NCBI GenBank assembly: GCA_011389655.1
Contig: JAABTX010000005.1
Coordinates: 1 to 54,433, forward strand
DNA length: 54,433 nucleotides
Source: Thioalkalivibrio sp.
GTDB taxonomy: Bacteria > Pseudomonadota > Gammaproteobacteria > Ectothiorhodospirales > Ectothiorhodospiraceae
Direction: 5' to 3'
The first letter of the stretch is position 1. Every line of letters starts with the position of its first letter. The notes beneath the pieces were generated by a model. That model did no database searches, had not been told where the DNA came from, and saw only the letters and a list, made by a program, of their open reading frames with translations. A program made the translations under genes and the position numbers. This document shows positions 1-54,433 of this stretch, piece after piece.

Positions 1-449
1 CTCCCACACGGCCGCGATGGCCCGGGGCACTCAATGCAACACTGCATCGCGGCTGGAAGCCGCTCCTACACGGCCGCGATGGCCCGGGGCACTCAATGCA
101 ACACTGCATCGCGGCTGGAAGCCGCTCCTACACGGCCGCGATGGCCCGGGGCACTCAATGCAACACTGCATCGCGGCTGGAAGCCGCTCCTACACGGCCG
201 CGATGGCCCGGGGCACTCAATGCAACACTGCATCGCGGCTGGAAGCCGCTCCTACACGGCCGCGATGGCCCGGGGCACTCAATGCAACACTGCATCGCGG
301 CTGGAAGCCGCTCCTACACGGCCGCGATGGCCCGGGGCACTCAATGCAACACTGCATCGCGGCTGGAAGCCGCTCCTACACGGCCGCGATGGCCCGGGGC
401 ACTCAATGCAACACTGCATCGCGGCTGGAAGCCGCTCCTACACGGCCGC
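1..449. repeat. 62-bp tandem repeat array, about 7.2 copies
   Basis: A 62-bp unit repeats head to tail with no visible differences except one base at the left edge (ctccca instead of ctccta near position 5). Each unit carries the hairpin GCGGCTggaAGCCGC followed by CTCCTAC, then a GGCCGCGATGGCC segment and an ACTCAATGCAACACTGCAT spacer. The match stops at 449. The array reaches the window edge, so the true copy number may be higher. Since 62 is not a multiple of three, the unit is read in all three frames without stops, and the open frames across it are artefacts. The hairpin is the same one seen singly and in arrays elsewhere in the window (REP-like family A). This fills the gene-free stretch before the HDOD gene. 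Confidence 0.95.
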
Positions 450-497
450 CTCGGCACATGCGGGAGGCAAGCCTTCTCGGCGACTTCAGGCGTTTGC

Positions 498-1730
498 CTA
501 GGCCTTGCCCTGGATCACGGCCATCATCTCCTCGCGCTCGCTGGCCGCATTCTCGATCAGGTCCAGCTTCCCTTCCTCGTTGGGCGCGGGAAGATCCAGC
601 CGGGTGAACGCCGGTACTTCGTGGAAACGGGGAATGGCGGCGTCGGGGTCCGACTGGTTCAGGTGATAGAGTCGGGCCACGATGACCAGGTCGCAGTAGT
701 CCGGCGGGCCTTCGTGGTCGCGAAGCCAGTTGCCGGACTCGCGCACGACCATGCTCATGCCCGGCTCCATGCTCCAGGATGCAAACACGATTTCGCCGAC
801 CACACCGTGGAGCTTCTCGATGATCGCCGTGACCTCCTCATCGGTCGCTTCCGGATGATTGCGGCCGACGTAGTCGAGAATCGGAACAGCCCCCACGTCG
901 TGCAACAGGCCGGCAAGCAGGGCCTGCTCCGCATCCAGGCCCTTGCATTGACGGGCCAGCAGGAAGCTCAGCACCGAGACATGCACGCTGCGGTCCCACA
1001 ATTCGTGCATACGCCGCTTCAGCACCGGGGAGCTGGAGCGGAAGACCTGCTGCATTGCGATGGTCAGCGCCAGCCTGCGCGCGGCGACCAGCCCCAGCCG
1101 GACGGTCGCGTCGCGCACGCTCTTCACCGGGTTGCCGACCCCGTAGGCGGCGCTGCTGGCCGCGCGGATCAGCCCGGCGGTGATCGCGATGTCGAGCGAC
1201 ACGATGCCGGACAGGCGCTTGATGTCCACGTCCGGGTCCTTCATTGCCGTCTGGATCTTGATCGCCACTTCCGGAAGCGCGGGAAGTTCGAGCTTTTCCT
1301 CCTGGCAGGCCGCGTAGACCTCCGCGAACAGGGCGCTCTCGGTGTCGTCGAGCTCCGTCTCCTCGACCTCGTAGCCGGACTGGCTCTGCTGCCCGTGGAG
1401 AATCCCGTAGAGACGCTGATCGAGTCGCAGCACGACCGCCGTGCCGGAGGCCACCGCGTATTCCTGGAAGCGCCCCTCGGAGAACAGCGGCTGGCGCGCC
1501 CGGGTCGAACCGGCCGCCACGCTGATGGACCCGCTGCTGGTCACCAGGTTCACGCTGCCCTCGACCACGTAGACGAGCCAGCGGTGTTCCGCCGACGCGT
1601 CCAGCCGCTGACCGTAGCGCAGGTTTCCAAGCCGGCCTCTCTGGGCCAGTCCGGACCGTTTTTCGCGGTCCAGGTCCCCGACCGGAGACAGCCCGTCCAG
1701 CATCTGGGGTTGAGGAATGCGGTTATCCAC
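498..1730 (-). CDS. HDOD-domain signalling protein with N-terminal cyclic-nucleotide-binding-like region
   Basis: A predicted cytoplasmic signalling protein of about 410 residues. The C-terminal two thirds match the HDOD family (a degenerate HD hydrolase-like fold): LPALPEVAIKIQ begins the domain, followed by the LLHDVGAVPIL segment where true HD enzymes hold their metal site. The first 120 residues (VYVVEGSVNLVT, then SEGRFQEYAVASGTAVVLRL) resemble a cyclic-nucleotide-binding or cupin-like beta roll. HDOD proteins usually act in regulation of motility, biofilm or stress without known catalysis. A GTG at 1730 was chosen because similarity seems to start there; an ATG at 1703 is also possible, and the frame stays open to 2027, overlapping pilX. 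It lies downstream of the minor pilin genes, where pilY1 would often be, so a link to pilus-dependent behaviour is inference. Confidence 0.75.
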   Translation of the reverse strand: MDNRIPQPQMLDGLSPVGDLDREKRSGLAQRGRLGNLRYGQRLDASAEHRWLVYVVEGSVNLVTSSGSISVAAGSTRARQPLFSEGRFQEYAVASGTAVVLRLDQRLYGILHGQQSQSGYEVEETELDDTESALFAEVYAACQEEKLELPALPEVAIKIQTAMKDPDVDIKRLSGIVSLDIAITAGLIRAASSAAYGVGNPVKSVRDATVRLGLVAARRLALTIAMQQVFRSSSPVLKRRMHELWDRSVHVSVLSFLLARQCKGLDAEQALLAGLLHDVGAVPILDYVGRNHPEATDEEVTAIIEKLHGVVGEIVFASWSMEPGMSMVVRESGNWLRDHEGPPDYCDLVIVARLYHLNQSDPDAAIPRFHEVPAFTRLDLPAPNEEGKLDLIENAASEREEMMAVIQGKA

Positions 1731-1968
1731 CGTCGCGCCCGCCTCGTGTTCCGTCGTTGTCCCCTGCGGACGGCAGCCGCCGTCCGCACCCTGTGGTCTG
1801 GACTGGAGGGCCCCGGATCGGCCATCGGGATACCGCGTACGGACCGTGATTCGGTCCCTGGCCCATCCCGACCCGCGGGGCCCTGGCCCCCACCCTTGTA
1901 GCCTGCTGTATCGGCCCGGCGGCAGTGGACTTGAGGGCGTGATCACCAGCGCACGAGGTGAGCCTGCA

Positions 1969-2451
1969 TCAGTGCTGCAGCAACTCGGTCCAACCCGACA
2001 GGGCGCCATTGGCGTCGGCCGGGTCATCCCCGGAGGGACGCCGGTAGCGCCCCTGCACCTCGCGCACGGTGCCGATGCCCTCGATCTGGCCGCGGACGCG
2101 CATCAGCACCTCGTCACCGTCGAAGCGCAGCTCCTGCACCGACCAGCTCAGACCCGGCCGGATGACCCGGTCCAGCGCTCCCAGCGCCGCCATCGCGCCC
2201 TCGGGATCGCCCCAGAAGAGCTGGTCGTGGCGCTCCCCCCAGGTCTCTTCCTGCCACCACCGTCCCGCGTGCAGGAGCCCCGCCTCGGCCGCCAGGAAGA
2301 TCTCCGCGACCTGGCGCTGGTTGCCCGCGATTCGTTCATCGACAATCGCCTGCGTCATGCCGGTCACCGCGATCAGACTGCCCACGGCCAGCAGCACCAG
2401 CACCACCGCCAGCGCGATCCCGCGTCGACCCGACCGCATCCCCGGAGCCAT
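1969..2451 (-). CDS. pilX: Type IV pilus minor pilin PilX
   Basis: A 160-residue PilX-type protein. The N-terminus has RRGIALAVVLVLLAVGSLIAVTG, a short basic leader followed by a hydrophobic segment, then the family-typical DERIAGNQRQVAEIFLAAEAGL. That pattern (AGN, then A-A-E-A-G) is characteristic of PilX N-terminal domains. Minor pilins form the tip or priming complex of type IV pili together with FimT, PilV and PilW. It is the last gene of a tightly packed operon: its ATG overlaps the pilW stop by one base (TGATG). PilY1 and PilE, common next genes in Pseudomonas, are not here. PilX lacks the classical Glu at position 5 of the mature protein seen in the other pilins of this operon. Confidence 0.85.
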   Translation of the reverse strand: MAPGMRSGRRGIALAVVLVLLAVGSLIAVTGMTQAIVDERIAGNQRQVAEIFLAAEAGLLHAGRWWQEETWGERHDQLFWGDPEGAMAALGALDRVIRPGLSWSVQELRFDGDEVLMRVRGQIEGIGTVREVQGRYRRPSGDDPADANGALSGWTELLQH

Positions 2452-3047
2452 CAGATGGAGGGCTGCTCGGCCAGCACCGCGTTGCGCAGGCTCACCATGA
2501 ACTCCACCTCGTGGGCCAGCAGCTGCTGGCCCACCCGGCTCTCCAGCTCCAGCTCCACGCGCAGCGCGACCGGCCGCTCCCAGTTCGGGTCGCCGGCGGC
2601 ATCGACGGCGACGGCGTTCATCGAGCGCACGGCGCTGACCAGGGGCTGATTCTGGGCCGGAGACGCGTCGTTCCCGCAGCGCAGCTGATTGTCGTGCACG
2701 CTGTAGACACTGGCGACCCAGGGCCCGGTCTCGCCCAGGCAGTTCATGCCGGCCTTGCGCACGGTGAATAGCTGCTGCGTTTCGCTGCCGGGGTCACCGG
2801 GCTCCAGCCCCCCGGCAAGATCGAGCATCCCGCCCTCGCGCAGGCCCGCGCCGCGGATGTCCCGTGCCATGAAATCGGTCGCGAAGCGCAGATTCTCCTT
2901 CATCGTCGCGACCCGCTCCTGCTCGAGCTGCAGCTGCCGCACGCTCAGGAACAGGCTCACCGCCCCCGCGACCAGGAGCAGGCCGAGGGTCATCGCAACC
3001 ATCAGCTCGACCAGGGAGAAGGCCCGCTGCGCCTTCTCGGGGCTCAT
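2451..3047 (-). CDS. pilW: Type IV pilus minor pilin PilW
   Basis: A 198-residue prepilin-like protein. The leader is followed by the prepilin peptidase motif AFSLVELMVAMTLG, with Phe at mature position 1 and Glu5 conserved, then a hydrophobic helix of about 20 residues. The sequence ENLRFATDFMARDIRGAG is typical of PilW. The protein is inserted in the inner membrane, processed by PilD, and assembled with other minor pilins to initiate pilus polymerisation. Its start overlaps the end of pilV (ATGA) and its stop overlaps the start of pilX, implying translational coupling. Length is short compared with Pseudomonas PilW (about 270 residues). Confidence 0.88.
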   Translation of the reverse strand: MSPEKAQRAFSLVELMVAMTLGLLLVAGAVSLFLSVRQLQLEQERVATMKENLRFATDFMARDIRGAGLREGGMLDLAGGLEPGDPGSETQQLFTVRKAGMNCLGETGPWVASVYSVHDNQLRCGNDASPAQNQPLVSAVRSMNAVAVDAAGDPNWERPVALRVELELESRVGQQLLAHEVEFMVSLRNAVLAEQPSI

Positions 3048-3565
3048 GATCCCGGCTCCTGCGGCAGCTCAATGGCGTAGTCCAGCTGCACGCGGCCCTG
3101 CTCCGCATCCGCGAAGCGCTCCTCGGCCCAGGACACCGAGATCACCCGCCCGGTCCCGGCACCATTGACACGCACCTCAAGCCCCGGGAGACACACGTGC
3201 GGACCCGCCTGCGCGCAGTCCCGTCGCTGAACCCAGTCATCGACCCAGCCGAGTCCGGCATCTTCCCCGGCCGCGGCCATCCACAGCCGTTCACCGGCAT
3301 CCGCGGCGATCAGGCTCGCGAGCGTGCGCTGATAGGCCGAGTGCGTGGCCTGCAATGCGTGCAGCTGCAGCGCCACGCTGCCCAGGGCGCCGACCGCGAG
3401 GACCAGCAGCGCAATCAGCGTCTCCAGCAGACTGAAGCCCGAGCAGGCACGGATCCGCAGCCGCGCCGGCACCGGAGCCGGCCGAGAACGCGCGGCCGGG
3501 GCATGGGCGTGACGCGGACCGGACAGGAGCGGCATACCGGTACCGGGCAGTCCTCGACGGTTCAT
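3044..3565 (-). CDS. pilV: Type IV pilus minor pilin PilV
   Basis: A 173-residue prepilin-like protein with the motif GFSLLETLIALLVLAVGALG near residue 45, then LQLHALQATHSAYQRTLASLIAADAGERL, typical of PilV. The ATG at 3565 was chosen because it overlaps the fimT stop as ATGA. It leaves an unusually long, Arg/Pro-rich leader of about 43 residues before the peptidase site. A later ATG (MPLLSGPRHAH) would shorten this only partly. Longer leaders occur in some PilV homologues, but the start is the least certain of the operon. Role: minor pilin of the pilus-priming complex, acting with FimT, PilW and PilX. Confidence 0.85.
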   Translation of the reverse strand: MNRRGLPGTGMPLLSGPRHAHAPAARSRPAPVPARLRIRACSGFSLLETLIALLVLAVGALGSVALQLHALQATHSAYQRTLASLIAADAGERLWMAAAGEDAGLGWVDDWVQRRDCAQAGPHVCLPGLEVRVNGAGTGRVISVSWAEERFADAEQGRVQLDYAIELPQEPGS

Positions 3566-4083
3566 GCGCAACCTCCCTGCTGCACACGGATACGGCCTGT
3601 CCGGCTGATCACGATCTGGCGTCCGGCGTCTCCGGCGCACAGGGTGATCGTGCCCATCTGCAGGGCGCCACTGACCTGCCGCGTACCTCCCAGCCCGACG
3701 TAGGAGACATAGCGCTGCACGGGCTTGTTGCCGCTGATGGTGATGCCGTCCACGGCCCGATCACCGGCGGCAAGGAGAGGATCCCCGTCGCTGCGCAGCG
3801 CGTCTCCGGAGGTGTCCAGAAAGACGATCCAGCCCTGATCCCAGCCGCCGTCCTCGGCGCAGTAGACGCCGTCGACGCTCTTGCACAGGGTCGCGCGCGC
3901 ATTGTGGCGGACGGCCTCGGAGCGGGTGGCGTGAAGGGCCGCGACCAGGCGGTTGGTCGTGGTGGTCAGCCGGGTGTCCAGCACCAGGTCCCCGAAGGCC
4001 GGCACGCCGATACCGAGCAGTATCACGGCCACGGCCATCGTGACGAGGAGTTCGACGAGGGTGAGTCCCGCATCCCTGGGCAT
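3562..4083 (-). CDS. fimT: GspH/FimT family pseudopilin
   Basis: A 173-residue prepilin-like protein starting MPRDAGLTLVELLVTMAVAV: a short leader, the prepilin peptidase site G/LTLVE with Glu5, and the hydrophobic N-terminal helix. The segment LVAALHATRSEAVRHNARATLCKS is the signature of the GspH/FimT family, and the C-terminal part contains GWIVFLD, the usual FimT core strand. Two cysteine pairs may form disulfides. AAGGAGG lies 7 bases before the ATG, a strong ribosome binding site. It is the first gene of fimT-pilV-pilW-pilX. FimT proteins of naturally competent bacteria can bind DNA; whether this one does is unknown. Confidence 0.88.
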   Translation of the reverse strand: MPRDAGLTLVELLVTMAVAVILLGIGVPAFGDLVLDTRLTTTTNRLVAALHATRSEAVRHNARATLCKSVDGVYCAEDGGWDQGWIVFLDTSGDALRSDGDPLLAAGDRAVDGITISGNKPVQRYVSYVGLGGTRQVSGALQMGTITLCAGDAGRQIVISRTGRIRVQQGGCA

Positions 4084-4199
4084 CGCTGGCCTCCTTCCCT
4101 GAGGCTATGCAGACGCCTGGAGAATAGCGCGCGATTCCGGCGGTTTGAACCTTCTCGGTGGTTCTATATCCAGGGGAGGGGAGCGGCAGCCCGCAAGAC

Positions 4200-6017
4200 T
4201 CAGGCGCTGGCCCGCGACGCCTTCTTGCGCTCGTGTTCGAGCAGCAGCTTCTTGCGGATGCGGATGCCCTTCGGGGTCACCTCAACCAGCTCGTCGTCGT
4301 CGATGAACTCGATCGCCTGCTCCAGCGTCATGCGGATCGGCGGCGTCAGGATGATGTTCTCGTCGGAACCGGAGGCGCGGACGTTGGTAAGCTGCTTGGC
4401 CTTCAGCGGGTTCACCACGAGATCGTTGTCACGCGAGTGGATCCCGATGACCATGCCCTCGTAGACCTCTTCGCCCGGGCCAATGAACAGCTTGCCGCGC
4501 TCCTGCAGGTTGAACAGCGCATAGCCCAGCGCCTTCCCGGCGCCGTTCGCGACCAGCACGCCATTGCTGCGGGCGCCGATCGCGCCGGGCCTGAACGGGC
4601 CGTAGTGTTCGAACACGTGGTGAATGATGCCGGTGCCGGAGGTCGCGGTCAGGAATTCCGTCTGAAACCCGATCAGGCCGCGCGACGGCATGATGTAGTC
4701 CAGCCGGACCCGGCCCTTGCCGTCCGGCACCATGTCCTGCAGTTCGGCGCGACGGATGCCCAGGGCCTCCATCACCGTGCCCTGGTGGATCTCCTCGATG
4801 TCGATGGCGACGCGCTCGTAGGGCTCGCAGGCCTCGCCCTCCATCTCCCGCAACACCACCTCGGGGCGCGACACGCCGAGTTCGTAGCCCTCGCGGCGCA
4901 TGTTCTCGATCAGGATGCCGAGGTGCAGTTCACCGCGTCCCGAGACCTTGAACTTGTCGGCGTCCGCAGTCTCCTCCACCCGCAGCGCGACGTTGTGCTT
5001 CAACTCCTCCAGCAGCCGCTCGCGCAGCACGCGGGAGGTGACGAACTTGCCCTCGCGCCCCGCGAACGGGGAGGTGTTCACCTGGAAGGTCATGCTGACG
5101 GTGGGCTCGTCCACGGTCAGCGGCGGCATGGCCTCGACCTTCGCGGGATCGCAGAGGGTGTCGGAGATATAGAGCTCGTCCATCCCGGTGAAGGTGATGA
5201 TGTCGCCGGCCGCGGCCTCCGGGACCTCGATGCGCTGCAGGCCGTGGAAGCCCATGATCTGCAGCACGCGCCCGGAGCGCACATGGCCCATGCGGTCGAT
5301 GACCTTCACCGGGGTGTTCGTGCGGATCTTCCCCCGGGTGATGCGGCCGATGCCGATCAGGCCCTGGAAGCTGTTGTAGTCCAGCGACGACACCTGCATC
5401 TGGAACGGGCCGTCGGCATCCACCTCCGGCGGCGGCACGCGTTCGACAATGGTCTCGAACAGACAGCCCATGTCGCCCTCGCGCACGTCGGCATCCAGAC
5501 CCGCATAGCCCTGCAGGGCGGAGGCGTAGACGACGGGGAAGTCCAGCTGCTCGTCGCTCGCGCCGAGGCGGTCGAAGAGATCGAAGACCTGGTCGATGAC
5601 CCAGTGCGGGCGGGCGCCGGGGCGGTCGATCTTGTTCACCACGACGATCGGCTTGAAGCCCATCGCGAAGGCCTTCGAGGTCACGAAGCGGGTCTGCGGC
5701 ATGGGACCGTCGACCGCGTCGACCAGCAGCAGGACCGAATCCACCATGGACAGCACGCGTTCGACCTCACCGCCGAAGTCGGCGTGCCCGGGGGTGTCGA
5801 CGATGTTGATGCGGTAGTCGTTCCAGCGGATCGCGGTGTTCTTCGCGAGGATGGTGATGCCGCGCTCCTTCTCGATCGCGTTCGAGTCCATCAGCCGCTC
5901 GCCCTGCTCGGTACGGGCGTCCAGCGTGCCGGACTGGCGCAGCAGCTGGTCGACAAGGGTGGTCTTGCCATGATCGACGTGGGCGATGATGGCGATGTTG
6001 CGAAGATTGGCGGTCAT
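4200..6017 (-). CDS. typA: Ribosome-associated translational GTPase TypA/BipA
   Basis: A 605-residue translational GTPase, full length for the family. G1 is [10 protein letters not shown] (residues 13-22), switch I is KERGITI, G3 is [12 protein letters not shown], and G4 is NKID. Domains II, III and V follow, with the TypA-specific C-terminal domain ([29 protein letters not shown]) that distinguishes it from EF-G and LepA. BipA binds the ribosome and aids assembly or translation under stress such as low temperature. It is transcribed alone, 116 bp from fimT and 271 bp from the end of speA. C-terminal tail is Lys/Arg-rich ([20 protein letters not shown]). Confidence 0.97.
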
Positions 6018-6092
6018 GCGGGGCGGGCTCGGCGGCGAAACGGGGGCGGATTATACCTGTTCGCCGTTTTCGCTGCCGCCGACGTTAATTAC

Positions 6093-6117
6093 GGGGACAG
6101 ATTCAAAATCTGTCCCC
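6093..6117. repeat. Small perfect inverted repeat (GGGGACAGAT family)
   Basis: GGGGACAGAT, a 5-base loop TCAAA, then ATCTGTCCCC: a perfect 10-bp stem. A related imperfect copy lies at 35496-35520. Short dispersed elements of this sequence are widespread in GC-rich Gammaproteobacteria and resemble REP-type elements; no transposase is present here. It sits between typA and speA. Confidence 0.8.
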
Positions 6118-6182
6118 GAGACCCCCGCGCTATGTAGTGCGGGAGCCTGCTCCCGCTCTCACGCGCGGAGGCTCGCTTCCGC

Positions 6183-6229
6183 GGCAGGAGGCGAGCCTCC
6201 TGCCGGACAAAGCGGCGGCAAGCCGCCGC
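6183..6229. repeat. Two adjacent perfect hairpins downstream of speA
   Basis: GGCAGGAGGC-GA-GCCTCCTGCC (10-bp stem, 6183-6204) and GCGGCGGC-AA-GCCGCCGC (8-bp stem, 6212-6229). Both lie 3' of speA (minus strand). They could stop transcription or stabilise the speA mRNA, but no T-tract follows. Together with 6093-6117 they fill most of the 271-bp gap between typA and speA. Confidence 0.65.
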
Positions 6230-6288
6230 ACTCCATGGGGTGCTTAAAGAACGGGGGGGTGAGTTCGGGGATTCGCGAGAGTTCCGGC

Positions 6289-8172
6289 TCAATCCTCGAG
6301 ATAGGTATAGCCGGTAAGTCCGTGCTCGAGCTCCGCGAGCAGTGCGCCGGCCTCGGCGCCGCGCAGGCCGATCGCATAGATCTTCTCGCGGTAGGCGCGA
6401 CGCAGCGTCTCGGGCTCGAAGTGTACGTAGCGCAGCAGTTCGTCCACGGTGTCGCCGCGCTCGGGCTCCACCAGCCGGTAGCCGCCGTCCTCGGTGAGTT
6501 CGACATTGATGGAATCGGTGTCCCCGAAGAGGTTGTGCAGGTCGCCGAGGATCTCCTGGTAGGCGCCGACCAGGAAGATGCCCAGGAAGTAGTCCTCGCC
6601 CTCTCGCCACGGATGCAGCGCCAGCGTGCTGACGGTGGACTCGGCCTCCACGTAGCGGTCCACCCGGCCGTCCGAGTCGCAGGTCAGGTCCTGCAGCACC
6701 GCGCGCCGGTGCGGTGGCTCGTCGAGGCGGTGCAGTGGCACCACCGGAAAGATCTGGTCGATCGCCCACGCGTCCGGGATCGACTGGAAGACCGAGAAGT
6801 TGCAGAAGTACTTGTCCGCGAGCTTCTCCGTGAGCTCCGCGCGGATCTCGCCGGGCAGCGTGTTCCTCCCGTCCGCGAGCAGGCGCTGGCAGATCACGAA
6901 GTGGAGTTCCTCGGCGCGGGCCCGGTCGGACAGCGACAGCAGGCCACGCGCGAACCGGGCCTGCGACTCCGACAGGCCGTAGGCGGCGTCGTGGTAGATC
7001 TCCGAGGGCGGCCGGCGGTCGTCGTGCAGCAGAGCGCGCATGTCCGCGAGCACTGCGGGCTCCCCGGGCTCGGCCGGTGCCGGATCGCCTGCACCCGGGG
7101 CCGCCTCGCTGTCGATCACGTTGGTGATCAGCACCGCGTGGTGGGCGGTCATCGCGCGGCCCGATTCGGTGAAGATCTCGGGCATCGTGCGGTGCTGGTC
7201 GCGACAGATATGCGCCAGCGGCCGCAGGATGTTCAGCGCGTATTCCTCCACCGAGTAGTTCATCGAGCAGTCGTTGCGCGAGCGCGTGCCCTCGTAGTCC
7301 ACGCCGAGCCCGCCGCCGACGTCGACGACCTGCAGGTTCGCGCCCGCGTCCGTCAGCGCCGCGAAATAATGCGCGGCCTCGCCCATCCCGGCCTGGATGT
7401 CGCGGATGTTGGCGATCTGCGAACCCATGTGGAAGTGCAGCAGCTGCATGTGTTCCAGCCAGTCGAGGCCTTGCAGGCGCTCCAGCAGGTGCAGCACGTC
7501 CGCCGCCGAGAGTCCGAACTTGGCCTTCTCGCCGCCAGTGTTCTGCCACTTCCCCTTGCCGATCGACGCCAGCCGCACGCGCAGGCCCAGCAGCGGCAGA
7601 ATGTCCATCTCGCGCGACTGGCGGATCACCTCCTCGAGCTCGGACGGCTTCTCGACCACGATGTATACGCGGTGACCCAACCGGCGGCCGATCAGCGCGA
7701 GTCGCACGTACTCGCGGTCCTTGTAGCCATTGCAGACGATCACGGAACCGGCCGGCGCGAGCGCCAGCACGGCCATCAGCTCGGGCTTGGAGCCGGCCTC
7801 CAGTCCGACGCGGGCGTCAGGCTCGGCGAGGATGCGCTGCACGACGGAGCGCTGCTGGTTCACCTTGATCGGGTAGATGGCGGTGAAGCCACCGGTGTAG
7901 TCCAGTTCCGCGGCGGCCTCCTCGAAGGCCCGGGTCAGACGCTGCACGCGCGACCCGAGCACGTCCTGGAAGCGCACCAGCACCGGCGGCCCGATGTGTT
8001 CCTGGCGCAGCCGCTGGGCCAGTTCGAACAGATCCACCCCCGGGTGCTCCGGCCAGTCCGGGCGACGCATGACCATCCGGCCCTGCGGATTGATCTCGAA
8101 GAAGCCGCCGTTCCAGTACGCGATGCTGTAGCCCCGGCGGGCGTCCTCGATGGTCCAGTTCGTGTCGTTCAT
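6289..8172 (-). CDS. speA: Biosynthetic arginine decarboxylase
   Basis: A 627-residue PLP-dependent arginine decarboxylase of the fold III (alanine racemase-like) type. AIYPIKVNQQ contains the Schiff-base Lys103, HFHMGSQIANI is the conserved His-Gly-Ser region of the barrel, and VDVGGGLGVDYEGT binds the PLP phosphate. Near the C-terminus CDSDGRVD supplies the substrate-binding Asp-Ser-Asp. It makes agmatine from arginine, the first step of putrescine synthesis by the arginine route. Length equals that of E. coli SpeA (about 630-660). It is divergent from speE across 217 bp, so both polyamine genes may share control. No agmatinase or agmatine deiminase gene lies in the window. Confidence 0.97.
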   Translation of the reverse strand: MNDTNWTIEDARRGYSIAYWNGGFFEINPQGRMVMRRPDWPEHPGVDLFELAQRLRQEHIGPPVLVRFQDVLGSRVQRLTRAFEEAAAELDYTGGFTAIYPIKVNQQRSVVQRILAEPDARVGLEAGSKPELMAVLALAPAGSVIVCNGYKDREYVRLALIGRRLGHRVYIVVEKPSELEEVIRQSREMDILPLLGLRVRLASIGKGKWQNTGGEKAKFGLSAADVLHLLERLQGLDWLEHMQLLHFHMGSQIANIRDIQAGMGEAAHYFAALTDAGANLQVVDVGGGLGVDYEGTRSRNDCSMNYSVEEYALNILRPLAHICRDQHRTMPEIFTESGRAMTAHHAVLITNVIDSEAAPGAGDPAPAEPGEPAVLADMRALLHDDRRPPSEIYHDAAYGLSESQARFARGLLSLSDRARAEELHFVICQRLLADGRNTLPGEIRAELTEKLADKYFCNFSVFQSIPDAWAIDQIFPVVPLHRLDEPPHRRAVLQDLTCDSDGRVDRYVEAESTVSTLALHPWREGEDYFLGIFLVGAYQEILGDLHNLFGDTDSINVELTEDGGYRLVEPERGDTVDELLRYVHFEPETLRRAYREKIYAIGLRGAEAGALLAELEHGLTGYTYLED

Positions 8173-8389
8173 GCGTGATCACCGTCTGGTCGTGCGCGTG
8201 GCTGGCCCCCTCCCCAACCGTCCCCCGCAAGCGCGGGAGGAAGCTCTCTCCCCCTCTACCGCAGGCGGGAGAGGGGTCGGGGTGAGGGCCGCGGTGAGGC
8301 CCGGGGTAACCGCCAGGGGGTGAGGCCCGGGCCCCGAGAACGTATCATACGCGCCACCCCACCTGCCCACGGCCCGGAGCCCCACCAAG
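8173..8389. promoter_or_regulatory. Divergent speA-speE intergenic region with repeats
   Basis: The 217 bp between the two divergent start codons must hold both promoters. It contains a CGCAGGCGGGAGAGGGG-type dispersed repeat around 8219-8275 and a duplicated GGGTGAGGCCCGGG (near 8280 and 8320). A possible -10 element TATCAT lies at 8343-8348, 42 bases before speE. No clear -35 was found, so the promoter call is tentative. Confidence 0.35.
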
Positions 8390-9241
8390 ATGACCCTCGA
8401 CGAGAACTGGTTCAGCGAGACCGATCAGGACATGGCCTTCTCCCTGCGCATCAGGGGCAAGCTGCACGAGGAGCAGACCCCCTTCCAGAAGATCGAGGTC
8501 TACGACACCGTCAGCTTCGGCAAGCTGATGGTGATCGACGGCTGCGTGATGCTGACCGACCGCGACAACTTCATCTACCACGAGATGATGGCCCACCCGG
8601 TGCTGTTCGCACACCCGAACCCGAAGAAGGTGCTGATCATCGGCGGCGGCGACTGTGGAACGCTGCGGGAGGTGCTGAAGCACGACTGCGTGCAGCGCGC
8701 GATCCAGGTGGACATCGACGAGCGCGTGACGCGGGTCTCCGAGCAGTTCTTTCCGCAGTTGTGCGAAGCCAATGACGACCCCCGGGCGGATCTGCGCTTC
8801 GACGACGGAATCGCCTACGTGAAGAACGCGGAGCCGGGCTCGATCGATGTGATCGTGATCGACTCCACCGACCCGGTCGGGCCGGCCGAGGGACTGTTCT
8901 CGACCCCCTTCTACAAGGACTGCCTGCGGGCGCTCGGGCGCGACGGGCTGCTGGTGCAGCAGAGCGAGTCGCCGCTGTTGCACACCGACAGCATCATCCG
9001 GCCGATGCACGACAGCCTGCGCGCGGCGGGCTTTCTGGACATGCTGACCCTGCACTTCCCCCAGGCGAGCTATCCCTCTGGCTGGTGGACCGCGACCATC
9101 GCGGCAAAGGACGCGACCGTGTGCTTCCACCGCGAAGAGGCCGCGGAGGAGCTAGGGTTCCACACCGACTACTACAACGCCGCGATCCAGCGCGCCGCGG
9201 CGGCAACGCCGGAGTTCTTCCGGAGAAAGCTGTTCGCTTGA
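8390..9241 (+). CDS. speE: Spermidine synthase (polyamine aminopropyltransferase)
   Basis: A 283-residue aminopropyltransferase. Motifs in order: QTPFQKIEVYDT, LDG-like VIDGCVMLTDRDNFIYHEM, the cofactor loop GGGDCGTLREV, and the catalytic IVIDSTDPVGPAEGLF with the Asp that activates the amine. It transfers aminopropyl from decarboxylated S-adenosylmethionine to putrescine in the cytoplasm. The usual G-G-G-D-G is GGGDCG here, a substitution of Gly by Cys in the dcSAM loop seen in some family members. The supplier of decarboxylated SAM, speD, is at 41559-42371 in the same window. The 3' end runs into repeats that separate it from the convergent ligA. Confidence 0.96.
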   Translation: MTLDENWFSETDQDMAFSLRIRGKLHEEQTPFQKIEVYDTVSFGKLMVIDGCVMLTDRDNFIYHEMMAHPVLFAHPNPKKVLIIGGGDCGTLREVLKHDCVQRAIQVDIDERVTRVSEQFFPQLCEANDDPRADLRFDDGIAYVKNAEPGSIDVIVIDSTDPVGPAEGLFSTPFYKDCLRALGRDGLLVQQSESPLLHTDSIIRPMHDSLRAAGFLDMLTLHFPQASYPSGWWTATIAAKDATVCFHREEAAEELGFHTDYYNAAIQRAAAATPEFFRRKLFA

Positions 9242-9277
9242 CCGGGTTCCGGCGCCGCGGGATCGCGGGATCGCGGG

Positions 9278-12545
<3,268 letters not shown>

Positions 12546-12567
12546 AGGAAAGACCTCTCGCGTTCCT

Positions 12568-15500
12568 TCAGGCTTCCGCCAGTTCCACGGCGGCGTCGAC
12601 GTCCACGCTCACCAGGCGGGAGACGCCGGGTTCGTGCATGGTAACGCCGATCAGCTGCTCCGCCATGGCCATGGTCGACTTGTTATGGGTGATGAAGATG
12701 AACTGGATCCGCTCCGACATCTCCTGCAGCAGCGCGCAGAAACGTCCGACATTCGCCTCGTCCAGGGGAGCGTCGACCTCGTCGAGCATGCAGAAGGGCG
12801 CGGGATTCAGCTCGAAGATCGCGAACACCAGCGCCGCGGCGGTCAGGGCCTTCTCGCCACCGGACATCAGATGGATCGTGGACAGGCGCTTGCCGGGCGG
12901 CCGGGCCATGATCGCGATGCCGGTGTCGAGCAGGTCGTCGCCGGTCAGCTCGAGACGGGCCTCGCCGCCGCCGAACAGGCGCCGGAACTTCTGCCCGAGG
13001 CCCTCGTTCACCCGGTCGTAGGTCTCGCGGAACAGCGCCCGGGTCTCCCTGTCGATCTTGTGCATCGCCTGCTCCAGCGTCTCCAGCGCCGTGAGCAGGT
13101 CGTCGTGCTGTTCCTTCAGGTACTCGCTGCGCTCGGTCAGGGTCCGCGCCTCCTCGATGGCGGCCAGGTTGATCGGGCCGAGCCGTTCGATCTTGCGGTC
13201 CAGCGTGGCGATCGCGTCCTCCCAGGCCTGCGGATTGGCATCGTCGGGAAGCCCGGTCGCCAACGCGTCCGGATCCACCCCGCTCTCCCCGAGCTGGGCG
13301 GCGAGCTGCTCCTCCTGCACGCGCAGCTCGCGCAGTTCCAGCCGCCGCTCCTCGCAGCCACCCCGGCCGGCCTCGACCTGTTCCCCGAGGTCGCGCAGTT
13401 CGGTCGCGAGAAGACGCAGCGAATCGTCGCAGGCATCCAGCGCCGCACGCGCCCGGGTCAGGGACTCCTCCGCCTGCTGCCGCTGCTGCAGCTGTTCCTG
13501 GAGCTCGCGGCGCCACCCGTCCAGCGGCGCCAGACGCCCGGTACGCGCCTCCTGGAGCTGCGCGAGGCGTTCACGGTCACGCTCGCTCTGCTGTTCCAGG
13601 CGTTCGCGATGCCCCTGCTCAAGCGCCAGCCGGTGCCGCGCCTCCTGCACGGCAAGCAGGGTTTCCGACGCCCGCTCGCGCGCCTGCTGCAGACGGGTGC
13701 GGGCCTGGTGCTGGCGCGACTGCGTCTCCCGGGTCCGCTGCTCCAGCTCGGACCTGTCCCGGTCGAGGTCTTCCAGGGCCTGCAGCGCCTCGTTGCGCTC
13801 CCGCAGCGCGTCATCGCGCTGTGCCTCGGCCCGGGCGCCCTCGCCCTCCAGTTCCGCGATCTCCCGGGACAGGCGCCCGCGCCGTTCCTCGGCCTGCTGC
13901 GCCCGGTCGCGCAGCCGCTGCAGCTGGCCCTCGAGACGGTTCGCCTCGCGCTGGCTCTCGCGCAGCGCCGAATCGACCTCCTCGAGTTCCGCTTCGGTCT
14001 GATGCATCGCCTCCCTGCGCGCCTCGAGTCCGGCGGCGCGCTCGGCCCCGCGGGCCTCGAGCTCGGCCGCCTCGCGTTCCAGCTGACGCTCCAGGCGCAG
14101 GCGCTCGATCACGCCCTCCACCTGAGGGTCGGGGTTGCGGTGCCAGAGCCAGCCCTGCCCGATCCAGGTGCCGTCGCGCGTGACCACGCTCTCGCCGGGG
14201 GCACACCGGCCCAGCCGCTGCCGGGCCTCGGGCAGTGAGTCGACACAGTACACGGTCGCCAGCCGGGCGCGCAGCACGTCCGGACCCCGCACCCGCGCGG
14301 CGAGTGAATCCGCCGGGCAGACGCGCGCATCCGGCGCCGGGTCCAGGGCCCGGAAGGCCGCCGCGGGCAGGCTGTCGGGCATCTCGGCGAGGGACATCAG
14401 CACGGCCTCGAACCACTGCCCCAGCACCACCTCCACCGCGGCCTCCCAGCCGGGATCGACGTCCACCTGCTCCGCGGCCCGTCGGCCGGGATCGACACCG
14501 CGCTCGCGGGCCCACTGCTCGAAGCGCTGCCGGTCCTCGTTCTGATCGCGGCCCGGCAGGATCTGCAGGGACGCGAGGCGTCCGGCGACCTCGCGGGCCC
14601 TCTGCTCCAGCTCGTGGACCTCTTCCTGACCGGCCTGGAGTTCGCGGCGTTCCTCCGCCAGGCGCTCGGCGAGACCGGCGCGACGTTCCTGCAGCGTCTC
14701 GTGACCCCGGCTCGCGGCCTCGAAGGCCTCCTCGGCCGTTGCGAGCGCCGCGTCGGTGTCTGCACCGGACAGACGGTCCTGCTCCTCCTTCAGCCTCTCG
14801 AGGCGCTGCCGCGCCTGCTGCAGCAGCTGATCGGCATGATCCATCCGCGTTCGCGCCAACTGCGCCGCCTGTTGCGGCTCGGCCATCGCCTGGTGCCAGG
14901 CGGTCCGGGCCTCCTGCGCCGCGTGCATGTCCGCATCCGCTGCCTCCGCCTCGCGCTCTGCCTGTTCCAGCGCACCGGCCGCGGTCTGCTGCTCCCGCTC
15001 GTGAGCCTCGATCGCGGCGTCGGCGCTGTCCACCCGGTGCATCGCATCCAGCGCCGCGCGCTCGGAGTCCCGGATGCGGGTCTCCAGCTCCCCCTGTTCC
15101 CGGGCCTCGCGCTCCAGTTCCTCCTCGGCGTGGCGGATCGACTGCTCGAGCCGGGACACCTGCGCCGACACGTCGTAGAACCGCCCCTGGGCCTCCTGCA
15201 GCGTCCGCTCCCGTTCCGCGCGCTGCGCCCGCTGCCGTTCGGCCTCGGTCTCCTTCTTCTGCGCGCGGGCCTGCAGTCCGGCAAGCGCGGTCTCCGCCTC
15301 GGCCAGGGCCTGCTGCTCGCGGCCGAGCCGCTGTTCCTGGGCGCGCAGGCGCAGCAGCAGCAGTTCCGCCCGCCGCTCGCGCCGGTTCGCCGCCAGTTCC
15401 TGGTAGCGCTCGGCGACCTCGGCCTGGCGGGTCAGGCGCGCCGCCTGCCGGTCCACCTCCTCGCGCACGTCGTCGAGACGCTCCAGGTTCTCGCGCGTGT

Positions 15501-16056
15501 GACGGATGCGGTTCTCGGTCTCCCGGCGGCGTTCCTTGTACCGCGAGATACCGGCCGCCTCCTCCAGATAGACCCGCAGCTCTTCCGGCCGCGCCTCGAT
15601 CAGGCGCGAGATCATGCCTTGTTCGATGATTGCGTAGCTGCGCGGCCCGAGGCCGGTGCCGAGGAAGAGATCGGTCACGTCGCGCTTGCGGGCGCGCAGC
15701 CCGTTCAGGTAGTACTTCGACTGCCCGTCGCGGGTCAGCGCGCGGCGCACCGAGATCTCCGCGTAACTCGCGTACTCGCCGCCGAGGCGTCCCTCGCTGT
15801 TGTCGAAGAAGAGCTCGATGCTGGCCTGGCCGACAGGCTTGCGCGTCGAGGATCCGCTGAAGATCACGTCTTCGCCCGAGTCGCCGCGCAGGTGTTTGGC
15901 CGAGGACTCGCCCATCACCCAGCGCACTGCGTCGATGGTGTTGGACTTGCCACAGCCGTTCGGCCCCACGATGCCCACCCGGTTGCCGGGCAGCACCAGC
16001 AGGGTCGGATCAACGAAGGACTTGAATCCGGCCAGCTTTATACGGGCAAGTCGCAC
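12568..16056 (-). CDS. smc: Chromosome partition protein SMC
   Basis: About 1162 residues with full SMC architecture: Walker A GPNGCGKSN in the N-terminal head, two long coiled-coil arms rich in Gln/Glu/Arg/Ala, a central hinge (roughly residues 500-640), and a C-terminal head with signature motif LMSGGEKALTAAALVFAIF and Walker B FCMLDEVDAPLDEANV. SMC dimers with ScpA/ScpB organise and segregate the chromosome. The GTG start at 16056 (VRLARIKLAGFKSFVDPT) was chosen because family members start here. An ATG at 16155 would add 33 residues without visible similarity and would abut queF. First gene of smc-zipA-ligA. Confidence 0.96.
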   Translation of the reverse strand: MRLARIKLAGFKSFVDPTLLVLPGNRVGIVGPNGCGKSNTIDAVRWVMGESSAKHLRGDSGEDVIFSGSSTRKPVGQASIELFFDNSEGRLGGEYASYAEISVRRALTRDGQSKYYLNGLRARKRDVTDLFLGTGLGPRSYAIIEQGMISRLIEARPEELRVYLEEAAGISRYKERRRETENRIRHTRENLERLDDVREEVDRQAARLTRQAEVAERYQELAANRRERRAELLLLRLRAQEQRLGREQQALAEAETALAGLQARAQKKETEAERQRAQRAERERTLQEAQGRFYDVSAQVSRLEQSIRHAEEELEREAREQGELETRIRDSERAALDAMHRVDSADAAIEAHEREQQTAAGALEQAEREAEAADADMHAAQEARTAWHQAMAEPQQAAQLARTRMDHADQLLQQARQRLERLKEEQDRLSGADTDAALATAEEAFEAASRGHETLQERRAGLAERLAEERRELQAGQEEVHELEQRAREVAGRLASLQILPGRDQNEDRQRFEQWARERGVDPGRRAAEQVDVDPGWEAAVEVVLGQWFEAVLMSLAEMPDSLPAAAFRALDPAPDARVCPADSLAARVRGPDVLRARLATVYCVDSLPEARQRLGRCAPGESVVTRDGTWIGQGWLWHRNPDPQVEGVIERLRLERQLEREAAELEARGAERAAGLEARREAMHQTEAELEEVDSALRESQREANRLEGQLQRLRDRAQQAEERRGRLSREIAELEGEGARAEAQRDDALRERNEALQALEDLDRDRSELEQRTRETQSRQHQARTRLQQARERASETLLAVQEARHRLALEQGHRERLEQQSERDRERLAQLQEARTGRLAPLDGWRRELQEQLQQRQQAEESLTRARAALDACDDSLRLLATELRDLGEQVEAGRGGCEERRLELRELRVQEEQLAAQLGESGVDPDALATGLPDDANPQAWEDAIATLDRKIERLGPINLAAIEEARTLTERSEYLKEQHDDLLTALETLEQAMHKIDRETRALFRETYDRVNEGLGQKFRRLFGGGEARLELTGDDLLDTGIAIMARPPGKRLSTIHLMSGGEKALTAAALVFAIFELNPAPFCMLDEVDAPLDEANVGRFCALLQEMSERIQFIFITHNKSTMAMAEQLIGVTMHEPGVSRLVSVDVDAAVELAEA

Positions 16057-16157
16057 GGATGAATGGGGCCCAGTGGGGGTATCGGGGTAGAATCTTACAT
16101 GGTTCGGCCCGGCGTGTTGCTCCGGCGCCATGAATCCGTCGCCTACAAGGATCACCC

Positions 16158-16562
16158 ATGCCCAGCCAGCCCGGCAAGACCCTGGACAGCTTTCCCAATC
16201 CGAGACCGGAACGCGACTACACCATCCACATGCGCATCCCGGAATTCACCTGCCTGTGCCCCGCCACCGGACAGCCCGATTTCGCGGAACTGCATCTGCA
16301 GTACGTGCCGGATGCGAACTGTGTGGAACTGAAGTCGCTGAAGAACTACATGTGGTCCTACCGCAACGAGGGCGCCTACCACGAGGCGGTCACCAACCGC
16401 ATCCTCGACGACCTGGTGGCGGCCGTGCAGCCGCGCTTCATGCGCCTGACCGCGGACTTCTACGTGCGCGGCGGCATCTACACCCAGGTCGTGGCCGAGC
16501 ATCGCGCCGAGGGCTGGCACCCGGCCGAGCCGGTGGTGCTGCCGCCCCCGGTGCGCCAGTGA
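16158..16562 (+). CDS. queF: NADPH-dependent 7-cyano-7-deazaguanine reductase QueF (short type)
   Basis: A 134-residue single-domain QueF like that of Bacillus subtilis. [17 protein letters not shown] contains the catalytic nucleophile Cys of the CPxTGQPD motif, and [20 protein letters not shown] is the QueF NADPH-binding signature, with the catalytic Asp within QPDFA. It reduces preQ0 to preQ1 in queuosine tRNA modification. Many Gammaproteobacteria such as E. coli instead have the longer two-domain type. It is divergent from smc and 34 bp ahead of the FGGY kinase on the same strand. Confidence 0.96.
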
Positions 16563-16596
16563 GCCGGAACCGTGGCCTCGAGAGCGTGAACCGGCA

Positions 16597-17874
16597 TTGA
16601 TCCGCCACTGCATCGGCATCGACCTCGGCACCTCGGGAGTGCGCGCCGAGGTGCTGGGTCCGGACGGAGCGATCGTGGCCGGCCTGCGCCGGGCCTGGCC
16701 TGAAGCGGGCCGGGTCCCGGCGGATGCCGCGGCCTGGTGGCACGGCGTCCGCGCGCTGCTGCGTGATCTGGCGGGCCGGATGCCGGCGGAGCCGGTGGCC
16801 GTCGCGGTGGACGGAACCTCGGCGACCCTGCTGGCGACGGACGGGGATGGCGAAGCGCTCGGTCCGGCACTGATGTACGACGACGCACGGGCGGTGGAGC
16901 AGGCGCGCCTCCTGGCCGGCGTCGCGCCGCGCGATGCCGGAGTCCACGGCCCCGCCGCCTCCGCGGCCAAGCTCCTGTGGCTGCGCGACGACGACCGCCT
17001 GCGCAAGGCGGTGCACGTGCTGCACCAGGCCGAGTGGATCACCGGCCGCCTGCTGGGCCGATTCGACCGGGGTGACGAGAACAACGCGCTGAAGCTCGGC
17101 TACGACCCGGTGGCGGGTGCGTGGCCGTGCTGGTGGCGGGACCTGCTCGGCCCGCTGGCGGACCTGCTCCCGGAGGTCGTGCCGGCCGGAACGCCGCTGG
17201 GCCCGCTGGCGGGGTCCGCCGCCACCGAGACGGGCCTGCACCCGGACAGCCTGGTGGTTGCCGGCACCACCGACGGTGTTGCCGGATTCCTGGCCACCGG
17301 GGTGGACCGGCCCGGGATCGGCGTGACCAGCCTCGGCAGCACGCTGGTGCTGAAGCAACTCTGCGAGCGGCCGCTCTTCGATCCGGACGCGGGCGTCTAC
17401 AGCCACCGGGTGCTGGGCCACTGGCTGACCGGCGGCGCCTCCAACAGCGGCGGCGCGGTGCTCGCGGCCCACTTCGGTCCGGAGGAGATCCGGGGCCTTT
17501 GCGCGGGCATCGACGCCGAACAGGGCTCGGGCCTCGACTACTACCCGTTGAACCGTCCGGGCGAACGCTTTCCGGTCAGCGACGCGCGGCTGGCGCCGAG
17601 GCTCACTCCGCGTCCCGAGAGCGATATGCGCTTCCTGCACGGCCTGCTGGAGGGGATCGCCAGGATCGAGGCGGCCGGCTACGCGCGGCTGCAGGCGCTC
17701 GGCGCACCGGCGCTCGAGGCGGTCGCAAGCGTCGGCGGCGGTGCGGCGAACCCGCAGTGGACGGCGATCCGGGAGCGGGTGCTGGGGGTTCCGGTCCACC
17801 GCGCCGCGCACGAACAGGCCGCCCACGGGGCGGCCCTGCTGGCACGGCACGGGACGGTTGCCGCCGGGGTGTGA
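16597..17874 (+). CDS. FGGY-family carbohydrate kinase, short form
   Basis: A 425-residue member of the FGGY sugar kinase family. GIDLGTSGVRAEVL is the N-terminal phosphate loop, VAVDGTSATLLATD the second conserved segment, and ASVGGGAANPQWTAIRERVLGVPVHR the C-terminal ATP-binding region with GGG. It is shorter than typical xylulokinase or glycerol kinase (about 500). It resembles the short kinases of plants and cyanobacteria annotated as xylulose kinase-like, some of which were reported to act on D-ribulose. The substrate here is unknown. The start is TTG, the only start near the conserved N-terminus. It follows queF by 34 bp and is followed by a repeat array. Confidence 0.8.
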   Translation: MIRHCIGIDLGTSGVRAEVLGPDGAIVAGLRRAWPEAGRVPADAAAWWHGVRALLRDLAGRMPAEPVAVAVDGTSATLLATDGDGEALGPALMYDDARAVEQARLLAGVAPRDAGVHGPAASAAKLLWLRDDDRLRKAVHVLHQAEWITGRLLGRFDRGDENNALKLGYDPVAGAWPCWWRDLLGPLADLLPEVVPAGTPLGPLAGSAATETGLHPDSLVVAGTTDGVAGFLATGVDRPGIGVTSLGSTLVLKQLCERPLFDPDAGVYSHRVLGHWLTGGASNSGGAVLAAHFGPEEIRGLCAGIDAEQGSGLDYYPLNRPGERFPVSDARLAPRLTPRPESDMRFLHGLLEGIARIEAAGYARLQALGAPALEAVASVGGGAANPQWTAIRERVLGVPVHRAAHEQAAHGAALLARHGTVAAGV

Positions 17875-17884
17875 CCGCGTGGCC

Positions 17885-18410
17885 TGGGGTGAGCGGTCTC
17901 TGGTCGCGATGGCCGGGGTTTGATCGCGGATTGCACGGATCGCGGATCGCGGATCGCGGCTGGAAGCCGCTCCTACGAGGGGCTTGCCTGCGTGGGAGCG
18001 ACCTCTGGTCGCGATGGCCGGGGCCGGATCGCGGATCGCGGATCGCGGATCGCGGCTGGAAGCCGCTCCTACGAGGGACTTGCCCTGCGTGGGAGCGACC
18101 TCTGGTCGCGATGGCCGGGGCCGGATCGCGGATCGCGCGGATCGCGGATCGCGGCTGGAAGCCGCTCCTACGAGGGGCTTGCCTGCGTGGGAGCGACCTC
18201 TGGTCGCGATGGCCGGGGCCGGATCGCGGATCGCGGATCGCGGATCGCGGCTGGAAGCCGCTCCTACGAGGGACTTGCCCTGCGTGGGAGCGACCCCTGG
18301 TCGCGATGGCCGGGGCCGGATCGCGGATCGCGCGGATCGCGGATCGCGGCTGGAAGCCGCTCCTACGAGGGGCTTGCCTGCGTGGGAGCGACCTCTGGTC
18401 GCGATGGCGG
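17885..18410. repeat. REP-like family A array with 195-bp higher-order period
   Basis: Five copies of the hairpin GCGGCTggaAGCCGC start at 17956, 18052, 18151, 18247 and 18346 (give or take a few bases), spaced 96, 99, 96 and 99 bp. Alternate spacers differ by small GGATCGC insertions and by GGGGCTTGCCTGCG versus GGGACTTGCCCTGCG, so the true repeating unit is a 195-bp dimer. Each unit also carries a second, inverted hairpin GCGACCtctGGTCGC followed by GATGGCCGGGG. The array fills the space between the FGGY kinase and the convergent gene at 18413. The long open frames across it are artefacts. Confidence 0.93.
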
Positions 18411-18412
18411 CG

Positions 18413-18739
18413 TCAGGCGTGGCCGGAGGGGGTCTCCTCGTGATGGGCGTCCTTAAGCGAGCGCAGGGCCTGTTCGACCACGTCCTGCGCGAGTTTGCGC
18501 TTGAGCTCCGGGTTGGCGGGAATCATCTCGGTGCGTACCGCGATGGCCATTGCCAGGGCCTGCAACAGATCGCCGTTGTGCGTCTCGCCGAGGACCGCGA
18601 TCTCGTGGTTCAGGGTATACAGCAAGCGGTCCAGCAACTGGTAGACCCGGGTTGCAGAGCCGGTTTCGGGATGCAGTTCGAACTCGAAGGAGATCGCGTC
18701 GCCGGTGGGCGTGGTGAAACGGTAGGGAAGATGGTCCAT
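18413..18739 (-). CDS. Conserved hypothetical protein, 108 residues, next to ubiG
   Basis: A 108-residue soluble protein starting MDHLPYRFTTPTGDAISFEFELHPETGSATRV, with an alpha-helical middle (YQLLDRLLYTLNHEIAVLGE) and a charged C-terminus ending HHEETPSGHA. The ATG at 18739 is preceded by GGAGGA at a 5-base spacing, a strong ribosome binding site, which rules out the longer frame from 18787. It lies 28 bp downstream of ubiG on the same strand and is probably cotranscribed. No known domain was recognised and no function is proposed. No signal peptide or membrane segment is visible. Confidence 0.75.
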   Translation of the reverse strand: MDHLPYRFTTPTGDAISFEFELHPETGSATRVYQLLDRLLYTLNHEIAVLGETHNGDLLQALAMAIAVRTEMIPANPELKRKLAQDVVEQALRSLKDAHHEETPSGHA

Positions 18740-18767
18740 GGGGTTCCTCCAGATTCGGGTCCGAGGT

Positions 18768-19523
18768 TCAACGGCTTTCAGGCGCACGCGCCATCAGCAT
18801 GTAGTTGACCCCTTCGTAACGGGTCAGGCGCATCCTGCGCCGCAGGGGGTTCACGGCCACCCCGGAACGGGCGGTGACGCGCCAGCCGGCGGCCTCGAGC
18901 GGGCGGGTCATCTCGCGGGGCCGCACGAAGCGCCGCCACTGGTGCGTGCCGCGCGGCAGCAGGCGGAAGAGGTATTCGGCGCCGATGATGCCGGCCACAT
19001 AGGCGGCGAGTGTCCGGTTCAGCGTCGCCAGAACCAGGAAGCCGCCCGGGCGGACCTTCTCCATGCAGCGCTGCAGGAAGCTGTCGGGATCGAGCACGTG
19101 CTCGATCACTTCCATGTTCAGGACCACGTCGAATCCATCCTCTTCCAGGTCCTCCAGCGCGACATGCCGGTAGCGCACGTCGAGGCCACTCCCCTGGGCA
19201 TGCTGCCCGGCAATGATCAGGTTGCGCGGGGTCACGTCGATCCCGAGGACCTCCGCTCCGTGGCGCGCCATGCTCTCCGAGAGGATGCCGCCGCCGCAGC
19301 CGACGTCCAGCATCCGGAGCGCCGCGACCGGCTCGGAGGCCTCGGGATCGCGGCCCAGCTCCCGGGCGAGGTGCTCCACGATCCAGCCGGTGCGGACGCG
19401 GTTCAGCAGATGCAGCGGCCAGAAGGGCCCGTGCTCGTCCCACCAGGTCTCCGCGAGCCGCTGGTAGCGGGCGACCTCATCGGGATCGACGCTTGCCGCC
19501 TGGATCACGTCCGGTTCCGACAT
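18768..19523 (-). CDS. ubiG: Ubiquinone biosynthesis O-methyltransferase UbiG
   Basis: A 251-residue class I SAM methyltransferase. The N-terminal [26 protein letters not shown] is diagnostic of UbiG. The SAM motifs [25 protein letters not shown] and [15 protein letters not shown] follow. It performs both O-methylations in ubiquinone synthesis. The ATG at 19523 (MSEPDVIQ) has GGAGGGAGAG just before it; an in-frame ATG four codons earlier is also possible. Coq7 of the same pathway is encoded at 40663-41304. Confidence 0.96.
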
Positions 19524-19645
19524 CTCTCCCTCCATCCGTGGCCAATGGGCACACAGCCGTTTCGGCCCGTCGCCGCGTGCGAAGTTCACCCCGGATGCGG
19601 ACATTGCGGCGGAAGGCGGCCATGGGCCTCTGGCAGAATGGCCGC

Positions 19646-20428
19646 ATGAAGCGGTTCCGCTCCAAGGGACGCACCCGCCGCCCGCGGCACCGCAGGCGCG
19701 CGCCACTTGCGCGCAGCGTGCTGCGAGTCGTCGTGCTGACGCTGGGGGTGCTGGTGGCCCTCCTCCTGCTCCTGATCCTGCTGCTGCGCTGGGTCGATCC
19801 GCCGTATTCGATGTACATGCTGAGCCCGGCGTCAGGTCCGATCGCGCCCTCCCTGCGCCATACCTGGCAACCGATCCACGCGCTGCCGCTCCATGTGCCA
19901 CTGGCGGTGGTCGCGGCCGAGGATCAGCGCTTCCCCCGGCACCGCGGCTTCGACTGGGAGTCCATCCAGGAGGCCGTGAACGCGCGCCTGCAAGGGGCAC
20001 GCCTGCGCGGCGCGAGCACGGTCAGCCAGCAGACCGCGAAGAACGTCTTCCTCTGGCACGGCAGAAGCCTGACCCGCAAGCTGCTGGAGGCCGGTCTCAC
20101 CACCGCCGTCGAAGTGCTGTGGCCGAAGGCACGCATCCTCGAGGTCTACCTTAATGTGGCCGAATGGGGCCCGGGCATCTTCGGCATCGAGGCCGCCGCG
20201 CAGTACCACTTCGGCATCCCGGCCCGGCACCTGAGCGCTGAACAGGCCGCACTGCTGGCGGCGGTGCTGCCCAATCCGCGCGTCTATTCGCCCTCCCGAC
20301 CCTCCGGAAACGTGCTCGAGCGGGCACGCTGGGTCGAGCGCCAGATGACTCAGCTCGGCCCGGACTGGCTGGCGCCGCTGCAGCTTGGATCCGGCCCCGC
20401 GGCAGGGGTGCGCACGGATCGGCCCTGA
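19646..20428 (+). CDS. mtgA: Monofunctional peptidoglycan glycosyltransferase MtgA
   Basis: A 260-residue membrane-anchored glycosyltransferase 51. After a basic N-terminus ([18 protein letters not shown]) one transmembrane helix spans about residues 30-52. Catalytic motif 1 is [18 protein letters not shown] with the essential Glu, motif 2 is [15 protein letters not shown], motif 3 is [13 protein letters not shown], and motif 4 covers [19 protein letters not shown]. It polymerises lipid II into glycan strands. The ATG at 19646 is preferred because upstream codons lack similarity. It is divergent from ubiG. Confidence 0.95.
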
Positions 20429-20595
20429 TCCGGTGGGCCGTGCGGAGACTGCCCGGGACGTCTTCGGCCAGCATCGGCGATCGCGCCCGACCCCGAGCCA
20501 CCCCGGGGATCCGGTCGAGGGCGAGGGTACCGGACATCCCACGAAGCACGGGCGGGAAACGGCGCCCGCTGCCGGTATCGGATAGATTGGATGGC

Positions 20596-21288
20596 ATGGG
20601 CAGGCTCCTGATCATTCTGATTCCACTCATCCTCCTGGCCACCTACGGACCCGGCTGGTGGGTCCGCAGGACGATGGAGAAGTACAGCGAACCGTCCGAT
20701 CGCTACGATGGCACCGGCAGCGAACTCGCGCGCCATCTGCTCAACCACCGGGGTCTGCACGACGTGTCCGTTGAGGTCGCCGAAGGGCAGGGTGATCACT
20801 ACGACCCGGAGGCCCGTGCGGTGCGTCTCTCGGGGGGCAATTACCACGGGCGCTCGCTGACCGCGGTAACGGTGGCGACGCACGAGGTGGGGCACGCGGT
20901 GCAGCACGCCGAGGGTTATGCCCCGCTGCGTCTGCGCGGGGAACTGGTGCGGTGGGCGGCGAGCGGCCAGCGCCTGGGCGCCTTCCTGATGCTCGGGATC
21001 CCGGTGATCACCATCATCACGCGTCACCCCGCGCCCGGTGCGATGTTCCTGCTCGCCGGACTGCTGTCAATGGGACTGGCCGCGATCGTCCACCTGGTGA
21101 CGCTGCCGACGGAGCTGGACGCCAGCTTCGGGAGGGCGATGCCGATGCTGCGCGAGGGCGGCTACCTGCATGAGACGGACTACCCGCACGCCGAACGCAT
21201 ACTGAAGGCCGCTGCCTATACCTACGTGGCCCAGTCGCTGATGAGCCTGCTGAATATCTGGGCCTGGCTGCGCTTCCTGCGCCGCTGA
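20596..21288 (+). CDS. Membrane zinc metallopeptidase, YugP family
   Basis: A 230-residue membrane protein with N-terminal helix (LLIILIPLILLATYGPGWW), a soluble part with YDPEARAVRLSGGNYHGRSLTAVTVATHEVGHAVQHAEGY, two central membrane segments (about residues 137-178) and LPTELDASFGRAMPML. HEVGH is the zinc-binding catalytic motif, and the downstream ELDAS Glu is the likely third ligand, as in the YugP (neutral zinc metallopeptidase) family. The physiological substrate of this family is poorly known. The start at 20596 has a weak ribosome binding site. It follows mtgA by 167 bp and is convergent with the min operon. Confidence 0.85.
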   Translation: MGRLLIILIPLILLATYGPGWWVRRTMEKYSEPSDRYDGTGSELARHLLNHRGLHDVSVEVAEGQGDHYDPEARAVRLSGGNYHGRSLTAVTVATHEVGHAVQHAEGYAPLRLRGELVRWAASGQRLGAFLMLGIPVITIITRHPAPGAMFLLAGLLSMGLAAIVHLVTLPTELDASFGRAMPMLREGGYLHETDYPHAERILKAAAYTYVAQSLMSLLNIWAWLRFLRR

Positions 21289-21344
21289 AGATCCTGGCGC
21301 TACCCGCGGCCTTCGAGGATGGAAGGACGCACCACGGGTAAGCA

Positions 21345-21365
21345 GGAAAACCCTCGAAGAGGGAT
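21345..21365 (-). terminator. Probable rho-independent terminator of minCDE
   Basis: On the minus strand CCCTC-TTC-GAGGG is followed by TTTTCC, about 70 bases past the minE stop. The stem is only five pairs but is placed correctly for the operon end. On the plus strand ATTTAAA follows, so it may act on the convergent peptidase gene as well. Confidence 0.5.
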
Positions 21366-21433
21366 TTAAATGCCCTTGATTTTACTTGCTTTCCGTGTGC
21401 TTCAGTGGCCGAATGCTCCCGGCAATCCGGCCC

Positions 21434-21688
21434 CTACTCCTTTTCGGGCAGCGTGATGTTCAGCTCGAGGACCTCGCAGTCGCCCTCGCGCTCGAGGTTC
21501 ATCTGCACCGCCTCCTCGTTCACCTGCACGTATTTGCGGATCACCGCGAGGATCTCGCGGTGGAGCGCCGGCAGATAGTCGGGGCCGGAGCGGTGGGCGC
21601 GCTCCCGGGCAACGATGATCTGCAGTCTCTCCTTGGCCAGCGACGCCGACTTGGGTTTCGGAGAGCGGAAGTAGTCGAAGATACCCAT
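21434..21688 (-). CDS. minE: Cell division topological specificity factor MinE
   Basis: An 84-residue Min[34 protein letters not shown] is the N-terminal membrane-targeting and anti-MinCD region; the remaining [20 protein letters not shown] and [10 protein letters not shown] form the dimeric topological-specificity domain. It stimulates MinD ATPase and drives pole-to-pole oscillation so that MinC blocks division only at the poles. It is the last gene of minC-minD-minE, five bases after minD. Confidence 0.97.
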
Positions 21689-21693
21689 GCCGT

Positions 21694-22503
21694 TCAGCTC
21701 CCGAACAGGCGTCCGAAGAAGCCTTTCTTCTGGAGCGTGGTGAAGCGGTGCGGGCGGTCCTCACCGAGGAAGCGCGCGACCGCGTCGATGTAGGCCTGCC
21801 CCGCATCGGACTCCTCGTCGAGGACGACCGGAACGCCGGAGTTGGAGGCATTCAGCACCGCCTGGGACTCCGGGATCACCCCGATCATGTCGATGGACAG
21901 GATGTCCTGCACGTCCTCGATGCTGAGCATCTCGCCCTTGTTCACCCGCTCGGGCGAGTAGCGGGTCAGCAGCAGGCGCGCCTCGATGGCACCCTCGCCC
22001 TGCTCCGCCTTCTTCGTCTTGCTGGCGAGGATGCCGAGCATGCGGTCGGAGTCCCGGACGCTGGAGACCTCCGGATTGGTCACCACGATGGCCTCGTCCG
22101 CGTAATAGGAGGCCATCAGCGCGCCCCACTCGATGCCGGCGGGGCTGTCGCAGACGATGAAGTCGAACTCCCGCGACATCTCGTCGAGCACGCGCCCGAC
22201 GCCTTCGGTGGTCAGCGCGTCCTTGTCCCGGGTCTGCGACGCGGGAAGGATGAAGAGGTTCTCGGTCCGCTTGTCCTTGATCAGGGCCTGCCGGAGGTTC
22301 GCGTCGCCGTTGATCACGTTCACGAAGTCGTACACGACGCGGCGCTCGCAGCCCATGATCAGGTCGAGATTGCGCAGGCCCACGTCGAAGTCGACCACCG
22401 CGGTCTTGCGGCCCTGCATCGCGAGTCCGGTGGCCAGGGCCGCCGCTGTGGTGGTCTTGCCCACGCCACCCTTGCCCGATGTAATTACTACAATGCGTGC
22501 CAT
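21694..22503 (-). CDS. minD: Septum site-determining ATPase MinD
   Basis: A 269-residue deviant Walker A ATPase: [28 protein letters not shown] at the N-terminus, [27 protein letters not shown] after it, and switch [12 protein letters not shown]. The C-terminus [26 protein letters not shown] forms the amphipathic membrane-targeting helix. It binds the membrane in the ATP form and recruits MinC. Middle gene of the min operon. Confidence 0.98.
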
Positions 22504-22542
22504 AGAGCCTGCATCTCCTTGAATATGGCGCCTTTCGACTGC

Positions 22543-23298
22543 CTAGATTTCGCTGATCCTGATGGTTTCTCCAGCCAGCGTGACCAGCCGGTTCTCGCCG
22601 CGCTCGCTGTCGAGGATGTCCTCCGCGATCCGGTAATGCCCACCGATCGAGATCAGTTCGGCATCCAGACGCCGGCAGTAGATGTGCGCGGTGGCCAACC
22701 CCCGCACACCGGCGAGGACCCGGCCGCGCATGGTGCCATACACGTGGATGTGACCGTCGGCCAGGACCTCCGCGCCCGCCGAAACCGCCCCCATCACGAT
22801 CAGGTCACCGCCGCGGGCGTAGATCTGCTGGCCCGACCGCACCGGCTGCGTGACCACCCGGGTCGGTGTGTGGACGGCCGGAGCCGGGGCCGGCGCGGCG
22901 CGCGGTTCGGGCGCAGCCGGTTCGGGCGCACTCCTGCGCGCGGGGGGCTCCCCCGACTTGGCGCCAAGGACCAGCAACGGCAATCCGGTGGCCTCGCCGA
23001 CCTGCGCGGTTGCGACCTCGCCCTGCTGGATGCCGATCACCTTGAATCCGTGCCGGCGCACACGCTCGACGGTCACCAGCAGCTCCGGCATCGGGAGCGG
23101 ACCCAGGGCCTCGAGGTCCATCACCAGCGGCATGTCGCGCATCAGGTCAGGGGCCTCGGCCATGCGCGCCTCGAGCGCGGCATCGAGCTCCGCCGCGTCG
23201 GCCGTGTTCAGGCGCAGGACGGAGACCAGCATCATGCGCCCCTTGAGCTCGATCGCGCGCAGGCGCTCGCTGTTGGCGCTCAGGGCATCAGAAGACAT
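22543..23298 (-). CDS. minC: Septum formation inhibitor MinC
   Basis: A 251-residue MinC. The N-terminal FtsZ-inhibiting domain covers about 1-110 (LRAIELKGRMMLVSVLRL, PLVMDLEAL), a Pro/Ala-rich linker spans about 112-145, and the C-terminal MinD-binding beta-helix has RSGQQIYARGGDLIVMGAVSAGAEVLADGHIHVYGTMRGRVLAG, strongly conserved. It prevents Z-ring assembly near the poles. The first gene of the operon; 39 bp separates it from minD. Confidence 0.97.
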   Translation of the reverse strand: MSSDALSANSERLRAIELKGRMMLVSVLRLNTADAAELDAALEARMAEAPDLMRDMPLVMDLEALGPLPMPELLVTVERVRRHGFKVIGIQQGEVATAQVGEATGLPLLVLGAKSGEPPARRSAPEPAAPEPRAAPAPAPAVHTPTRVVTQPVRSGQQIYARGGDLIVMGAVSAGAEVLADGHIHVYGTMRGRVLAGVRGLATAHIYCRRLDAELISIGGHYRIAEDILDSERGENRLVTLAGETIRISEI

Positions 23299-23488
23299 GA
23301 TCCACCCGAAAGACCATGTCCGGCGATCTGCAGAAGGCTGTCATCGGGGCATTGTATCGTTTCACGGCCGGGAAGGCATGGGCACGCAGCTGCGAGCTTG
23401 CACCGGGCGCGGGCCCCGGGCAAGCCCTCCGGACGGATCGGATGCCGGAGATTGCGCGATCTTCTCGCTGCCGGTGCGGGTTGCGTGT

Positions 23489-24262
23489 CTACCCGGCCGG
23501 AGTCTTCGGGGGTCCCGGGATCAGGGCGTTGGTGCGCTCCGCGTACTCGCGATAGCCAGGGCGGCCCTCGGTCATCCGGCGGTCGAGCAGGGCGACGCCA
23601 GAGACCCGCAGGATCAGGAAGATCATCAGTGCCACGCTGGGCAGCGCCCACCAGCCCCCGAAGGCGAGGCCGATCAGGCCGAAGCCGAGCCACAGCACGA
23701 TCTCGCCGAAATAGTTCGGGTGGCGGCTGAACCGCCACAGGCCGCGGTCCATCACCCGGCCGCGGTTTTCCGGATCCGCCTTGAAGCGGGCGAGCTGCCA
23801 GTCAGCGACGCTCTCGTACAGGAAACCGAACAGCCACAGCGCCCAGCCCAGCCAGACCAGTGCCCAGACCGGCTCGCCGCCTCGGACGCCGGCAAACATC
23901 GGCAACCCGATCACCGCGACCAACGCACCCTGCAGCCAGAAGATGGTGAACAGGCTGCGCACCGCAAAGGCGTACTCGGAGCGGTCCTCGCGCATCTCCG
24001 TGTAGCGCGCGTCCTCTCCGTGGCCCCAGTTCCGCCAGGTGATGTGCCCCGACAGGCGCAGGCCCCACAGGATCACCGGGATCAGCATCACCCAGCCGGT
24101 CGCCGGCATCCCGGAGAGCAGCCACCAGACCAGCGCCACGACGATGAAGCCGAGTCCCCAGAACCGGTCCACGAGGCTCGCGTCGCGAAACGGCACGCTC
24201 CAGATCCAGACGAGGCTCATCAGCGCGAGCGCCGCGAGCAGACCGAGAATGTACACAGCCAT
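23489..24262 (-). CDS. DUF1295 membrane protein, steroid 5-alpha-reductase-like
   Basis: A 257-residue polytopic membrane protein with about six hydrophobic segments. The conserved core RGLWRFSRHPNYFGEIVLWLGFGL matches the DUF1295/steroid 5-alpha-reductase C-terminal family (NADPH-linked reductases and related isoprenylcysteine methyltransferases), and LLDRRMTEGRPGYREYAERTNALIPGPP is the usual C-terminus. The ATG at 24262 was selected for its hydrophobic N-terminus (MAVYILGLLAALALMSLVWIW). It lies 23 bp downstream of a Cfa-like methyltransferase on the same strand. Such pairs recur in many Proteobacteria, so it may reduce or further modify the lipid product; this is inference. Confidence 0.8.
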   Translation of the reverse strand: MAVYILGLLAALALMSLVWIWSVPFRDASLVDRFWGLGFIVVALVWWLLSGMPATGWVMLIPVILWGLRLSGHITWRNWGHGEDARYTEMREDRSEYAFAVRSLFTIFWLQGALVAVIGLPMFAGVRGGEPVWALVWLGWALWLFGFLYESVADWQLARFKADPENRGRVMDRGLWRFSRHPNYFGEIVLWLGFGLIGLAFGGWWALPSVALMIFLILRVSGVALLDRRMTEGRPGYREYAERTNALIPGPPKTPAG

Positions 24263-24285
24263 GGCGTCAGCTCCCTCGTTTGCGA

Positions 24286-25320
24286 TCACGTCGCCGGGCG
24301 TTCGAACAGGATGTGCGAGACCAGCCACTCGTTACCGCTGCGGAATCCGAACAGCTCCGCGCAGGCCATGTAGAACATCCGCCACCGCTGGAACCAGAGC
24401 CGCGCGTCGCGACCGTAGGTGGCCTCGAACAGCGGCAGGATCGTGTCCCGCGCCGCATCCTGGCGCCGCAGCCACTCGTTGCAGGTACGCTCGTAGTGAC
24501 GGCCGCTGACCCGCCACTGGCGGATTACCCGAAGGTCGCGCTGGAAGTGGCGGGCCAGATCATCGGCCGGCATCAGCCCGTCGCGGAAGAAGTGGCGCCC
24601 CATCCAGTTGTCGGCGCCCTCGCTCTGGAAGAAGTAGGCGTGCTCGCGGTGCGCGAAGACATGCATGAACAGGCGGCCGCCGGGCAGCAGCCAGCGGGCG
24701 GAGCGGCGCAGCAGCTCCTCCCAGTTGCGCATGTGTTCGAACATCTCGATCGACACGATGCGGTCGAAACCGGACTCCTCGGGCTCGAAGGTGTTCATGT
24801 CCGCGGTGATCACCCGGAGGTTCTTCAGACCGCGCTCGTCCCGGCGGGCCTCGATGAAGGCGCGCTGCGACCGGGAGTTCGATACGGAGACGATCTCGCT
24901 GCCGGGATAGTGTTCCGCCATCCACAGCGACAGCGATCCCCAGCCACAGCCGAGTTCCAGCACGCGCTGGCCGTCGGCCAGCCCCGCGCGCTCGCAGGTC
25001 AGCGCCAGCATCCGCCCCTCGGCCGCATCCAGGTCCGGTGTCTCCGCGTCCCAGACGCAGCAGGAGTACTTCAGGTGCCGGCCGAGGCACTGCTCGAAGT
25101 AGCCGGCGGGCACCTCGTAGTGCTGCTCGTTCGCGACATCGGTGGAAAGCGCGACCGGAGCGCCGCGCATGGCCTCCAGCAGGGCCTCCCGCCGCTCCAT
25201 GTCCTCTTCCACGTCCCGGCCCCTGTCGCTCAGGCGGCGCCGAAGCAGCCGCCGGATGCCAAAGCGGATCAGGACGTCGGGAACCCGGCCCCGTTCCGCC
25301 CAGGAGATGAGTGTCTGCAT
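24286..25320 (-). CDS. Cfa-like SAM-dependent fatty acyl methyltransferase
   Basis: A 344-residue member of the cyclopropane fatty acid synthase family. YEVPAGYFEQCLGRHLKYSCCVW is the family N-terminal signature, VLELGCGWGSLSLWMAEHYPGSEIVSVSNS the SAM-binding loop, and VSIEMFEHMRNWEELLRR follows. The C-terminal lipid-binding domain is shorter than that of E. coli Cfa (382 residues). Its Cys-rich CCVW resembles the CFA active-site environment. Related enzymes make cyclopropane rings, methyl branches or furan fatty acids; the product here is unknown. Cotranscribed with the DUF1295 gene and divergent from a lipocalin lipoprotein. Confidence 0.85.
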   Translation of the reverse strand: MQTLISWAERGRVPDVLIRFGIRRLLRRRLSDRGRDVEEDMERREALLEAMRGAPVALSTDVANEQHYEVPAGYFEQCLGRHLKYSCCVWDAETPDLDAAEGRMLALTCERAGLADGQRVLELGCGWGSLSLWMAEHYPGSEIVSVSNSRSQRAFIEARRDERGLKNLRVITADMNTFEPEESGFDRIVSIEMFEHMRNWEELLRRSARWLLPGGRLFMHVFAHREHAYFFQSEGADNWMGRHFFRDGLMPADDLARHFQRDLRVIRQWRVSGRHYERTCNEWLRRQDAARDTILPLFEATYGRDARLWFQRWRMFYMACAELFGFRSGNEWLVSHILFERPAT

Positions 25321-25455
25321 GATGTTCCCTGTCCCTGTTACTTTCCATCGACCCTCGGCAGGTCGGTCAGTTCCGGCGTGGAGCGTGGGTTTGCGGGAAT
25401 CTTGCCGCGCCGCCGGGGTCGCAGGAGTCATCCCTCCCAGCGACAGGACCCCGCG

Positions 25456-25989
25456 ATGAACCGAAGACGTCTGCGCCATCTCGCCCTGGCCTCCGTGGTC
25501 GCGATGGCCGCCACAGGCTGCGCCAGCCATTCGCCGATGCCGACCGTCGACTACGTCGATCTGGATCGCTACATGGGTGACTGGTACGTGATCGCGAACA
25601 TCCCGACCTTCCTCGAGCGCGATGCGCACAACGCGTTGGAGAGCTACAGCCTGAACCCGGACGGGACGGTGGCGGTCACCTTCACCTTCCGCAAGGGCGG
25701 CTTCGACGGCCCCGAGAAGCGTTACACGCCGCGCGGCTTCGTGCGCAGCGAGGATAACGCCGAATGGGGCATGCAGTTCATCTGGCCGATCAAGGCGGAA
25801 TTCCTGGTCATCTACCTGGACGACGACTACACCCAGACCGTGATCGGGCGCAGCAAGCGCGACTACGTGTGGATCATGGCCCGCGAGCCCTCGATCCCCG
25901 AGTCCGATTACCAGCGTATCCTGGCCTTTCTCGCCGAGCAGGGCTACGACACCGGCGAGATCGAGCGGGTGCCCCAGCGCTGGGACTGA
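25456..25989 (+). CDS. blc: Outer-membrane lipocalin lipoprotein (Blc-like)
   Basis: A 177-residue lipoprotein. The N-terminus MNRRRLRHLALASVVAMAATGCAS carries a lipoprotein signal with lipobox ATGC (Cys near residue 22). DRYMGDWYVIANIPTFLERDAHNALESYSL is the conserved lipocalin entrance motif (G-x-W-Y), followed by the beta-barrel strands and TVIGRSKRDYVWIMARE. Bacterial Blc-type lipocalins are anchored in the outer membrane and bind fatty acids or lysophospholipids. It is divergent from the Cfa-like gene (135 bp apart), suggesting a common lipid context. Confidence 0.9.
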   Translation: MNRRRLRHLALASVVAMAATGCASHSPMPTVDYVDLDRYMGDWYVIANIPTFLERDAHNALESYSLNPDGTVAVTFTFRKGGFDGPEKRYTPRGFVRSEDNAEWGMQFIWPIKAEFLVIYLDDDYTQTVIGRSKRDYVWIMAREPSIPESDYQRILAFLAEQGYDTGEIERVPQRWD

Positions 25990-25995
25990 GACGAT

Positions 25996-26167
25996 GGTGG
26001 GCCCGGTGTGCTTGGCCCGCGCTACTGGAGCCCCGGACGGAAGGTGGGCCCGCTGGGCTTGGCCCACCCTACTGGAGCCCCGGACGGAAGGTGGGCCCGC
26101 TGGGCTTGGCCCACCCTACTGACTGTGGCCCCCGCACGGAAGGTGGGCCCGCTTCGCTTGGCCCACC

Positions 26168-26171
<4 letters not shown>
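25996..26171. repeat. REP-like family B array (GGTGGGCC hairpin), four copies
   Basis: Four copies of a GGTGGGCCcgctgggcttGGCCCACC hairpin start at 25996, 26043, 26090 and 26142 (spacing 47, 47 and 52 bp), with spacers CTACTGGAGCCCCGGACG. On the minus strand each begins with GTAGGGTGGGC. The array fills the gap between the lipocalin gene and the convergent 5-oxoprolinase gene, and the TAG of the last copy is the stop codon of the latter. Confidence 0.93.
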
Positions 26172-29761
<3,590 letters not shown>

Positions 29762-29855
29762 CGTCACCCCCTGTCGAGAAGACCGCGGGGCAAGGGAAGG
29801 CTCCCCTTCCGCCTGCCGGGGCCGGTTGGGGTGGGGGCCCGCCATGCGGCTGCCG

Positions 29856-30089
29856 TCAGCGCTCGAGTGCGTCCAGCTGCTGCCGGCGTTCTTGTGCAGA
29901 GTCCTCCATGAACTGCTGCATCTCCTGCTCGAAGGCGGGCAGGTCCTGAGGGCGCTGCGGCACGCGCGGCGCCTGCGACTCCGTCGCGCCATCCGGCGCC
30001 GCGCTCGGCCGGTCGGAAAGCCCGCCGAGTTGCCGGTACACGAGAAGCCCCACGATCAGCAGGGCGAGCAGCATCAGAATCATGCGCAT
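29856..30089 (-). CDS. Small single-pass membrane protein, 77 residues
   Basis: A 77-residue protein with an N-terminal membrane helix ([23 protein letters not shown]) followed by a Pro/Gln/Glu-rich soluble tail that ends in a helical [30 protein letters not shown]. No lipobox or cleavage site is obvious, so it is likely anchored. It lies between the 5-oxoprolinase gene (94 bp before it) and dksA (112 bp away) on the same strand. Family unknown; coding is supported by the clear amphipathic and hydrophobic organisation only. Confidence 0.6.
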
Positions 30090-30201
30090 GGGGCATCGAC
30101 AGCGGCGGCCACGCCGTGAGACCCGTTGCTCAGCAAGCCCCTCGGCACGGCATCGACCGCGAAGGACCGCTGGCAGTGATCAGGAACCGGGCAGGCCGCC
30201 A

Positions 30202-30612
30202 CTACTCGCCTCGGCGGTGTTCGTCCCGCTCGTGGGCCTCCTGCGCCTCGACGCTGAGCGTTGCGATCGGGCGTGCCTCCAGACGCGCGATGCCGATCGG
30301 TTCGCCGGTCTCCTCGCAATAGCCGTACTCGCCCCGGTCGATCCGGCGCAGCGCCGCGTCGATCTTGCCGATCAGCTTCCGGTAGCGATCCCTGGTGCGC
30401 AGCTCGAGCGTCGCCTCCGACTCGTGCGACGCCCGGTCGTTCGGATCCGGCTCCTGCCAGCTCTCGCTGCGCAGGTGCTCGAGCGTATCCTCCGACTCCT
30501 GGATCAGCTCCTCCCGCCACGCCTCCAGCTTGCGCCGGAAATACTCGAGCTGCTGCGGGTTCATGTACGGCTCATCCGCTGAGGGACGGTAATCCTGTGA
30601 TGCCTGTTGCAT
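30202..30612 (-). CDS. dksA: DksA-family RNA polymerase regulator with degenerate zinc site
   Basis: A 136-residue DksA. MNPQQLEYFRRKLEAWREELI starts the coiled coil and DPNDRASHESE (Asp56 and Asp59) is its acidic tip, which enters the RNA polymerase secondary channel and acts with ppGpp. After RIDRGEYGYCEETGEPIGIARLEARP the zinc-finger pattern is C99-x2-T102-x17-S120-x2-A123 instead of four cysteines, so it should not bind structural zinc. Zinc-independent DksA variants are known, for example DksA2 of Pseudomonas aeruginosa. The ATG at 30612 has GGAGGC before it. It is divergent from cpdA and is not next to gluQ as in many relatives. Confidence 0.9.
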   Translation of the reverse strand: MQQASQDYRPSADEPYMNPQQLEYFRRKLEAWREELIQESEDTLEHLRSESWQEPDPNDRASHESEATLELRTRDRYRKLIGKIDAALRRIDRGEYGYCEETGEPIGIARLEARPIATLSVEAQEAHERDEHRRGE

Positions 30613-30767
30613 GCCTCCACCCTTTACACTCGACCCGCCCCGGCCGCGTCGACGGGGCGGGAAACGGAAGTCTGTTCCCTGCAATTCGACCAGTATAGTC
30701 CAAGGCGTTACCTTTAGGCGCGCGTCCTGCGGGGCGCGCTCCGGCAACGCGACAGGAGGGCGGGCAG

Positions 30768-31562
30768 GTGACGACGGGGCAGGAGGTATTCACGGTGGTC
30801 CAGATCAGCGATCCGCACCTGGCCCTACGGCCGGGCCCGATCCGTCCGGGCTACCCGGACAGCGACGCCCAGCTCGCGGCGGTCCTCGACGACGTCCTCC
30901 GGCACCAGGGCGGTGCCGATCTCGCCCTCGTCACCGGGGATCTCGCGGAAGATCCCGAGCCCGCGGTCTACCAGCGCCTGATCGAACACCTCGCGCGCCT
31001 GCCCGCGCCCATGGTCGCACTGGCCGGCAACCACGACGACCGCGGCGCCGCGCGCGACGCCTTCGTCCGCGCCGGGCACGGATTCGAGGGCGAACGGGTC
31101 CTCGGCGACTGGCTGGTGGTCGGGCTGGACTCCTGCTGGCCCGGGCACACCGCCGGACAGGTGCAGCCGCCGGAGCTTGAGCGCCTCGCGGAGAGCATCG
31201 AACGGCATCCGGGGCACTGGGTGCTGGTCGCGGTGCATCATCCGCTGGTGGCGGTCGGCAGCCGCTGGCTGGACCGGCTGGCGCTGACCAACGGAGACGC
31301 GGTGCTGGCGGCACTGGCACGCCACCCCCGGGTGCGGGCCTGCGTCTTCGGACACATCCACCAGGGCTACGACGCGATGCATGGCTCGATCCGCCTGCTC
31401 GGCTGTCCCTCGACGCTGGTGCAGTTCCTGCCGGAGGCCGCGGACTTCGCGCTGGAACCGGTGGAATCGGGCTATCGCGTACTGTGGCTGCATCAGGACG
31501 GCAGCGTGGAGACCGAACTCCGGCGCGTCCCCGGGACCCGGCCGGCCGGGCTGCCGGCATGA
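30768..31562 (+). CDS. cpdA: 3',5'-cyclic AMP phosphodiesterase CpdA
   Basis: A 264-residue class III cyclic nucleotide phosphodiesterase of the calcineurin-like fold. The metal-binding motifs are in order: QISDPHL (DxH), TGDLAED (GDx), LAGNHDD (GNHD/E), AVHHPLV (H) and FGHIHQG (GHxH). It hydrolyses cAMP in the cytoplasm. The start is GTG at 30768 with AGGAGGG 9 bases before it. It overlaps amgK by four bases (ATGA), forming cpdA-amgK-murU. No cAMP receptor gene was seen in the window. Confidence 0.93.
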   Translation: MTTGQEVFTVVQISDPHLALRPGPIRPGYPDSDAQLAAVLDDVLRHQGGADLALVTGDLAEDPEPAVYQRLIEHLARLPAPMVALAGNHDDRGAARDAFVRAGHGFEGERVLGDWLVVGLDSCWPGHTAGQVQPPELERLAESIERHPGHWVLVAVHHPLVAVGSRWLDRLALTNGDAVLAALARHPRVRACVFGHIHQGYDAMHGSIRLLGCPSTLVQFLPEAADFALEPVESGYRVLWLHQDGSVETELRRVPGTRPAGLPA

Positions 31563-32596
31563 GCCGCGCCGCCCCGGCGGCAGTGGCGGACCCGCGGCGC
31601 GCGGCCCTCGACCGCTGGCTGCAGGACATCCACCCCGGATTCGCGCCGGCCTCCCCGCTGGGCAGCGATGCCAGCTTCCGGCGCTATTTCCGCAGCGTCC
31701 GCGACACCACCAGTCACGTGGTGATGGATGCGCCGCCGGGGCACGAGGATGTCGGGCCCTTCCTGCGGGTCGCGGCGATCCTGCGCGCACTCGGCCTGCG
31801 CGCGCCCGAGGTGCTGGCCGCGGATCGTGAGCAGGGATTCGTGCTGCTGGAGGACCTGGGGGACCGGACCTTCACCCGCGCGCTCGCGCAGGGCGTGCCC
31901 GAGGCAGACCTCTACCGCATCGCGGCCGAGACCCTGCGCAGGCTCCAGGCACGCTGGGCCGATCGCCCGGAGGCGATCGCCCCCGAGGCGGACAGGATTC
32001 CGGTGTACGACCATTCCCGGCTGCTGGATGAGGCCCGTCTGCTGGTCGACTGGTACTGGCCCGAGGTGCATGGCACCCCGGCCCCGGACACGGTCCGCGC
32101 GGGCTTCGAACAGGCCTGGCGAGAGGTGCTCGGCCGGCTGCCGGCGCTTCCGTCGACCCTGGTGCTGCGCGACTTCCACGTCGACAACCTGATGCTGCTT
32201 CCGGACGCCGGCGACGGTGAGGCCTGCGGCCTGCTGGACTTCCAGGACGCGGTGATCGGCAGCCCCGCCTATGACCTGGTGTCGCTGCTGGAAGATGCAC
32301 GCCGGGACGTGTCTCCGGCCGTCGCGCAGGCGGTACTCGAGGACACGCTGGCGGCCGGACCCTGGGCCGCCGGCCCGTTCCTCCACCATTACCGCGTGCT
32401 GGGGGTCCAGCGAACGGTGAAGATCATCGGCATCTTCACGCGTCTTGCGCGCCGCGACCTGAAACCCGTCTACCAGGTCCACCAGCCGCGGCTCTGGCGC
32501 CTGCTGGAGCAGGGACTGCAGGCAGCGGAACTCGAACCGGTGGCCGGGTGGTTCCGGAGACACTTCCGGGCGGATGGACGACCTTGCGCGCGATGA
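31559..32596 (+). CDS. amgK: Anomeric N-acetylmuramate/N-acetylglucosamine kinase AmgK
   Basis: A 345-residue aminoglycoside phosphotransferase-like kinase. GSDASFRRYFRSV is the nucleotide loop, LLEDLGDRTFTRAL the hinge, LRDFHVDNLMLLP the catalytic loop (HxDN-type), and GLLDFQDAVIGSPAYDLVSLLEDAR the metal-binding DFQ/DFG equivalent. AmgK phosphorylates MurNAc or GlcNAc at C1 in cell-wall recycling, feeding MurU. ATGA overlaps on both sides (with cpdA and murU) imply coupled translation. Confidence 0.93.
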   Translation: MSRAAPAAVADPRRAALDRWLQDIHPGFAPASPLGSDASFRRYFRSVRDTTSHVVMDAPPGHEDVGPFLRVAAILRALGLRAPEVLAADREQGFVLLEDLGDRTFTRALAQGVPEADLYRIAAETLRRLQARWADRPEAIAPEADRIPVYDHSRLLDEARLLVDWYWPEVHGTPAPDTVRAGFEQAWREVLGRLPALPSTLVLRDFHVDNLMLLPDAGDGEACGLLDFQDAVIGSPAYDLVSLLEDARRDVSPAVAQAVLEDTLAAGPWAAGPFLHHYRVLGVQRTVKIIGIFTRLARRDLKPVYQVHQPRLWRLLEQGLQAAELEPVAGWFRRHFRADGRPCAR

Positions 32597-33267
32597 TCCT
32601 CGCCGCGGGGCGCGGCGAACGCATGCGCCCGCTCACCGACCGGACCCCGAAACCGCTGCTGACCGTCGGCGGCATCCCGCTGATCGAGCACGCGATCGCG
32701 CGCCTGCATTCGGCCGGCTACCGGGATCTGGTGATCAACCTCGGCCACCTCGGCGCACAGATCGAGGAGCGTCTGGGGACCGGAGAGCGCCTCGGGGTGG
32801 CCGTCCGCTACTCCCGGGAACCGCCGGGTGCCCTGGAGACCGCCGGCGGCATCCGCGAGGCCCTGCCGTGGCTGGGGGAAGCGCCATTCCTGGTGATCAA
32901 CGGCGACATCTGGTGCGATCATCCGCTGCGCCCGCCGGTGCTGGAGCCCGCAACGCTGGCCCACCTGGTCCTCGCAGCGAACCCGGCCCACCACCCTGGC
33001 GGTGACTTCACGCTGGAGGCGGGGCGTGTCGGTCTTTCGGGGGGGCACCGCCACACCTTCTCGGGTATCGGCTGGTACCGGCCCGAACTCTTCGCGGAGC
33101 TGCCGCGCGGGCGCCGGCCGCTCGCGCCAGTGCTGCGCGCGGCGATCGCCGACGGCCGGGTGGCCGGCGAGCTGCACACGCAAACCTGGATCGACATCGG
33201 GACCCCGGACCGCCTGGAGCAACTGGATCGGGCGTACCGCAAAGGCCACCCGGACGTGCCGGCTTGA
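32593..33267 (+). CDS. murU: MurNAc alpha-1-phosphate uridylyltransferase MurU
   Basis: A 224-residue nucleotidyltransferase. MILAAGRGERMRPLTDRTPKPLL is the pyrophosphorylase signature; LETAGGIREALPWLG and FLVINGDIWCD (metal Asp) follow. It makes UDP-MurNAc from MurNAc-1-phosphate so that recycled muramate bypasses de novo MurA/MurB, the route that confers fosfomycin tolerance in Pseudomonas. It ends the cpdA-amgK-murU operon. Start ATG overlaps the amgK stop as ATGA. Confidence 0.95.
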   Translation: MILAAGRGERMRPLTDRTPKPLLTVGGIPLIEHAIARLHSAGYRDLVINLGHLGAQIEERLGTGERLGVAVRYSREPPGALETAGGIREALPWLGEAPFLVINGDIWCDHPLRPPVLEPATLAHLVLAANPAHHPGGDFTLEAGRVGLSGGHRHTFSGIGWYRPELFAELPRGRRPLAPVLRAAIADGRVAGELHTQTWIDIGTPDRLEQLDRAYRKGHPDVPA

Positions 33268-33424
33268 ATGCCGGGCACAGCTCCGGGCAGAGCCGGGGAA
33301 ACCCTTCAGGCCCCGATCCGCAGATGCCCCCGAGCCGAGAAACGCACCCCGGGCCGCGGCGACCGTGCACCACGATGCCGGGGTTCAGCGCGCCGACCCC
33401 TCGGTGCCGTCGTATCCGGACACC

Positions 33425-34177
33425 TCACAGGCGGATATACGTCCAGCCTTCCGCCTGCCGCTGCGCGGCCTCCCGCACACCGGACTCCACCTCCTCCACC
33501 CAGGGCAGGAACTCGATCAGACGGTCCTCCTCGCGCTCGCGGCGCGCGCGGGACTGGCCGCAGGCGGTGACGCGAAGGTTCGGATAGTTGTACACGAGAT
33601 CACGGATCCGGTTCGGAAACGGTGCGAGGTCGGTCCGGACCAGTTCGAGCGCCGTTCCGTGCACCACCAGCTGCACCTCGAGCTCCTCTCCGTCCAGCCA
33701 GGCGGTCTGGAGCATGTGCTCGATGTCGTCGAACAGCGCCGCAGCCTCGAGTCGGTCCGTCTCGGTCACATGAAAGAGGACCTGGTCGACATCCGGCCGT
33801 CCCGCCGCGACCGCGGCACTCGCCGCGACACCCGGGTCCCCGTTCCCGACCATCGGCACGGGCTCGTGCGCACCGTCGCGAGTGAACCCGATCACCGCGA
33901 TCAGCACCAGCGCCAGGGCACCGATCGCTGCCACCAGCGCCGGCAGCCAGCTGCGCGGCGAGCCCGTCCGAGGCGGACGCCGAACAGCCGACGTCGGCAG
34001 CACATCCGGCCGATAGGCCATGTTCACCAGCTCCTTCAATTGGTAGAAGTCGCAGACTTCCCGGCTCAGGCTCTCGTTGGCCGAGATCGACTGCAACGCG
34101 GAGAGACGGTCCTCCGGCGAGAACTCCCCATCGACAAAGGCATTGAGGATCTCCTCGCTGGGGCGTCCTTCACTCAT
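33425..34177 (-). CDS. Membrane anti-sigma factor with C-terminal DsrE-like domain
   Basis: A 250-residue protein in three parts. Residues 1-60 resemble anti-sigma N-terminal domains (SEEILNAFVDGEFSPEDRLSALQSI), with a single Cys42 and no full zinc HxxxCxxC motif. Residues 77-98 form one membrane helix. After a Pro/Gly/Ala linker, residues 128-250 match the DsrE/DsrF sulfur-relay family: VDQVLFHVTETDRLEAAALFDDIEHML, VQLVVHGTALELV, LRVTACGQSRARR with candidate sulfur-carrying Cys206, and SGVREAAQRQAEGWTYIRL. By topology the DsrE-like part would face the periplasm. It overlaps the ECF sigma gene by eight bases. A role sensing reactive sulfur or thiol redox state is inference. Confidence 0.78.
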   Translation of the reverse strand: MSEGRPSEEILNAFVDGEFSPEDRLSALQSISANESLSREVCDFYQLKELVNMAYRPDVLPTSAVRRPPRTGSPRSWLPALVAAIGALALVLIAVIGFTRDGAHEPVPMVGNGDPGVAASAAVAAGRPDVDQVLFHVTETDRLEAAALFDDIEHMLQTAWLDGEELEVQLVVHGTALELVRTDLAPFPNRIRDLVYNYPNLRVTACGQSRARREREEDRLIEFLPWVEEVESGVREAAQRQAEGWTYIRL

Positions 34178-34715
34178 TGCGGGTTCTCACCAGCCTCAGC
34201 GTCGGCGACTCGGGAGCCGCCTGTTCCAGCAACAGCTTCCGCAACTGCGTGCGGGCCCGGCTGAGCCGGCTCATCACTGTGCCGATCGGCACGTCGAGCA
34301 CTTCCGAGACCTCGGCGTAGGCAAAACCCTCGAGGTCGACGAGCGCAACCACCTGGCGGTGATCATCACTGAGTTGCGCCATCGCGCGGCGCACGTCCTG
34401 AACCACGCGGCTGCGTTCCGTCTGGGTCTCGGGACAGTCGCCGCAGGGCAGCTCCATCTCGTCCACGTCCACCGTGTCCTTCTGCCGGCGTCCCCAGTCC
34501 CGGTAGCAGTTGGTCATGATGCGGAAGACCCAGGCCCTCAGTGCGGCCTCGTCCTGCAAGGTCTTCAGGCGCGTCAGCGCCTTCATCATCGCTTCCTGGA
34601 CCAGGTCATCGGCCAGTGCGGCGTCGTGACACCAGGCGTAGGCGGTTCGGTACAGCTGGGGCCGCATTTCGCACACCTGTTGCCGCAAACGCCGCTGTGC
34701 CAGCCACGTTGCCAT
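34170..34715 (-). CDS. ECF-type RNA polymerase sigma factor
   Basis: A 181-residue extracytoplasmic-function sigma factor. Region 2 has LYRTAYAWCHDAALADDLVQEAMMKALTRL and AWVFRIMTNCYRDWGRRQK, with Trp-rich promoter-melting residues. Region 4 has DDHRQVVALVDLEGFAYAEVSEVLDVPIGTVMSRLSRARTQLRKLL, the HTH that binds the -35 element. No region 1.1 or 3 is present, as in all ECF factors. GAGGAG precedes the ATG. The stop overlaps the start of the DsrE-fused anti-sigma factor, the usual sigma/anti-sigma pairing. Its regulon is unknown. Confidence 0.92.
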   Translation of the reverse strand: MATWLAQRRLRQQVCEMRPQLYRTAYAWCHDAALADDLVQEAMMKALTRLKTLQDEAALRAWVFRIMTNCYRDWGRRQKDTVDVDEMELPCGDCPETQTERSRVVQDVRRAMAQLSDDHRQVVALVDLEGFAYAEVSEVLDVPIGTVMSRLSRARTQLRKLLLEQAAPESPTLRLVRTRNE

Positions 34716-34769
34716 CCGTCTCTCCTCGCCCGACCGTCGTCGCGATCTTGCTTGTTGTTGTGCGGTGTA

Positions 34770-34792
34770 AGACGCTAGTCATATAGACGCTA
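34770..34792. promoter_or_regulatory. Direct repeat AGACGCTA x2 between sigma gene and divergent gene
   Basis: Perfect 8-bp direct repeats at 34770-34777 and 34785-34792, separated by GTCATAT (15-bp period), in the 112-bp interval between divergent start codons. On the minus strand they contain CGTCT, reminiscent of ECF -10 elements. They could be sigma or regulator sites; this is a guess from position only. Confidence 0.4.
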
Positions 34793-34827
34793 TTCCCGGA
34801 CATTGCCGGAGCCCCGGCAGGAAGACC

Positions 34828-35295
34828 ATGGCCTTCGACCCCGAACAACTCGAGAATTCCTTCGCCTTCGACCCGGATGCAATCGCGGAACTCCGGGCCG
34901 CCTGGTCCGAACTGATCGTGGCGGTCGTCTGGGACGACCTGAAGAGCAGCTCGATCGGCGCGCTGCCCCGGCTGCGCAAGCGGGTGCTGGAGGTCGGCGA
35001 AAACCTCCGGTCGCTGCTGTCGGACCGGCGCTGGATCCCACACGAACGCGAGCGGGTCAAGGGCGCCATGGCGGCCAGCCTGAACCTGCGCGACAGCCTG
35101 CAGCAGGCCGACCGGGCGGCGAGGCTGGTCTCGGGTGGTGCGGATCTCAAGCCCTTTGAGGAGCGATACCTGTCGTTCCGAAAGCGGCTCCTGACACTGA
35201 TCGAGATCCACGAGCAGCGTTGGGGCGACCTGCTGGAAAGCCTCTACGCCGAGGACGCCGAGCCGGACGAGGATCCTGAAGACCGGCCTGATTGA
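34828..35295 (+). CDS. Unknown 155-residue protein divergent from ECF sigma factor
   Basis: A 155-residue soluble, mostly helical and acidic protein (AFDPDAIAELRAAWSELIVAVVWDDLKSS, LRDSLQQADRAARLV, LLTLIEIHEQRWGDLLESLYAEDAEPDEDPEDRPD). No cysteines, signal peptide or membrane segments are seen, and no known family was recognised. AGGAAGACC precedes the ATG at 34828. It is transcribed away from the sigma gene across a 112-bp region holding a direct repeat, so it may be a target of that sigma factor; this is inference. Confidence 0.7.
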   Translation: MAFDPEQLENSFAFDPDAIAELRAAWSELIVAVVWDDLKSSSIGALPRLRKRVLEVGENLRSLLSDRRWIPHERERVKGAMAASLNLRDSLQQADRAARLVSGGADLKPFEERYLSFRKRLLTLIEIHEQRWGDLLESLYAEDAEPDEDPEDRPD

Positions 35296-35370
35296 GGACG
35301 AAACGCCGCGGCGTGCGTGTTGGGCACTGTCATTTCCGCTGCCACCCGCCCCGGACCATGAAAGAAAGCC

Positions 35371-35520
35371 GTAGGGTGGGCAAAACGAAGTGTGCCCACC
35401 GTGGATCGACACGGCCGGGACGGTGGGCCCGCTGCGCTTGGCCCACCCTACGCAGCAGGGTGGCACGCGGCCAACCGATCCTGCCCCGCCGTCCCGGGGA
35501 CGGATTTGCAGATCTGTCCC
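35371..35520. repeat. REP-like family B inverted pair plus GGGGACGGAT element
   Basis: A GTAGGGTGGGC...GTGCCCACC element (35371-35400) faces an inverted one, GGTGGGCCC...GCCCACCCTAC (35422-35451), making a BIME-like head-to-head pair. A copy of the GGGGACAGAT hairpin family lies at 35496-35520 with a mismatch in the stem. Then a CGCAGGCGGGAGAGGGG stretch (near 35540) recurs from the speA-speE region. These fill the 367-bp gap 35296-35662; no gene was seen there. Confidence 0.88.
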
Positions 35521-35662
35521 TGCCCTTGGCAGCCCCGTCCGCAGGCGGGAGAGGGGGAACGGCGCGACTTTCACGTTAACATGAGGTTTCAGGGCGCCTT
35601 CGGCCTTCGGCTGACGCGCCACCCCCGGGGAATCCGGAGCACGAGGCCACACGGGGCAGGTG

Positions 35663-37099
35663 ATGGGCGAAGACATCAGCGAGGGACGCTTCACCCTGGA
35701 GGACTATCGACGCTTCGCAAACTGCCTGGAGCGCGAGACGGAGTTGCTCGGGCACTGGTTGCGGAGCCGGGAGGAGCCCGGCTGCAGCCGTCCGCGCCTG
35801 GGCTTCGAGATCGAGGCCTGGCTGATCGACCAGGACTGCCAGCCTCTCCCCGGCAACGAGGCCTTTCTCGAGGCCTTCGACCATCCGATGGCTGCGCTCG
35901 AGCTCGCCCAGTTCAACGTCGAGCTCAATTCCAGCGTGTTCCAGACCGGGACCGAGTGCTTCTGCATGGTGCTCGAGGAACTCACCGAGACCCTGCGCCG
36001 GGCCCGGGCGGCAGCAGAGCAGATCGGCGGGACGCTGCTGATGGCGGGTACACTGCCGACCCTGCTGCCGGAGCATCTGGGGCTGCACCACATGTCCCGG
36101 CGCACCCGGTACCAGGCGCTGAACAGCGCGGTGCTGGAACGCCGCGCGCAGCGGCCGCTGCGGCTGGAGATCGAGGGCCGCGAACACCTGCGCCACCAAC
36201 ACACGGATGTGATGCTGGAGGCCGCGGCCACGTCATTCCAGATCCACCTGGAGACCCAGCCGACGGTCGCGCACCGGGTCTACAACGCCGCGCTCGCGGC
36301 CTCCGCACCGGTGCTGGCCGCGAGCGGCAACGCCCCGTTCCTGTTCGGCAAGCTCCTGTGGGAGGAGTCCCGGATCCCCCTGTTCGAGCAGGCGGTCGAA
36401 GTGGGCGGCTTCGGCGACTCCGCGCGCGGCCCCGTCCGCCGGGTGACCTTCGGCAGCGGCTACCTGCGCGAGAGCATCTTGGAGGCCTTCGAGGAGAACC
36501 GTCAGCACTTCCCGATCCTGTTGCCGAGCCGCCTGCCGGAGAACGACGCGACGCTTGCTCATCTGCGTCTGCACAATGGCACGATCTGGCGCTGGAACCG
36601 GCCGATCCTGGGAATCGACCCCGATGGCAGCTTCAATCTCCGGATCGAACACCGGAGCCTGCCCGCCGGACCCACCCTCGAGGACATGCTCGCGAACACC
36701 GCCCTGTTGCTGGGTCTGATCGAGCATCTGGTATCGCAGGCAGGCAACGGACACGGCGCCCTCGAGTTCGCCAGTGCCCGCGACAACTTCTACGCCGCCG
36801 CCCGCTACGGCCTCAGGAGCCGCCTGCGCTGGGAGGACCGGCAGCCGCAACCCGCCCGGCAGCTGATACTGCAGCGCCTGCTGCCCTGCGCCGCGGACGG
36901 TCTGGACCGGCTCGGCATCGATGGCAGCGAGCGCGATCACCTGCTGGGGATCGTCTCGGCCCGGGTGCAGTCCGGGCAGACCGGCAGCATCTGGCAGCAG
37001 CGCTGGGTCGACCGTCACGGCCGCGACATGAAGGCCCTGACCCGGGCCTACCGTGACTGGCAGGACACCGGCCTGCCGGTACACAATTGGAGTCTGTGA
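35663..37099 (+). CDS. Glutamate-cysteine ligase-like (GCS2) protein
   Basis: A 478-residue member of the GCS2/glutamate-amine ligase superfamily. GFEIEAWLIDQD is the Glu-rich start typical of the fold, LAQFNVELNSSVF and SFQIHLETQPTVAHRVYNAALAASAPVLAASGNAPF follow, and RIEHRSLPAGPTLEDMLANTALLLGLIEHL resembles the C-terminal part of gamma-glutamylcysteine ligases. The true acceptor is unknown; Cys-containing or amine substrates are possible. Start is ATG 35663; a GTG three bases upstream is equally possible. It overlaps the downstream aspartoacylase-like gene by one base (TGATG), so they form an operon. Confidence 0.78.
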   Translation: MGEDISEGRFTLEDYRRFANCLERETELLGHWLRSREEPGCSRPRLGFEIEAWLIDQDCQPLPGNEAFLEAFDHPMAALELAQFNVELNSSVFQTGTECFCMVLEELTETLRRARAAAEQIGGTLLMAGTLPTLLPEHLGLHHMSRRTRYQALNSAVLERRAQRPLRLEIEGREHLRHQHTDVMLEAAATSFQIHLETQPTVAHRVYNAALAASAPVLAASGNAPFLFGKLLWEESRIPLFEQAVEVGGFGDSARGPVRRVTFGSGYLRESILEAFEENRQHFPILLPSRLPENDATLAHLRLHNGTIWRWNRPILGIDPDGSFNLRIEHRSLPAGPTLEDMLANTALLLGLIEHLVSQAGNGHGALEFASARDNFYAAARYGLRSRLRWEDRQPQPARQLILQRLLPCAADGLDRLGIDGSERDHLLGIVSARVQSGQTGSIWQQRWVDRHGRDMKALTRAYRDWQDTGLPVHNWSL

Positions 37100-38151
37100 T
37101 GTCCGATCCGCTCTTCGACGAACACGACGGCCTGCCGGAAGGCTTCCTGTCCGCCAGTCCCGGGGACCTGCACCGCATTCTGCCGCGGCCGGCCCTGATA
37201 CGGCTCCCGGGGATGCGGACCCCGGCGGTGGCGGTGGTGCTGTTGCTGCACGGCAACGAGCCCGTGGGCCTGCAGGCGGTGCAGCAGCTCCTGCGACGCT
37301 ACGCGGGCCGGCGCCTGCCACGGGCGCTGACGCTGGTGGTCGGCAATGTGCAGGCGGCAGCCGTGGGCCAGCGGCATCTGGACCGCCAGCCCGACTTCAA
37401 CCGCATCTGGCCGGGCACGGAGCAGCCCGGCTCGCAGGAGTCGCGGATGTTCGAGCAGATCGTTGCCCGCCTGCGCGCGGACGGCCTGTTCGCGGCGATC
37501 GACCTCCACAACAACACCGGGCGCAACCCGCATTATGCCTGCGTCAACTTCCTGGATGACGGCTTCCTGAACCTGGCCGGCCTGTTCGGGCGCACGGTGG
37601 TCTATTTCACCCGGCCGCGCGGCGTGGCGTCGATGGCCCTCGCCGACATCGCGCCGTCGGTGACGCTGGAATGCGGCCACCCCAACGAAACGGCCGGCAT
37701 CCGGCACGCGCTGGAATTCATCGATGCGGTGCTGCACCTGAGCCGGTTCCCGGCCCACCCTCCGGACACCCGGTCCATCGAGGTCTTTCACACGGTCGCG
37801 CAGCTGCGCGTGCGGCCCGGCCTGCGCGTGGGGCTGGAGGAGGACGCCGACGTGGTACTGGAACCGGATCTGGACCGGATGAATTTCCGCATCCTGCCGG
37901 CCGGCAGCCGGCTGGTGCGCCAGACGGGGGCCACCTCGGACTCCCTGATCGCGACGGATTCCGAGGGACGCAACGTCACCCCGGACTATCTGGAGCAGGA
38001 GGGACCGGACGTGCGCCTGAGCCGGCCGATGATGCCGTCGATGCTGACGCTGGACACGCGGGTCATCGCACAGGACTGCCTGTGCTACCTGATGGAGCCG
38101 CTGGACCTCGCGCGGCACTCTGGCGCCGCCGCACGCACCGCGCACGGCTAG
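37099..38151 (+). CDS. M14-type zinc deacylase, succinylglutamate desuccinylase/aspartoacylase family
   Basis: A 350-residue zinc hydrolase. LLLHGNEPVGLQAV supplies His51 and Glu54 of the HxxE zinc site, DFNRIWPG is the AstE/AspA substrate-binding motif (N-R-x-F/W-P), AIDLHNNTGRNPHY has the third zinc His137, and VTLECGHPNE carries the catalytic Glu. Known members deacylate N-acyl amino acids. The C-terminal 130 residues form an extra beta-rich domain. Translationally coupled to the GCS2-like ligase, so the pair may make and break the same amide; substrate unknown. Confidence 0.82.
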   Translation: MSDPLFDEHDGLPEGFLSASPGDLHRILPRPALIRLPGMRTPAVAVVLLLHGNEPVGLQAVQQLLRRYAGRRLPRALTLVVGNVQAAAVGQRHLDRQPDFNRIWPGTEQPGSQESRMFEQIVARLRADGLFAAIDLHNNTGRNPHYACVNFLDDGFLNLAGLFGRTVVYFTRPRGVASMALADIAPSVTLECGHPNETAGIRHALEFIDAVLHLSRFPAHPPDTRSIEVFHTVAQLRVRPGLRVGLEEDADVVLEPDLDRMNFRILPAGSRLVRQTGATSDSLIATDSEGRNVTPDYLEQEGPDVRLSRPMMPSMLTLDTRVIAQDCLCYLMEPLDLARHSGAAARTAHG

Positions 38152-38199
38152 TGTCCTGAGTCAGAGGTTCGCAGCGCAGTGGCGGCGCCGCTTGCGGGT

Positions 38200-38409
38200 T
38201 CAGTCCTCGCGGTCGATCCGTTCCAGCACCTGTTCGACGCGATCGCCCTTGCGGTAGTAGCGCGGATCGCGGGACATTTCGGCCAGCGCGCGTTCCCGCG
38301 CCTCCTCAGTATCGAACCAGCGGAAGTACTCCCAGTCCGGCCCGAGCAGGTGGGGGGCGGACATGGTGCTGCCTTCGGGAAGCGTGATTCGGATGCCGTA
38401 GCGTTTCAT
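38200..38409 (-). CDS. Small conserved hypothetical protein, 69 residues
   Basis: A 69-residue soluble protein, MKRYGIRITLPEGSTMSAPHLLGPDWEYFRWFDTEEARERALAEMSRDPRYYRKGDRVEQVLERIDRED, showing the compact pattern of a small conserved family in Gammaproteobacteria. The ATG at 38409 was chosen over 38466 because the family starts at MKRYGIR. No function is known. It lies alone, 3' of the aspartoacylase-like gene on the opposite strand and upstream of tRNA-Met. Confidence 0.6.
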   Translation of the reverse strand: MKRYGIRITLPEGSTMSAPHLLGPDWEYFRWFDTEEARERALAEMSRDPRYYRKGDRVEQVLERIDRED

Positions 38410-38494
38410 GAACGAAGACAGTCTCGGGAATGAACGCGGGGCCGCGCCCGCCGTTCCATGGGCCACTTTAGCGCAGGTCGGTCGGCGAAGGGAT

Positions 38495-38571
38495 TGGTGG
38501 CTACGCCCTGATTCGAACAGGGGACCCCATCATTATGAGTGATGTGCTCTAACCAGCTGAGCTACGTAGCC
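38495..38571 (-). tRNA. tRNA-Met (CAT), elongator type
   Basis: On the minus strand GGCTACG pairs with CGTAGCC to form a seven-pair acceptor stem, followed by discriminator A and encoded CCA (38495-38497). The D arm contains AGCTCAGCTGGTTAGAGC, the anticodon arm CATCA-CTCATAA-TGATG with anticodon CAT, and the T arm CCCTG-TTCGAAT-CAGGG. The TTCGAAT T-loop and first G-C pair indicate an elongator rather than initiator tRNA. Confidence 0.95.
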
Positions 38572-38628
38572 GCACGGGCTGCGAATTCTCGATTCCCGGC
38601 GGGCCAATGTCAAGCAGGGCCAGGCGCA

Positions 38629-38934
38629 CTAGATGCGCAGCCGGTCGACCACGCGGCCGTCCCGCAGGTGCTCCTCCAGGATCTCGTCGATGTCGCGCTC
38701 ATCCTGATAGGTGTACCAGACACCCTCGGGGTAGACCACCGCCACCGGCCCTTCATTGCAGCGATCGAGACAGCCCGCGGTGTTCACGCGGACCTGCCCC
38801 TTGCCATGAATCCCCATGCCCTTCGCGCGCCTCTTGGCGTAGGCCCGCAGCTCCGTGGCGCCGTGATCCTCGCAGCAGTTGCCGTCCTCGCGCATGTTGG
38901 TACAGAAAAAGATGTGTCGCTGGTAATAGCTCAT
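38629..38934 (-). CDS. Thioredoxin-like [2Fe-2S] ferredoxin
   Basis: A 101-residue thioredoxin-fold ferredoxin. Cluster ligands: Cys11 and Cys20 (with an adjacent Cys21) in FFCTNMREDGNCCEDHG, then Cys55 and Cys59 in TAGCLDRCNEGP. PVAVVYPEGVWYTYQDERDI is the conserved C-terminal strand-helix. Similar to Aquifex and Azotobacter [2Fe-2S] thioredoxin-like ferredoxins; the partner is unknown. The gene is monocistronic, 57 bp from tRNA-Met. Confidence 0.88.
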   Translation of the reverse strand: MSYYQRHIFFCTNMREDGNCCEDHGATELRAYAKRRAKGMGIHGKGQVRVNTAGCLDRCNEGPVAVVYPEGVWYTYQDERDIDEILEEHLRDGRVVDRLRI

Positions 38935-39116
38935 GTCGCCTCCTGCCCTGAGACGACATCATAGCCACCAGTCTCCGCTCCGAACAGGCAACGGGATCCG
39001 CGATGTGGAAACAGCCTGGCGGGCCATGCGGAACCCCGCCCGTATTCCGGCATCCAGCCGGTCGTTGCCGCCTGCTGCTATCCTCTGCGGCCCGGCCTGT
39101 CTGCCGCGCCTGTGCA

Positions 39117-40379
39117 ATGACTCCGACATCGAAAGCCTCACCACCCCCATCCAGCCGGCGAACCGGCGGTCCGCCTGACTTCAGCGCCGAGCTGGCCGGC
39201 GCGGACCGCTGCGTGCTCTGCGGCATGTGCCTGCCGCACTGTCCCACCTACGGGGTACAGCGCGTGGAGGGCGACTCGCCGCGCGGGCGCATCACCCTGA
39301 TGCAGGGACTGGCCCAGGGGCGCCTGCCGCCGGAGAACGCGCGGCTGCGCGCGCACCTGGAGGGCTGCCTCGGCTGCCGCTCCTGCGAGGCGGTCTGTCC
39401 TGCCGGGGTCCGCTTCGGCGAGTTGATGGATCACGGCCGGCACGTGCTGCACACGCATCCAGCGAGCAGGTGGCAGCGCCTCCGGGAGCTGCTGATCGGC
39501 CCCCTGCGGCGGGCGGCCCTGCGCCGGCGCGGGTTGCGCCGCGGCACCGCGCTGGCCGCGCGGCTGGCCCGCGGCTCGGGGCTGGCGCGCCTGCTGCCGC
39601 CGTCGTTGCTGCCGGGCCGGATGCTGCGGCACGTGGCCCCGTCACTGCACCGTCTGCCGGCACTGAGACCATCGGCTGCTCCCGCCGCCGCGGATGTCTG
39701 GCTCTTCACCGGCTGCATGGATGCCTTCTTCACCGGCCCCGATCTCCGCGCCGCCCTGGAACTGCTGGACGGACTCGGCGTACGCGTCGCGATCCCCTGG
39801 GGACAGGCCTGCTGCGGGGCAATCGATCAGCATCTCGGCCGGCTCGGCGACGCGGAGGCCCTGCGGAGGTCGAACCTGCGGGCCTTCGCCGGCGAGCAGC
39901 GGGTGCTGGTGCTGGACAGCGGCTGCGAGGCACAGCTGCGCGAGTATCCGGCCGAGGGCTGGCAGGGCCGTGTGACCAGCCTGACGGGTTTTCTCGCCGA
40001 CCTGCCGGTCGAGGAGTTCCGCTGGCGCACGGATCCCGTCCGCGTTGTCGTGCACCTGCCCTGCACGCTGCGCAACGTGACCCGGGAGACGGATGGCATC
40101 CGCGCTCTGCTGCAGCGCCTGCCGGGGGTGGAGGTGGTGACGCTCGCGCCGCCACGAAACTGCTGTGGCGCCGGCGGCACCGCGATGCTGACACAGCCGG
40201 CGATGGCCGATCCGCTCGGCCATGAGACCCTGGAGGCGCTCCAGGCCCCGGAGCCCGGCGTGATCATCAGTCCCAACGTCGGCTGCAGCGTGCACCTGCG
40301 GGCCCTGCAGGCGGGCGGTCCCCGGATCGTCTCCCCGGCCCGGTTCCTGCGCGAGCGCCTCGCCCCCGCCCTGTCGTAG
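39117..40379 (+). CDS. Iron-sulfur protein similar to glycolate oxidase subunit GlcF
   Basis: A 420-residue protein with two N-terminal four-Cys [4Fe-4S] motifs, CVLCGMCLPHCPTY and CLGCRSCEAVCPAG, followed by a basic linker and two CCG-domain repeats (WLFTGCMDAF, GQACCGAIDQHLG; CTLRN, RNCCGAGGTA, NVGCSVHL). This architecture is GlcF or LutA/HdrB-like. It would pass electrons from a flavoprotein to quinone, but no glcD/glcE flavoprotein is adjacent, so the partner is elsewhere. ATG at 39117 chosen (MTPTSKAS). The TAG stop lies in GTAGGAGG, possibly from a repeat. Confidence 0.85.
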   Translation: MTPTSKASPPPSSRRTGGPPDFSAELAGADRCVLCGMCLPHCPTYGVQRVEGDSPRGRITLMQGLAQGRLPPENARLRAHLEGCLGCRSCEAVCPAGVRFGELMDHGRHVLHTHPASRWQRLRELLIGPLRRAALRRRGLRRGTALAARLARGSGLARLLPPSLLPGRMLRHVAPSLHRLPALRPSAAPAAADVWLFTGCMDAFFTGPDLRAALELLDGLGVRVAIPWGQACCGAIDQHLGRLGDAEALRRSNLRAFAGEQRVLVLDSGCEAQLREYPAEGWQGRVTSLTGFLADLPVEEFRWRTDPVRVVVHLPCTLRNVTRETDGIRALLQRLPGVEVVTLAPPRNCCGAGGTAMLTQPAMADPLGHETLEALQAPEPGVIISPNVGCSVHLRALQAGGPRIVSPARFLRERLAPALS

Positions 40380-40662
40380 GAGGCCGGACATCCGGGCGGC
40401 ATTCCCCGGCGCGGGATCGCCGGGAGGGCTCGTCTCCCACCGGGCCAGGGTGGACGCTCAGGAGCGCACCTGCAGGGGGTCGTGGGAGGTCGTGGGAGCG
40501 GCTTCCAGCCGCGATATGCGGCGTTGCCTCAGGTGCCCAGGGCCATCGCGGCCAGAGGCCGCTCCCACAGGACGCCACCCGTTCGCGGCATTCCCCGGCG
40601 CCGGGATCGCCCAGAGGCTCGCCTCCTGAAAGGGGGGGGATCGGCTCCTCCTTGCGGTGGCC
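40380..40662. repeat. REP-like cluster (BIME-type pair at 40492-40568)
   Basis: GTGGGAGCGGCttccAGCCGCGAT (40492-40515) and its inverted counterpart ATCGCGGCCagaGGCCGCTCCCAC (40545-40568) form an inverted pair, separated by 29 bp. Flanking are GGAGG-type hairpins with GCGGGATCGCC (around 40400-40440 and 40590-40625). The cluster fills the 283-bp gap between the convergent GlcF-like gene and coq7; no gene seen. Confidence 0.88.
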
Positions 40663-41304
40663 TCAGACCCAGTAGGCGGTGCCGGTCATCACCTTTGCGA
40701 CCGCGGGCATCACCAGGCTGCGCACCGGCCAGGGCACCGGACGGCCTCCGAGTTCCATTGCGGCCGCGCCGTGCTCGATTTCCTCGTGCTTCATCTGCAG
40801 CAGGATCGCCGCGGACTGGTTGTCCTGCTCCGGCAGGCGTTCCAGGTGGTGGTCGAGGTGGCGCTCGACCTGGCGCTCGGTCTCGTCCACGAAGCCCAGG
40901 CTGTAGCGGTCGCCGGCGAGCCCTGCGGCGGCGCCCATTGCCAGCGAACCCAGGTACCAGACCGGATTCAGCAAGCTGGTGCGCGCCCCCATCTCGTGCG
41001 CGCGCTCCGCGCACCAGTGCAGGTGGTCACCCTCCTCGCGTGCCGACTGGTCCAGACGCTCGCGCACCTCGGGTCGGCGGGAGGTCAGCATCTGGCCCTG
41101 ATAGAGTCCCTGCGCCGCAACCTCGCCCGCGTGATTCACCCGCATCAGGCGCCCGACCAGCGACCGCTCTTCCGTCTCCAGCCAGGGCTCCGGCAGGCCC
41201 TGCGCCGGCGAAGGGCGGCCCGTGGCCCGTGCCTGGCCGGAAATCACCTTCACGAAGGCGTCCGCCTGGCTGATCAGTTCGTCGACAAGGGAGAGTCTGC
41301 GCAT
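40663..41304 (-). CDS. coq7: Coq7-type 2-polyprenyl-3-methyl-6-methoxy-benzoquinone hydroxylase
   Basis: A 213-residue diiron hydroxylase. LMRVNHAGEVAAQGLYQGQ and EEGDHLHWCAERAHEMG provide the first ExxH set; QMKHEEIEHGAAAMELGG (ExxxEH) provides the second. A hydrophobic helix region (VWYLGSLAMGAAAGLAG) lies between. It hydroxylates the ubiquinone ring precursor, replacing UbiF. The ATG is the first codon (MRRLSLVDELIS). Next to speD across a repeat cluster, as in Pseudomonas where the order trpC-vfr-osmC-like-speD-coq7 is seen. Confidence 0.95.
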   Translation of the reverse strand: MRRLSLVDELISQADAFVKVISGQARATGRPSPAQGLPEPWLETEERSLVGRLMRVNHAGEVAAQGLYQGQMLTSRRPEVRERLDQSAREEGDHLHWCAERAHEMGARTSLLNPVWYLGSLAMGAAAGLAGDRYSLGFVDETERQVERHLDHHLERLPEQDNQSAAILLQMKHEEIEHGAAAMELGGRPVPWPVRSLVMPAVAKVMTGTAYWV

Positions 41305-41338
41305 CCGGTCATGCTAGGCCAGGTGCCGGGTCCCTTCA

Positions 41339-41540
41339 AGGCCTCTGGCCGCGATGGTCGGGGCGGTTGGGGGATCGCGGCTGGAAGCCGCTCCTACGGC
41401 GCTCCTGCAAGGGGATCGTGTCGGGCTCCGCGGGGTGGTGTCCTTGTGGGAGCGGCCTCTGGCCGCGATGGTGCGTCGGGTTAAGGCAATCGCGGCTGGA
41501 AGCCGCTCCTACGGCGCTCCTACGGCGGTCCTACGCAGCC
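41339..41540. repeat. REP-like family A alternating inverted array
   Basis: Elements at 41339-41357 (truncated, GCCTCTGGCCGCGATGG), 41374-41397 (minus orientation, ends CTCCTAC), 41446-41469 (plus, GTGGGAGCGGCctctGGCCGCGAT) and 41489-41512 (minus). Orientation alternates as in BIMEs. Short CTCCTACGGCG fragments repeat up to 41525. They fill the gap between coq7 and the end of speD. Confidence 0.88.
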
Positions 41541-41558
41541 TCTGCGAGGGCGACCGGC

Positions 41559-42371
41559 TCAGGCTCCGCGGGTCATGTTCTTGCCATAGAAGATCTCCAT
41601 CATCTCGCGCTTCAGCAGCTTGGAGATGCGTGCGGCCTCCCTGGCCGGGTAGTCCTCCTTGCCCAGTCCGAACAGGTAGTTGTCGAGGTCGAAGTCCTTC
41701 AGCACCATCTTGGTGTGGAACAGGTATTCCTGGTACACGTTCACATCCACCATCTGGTACTTGTCCTTGGTGTCGCGCGACAGGAAGTCCTGGATGGAAT
41801 TGATCTTGTGATCGATGAAGTGCTTCTTGCCGCGCACGTCCCGGGTGAAGCCGCGCACGCGGTAGTCCATGATCACGATGTCGGATTCGAAGCTGTGGAT
41901 CAGGTAGTTCAGCGCGCGCAGCGGGGAGATCCGCCCGCAGGTGGAGACGTCGATGTCCGCCCGGAAGGTGGAGATCCCGCCCTCGGGATGGGACTCGGGG
42001 TAGGTGTGCACGGTGATGTGGCTCTTGTCGAGATGGCCGACCACGGTCTCGGGAAGCGGGCCCGGACCCTCGGTATAGCCGATCTTCTCGGTGGCCACCG
42101 GCTCCTCGGAGATCAGCATTGTCACCGAGGCCCCCTGCGGCTCGTAGTCCTGCCGTGAGATGTCGAGGATGTTCGCCCCGATCAGGTGCGCGACATCGGT
42201 GAGGATCTGGGTCAGGCGCGCGGCGTTGTAGGCCTCGTCGATGTAGGCGATGTACTCGTTCCGGTGCCGCTCACCCGCCGCGTAGCAGATGTCGTAGATG
42301 TTGAAGCTCAGGCTCTTGGTCAGGTTGTTGAACCCGTGGAGCTTGATGCGCTTGTCGTGCCGAGCCAGCAT
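41559..42371 (-). CDS. speD: S-adenosylmethionine decarboxylase proenzyme SpeD
   Basis: A 270-residue E. coli-type SAM decarboxylase. [14 protein letters not shown] contains the self-cleavage site between Lys116 and Ser117; Ser117 becomes the pyruvoyl cofactor. FNIYDICYA and [21 protein letters not shown] (catalytic Cys) are conserved. It makes decarboxylated SAM for SpeE. The ATG has GGAGGAGAAGGCC before it. Its codon use matches neighbours; nothing odd. Downstream are REP-like elements. Confidence 0.97.
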
Positions 42372-42438
42372 GGCCTTCTCCTCCAGCCCCGACCAAAGAG
42401 CGCCGAATTTTAGACACCTCGTTCAGGGTGTCAACGAT

Positions 42439-42894
42439 TCATTCCGCTGCCGTGCCAGGTCCCTCCTGGCGCGGGGCCGGCCCCTCGAAGATGCTGAAGT
42501 CGTGGGTAATCTTCGCCGACGCACCGAGCATGATCGAGGCGGAGCAGTAGCGGTTTGCGGAGAGATCCACCGCGCGGGCCACGTGCTTTTCCGAGAGCCC
42601 GTTGCCGTACACGCGGAAATGCACCGCGATCTCGGTGAAGACCTTGGGCACCTTCTCCGAGCGGGTGGCCTCGACGCTGACCTCGCAGTCGAGCACCGGC
42701 TGCCGGGCCTTCTTCAGGATCGCGATCACATCGAAGCTGGTGCAGCCACCCAGCCCGAGCAGCAGCATCTCCATCGGCCGCGCGCCCAGGTTGCGGCCGC
42801 CGAGCTGCGGCGCCCCGTCCATCACCACCGCATGTCCGCTTCCGGTCTCCCCGACGAAGGCCATCCCGTCCAGCCACTTCACCCTCACCTGCAT
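42439..42894 (-). CDS. OsmC/Ohr-family protein, YhfA-like
   Basis: A 151-residue OsmC-fold protein. GLGGCTSFDVIAILKK contains the first conserved Cys and ANRYCSASIMLGASAKI the second; the two cysteines form the thiol-peroxidase pair in the family. RPMEMLLLGL is the conserved helix. It resembles the E. coli YhfA branch, which in many Gammaproteobacteria lies next to crp. Here it lies between speD and trpC, with no crp/vfr. The substrate, probably an organic or sulfur-containing peroxide, is unproven. Confidence 0.88.
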   Translation of the reverse strand: MQVRVKWLDGMAFVGETGSGHAVVMDGAPQLGGRNLGARPMEMLLLGLGGCTSFDVIAILKKARQPVLDCEVSVEATRSEKVPKVFTEIAVHFRVYGNGLSEKHVARAVDLSANRYCSASIMLGASAKITHDFSIFEGPAPRQEGPGTAAE

Positions 42895-42960
42895 GGATTC
42901 ATCTCCTCCCGCGGCCGCCCCGGGGTGCCGCGATCTGACGTATCTGTTGCCGGAACCGGA

Positions 42961-43770
42961 TCAGCCGAACAGCCGCGTCAGGGCCAGGCCCGGATCCGGG
43001 GTACGCATGAAGGCCTCGCCGACCAGAAAGGCCTGGACGCCGGCGGCCTGCATGCGCACGACGTCGGCGGGCTCCCGAATCCCGCTCTCGGTCACCAGCA
43101 GCACCCCGTCCGGAACCTCGGCGCACAGTTCCAGCGTGGTCTCGAGCCGGGTAACGAAGCTGCGCAGATCGCGGTTGTTGATCCCGATCAGATCCGCGCC
43201 GAGCTCCAGCGCACGCGCGAGTTCGGCGCGATCGTGGACCTCGACGAGCACGTCCATTCCCAGGTACCGCGCCTGCCGGTAGAGGTAACCCAGCTGATCG
43301 TCCTTCAGCGCCGCCACGATCAGCAGGATGCAGTCGGCGCCGAGCGCGCGGGCCTCCTCGACCTGATAGGCATCGATCACGAAGTCCTTGCGCAGCAGGG
43401 GCAAACTGCATGCCGCGCGCGCCTGTTGCAGGTAGACGTCCGCGCCCTGGAAGAAGTCGGCATCGGTGAGTACCGAGAGGCAGGTCGCACCACTCTCGGC
43501 GTAGGCGCGCGCAATCGCGACCGGGTCGAAGTCCTCTCGCAGGAGGCCCCTGCTGGGGCTGGCCTTCTTGATCTCCGCAATCACCGCGGGACGTCCCGCG
43601 TCGATGCGCTCCAGCAGGGCCGCCCGGAAGCCGCGCGGCGGTTCCGCCACCGCAGCGAGCGCCGAGAGTTCGCTGCGCGCCAGCAGGCTCGAGCGCTCGT
43701 CGATCTCCTCGCGCTTGCGGGCAAGGATCCGCTGCAGCACGTCAGGTGCCTGGGCGCTGCCGGCGGTCAC
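42961..43770 (-). CDS. trpC: Indole-3-glycerol phosphate synthase TrpC
   Basis: A 269-residue TIM barrel without a fused Trp[18 protein letters not shown] starts the enzyme, and [18 protein letters not shown] has the catalytic Lys and Ser. [41 protein letters not shown] and [11 protein letters not shown] complete the family motifs. Start is taken as GTG at 43770, overlapping the trpD stop as GTGA with GGAG eight bases before it; GTG at 43779 is also possible. Last gene of trpG-trpD-trpC. Confidence 0.95.
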
Positions 43771-44798
43771 GGCTTCCACTCCGGCAGTTCCGCGGTGAGT
43801 TGCGCAAGCTGCCGCAGCCGCTCGGCCGCGGCGCCGCTGTCGATGGCCCGAGCCGAGGCGGCCACGCCCTCGGCGTGACTGGAGGCACTACCGCTCACAT
43901 ACACCGCCGCGCCCGCGTTCAGCAGCACGATGTCGCGGGCGGGGCCGGGCTCGCCGTCGAGCACCGCGCGGATCATCGCCGCCGAGGCCTCGACCGAATC
44001 GACCCGAATGCGCTCGGACGGCGCCAGCGGAAGGCCGAAGTCCTCGGGCGACAGGCGGTATTCGCGAATCGCGCCAGCGCGCAATTCCGCGACTCCGGTC
44101 GGGGCCGATATGCTGATCTCGTCCAGGCCGTCCTCTGCATGCACCACCAGCACGTGCCGGCTGCCCAGTTTCTGCAGGGCCTCGGCGAGCGGCCTGACCC
44201 AGTCCGGCGAAAAGACGCCCAGCACCTGGTTCGGGGCCCCGGCCGGGTTGGTCAGCGGCCCGAGCAGGTTGAAGATGGTCCGCACGCCCAGTTCACGGCG
44301 CGGCCCTATCGCGTGGCGCATCGCGCCGTGATGGGCGGGAGCGAACAGGAAGCCGACCCCGACGCGGTCGATGCAGGCCGCCACGCCCTCGGGCGCGATG
44401 CCCAGGCCAACACCCAGCGCCTGCAGCACGTCCGCACTGCCCGAGTTCGAGGACACCGAGCGGTTGCCGTGCTTGGCCACGCGCGCACCGGCGGCGGCGG
44501 CCACCAGCGCGGAGGCGGTGGAGATGTTGAAGGTGCCCGAGGCGTCGCCGCCGGTGCCACAGGTATCCACCAGCCCCTCGGTGGCCACCTCCACCCGAGT
44601 GGCCAGTTCGCGCATCACGCGCGCGGCCGCGACGATCTCGTCGGGCGTCTCGCCCTTGATCCGCAGCGCGACCAGCAGGGCCCCGATCTGGGCCGGGGTG
44701 GCCTGGCCGGTCATCACCGATTCCATCACCGAGACCATGGCCCTGGCTTCGAGGTCCTGCCCCTCGATCAGTGCCGCGATTGCTTCCTGTATCTTCAC
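43767..44798 (-). CDS. trpD: Anthranilate phosphoribosyltransferase TrpD
   Basis: A 343-residue enzyme. [18 protein letters not shown] is the PRPP phosphate-binding motif, [23 protein letters not shown] follows, and [36 protein letters not shown] completes it. It transfers phosphoribose to anthranilate. It overlaps trpC by four bases and lies 79 bp after trpG. Monofunctional TrpD, not fused to TrpG. Confidence 0.97.
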
Positions 44799-44877
44799 CC
44801 GCCACTCCTGGTCCGCGTCGCGCTCAACAATGGTGCGCCAGTGTAACCGGGCGCGCCCCGGCAGACGACCCGCGAGC

Positions 44878-45471
44878 TCAGGCGGCTGCCGGAAGACGCT
44901 TCAGGAAGTTGCGCAGCAGATCGTGACCGTGCCGGGTCAGGATGGACTCCGGGTGGAACTGCACGCCCTCCACCGGCAGGCTCCGGTGGCGGACGCCCAT
45001 GATCTCGTCCACCGTGCCGGACTCGTCGCGGGTCCAGGCGGTGATCTCCAGGCAGTCCGGCAGGCTGTCCTGTTCGATCACCAGCGAGTGGTAGCGTGTG
45101 GCCTCGAAGGGGTTGTCCAGCCCCTGGAACACGCCGAGGCCCGAGTGGAAGACCATGGAGGTCTTGCCGTGCATGATCGCCTTCGCGTGCCCCACCCGTC
45201 CGCCAAAGGCCTGGCCTATGGCCTGGTGGCCGAGACAGACGCCCAGCAGGGGGATTTCGCCCGCCAGGCTGCGGATCACGTCCAGAGACACGCCCGCCTC
45301 GTTTGGCGTGCAGGGGCCCGGAGAGATCACGATGCCGTCCGGGGCGATCCGGCGCACGCCTTCGACATCGATCCGGTCGTTGCGGTGCACGACCACCTCC
45401 GCCCCGAGTTCGCCCAGGTACTGCACCAGGTTGAAGGTGAAGGAGTCGTAGTTGTCGATCATCAGGATCAT
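44878..45471 (-). CDS. trpG: Anthranilate synthase glutamine amidotransferase subunit TrpG
   Basis: A 197-residue class I glutaminase. [22 protein letters not shown] is the N-terminal motif, [12 protein letters not shown] the oxyanion strand, [16 protein letters not shown] contains the nucleophile Cys, and VQFHPESI the catalytic His-Glu pair. It supplies ammonia to TrpE, encoded 2.3 kb away. The ATG at 45471 is the standard start. It could also serve 4-amino-4-deoxychorismate synthesis. Confidence 0.96.
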
Positions 45472-45681
45472 GCGCTGGAAGCCCTGTGGTCGCTGCGGTT
45501 GGCCGTCAGCGCGGAGGATGGCGGGGACGGGGCCCGGATGGCCGGTGATTGTCGCCCAGATCGAGGATTCGATAAACCTCTGCCCCCGACGCCGGGCACC
45601 GCAGGCACCAGCGGGTTGAATTTCCGGGCCGTCCACGCGGTCCGAGCCTGCGGAACCACGGCTTCCCGAGGAGAGAGAATC

Positions 45682-46269
45682 ATGCCTTCACGGTTCATTG
45701 CCCTGTTGCTTGCCGCATTGCTGTTCATCCCCGCCGCACTGGCCGCCGAAGGCCCTGCTCCGCTGATCGAGGAGATGCAGGCGGGCGGGCTGGTGATCTA
45801 CTGGCGTCACGCCAAGACCGACCGGAGTCAGCGCGATACCGACCTGTCCGACATCAACCGCTGCGAGACGCAGCGCAACCTGAACGCCGAGGGGCGGCGC
45901 GAGGCACGGCGTGTCGGCCAGGCCTTCGAGCGCCACGGCATCCCGGTCGGGGATGTGCTGACGAGCGATTTCTGCCGCAACCGGGACACCGCGGAACTGG
46001 CCTTCGGTCGCTACGAGCGGTTGGACGGGCTGTTCAACCTGCCCGCCACGCGCGACCCGGCCCGGCGCGAACGGCTCGTCTCCGCGCTGCGCGAGATGCT
46101 GGCGACCCCGCCCGCCGACGCGGCGGAGAACACGGTGATCGTGGGGCACAACCTGAACCTGCGCGCGGCCGCGAACGTGTTCGTCGACGAGGGCGGCATT
46201 GCGGTCTTTCAGCCGCTCGGAGGCGACGGATTCCGGCATCTTGGCAGCCTGCGGCCCGAGGACCTCTGA
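45682..46269 (+). CDS. Secreted histidine phosphatase superfamily protein
   Basis: A 195-residue protein with signal peptide ([24 protein letters not shown]). [15 protein letters not shown] has the RH phosphohistidine dyad with Ala after it instead of the usual Gly, and VGHNLNLRA supplies the second His. [17 protein letters not shown] fits branch 1. GGAGAGAGAATC precedes the ATG. It is divergent from trpG and upstream of the IscR-like gene. Substrate unknown. Confidence 0.82.
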
Positions 46270-46332
46270 GCCGCGGCGAGAGGAACCGCGAGTCGCCACC
46301 GTCCTGCGCACACACAGTCCGACCCGTCATTC

Positions 46333-46361
46333 TTGACTACCACACTTGGTCTTTGATCTAA
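46333..46361 (+). promoter_or_regulatory. Candidate sigma-70 promoter of the IscR-like gene
   Basis: TTGACT (46333-46338) is followed after about 17 bases by ATCTAA (46356-46361), about 30 bases before the start codon. The -35 is near consensus and the -10 weak. The extra bases ACCACACTTGG between them may hold a regulator site, but no known IscR box was identified. Confidence 0.4.
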
Positions 46362-46393
46362 TGCCGAACAAGCACAAAAGCCAGGAGTCCGCG

Positions 46394-46879
46394 ATGAAAC
46401 TCTCGACCAAGGGCCGTTTCGCCATTACCGCGATGATGGACATCGCCATCCACGAGCGCACCGGACCGGTGACGCTGATCGGCATCTCCGAGCGGCAGGG
46501 GATATCGATGTCCTACCTTGAGCAGATGTTCGCAAAGCTGCGCAAGGGTGGACTCGTCGAGGGAATCCGCGGTCCGGGCGGCGGTTACCGCCTGGCGCGG
46601 CGTCCCGAGCAGGTCAGCGTTGCCGACATCATCGACGCACTCGGCGACACGATGAACCTGACCCGGCTGAAGCAGCACCAGGACGAGACCGAAGCGGAAG
46701 AGGAGCCGCCGCTGACCGAGAAGCTCTGGATGGAATTCGACCAGCAGCTACACGACTTCCTCGACGGCATCACGCTGGATCAGTTCGCCAATCACCCGGA
46801 GGTGCTCAAGGTGCTCGGGAAACAGGACATAAGGCAGTATCGCCCGCGGCATCACTTCATCTTCGACAACGCGGCCTGA
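46394..46879 (+). CDS. Rrf2-family regulator, IscR homologue lacking all cysteines
   Basis: A 161-residue Rrf2 regulator close to IscR: KLSTKGRFAITAMMDIAIHERTGPVTLIGISERQGISMSYLEQMFAKLRKGGLVEGIRGPGGGYRLAR is the winged helix with Glu43 as in IscR. The region that holds Cys92, Cys98 and Cys104 in E. coli IscR is RLKQHQDETEAEEEPPLTEKLW here, so the cluster ligands are absent; the whole protein has no cysteine. The tail TLDQFANHPEVLKVLGKQ is also IscR-like. AGGAG precedes the ATG by seven bases. It is alone, without isc genes. Confidence 0.87.
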   Translation: MKLSTKGRFAITAMMDIAIHERTGPVTLIGISERQGISMSYLEQMFAKLRKGGLVEGIRGPGGGYRLARRPEQVSVADIIDALGDTMNLTRLKQHQDETEAEEEPPLTEKLWMEFDQQLHDFLDGITLDQFANHPEVLKVLGKQDIRQYRPRHHFIFDNAA

Positions 46880-46884
46880 AGGAT

Positions 46885-46910
46885 CCGGGCCCCGGCACGC
46901 CGGGGCCCGG
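46885..46910. terminator. Strong hairpin between convergent genes
   Basis: CCGGGCCCCGG-CACG-CCGGGGCCCGG: an 11-bp perfect stem with a four-base loop, six bases after the IscR-like stop and 18 bases before the hydrolase stop. No T-run follows, so termination may need Rho or rely on the stem alone. Confidence 0.55.
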
Positions 46911-46927
46911 GCACCCCATGTCTGCGG

Positions 46928-47731
46928 TCAGCGCTCGGACTCCCCGACGCTCTGCGAAAACAGGGCGGCGAGAATCGTGCCGTCACTCCCCGCCAGTGCG
47001 TGCCCGCCCGGACTCAGCAACCGCTCGGCCCGCCCCCTGAGATCCGACACGCGGTTGAGATCCTGCAGCATCGGTTCCACGACCGTATCCGCCATCCGCA
47101 CGATGCCCACATAGCGGATGTCCGGATGGGTCTGGTGACTGAGCCAGCGCAGCACGTTGCCGGACTGGTCCGGGCTGATTCCGGAGTACAGCTCCAGGAG
47201 CTGCCGGAGATCAGACTGGCCCAGGAGCGGCGTGTAGGTGCCGAGCGGCGACTGCCAGAAGAAATCGCCAAGCTGGATCATCGTGCCGTCCACATGGGGA
47301 CTGGCGATGGTGATCAGCGCAGACACCTCCGGGCGCTTGCGCGTGACCAGGGAATAACGCGCCACGATACCGGCCAGGGAGTGGGCAACCAGGATCACGG
47401 GCTCGTCGGGATGGCGCCGCGTGACCGCATCGAGGTAGAGGTTCAGCCACTCGGCCTGCATCGAGATCGGCCGCTCGGTGGGCATCACCAGGGTGTAGAA
47501 CAGCCTGCTTCTGGCCTCGGGCGAGCGGTCGAATTCCACGCCGCGAACCGACGGCAGCATCTGTCCGCCGTCGATCCAGCCCGAGGCCACCAGCGGAACC
47601 GTGACGCCGGCCTCGCGGAAGGGGTGGGTCTGCTGCTGGGACTGAACCCCGGGGATCAGCAGCATCACCTGCGCCAGCGCCGCTTGCGGCAAGAGCCCCA
47701 GCAGCAGCAGAAACAGGGTTGCGCGCAGCAT
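46928..47731 (-). CDS. Secreted alpha/beta hydrolase
   Basis: A 267-residue hydrolase with signal peptide MLRATLFLLLLGLLPQAALAQ. VILVAHSLAGIVARYSLV contains the nucleophile Ser118 in AHSLAG (a variant of GxSxG), and LITIASPHVDGTM follows as in lipase/PGAP1-like enzymes. HALAGSDGTIL may supply the catalytic His. It lies 17 bp after trpE, apparently in the same transcript, and just before the convergent IscR-like gene. Substrate, probably an ester, is unknown. An open frame continues upstream to 49069 but reads through trpE. Confidence 0.75.
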   Translation of the reverse strand: MLRATLFLLLLGLLPQAALAQVMLLIPGVQSQQQTHPFREAGVTVPLVASGWIDGGQMLPSVRGVEFDRSPEARSRLFYTLVMPTERPISMQAEWLNLYLDAVTRRHPDEPVILVAHSLAGIVARYSLVTRKRPEVSALITIASPHVDGTMIQLGDFFWQSPLGTYTPLLGQSDLRQLLELYSGISPDQSGNVLRWLSHQTHPDIRYVGIVRMADTVVEPMLQDLNRVSDLRGRAERLLSPGGHALAGSDGTILAALFSQSVGESER

Positions 47732-47748
47732 GCGTCGGGCGCTGCCGC

Positions 47749-49230
47749 TCAGGCGCGACGCGGACTCAACCCGGAAATGGCCATCTCCGCGGCACGCACC
47801 ACCGCCCGGCCCTTGTTCAAGGTCTCTTGCCACTCGTTCTCCGGCACTGAGTCGTACACCACTCCCGCACCCGCCTGGATATGCAGCACGCCATCGTGCA
47901 GGACGGCGGTGCGGATCGCGATCGCGGTATCCATGTTCCCGGACCACGAGAGATAACCGACAGCTCCAGCATAAACGCCCCGCTTGACCGGCTCCAGTTC
48001 CTGGATGATCTCCAGTGCCCGGATCTTCGGAGCGCCGCTGACCGTGCCCGCCGGGAAGGTCGCGCGCAGCACGTCCATCGCGCTCAGGCCGGGCTTCAGC
48101 AGGCCCTCCACGTTGGACACGATGTGCATCACGTGCGAATAGCGCTCGACCACCATCGTATCGGTGACCTTCACGGTCCCGGTGCTGGCGACCCGCCCCA
48201 CGTCGTTCCGCCCAAGGTCGATCAGCATCAGGTGCTCGGCCCGCTCCTTGGGGTCCGCCAGCAGCTCCGTCTCGAGGGCCTGGTCCTCCTCGGGGCTGCG
48301 ACCGCGGGGGCGGGTCCCCGCGATCGGGCGCACCGTGACCCGTTCCTCCTCGAGACGCACCAGGATCTCCGGCGAGGCCCCCACCACGTGGTGATCGCCG
48401 AGATCCATGTAGTACATGTACGGGGAGGGATTCAGTCCGCGCAGTGCACGGTAAAGATCCAGGGGCGGCGCGCTGAACGGGACGCTCATGCGCTGCGCCA
48501 GCACCACCTGCATCACGTCGCCGTCGATGATGTACTGCTGTGCCCGGGCCACCGCGGACTTGAAGTCCCCGCCGGACCAGCCGGCGGAGTACTCCGGCAC
48601 CGCGTGCGGTCTCGGGTGTGGCTGCGGCCGCTCGAAGGGCTCGAGCAGCCGGGCCTCGAGCCGGTCCAGCCGCCGGGAGGCCTCCGCCTGGCCATCGGCA
48701 CGCGAGGTATCCGCGTGCACCACCAGGTAGAGCCGGCCGGCGAGGTTGTCGAACACCACCACCTCGTCGGACACCATCAGCAGGATGTCCGGAAGCCCGA
48801 GGGCATCGGGCTTGTGCCGGCCGGCCAGCCGTGACTCGATCAGCTGCACGGTCTCGAAGCCGAAATAGCCGACCAGGCCGCCGGTGAAGCGGGGCAATCC
48901 CCCGAGGTCCGGCACCCGGAAGCGGGCCTGGAATTCCTCGATCCAGGCCAGCGGATCGGCATGCTCGAGGCTCTCCACGACCACCCCGTCTGTCTCCACC
49001 TCGATCTGGTGGCCACGCACCCGCAGTAGCGTGCGCGCCGGGAGGCCGATAAACGAATAGCGCCCCCACTTCTCGCCGCCCTGCACCGATTCGAACAGGT
49101 AGGTGAAGGGCTGGTTGCCCAGTTTCATGAAGATCGACAGCGGGGTGTCGAGATCCGCCAGCACCTCCCGCACCAGCGGAATGCGGTTGTGACCCTCGGC
49201 CACCAGGCGGTCGTACTGCTCAGGTGCCAT
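47749..49230 (-). CDS. trpE: Anthranilate synthase component I TrpE
   Basis: A 493-residue chorismate-utilising enzyme. PLSIFMKL and YSFIG are the feedback-site regions (Trp binding), and [66 protein letters not shown] and [21 protein letters not shown] are active-site segments. It pairs with TrpG. The ATG at 49230 (MAPEQYDRL) is preferred over the GTG two codons earlier. It follows gph by 39 bp in rpe-gph-trpE, an order conserved in Gammaproteobacteria. Confidence 0.97.
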
Positions 49231-49269
49231 GGCCACCCGGCGGCGGTCCGTCGCCCTCGCCGTACTGCA

Positions 49270-49953
49270 TCAGGCGGCCTCGGGCTGCAGCAGGGGCGGC
49301 AGCTCGTCCAGGCGGTCGAGCACGGCGTCCGGACCTTCCGCGCGGATGTCCTCGCCGTGATTGTATCCATAGCTCATGCACACGATCCGGAAGCCGGCCG
49401 CCCGTGCCGCCTTCACGTCGCTGCGGGAGTCGCCGATCATCAGCGACTCCCCGGGCGTCACGCCGAGTTCCGCGGCGGCGTGCAGCAGGGGCGCCGGGTG
49501 CGGCTTGCTGAATTCCAGCGTGTCACCCGAGACGACGATCGAGAATCGATCCAGGATGCCCTTGTCGCGCAGCAGCGGCAGCGTGAAGCGCTCGGCCTTG
49601 TTGGTCACGCAGCCCAGGCGGAAGCCCTCGGCCTGAAGTTGGTCGAGACCTTCGCGCACTCCCGGATACAGTCGGCTGCGCCGCGAGGTGTTCTCCTGGT
49701 ACACGCGCATGAAGGCCGGCAGCGCCCGGTCATAGAGCTCGGGATCCGGATCGCCATCGAGATCGTTCACCAGCGCGCGCTTGACCAGGCGTTCGACGCC
49801 ATTGCCGACCCACTTGCGCACGGCCCGCTCGCCACGCCGCGGCAGGCCAAGCTCGTCCATCATCGCATCGACGCTGAAGGCCAGGTCGGGCACGCTGTCG
49901 ACCAGCGTGCCGTCCAGGTCGATGAGGATCATCCGGGGACGCGGCAGGGGCAC
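49270..49953 (-). CDS. gph: Phosphoglycolate phosphatase Gph
   Basis: A 227-residue HAD phosphatase. MILIDLDGTLVDSVPDL has the nucleophile Asp; GCVTNKAERF, LEFSKPHPAPL and MIGDSRSDVKAARAAGF give motifs II to IV. It removes 2-phosphoglycolate made by Rubisco oxygenation or DNA repair. Start GTG at 49953, with CCGGAG ten bases before it; ATG at 49932 is possible. It is between rpe (14 bp) and trpE (39 bp). Confidence 0.94.
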   Translation of the reverse strand: MPLPRPRMILIDLDGTLVDSVPDLAFSVDAMMDELGLPRRGERAVRKWVGNGVERLVKRALVNDLDGDPDPELYDRALPAFMRVYQENTSRRSRLYPGVREGLDQLQAEGFRLGCVTNKAERFTLPLLRDKGILDRFSIVVSGDTLEFSKPHPAPLLHAAAELGVTPGESLMIGDSRSDVKAARAAGFRIVCMSYGYNHGEDIRAEGPDAVLDRLDELPPLLQPEAA

Positions 49954-49967
49954 GGCGGCACTCCGGG

Positions 49968-50657
49968 TCAGGCCTGGGCGAGCTCTTCGCGCATCCTGCG
50001 CACGACGCTGTCGTAGTGGTTCGGGTCGGTGTCACTGGCCGCACCGAAGATCGCGGAACCGGCGACGAAGGTGTCCGCGCCGGCGGCCTTGACCTCGCGG
50101 ATGTTGTCCGCCTTCACGCCGCCGTCGACCTCGAGCCGGATCTCGCGCCCGGACTCCTCGATGCGCCGGCGCGCCTCGCGCAGCTTGTCCAGCGTCGCAG
50201 GGATGAACTTCTGGCCGCCAAAGCCCGGGTTCACGGACATCAGCAGGATCATGTCGATCTTGTCCATCACGTAGTCGAGGTGCGACAGCGGCGTTGCCGG
50301 GTTGAAGACCAGACCGGCCTTGCAGCCCTCGGACTTGATCAGCTGCAGGGTGCGGTCGATGTGGTCCGAGGCCTCGGGATGAAAGGTGATGTAGGTGGCC
50401 CCGGCCTGCGCGAAATCGGGCACGATGCGGTCTACCGGCTTGACCATCAGGTGCACGTCGATCGGCACGGTCACGCCGTGTTTGCGCAGGGCCTCGCAGA
50501 CCAGCGGGCCGATCGTCAGATTGGGCACATAGTGATTGTCCATCACGTCGAAGTGCACGATGTCGGCGCCGGCGCGCAGCACGTTGTCGACCTCCTCCCC
50601 GAGGCGGGCGAAGTCGGCGGACAGGATGGAAGGGGCAATCAGATCGGGAAGGGCCAT
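49968..50657 (-). CDS. rpe: Ribulose-phosphate 3-epimerase Rpe
   Basis: A 229-residue TIM barrel. [16 protein letters not shown] starts it, [20 protein letters not shown] has the catalytic Asp and metal residues, [22 protein letters not shown] and [12 protein letters not shown] follow. It interconverts ribulose-5-phosphate and xylulose-5-phosphate in the pentose phosphate and Calvin pathways. First gene of rpe-gph-trpE. Nearby 50658-50855 is non-coding. Confidence 0.96.
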
Positions 50658-50773
50658 GGGAACCTCGCGGTCGGAACCAGTTGCACGCCCGCGCCAGGAC
50701 GGCGCACGGCGTAGCCGCTAGACTTTACCGGAAGGCCTGGCGCTAGGCAAAACCGGTGGAGCTCCCCTGGAAC

Positions 50774-50808
50774 GAAAGAGGCCGCCGCGAGTGGAGCTTG
50801 CGGCGGCC
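50774..50808 (-). terminator. Rho-independent terminator of the cytochrome c gene
   Basis: On the minus strand GGCCGCCGC is followed by AAGCTCCACTC, GCGGCGGCC and then TCTTTCG, about 47 bases past the cytochrome stop. The stem is nine perfect G-C pairs. The T-tract is short. Confidence 0.7.
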
Positions 50809-50855
50809 CTGTCAGCCCGTCGGGGTGCAGTCCGGAGACTGCGATGCCGGGGGTA

Positions 50856-51170
50856 TCACTCCAGGGAGTTCATGTATGCGGCCAGGTCGGCGATGTCCTC
50901 GTCGCTCAGGTTCATCGCGTGCGGCTTCATCATCGCGGCGTTGGGTCCGACGTCCTCACCGGCGCGATACTGATTCAGCACATCGACGAGATAGTCCTGA
51001 TCCTTGCCCGCCACCGCCGGGAAGATCGCCTGCCCCTGGCCTTCCGCACCGTGGCAGCCCACGCAGGTCGCGTACTTGGCCTGACCGGCCACGGCATCGC
51101 CGGCCTGCGCGACGCCGGTCACTCCGGCGGCCATCACCACACTCGCGGCGACCAACATCAGTTTCTTCAT
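50856..51170 (-). CDS. Periplasmic c-type cytochrome, class I
   Basis: A 104-residue secreted cytochrome c. MKKLMLVAASVVMAAGVTGVAQAG is the signal peptide (cleaved after AQA). TCVGCHGAEGQG is the heme-binding CxxCH motif, and the axial Met lies in AAMMKPHAMNLSDEDIADLAAYM. It shuttles electrons between the quinol-oxidising complexes and terminal reductases or sulfur-oxidation systems. AAGGAGGAT precedes the ATG. It lies 88 bp from the CbiM-like permease on the same strand. Confidence 0.93.
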   Translation of the reverse strand: MKKLMLVAASVVMAAGVTGVAQAGDAVAGQAKYATCVGCHGAEGQGQAIFPAVAGKDQDYLVDVLNQYRAGEDVGPNAAMMKPHAMNLSDEDIADLAAYMNSLE

Positions 51171-51258
51171 CTCGTATCCTCCTTCAAGGATCAGCGGGCA
51201 AGATGCCTGTTTTTCTGTGGAACGATCCCAGATTGCGCCGGCAATCCTGAACGGGGCA

Positions 51259-51924
51259 TTAACGGCCGTCCACGTACCGCGCATCCGAATAGGTGATCAC
51301 CCACTCCGGACGGAACATCACCAGACCGGTGATCACCATGCCGTTGAGCACGCCCTCCGGCAACACCAGCAACGGGGTGTATTGCAGATACTCCCTGAAG
51401 ATAGACTCCCACGCCGCATCCGTAAAGAGACCGAAGACCACGGCGTTTCCGGCCATCACCACCAGCACCGACAGCATCCCGCCGAAGAAGCCGACCACGT
51501 AGAGGTAGATGAACATGTGCGGGGGCAGGCGCCGCTCGCTGAAGCGGAGCAGTCCCCAGGTGCCCAGTGCCGGCGCCACGCCGGTCAGAAGGATCTTCAG
51601 CGGCGCCAGCATCGGGTCGACGATGCCAAGCACCGCCAGCGCGGCCACCACCAGGGTGGTCATCAGGATGGCGAGCTGCCAGCCGAAGACCAGCGTCACC
51701 ACAACCACGCCGAGAAAATGCATCGCCAGGCCGTCCACCGAGGCAGCACGCATGCTCCAGATCAGCGCCAGTGCAAGGGTTGCCAGAACGAACTGCTGAA
51801 GGCGACCGGGCACGAACAGCTCGTCCCAGGTCATGCCCCGGAACATCCAGACCAGCAGCAGGGTCAGGCCGGCGGCCGAGAAGAGTTGCAGCCACAACGG
51901 AAAGGCAACGTCGATGTGATGCAT
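51259..51924 (-). CDS. CbiM-like energy-coupling factor permease
   Basis: A 221-residue polytopic membrane protein of the CbiM family (cobalt/nickel ECF S-component). LAMHFLGVVVVTLVFGWQLAIL and LLVLPEGVLNGMVITGLVMFRPEWVITYSDARYVDGR are conserved; about six membrane helices. No CbiN, CbiQ or CbiO genes are adjacent, and it lacks the long N-terminal metal motif seen in CbiM. Such stand-alone forms recur in Gammaproteobacteria; the substrate is unknown. Sandwiched between a methyltransferase and a cytochrome c. Confidence 0.78.
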   Translation of the reverse strand: MHHIDVAFPLWLQLFSAAGLTLLLVWMFRGMTWDELFVPGRLQQFVLATLALALIWSMRAASVDGLAMHFLGVVVVTLVFGWQLAILMTTLVVAALAVLGIVDPMLAPLKILLTGVAPALGTWGLLRFSERRLPPHMFIYLYVVGFFGGMLSVLVVMAGNAVVFGLFTDAAWESIFREYLQYTPLLVLPEGVLNGMVITGLVMFRPEWVITYSDARYVDGR

Positions 51925-51975
51925 CTGCGGGGCTCGATTGGATCCGGGCGGCGCGCACCGGTTGCAGGACAGGAT

Positions 51976-52599
51976 TCAGTCGCTTGCGCGCCGGGCAACG
52001 GCGACCGTGTAGTCCCGGCCCTGCTTCAGCTTGTCGTAGTTGCCGAAGACCTCCCTGAAGCCCCGCTCGATGAAGCGCCGCAGGCCGGTGATGGTTACGA
52101 CATAGAGACGGCCTCCGGGGTTCAACTGGTCCCACGCATCCAGCAGGTAGGTGTAGAGCAGCTCCCGGCCCACCTTCGCCGGAAGGTTGGATGCGATCAC
52201 GTCGAAGCGTCGATCGGCGATCTGGGCGAAGCCGTTGCTGAGCAGGCAGTCGACGTTCGCGAGGCCGTTCAGCTCGGCGTTGCGGCGACTGTACTCCACC
52301 GCAACGAAGTCCTTGTCCACCAGCGTGCAGCGGCCCTCGTGGGCCTTGCGCGCGAAGGTCAGCCCGATCGGTCCGTAGCCGCAGCCCAGATCGAGGCAGC
52401 GGTCGGAGGGTCGCACCTCCGCATGAGCGAGGAGAAGCCGCGTGCCGTCGTCGATGCGCCGCGGCGAGAACAGGCCCCAGGTGGTCACAAACTCCAACGG
52501 CTCCCCGGCCAGCACGTCGGCGAAGCGGATGTCCCTCTTGAGTTCGCGCTGCAGTCGACGCCGTTCCGCGGAATTGTTCAGGTCCCGGCCCTCAGCCAT
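51976..52599 (-). CDS. Class I SAM-dependent methyltransferase, RsmC-like
   Basis: A 207-residue methyltransferase small-domain protein. FVTTWGLFSPRRIDDGTRLLL is typical of RsmC-like enzymes, CLDLGCGYGPIGLTFARK is the SAM motif, and DVIASNLPAKVG is the NPPY equivalent (here SNLPA). It probably methylates RNA or a small molecule; unlike RsmC (about 340) it lacks an N-terminal domain. The start overlaps purK by eight bases, which argues for the same transcript. Confidence 0.82.
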   Translation of the reverse strand: MAEGRDLNNSAERRRLQRELKRDIRFADVLAGEPLEFVTTWGLFSPRRIDDGTRLLLAHAEVRPSDRCLDLGCGYGPIGLTFARKAHEGRCTLVDKDFVAVEYSRRNAELNGLANVDCLLSNGFAQIADRRFDVIASNLPAKVGRELLYTYLLDAWDQLNPGGRLYVVTITGLRRFIERGFREVFGNYDKLKQGRDYTVAVARRASD

Positions 52600-53764
52600 T
52601 GGCGGCGCCCCCGGTGACGGCACCGCGCAATCCGGCCCACAGGGTCTCGGCGAGCCGGGCCGGCCTCGCGGCATCCGCCTCTTCCGGGGCCCCGAGGATG
52701 TTCACGTGCCCCATCTTCCGGCCCGGACGCGCAGCCGGCTTCCCGTACAAATGCAGCCGGGCTCGGGAATGGGACAGCAGGGGGGAAAAATCGGGCATGG
52801 CGGCGCCTTCCGGCCACAGGTCCCCGAGCAGGTTCAGCATTGCCGCCGGCGCCACCAGCTCGGCAGGCGCCAGTGCCAGCCCGCAGACCGCCCGCACCTG
52901 CTGATCGAACTGCGAGACGGTGACCGCATCCAGGGTGTAGTGACCGGAGTTGTGCGGCCGCGGCGCGATCTCGTTCACCAGCAATCTCCCCGAACCGGTG
53001 AGGAAGAACTCGACGGCAAGCACACCGTGATAATCAAGACGCTCGGCGATGTGCTGCGCAACCGCTTCCGCCTGGACCCGGATCTCCTCGGGGACCCGGG
53101 CCGGGACCCGGCTCAGGTGCAGGATGCCTCCGCGGTGTTCGTTCTCCGTGACCGGGAAGCAGCGGCAGCTGCCGTCGGGGGCCCGCGCCAGCACCACGGA
53201 GACCTCGCGGTCCAGGTCCAGCCGCTGTTCGAGCACGCAGGGGACCTCCCCCAGTTGGCTGAAGGCCCGGGCGACGGCCTCGCGGGTGCGGACAGGAAAC
53301 TGCCCCTTGCCGTCGTAGCCGAGGCGCGCGGTCTTCAGGATGGCCGGCGGGTTCCAGTCCGGCGCCGCCGTACGCGCGGCCGCAGCGTCCTCGACCGGGA
53401 GCCAGGGCGCAACCGCGACGCCGGCATCCTCCAGGAACCGCTTTTCCGCGAGCCGGTCCTGCGCGATCGCGAGTGCCCGCGGATCCGGCCGCAGCAGCAC
53501 ACGGCCGGCCAGCCATTCGGCGCTGGCCGCCGGCACGTTCTCGAACTCGCAGGTGACCACGGCCGCATGTGCCGCGAGTTCCGCGAGCGCGTCCGGGTCG
53601 TCGAATCCGGCGCGCAGATGACGGTCCGCCAGCCGACCGGCGGGACTGTCGGGATCGGGATCGAGCACCCAGACGCGATAGCCCATGGTCTTGGCGCTGA
53701 CGGTGAAATAGCGGCCCAGCTGCCCGCCGCCGAGCAGTCCGAGGGTCGCCGGAGGGAGAATCAC
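52592..53764 (-). CDS. purK: N5-carboxyaminoimidazole ribonucleotide synthase PurK
   Basis: A 390-residue ATP-grasp enzyme. [13 protein letters not shown] begins it, [16 protein letters not shown] and [13 protein letters not shown] bind [15 protein letters not shown] and [31 protein letters not shown] carry metal-binding Glu and Asn. It makes N5-CAIR from AIR, ATP and bicarbonate, the substrate of PurE. It overlaps purE by four bases (ATGA) and the next gene by eight. Confidence 0.97.
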
Positions 53765-54264
53765 CGGTGCACCGCTGGCAGCTCCTGTGCCAGCACCGCG
53801 TCACGCTGGCATTCCCGGAAGCGCTCGAGGCGCGCGCGCAGCGCGGCATCTCCGTTGGCGAGCATCGCCGCCGCGAACAGGGCCGCGTTCGCGGCGCCCG
53901 CCTCGCCGATCGCAAAGGTCGCCACCGGGATGCCCTTCGGCATCTGCACGATCGACAGCAGCGAATCCTGCCCCTTCAGGTGCCGCGAGGCCACCGGCAC
54001 CCCCAGCACCGGCACCGTGGTCTTCGCAGCCAGCATTCCCGGCAGGTGGGCCGCCCCGCCCGCGCCGGCAATGATCGCCTGCAGCCCCCGGCCCGCGGCC
54101 TGTTCGGCGTATTGGAAGAGCAGGTCCGGTGTGCGGTGGGCGGACACCACGCGCGCCTCCGAGGGAATCTCGAGCCCCTTCAGGATAGCGACGGCGTGTT
54201 CCATCGTGGGCCAGTCGGAACCGCTGCCCATCACCACGCCCACCTTCGCATCTGCAGCGTCCAT
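53761..54264 (-). CDS. purE: N5-CAIR mutase PurE
   Basis: A 167-residue class I Pur[40 protein letters not shown] (catalytic His) and [27 protein letters not shown] are the family signatures. It converts N5-CAIR to CAIR in purine synthesis. No ribosome binding site is evident before the ATG at 54264. Operon purE-purK. The last 169 bases of the window (54265-54433) contain a CCCCCACG...CGTGGGGG-like inverted repeat near 54278-54312 and no identified gene. Confidence 0.97.
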
Positions 54265-54433
54265 AGGAGGCCAAAGATAGCCCCCACGCGGGGCAGGGGC
54301 AAGACGTGGGGGTCGCCTTGGGCATGCGGGCTGGCCGGGCGCTGTCGCAGCGGCTCGGTGCGGCTTCCGGCGGGACGCCGTGAATACCTCCCTGTAGGCT
54401 TGACGGCAGCATCCCTGCTGCCGACACCCGCCG

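Follow-up and report, generated by a model that had tools for sequence, protein, structure and literature searches.

Introduction

The Sox system works in the periplasm, and how sulfur chemolithotrophs sense sulfur compounds in this compartment is, to our knowledge, poorly known. The DsrE fold is known as a sulfur carrier. ECF sigma factors with ties to sulfur metabolism have already been described: RpoE1 and RpoE4 of Sinorhizobium meliloti, which belong to ECF26, respond to sulfite and have the sulfite dehydrogenase SorT as target (PMC3511301), and in Arcobacter butzleri the ECF factor sigma-2 activates sox and also drives nap (PMC3445524). Among DsrE proteins, DsrE3A of Metallosphaera cuprina draws on tetrathionate for thiosulfate groups, which its cysteines accept and hand on; in the same tests it showed no reaction with thiosulfate, polysulfide, sulfide or sulfite (PMC4175335). 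DsrE-like proteins have also been noted in cable bacteria (PMC13047784).

Here we analyse a locus in a window of 54,433 nucleotides of Thioalkalivibrio sp. (contig JAABTX010000005.1; by window we mean the whole of this stretch), in which an ECF sigma factor gene is coupled to a gene for a membrane protein ending in a DsrE domain. This receiver domain is the special part of the system. We found no description of a fusion between an anti-sigma factor and a DsrE domain in the literature searched; the 2021 reclassification of ECF sigma factors may list the group. The parts of PMC5744179, PMC2147049, PMC3368412 and PMC13047784 that were available to us contain nothing on such a sigma system, and PMC10512742, likewise available in part, concerns STAS domains.

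The sigma factor gene and the fusion gene

The sigma factor gene (34170-34715, minus strand) encodes 181 residues with regions 2 and 4, assigned by Pfam matches (Sigma70_r2, E 4.9e-14; Sigma70_r4_2, E 1.1e-14) and synteny. A sigma factor of about 180 residues with these two regions only belongs to the ECF family (group IV). For a named ECF subgroup, the best NCBIfam equivalog reached 118 bits against a cut-off of 185, and among the 25 of 105 NCBIfam matches listed only the superfamily model TIGR02937 was passed. The second gene (33425-34177, minus strand) overlaps the first by 8 bp and encodes a 250-residue, anti-sigma-like membrane protein fused to a DsrE domain, as judged from full-length homologues and from phmmer, profile and fold comparisons. 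A preliminary description, made from the sequence of this DNA, had reported both overlapping genes; the open reading frames lie on the minus strand as it had them, so that its observation of an ECF sigma factor next to a DsrE-fused membrane protein is confirmed, while its interpretation is partly supported, as detailed below.

We scanned genome contigs with one short N-terminal pattern, which biases the resulting species list towards that motif, and compared the loci of the best 80 of 110 relatives. A sigma homologue lies directly 5' of the fusion gene, on the same strand, in all 80, and coupling to an ECF sigma gene is what characterises the genes of class I anti-sigma factors. Where a genus is given, the loci are mostly from Thioalkalivibrio, Halothiobacillus, Guyparkeria, Thiobacillus, Sulfuricella and Sulfurimicrobium, all of which we take to be sulfur oxidisers. 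The anatomy of the pair, set out in the following two sections, is well supported.

The DsrE domain and its invariant cysteine

The C-terminal half of the fusion protein (residues 130-250; 33428-33790, minus strand) is a DsrE domain of the MTH1491 type by profile, structure model and fold match, with a putative location in the periplasm. Against the Pfam family DsrE (PF02635) the window protein alone scored 18 bits, below the cut-off of 22.7, and 15 of 57 fusion homologues had matches at E 0.01 or better. In contrast, a phmmer comparison of the window protein with MTH1491 (1l1s) gave 3.1e-6, and an hmmsearch of a profile built from 25 fusion homologues against PDB matched MTH1491 across the whole domain at 5.3e-21, with Cys206 aligned to a cysteine of that protein. 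For the single protein, the Pfam search that had been proposed as a check falls short of its cut-off; the similarity to MTH1491 is clear. An AlphaFold2 model, computed on 57 sequences, showed a DsrE fold at residues 131-249 with a pLDDT of about 97; it superimposes on 1l1s with Z 17.8 and an rmsd of 1.4 Å over 109 residues, and on DsrEFH (2hy5_A) with Z 12.1 and an rmsd of 2.9 over 110 residues. Profile similarity and fold both place the domain in the DsrE/DsrF family, to which the preliminary description had likened it.

Cys206 (codon 33560-33562, minus strand) lies in a TACG motif, which had already been pointed out, on the understanding that the cysteine should be conserved among orthologues. 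It is: Cys206 is invariant in 25 of 25 sequences of alignment A1, where only four columns are invariant, and in 57 of 57 sequences of alignment A2, which reaches down to 22% identity and has five invariant columns.

The N-terminal domain and membrane topology

Residues 1-57 (34007-34177, minus strand) form an anti-sigma-like helical domain, recognised from modelled helices, conservation and weak zf-HC2 matches. The AlphaFold2 model places helices at residues 8-15, 21-33 and 35-54, followed by a lone helix at 78-99, and L11, A13, D16 and C42 are invariant in 27 sequences. The Hx3Cx2C motif of the zinc-binding anti-sigma subfamily is absent from the window protein, where C42 is the sole remainder in the corresponding region, and the protein falls outside that subfamily.

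The N-terminus of the window protein had no Pfam match, and searches of the homologues against anti-sigma families, as the preliminary description had recommended for residues 1-75, yielded zf-HC2 in 12 of 57, all below threshold, and one weak match to RseA_N among 25. A profile of the N-terminal region searched against PDB found MucA at E 0.26 and RseA at E 0.31; these scores were no better than those of unrelated helical chains, phage scaffold chimeras scored equally or better, and we discarded these non-significant matches to solved anti-sigma factors. The fold comparisons fell on residues ~122-250 and so barely tested the N-terminal fold. Although sequence similarity to anti-sigma factors is weak, the sub-threshold zf-HC2 matches, the weak RseA_N match, the three predicted helices and the sigma gene directly 5' in all 80 loci together suggest that the N-terminus may be an anti-sigma domain, as had been assigned earlier.

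The single membrane helix, residues 78-99 (33881-33946, minus strand), is supported by the model and by lysine and arginine counts, and agrees with the helix at about 77-98 described before. Its N-terminal flank is the richer in these residues in 53 of 57 fusion homologues, equal in 4 and the poorer in none. By this calculated charge bias the N-terminus should lie inside and the DsrE domain should face the periplasm, the orientation that had been assumed from topology.

A DsrE partner gene in the relatives

In 59 of the 80 compared loci (best 80 of 110 relatives) the fetched flanks contain a small, separate DsrE gene, which is divergent in 36, downstream in 22 and otherwise placed in 1; several of the 21 remaining loci end near the sigma/fusion pair. 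Of 66 copies of the partner protein, 64 carry a cysteine matching Cys206. Serine takes its place in two species (L098, L099), in which the fusion protein keeps Cys206. A signal-peptide-like N-terminus was found in 55 of the 56 copies that could be judged by a crude script rule, the domain start being unplaced in the other 10 of the 66. The gene is absent at the window locus and in three close sisters (L079-L081). The genome to which the window belongs has a second, paralogous system, located at contig C148 and flanked on either side by DsrE genes; the Pfam DsrE match there passes the cut-off. The secreted-type partner gene of the relatives had been overlooked in the preliminary description.

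The frequent partner invites a reading in which the DsrE domain of the fusion is a docking platform for the secreted partner or for a Sox protein, whose level or occupancy it would report, with Cys206 serving the structure or the assembly of an oligomer. The 59 loci with a partner gene fit this reading, as does the homotrimeric state of MTH1491, the closest structure (PMC5495134), and so does the loss of the cysteine from the partner in two species in which the fusion retains it. The partner is missing at the window's own locus, however, and Cys206 is among so few invariant columns, four in one alignment and five in the other, that its conservation fits chemistry better than docking. We consider a docking platform fairly unlikely.

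The promoter motif of the sigma operon

Upstream of the sigma gene lies a predicted promoter of ECF type, GGAATA-N16-CGTC (34771-34796, minus strand), identified by its recurrence: two of the 80 loci are too short upstream to be judged, and 75 of the other 78 have it 5' of the sigma gene, with a spacer of 15 or 16. A GGAA-type -35 together with a CGTC-type -10 element is typical of ECF promoters, and at the level of sequence the sigma gene has such a promoter of its own. A second, reverse-facing copy was present in 36 of the 78 loci; where the DsrE partner is divergent, 31 of 36 loci have it. When the remainder of these loci was tiled into 320-nt windows, no copy was found on the forward strand.

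Direct repeats at this site, which the preliminary description had suggested as part of a regulon, could be confirmed: the 11-nt copies at 34770-34780 and 34785-34795 share 91% identity. The -10 element lies within one copy, and the other covers the larger part of the -35 element together with the beginning of the spacer; we rejected them as an independent element, since they overlap the sigma gene's promoter.

The same suggestion had included the neighbouring gene of 155 codons at 34828-35295 (plus strand). This gene is divergent from the sigma gene and conserved, with similar open reading frames beside the pair in many of the compared loci, and had no match in Pfam or NCBIfam. No GGAATA motif faces it, and no reverse-facing GGAATA was found within 320 nt 5' of the sigma gene in the Thioalkalivibrio loci L079-L103. 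It is best described as a syntenic neighbour, not evidently part of the regulon.

Occurrence of the motif in Thioalkalivibrio genomes

In the 3.46-Mb genome to which the window belongs, GGAATA-N16-CGTC has three exact matches, before the sigma gene, before soxYZ and before soxA. SoxY, SoxZ and SoxA of this genome pass their NCBIfam cut-offs, and the gene after soxA encodes a heme-binding CxxCH motif but has no NCBIfam match. The preliminary description had passed over the sites at the sox genes.

We searched 39 genomes for the motif and read the hits from 21 of them, comprising all 60 non-self hits of 17 Thioalkalivibrio genomes and all 20 hits of four relatives without the fusion. In all 17 further Thioalkalivibrio genomes the motif precedes soxA with a 16-nt spacer, and in 16 of them it precedes soxYZ with the same spacing; the seventeenth, G012, has its soxYZ site with a 15-nt spacer. 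The spacers vary, with a mean pairwise identity of 0.46 at soxY and 0.35 at soxA, while the two boxes are kept. Together, sites before soxA or soxYZ account for 33 of the 60 non-self hits in these 17 genomes.

Several other hits also precede genes with a possible sulfur link. The motif was found before soxB in L209 and L226 (TIGR04486 passed), before SoxH-like hydrolases in L216 and L222 (the latter below cut-off), and before rhodanese-like genes in L197, L201, L211, L223, L239, L249, L213 and L245, of which L197 and L213 had NCBIfam matches below cut-off and the others were judged by eye. It further precedes ccoN-ccoO in L215 and L221, with ccoN of L215 passing its NCBIfam cut-off, and a protein of GGDEF type, called by its motif, in L192, L206 and L243. 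The remaining hits had no evident sulfur link.

Raw counts are uninformative, as the 80 hits with N16 in 18 genomes do not exceed the 101 with N15 (N17: 50); we rejected them as evidence for a regulon, so that only the position of the hits carries the argument. By a simple gene caller, 49 of 60 hits in Thioalkalivibrio were intergenic versus 1 of 20 in the four relatives without the fusion, and these counts did not change when a looser rule for sox loci was left out. Ignoring forward open reading frames that seem to start at most 170 nt before the motif gave 55 of 60 and 14 of 20, a rule that also discards real genes entering from the edge, as the sequence retrieved reaches no further than about 150 nt ahead of the motif. 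One fusion-less relative, G033, has soxYZ (L326) without the motif there. As controls we examined 19 hits with spacers of 15 or 17: from G029 all 8 with N15, and from G000 all 5 with N15 and 6 of 7 with N17. No sox gene was found at any of them; two in G029 precede DsrE genes in tandem whose products have signal-peptide-like starts. We had picked the N15 hit L329 deliberately, for the resemblance of its spacer to that of the soxYZ site of G010. We regard the regulon of the motif in Thioalkalivibrio as well supported.

These positions also bear on whether the pair might be an ordinary envelope-stress or redox system whose DsrE domain no longer has a sulfur role. It is common for membrane anti-sigma factors to differ in their outer domains, and the DsrE domain of the window protein stays below Pfam's cut-off. 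Yet a domain without a sulfur role is hard to reconcile with Cys206 being invariant in all 57 homologues, with genus labels that, where given, are mostly those of presumed sulfur oxidisers, and with 33 of the 60 non-self Thioalkalivibrio hits preceding soxA or soxYZ, and we give this explanation hardly any credence.

Distribution beyond Thioalkalivibrio

In two other loci, pair and sox genes lie side by side. L317 has the order sigma, fusion, soxX, soxY, soxZ, soxA, soxB; the promoter motif stands at the head of this run, and a DsrE gene is divergent to it. In L318 the motif stands before a series of soxX-like, soxY, soxZ, soxA-like and soxB genes, after which comes a DsrE gene; close to this cluster are a further DsrE gene and a sigma-fusion pair that has a motif of its own. 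NCBIfam cut-offs were passed by SoxB, SoxA and SoxX of L317 and by SoxB of L318; SoxY and SoxZ of both loci were assigned by phmmer, and soxX and soxA of L318 by eye. Similarly, in L306 and L308 the motif precedes a soxX-like gene, followed by soxY and soxZ-like and soxA-like genes.

These arrangements are not general. In a sample of the class comprising 30 SoxY loci, taken from the best matches with one per genome, the exact motif was present at 2 of 13 loci from genomes with the fusion (among the 13, L294 and L309 offer hardly any sequence upstream) and at 0 of 17 from genomes without it, and we rejected universal control of sox in all genomes with the fusion. A weight matrix trained on exact motif matches added a third genome with the fusion at 11.4 bits, compared to 7.0-7.6 for three without it and a background maximum of 2.5. 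A form with one further base fixed and the 16-nt spacing unchanged, GGAATAA-N15-CGTC, matched only at the sigma and partner genes in the three genomes reached from L105, L107 and L116 (Halothiobacillus, Guyparkeria). Extra hits in three further genomes, judged by eye, precede a DsrE gene (L280), a gene for a YeiH-like permease (L278), and genes without an evident sulfur role (L274, L284). Sox sites are thus the rule in Thioalkalivibrio and occasional elsewhere, and this distribution indicates that sigma factor, fusion and DsrE partner form the most constant core.

At the level of whole genomes, the full fusion, defined as a match from model position ≤11 to ≥240, occurs in at least 46 of 229 genomes of the class; G142, whose partial matches are split, was counted as lacking it. 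SoxY was found at E 0.001 in 41 of the 46 versus 82 of the 183 others (Fisher p 2e-8, a value that ignores the kinship of the genomes), and above the curated cut-off in 38 of 46 versus 57 of 183.

The scarcity of exact soxY sites in the tested genomes with the fusion outside Thioalkalivibrio is what one would expect if the sox promoters were read by another ECF sigma factor with the same -35 element, for example that of the C148 paralogue, and the pair controlled only itself and DsrE genes. The paralogous system at C148 is complete and also carries GGAATAAA elements upstream. It has no exact N16 match, however, and the sites at soxYZ and soxA equal the promoter of the window's own sigma gene in exact spacing and -10 element; moreover, sox genes adjoin this type of pair in L317 and L318. 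Control of sox by another sigma factor is therefore quite improbable in our view.

Proposed mechanism

We conclude that the sigma factor and the fusion protein probably constitute a transmembrane sulfur sensor, a sigma/anti-sigma switch that controls thiosulfate oxidation. Its gene organisation follows the ordinary logic of membrane anti-sigma factors. When reduced sulfur is lacking, the N-terminal domain would hold the sigma factor at the membrane. Once thiosulfate, polythionate or sulfane sulfur arrives in the periplasm, the DsrE domain would accept a sulfur group on Cys206, either directly or from the secreted DsrE partner, and the sulfur group would change the domain such that the sigma factor is freed; the chemistry at Cys206 and the release step are what we infer. 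The free sigma factor would then drive sox, relay genes and its own operon, in which case the inhibitor would be remade and the response could be shut off. Besides the sigma operon, soxYZ and soxA have the motif upstream, and in some relatives so do soxB, sox clusters led by soxX, rhodanese-like genes and genes whose DsrE products have a signal-peptide-like start. The link to sulfur that the preliminary description had drawn is strengthened by the sites at soxYZ and soxA.

A more specific form of the switch, which we put forward tentatively as possible rather than probable, is that a secreted DsrE carrier loads sulfur onto the periplasmic DsrE domain of the anti-sigma factor. A sulfur relay would here serve as transmembrane signalling, through which the cell would read the flux of thiosulfate oxidation, and the freed sigma factor would remake both the carrier and the machinery.

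In practical terms, the analysis names a specific candidate sensor, the residue at which to mutate it (a cysteine), a promoter sequence and a list of targets in Thioalkalivibrio, with relatives in Guyparkeria and Thiobacillus. If the switch operates as proposed, it may allow cells to detect the sulfur compounds that fuel them and to exploit these, the DsrE fold would gain a role as signal receiver, and the pair could offer a set of parts for thiosulfate-responsive gene control.

Comparison with known systems

RpoE1 and RpoE4 of S. meliloti resemble the sigma factor described here in being encoded next to putative anti-sigma genes and in controlling the oxidation of sulfur compounds along with their own operons; they differ in that sulfite generated intracellularly is their presumed signal, and a DsrE domain is not described in the part of the report available to us (PMC3511301). 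Sigma-2 of A. butzleri shares the activation of sox genes by an ECF sigma factor, whereas it drives nap too, and the available part of that report does not mention DsrE (PMC3445524). The TspS/TspR system with sigma54 is likewise a proposed regulator of sox, in Acidithiobacillia, but is a two-component system rather than an ECF sigma factor with a membrane anti-sigma factor (PMC12194929).

In M. cuprina, a DsrE cysteine also carries a thiosulfate group and passes it on, yet DsrE3A and TusA are cytoplasmic carriers, not regulators, and DsrE3A has two conserved cysteines (PMC4175335). MTH1491 (1l1s) and ST0148 (2pd2) share with the outer domain of the fusion its fold, a cysteine at the aligned position and the GW-Y ending, but consist of a DsrE domain alone, without anti-sigma domain or membrane helix. 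Class I anti-sigma factors of the RseA and zinc types, finally, have in common with the fusion protein an N-terminal helical domain, often a single membrane helix, and an adjoining sigma gene; it differs from the zinc type by lacking Hx3Cx2C, an absence it has in common with RseA and RskA, and from both types in that its outer domain is DsrE (PMC7406223).

Sigma-fusion systems and related proteins

The genome of the Thioalkalivibrio sp. contains a second, paralogous system on contig C148 at about 6.3–9.0 kb (locus L059). There, the genes for a sigma factor and an anti-sigma-DsrE fusion stand between two DsrE genes with signal-peptide-like starts, the one on the sigma side being divergent. This fusion shares about 26% identity with the fusion of the window. 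Elements of the form GGAATAAA are present at the C148 system; the exact GGAATA-N16-CGTC motif of the window's sigma operon has no copy there.

Tandem sigma-fusion pairs occur in another genome (G161 contig C22, locus L320), where two pairs, each with its own promoter motif, are flanked on both sides by DsrE partner genes.

The same anti-sigma-like N-terminus is also found in short proteins without a DsrE domain, one on contig C33 of the Thioalkalivibrio genome (4742–4981, locus L060) and one at locus L078 (7712–7972), which suggests that the anti-sigma-like and DsrE domains are modular.

Genomic neighborhood in the window

Next to the sigma operon lie the genes for a 155-residue protein from a family of unknown function (34828–35295) and for a GCS2-type ligase (35660–37099), both of which retain this position in many of the compared loci. 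An Rfam scan of the window at the gathering threshold gave a single match, a minus-strand tRNA gene (38498–38571).

Motif copies before other genes

Further DsrE genes with signal-peptide-like starts are preceded by motif variants. Two such genes lie in tandem on contig C1 of genome G029 (about 739–742 kb, loci L332 and L333), each behind a GGAATA-N15-CGTC match, and several related genomes have N15 matches likewise paired at similar spacing. GGAATAA-N15-CGTC has only four matches in the genome of Thiobacillus denitrificans strain RG, one of them before another such DsrE gene (L280).

The same sequence precedes genes that we named by eye, for a TPR-type protein in T. denitrificans RG (L274), a YeiH-like permease in Sulfuricella T08 (L278) and an iron-sulfur protein in Sulfurimicrobium (L284).

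In genomes G010 and G012 (loci L215 and L221), the N16 motif is located 122 nucleotides upstream of the start of the ccoN open reading frame, which encodes a subunit of the cbb3 oxidase. This position hints at a possible coupling of terminal respiration to sulfur supply in these two genomes.
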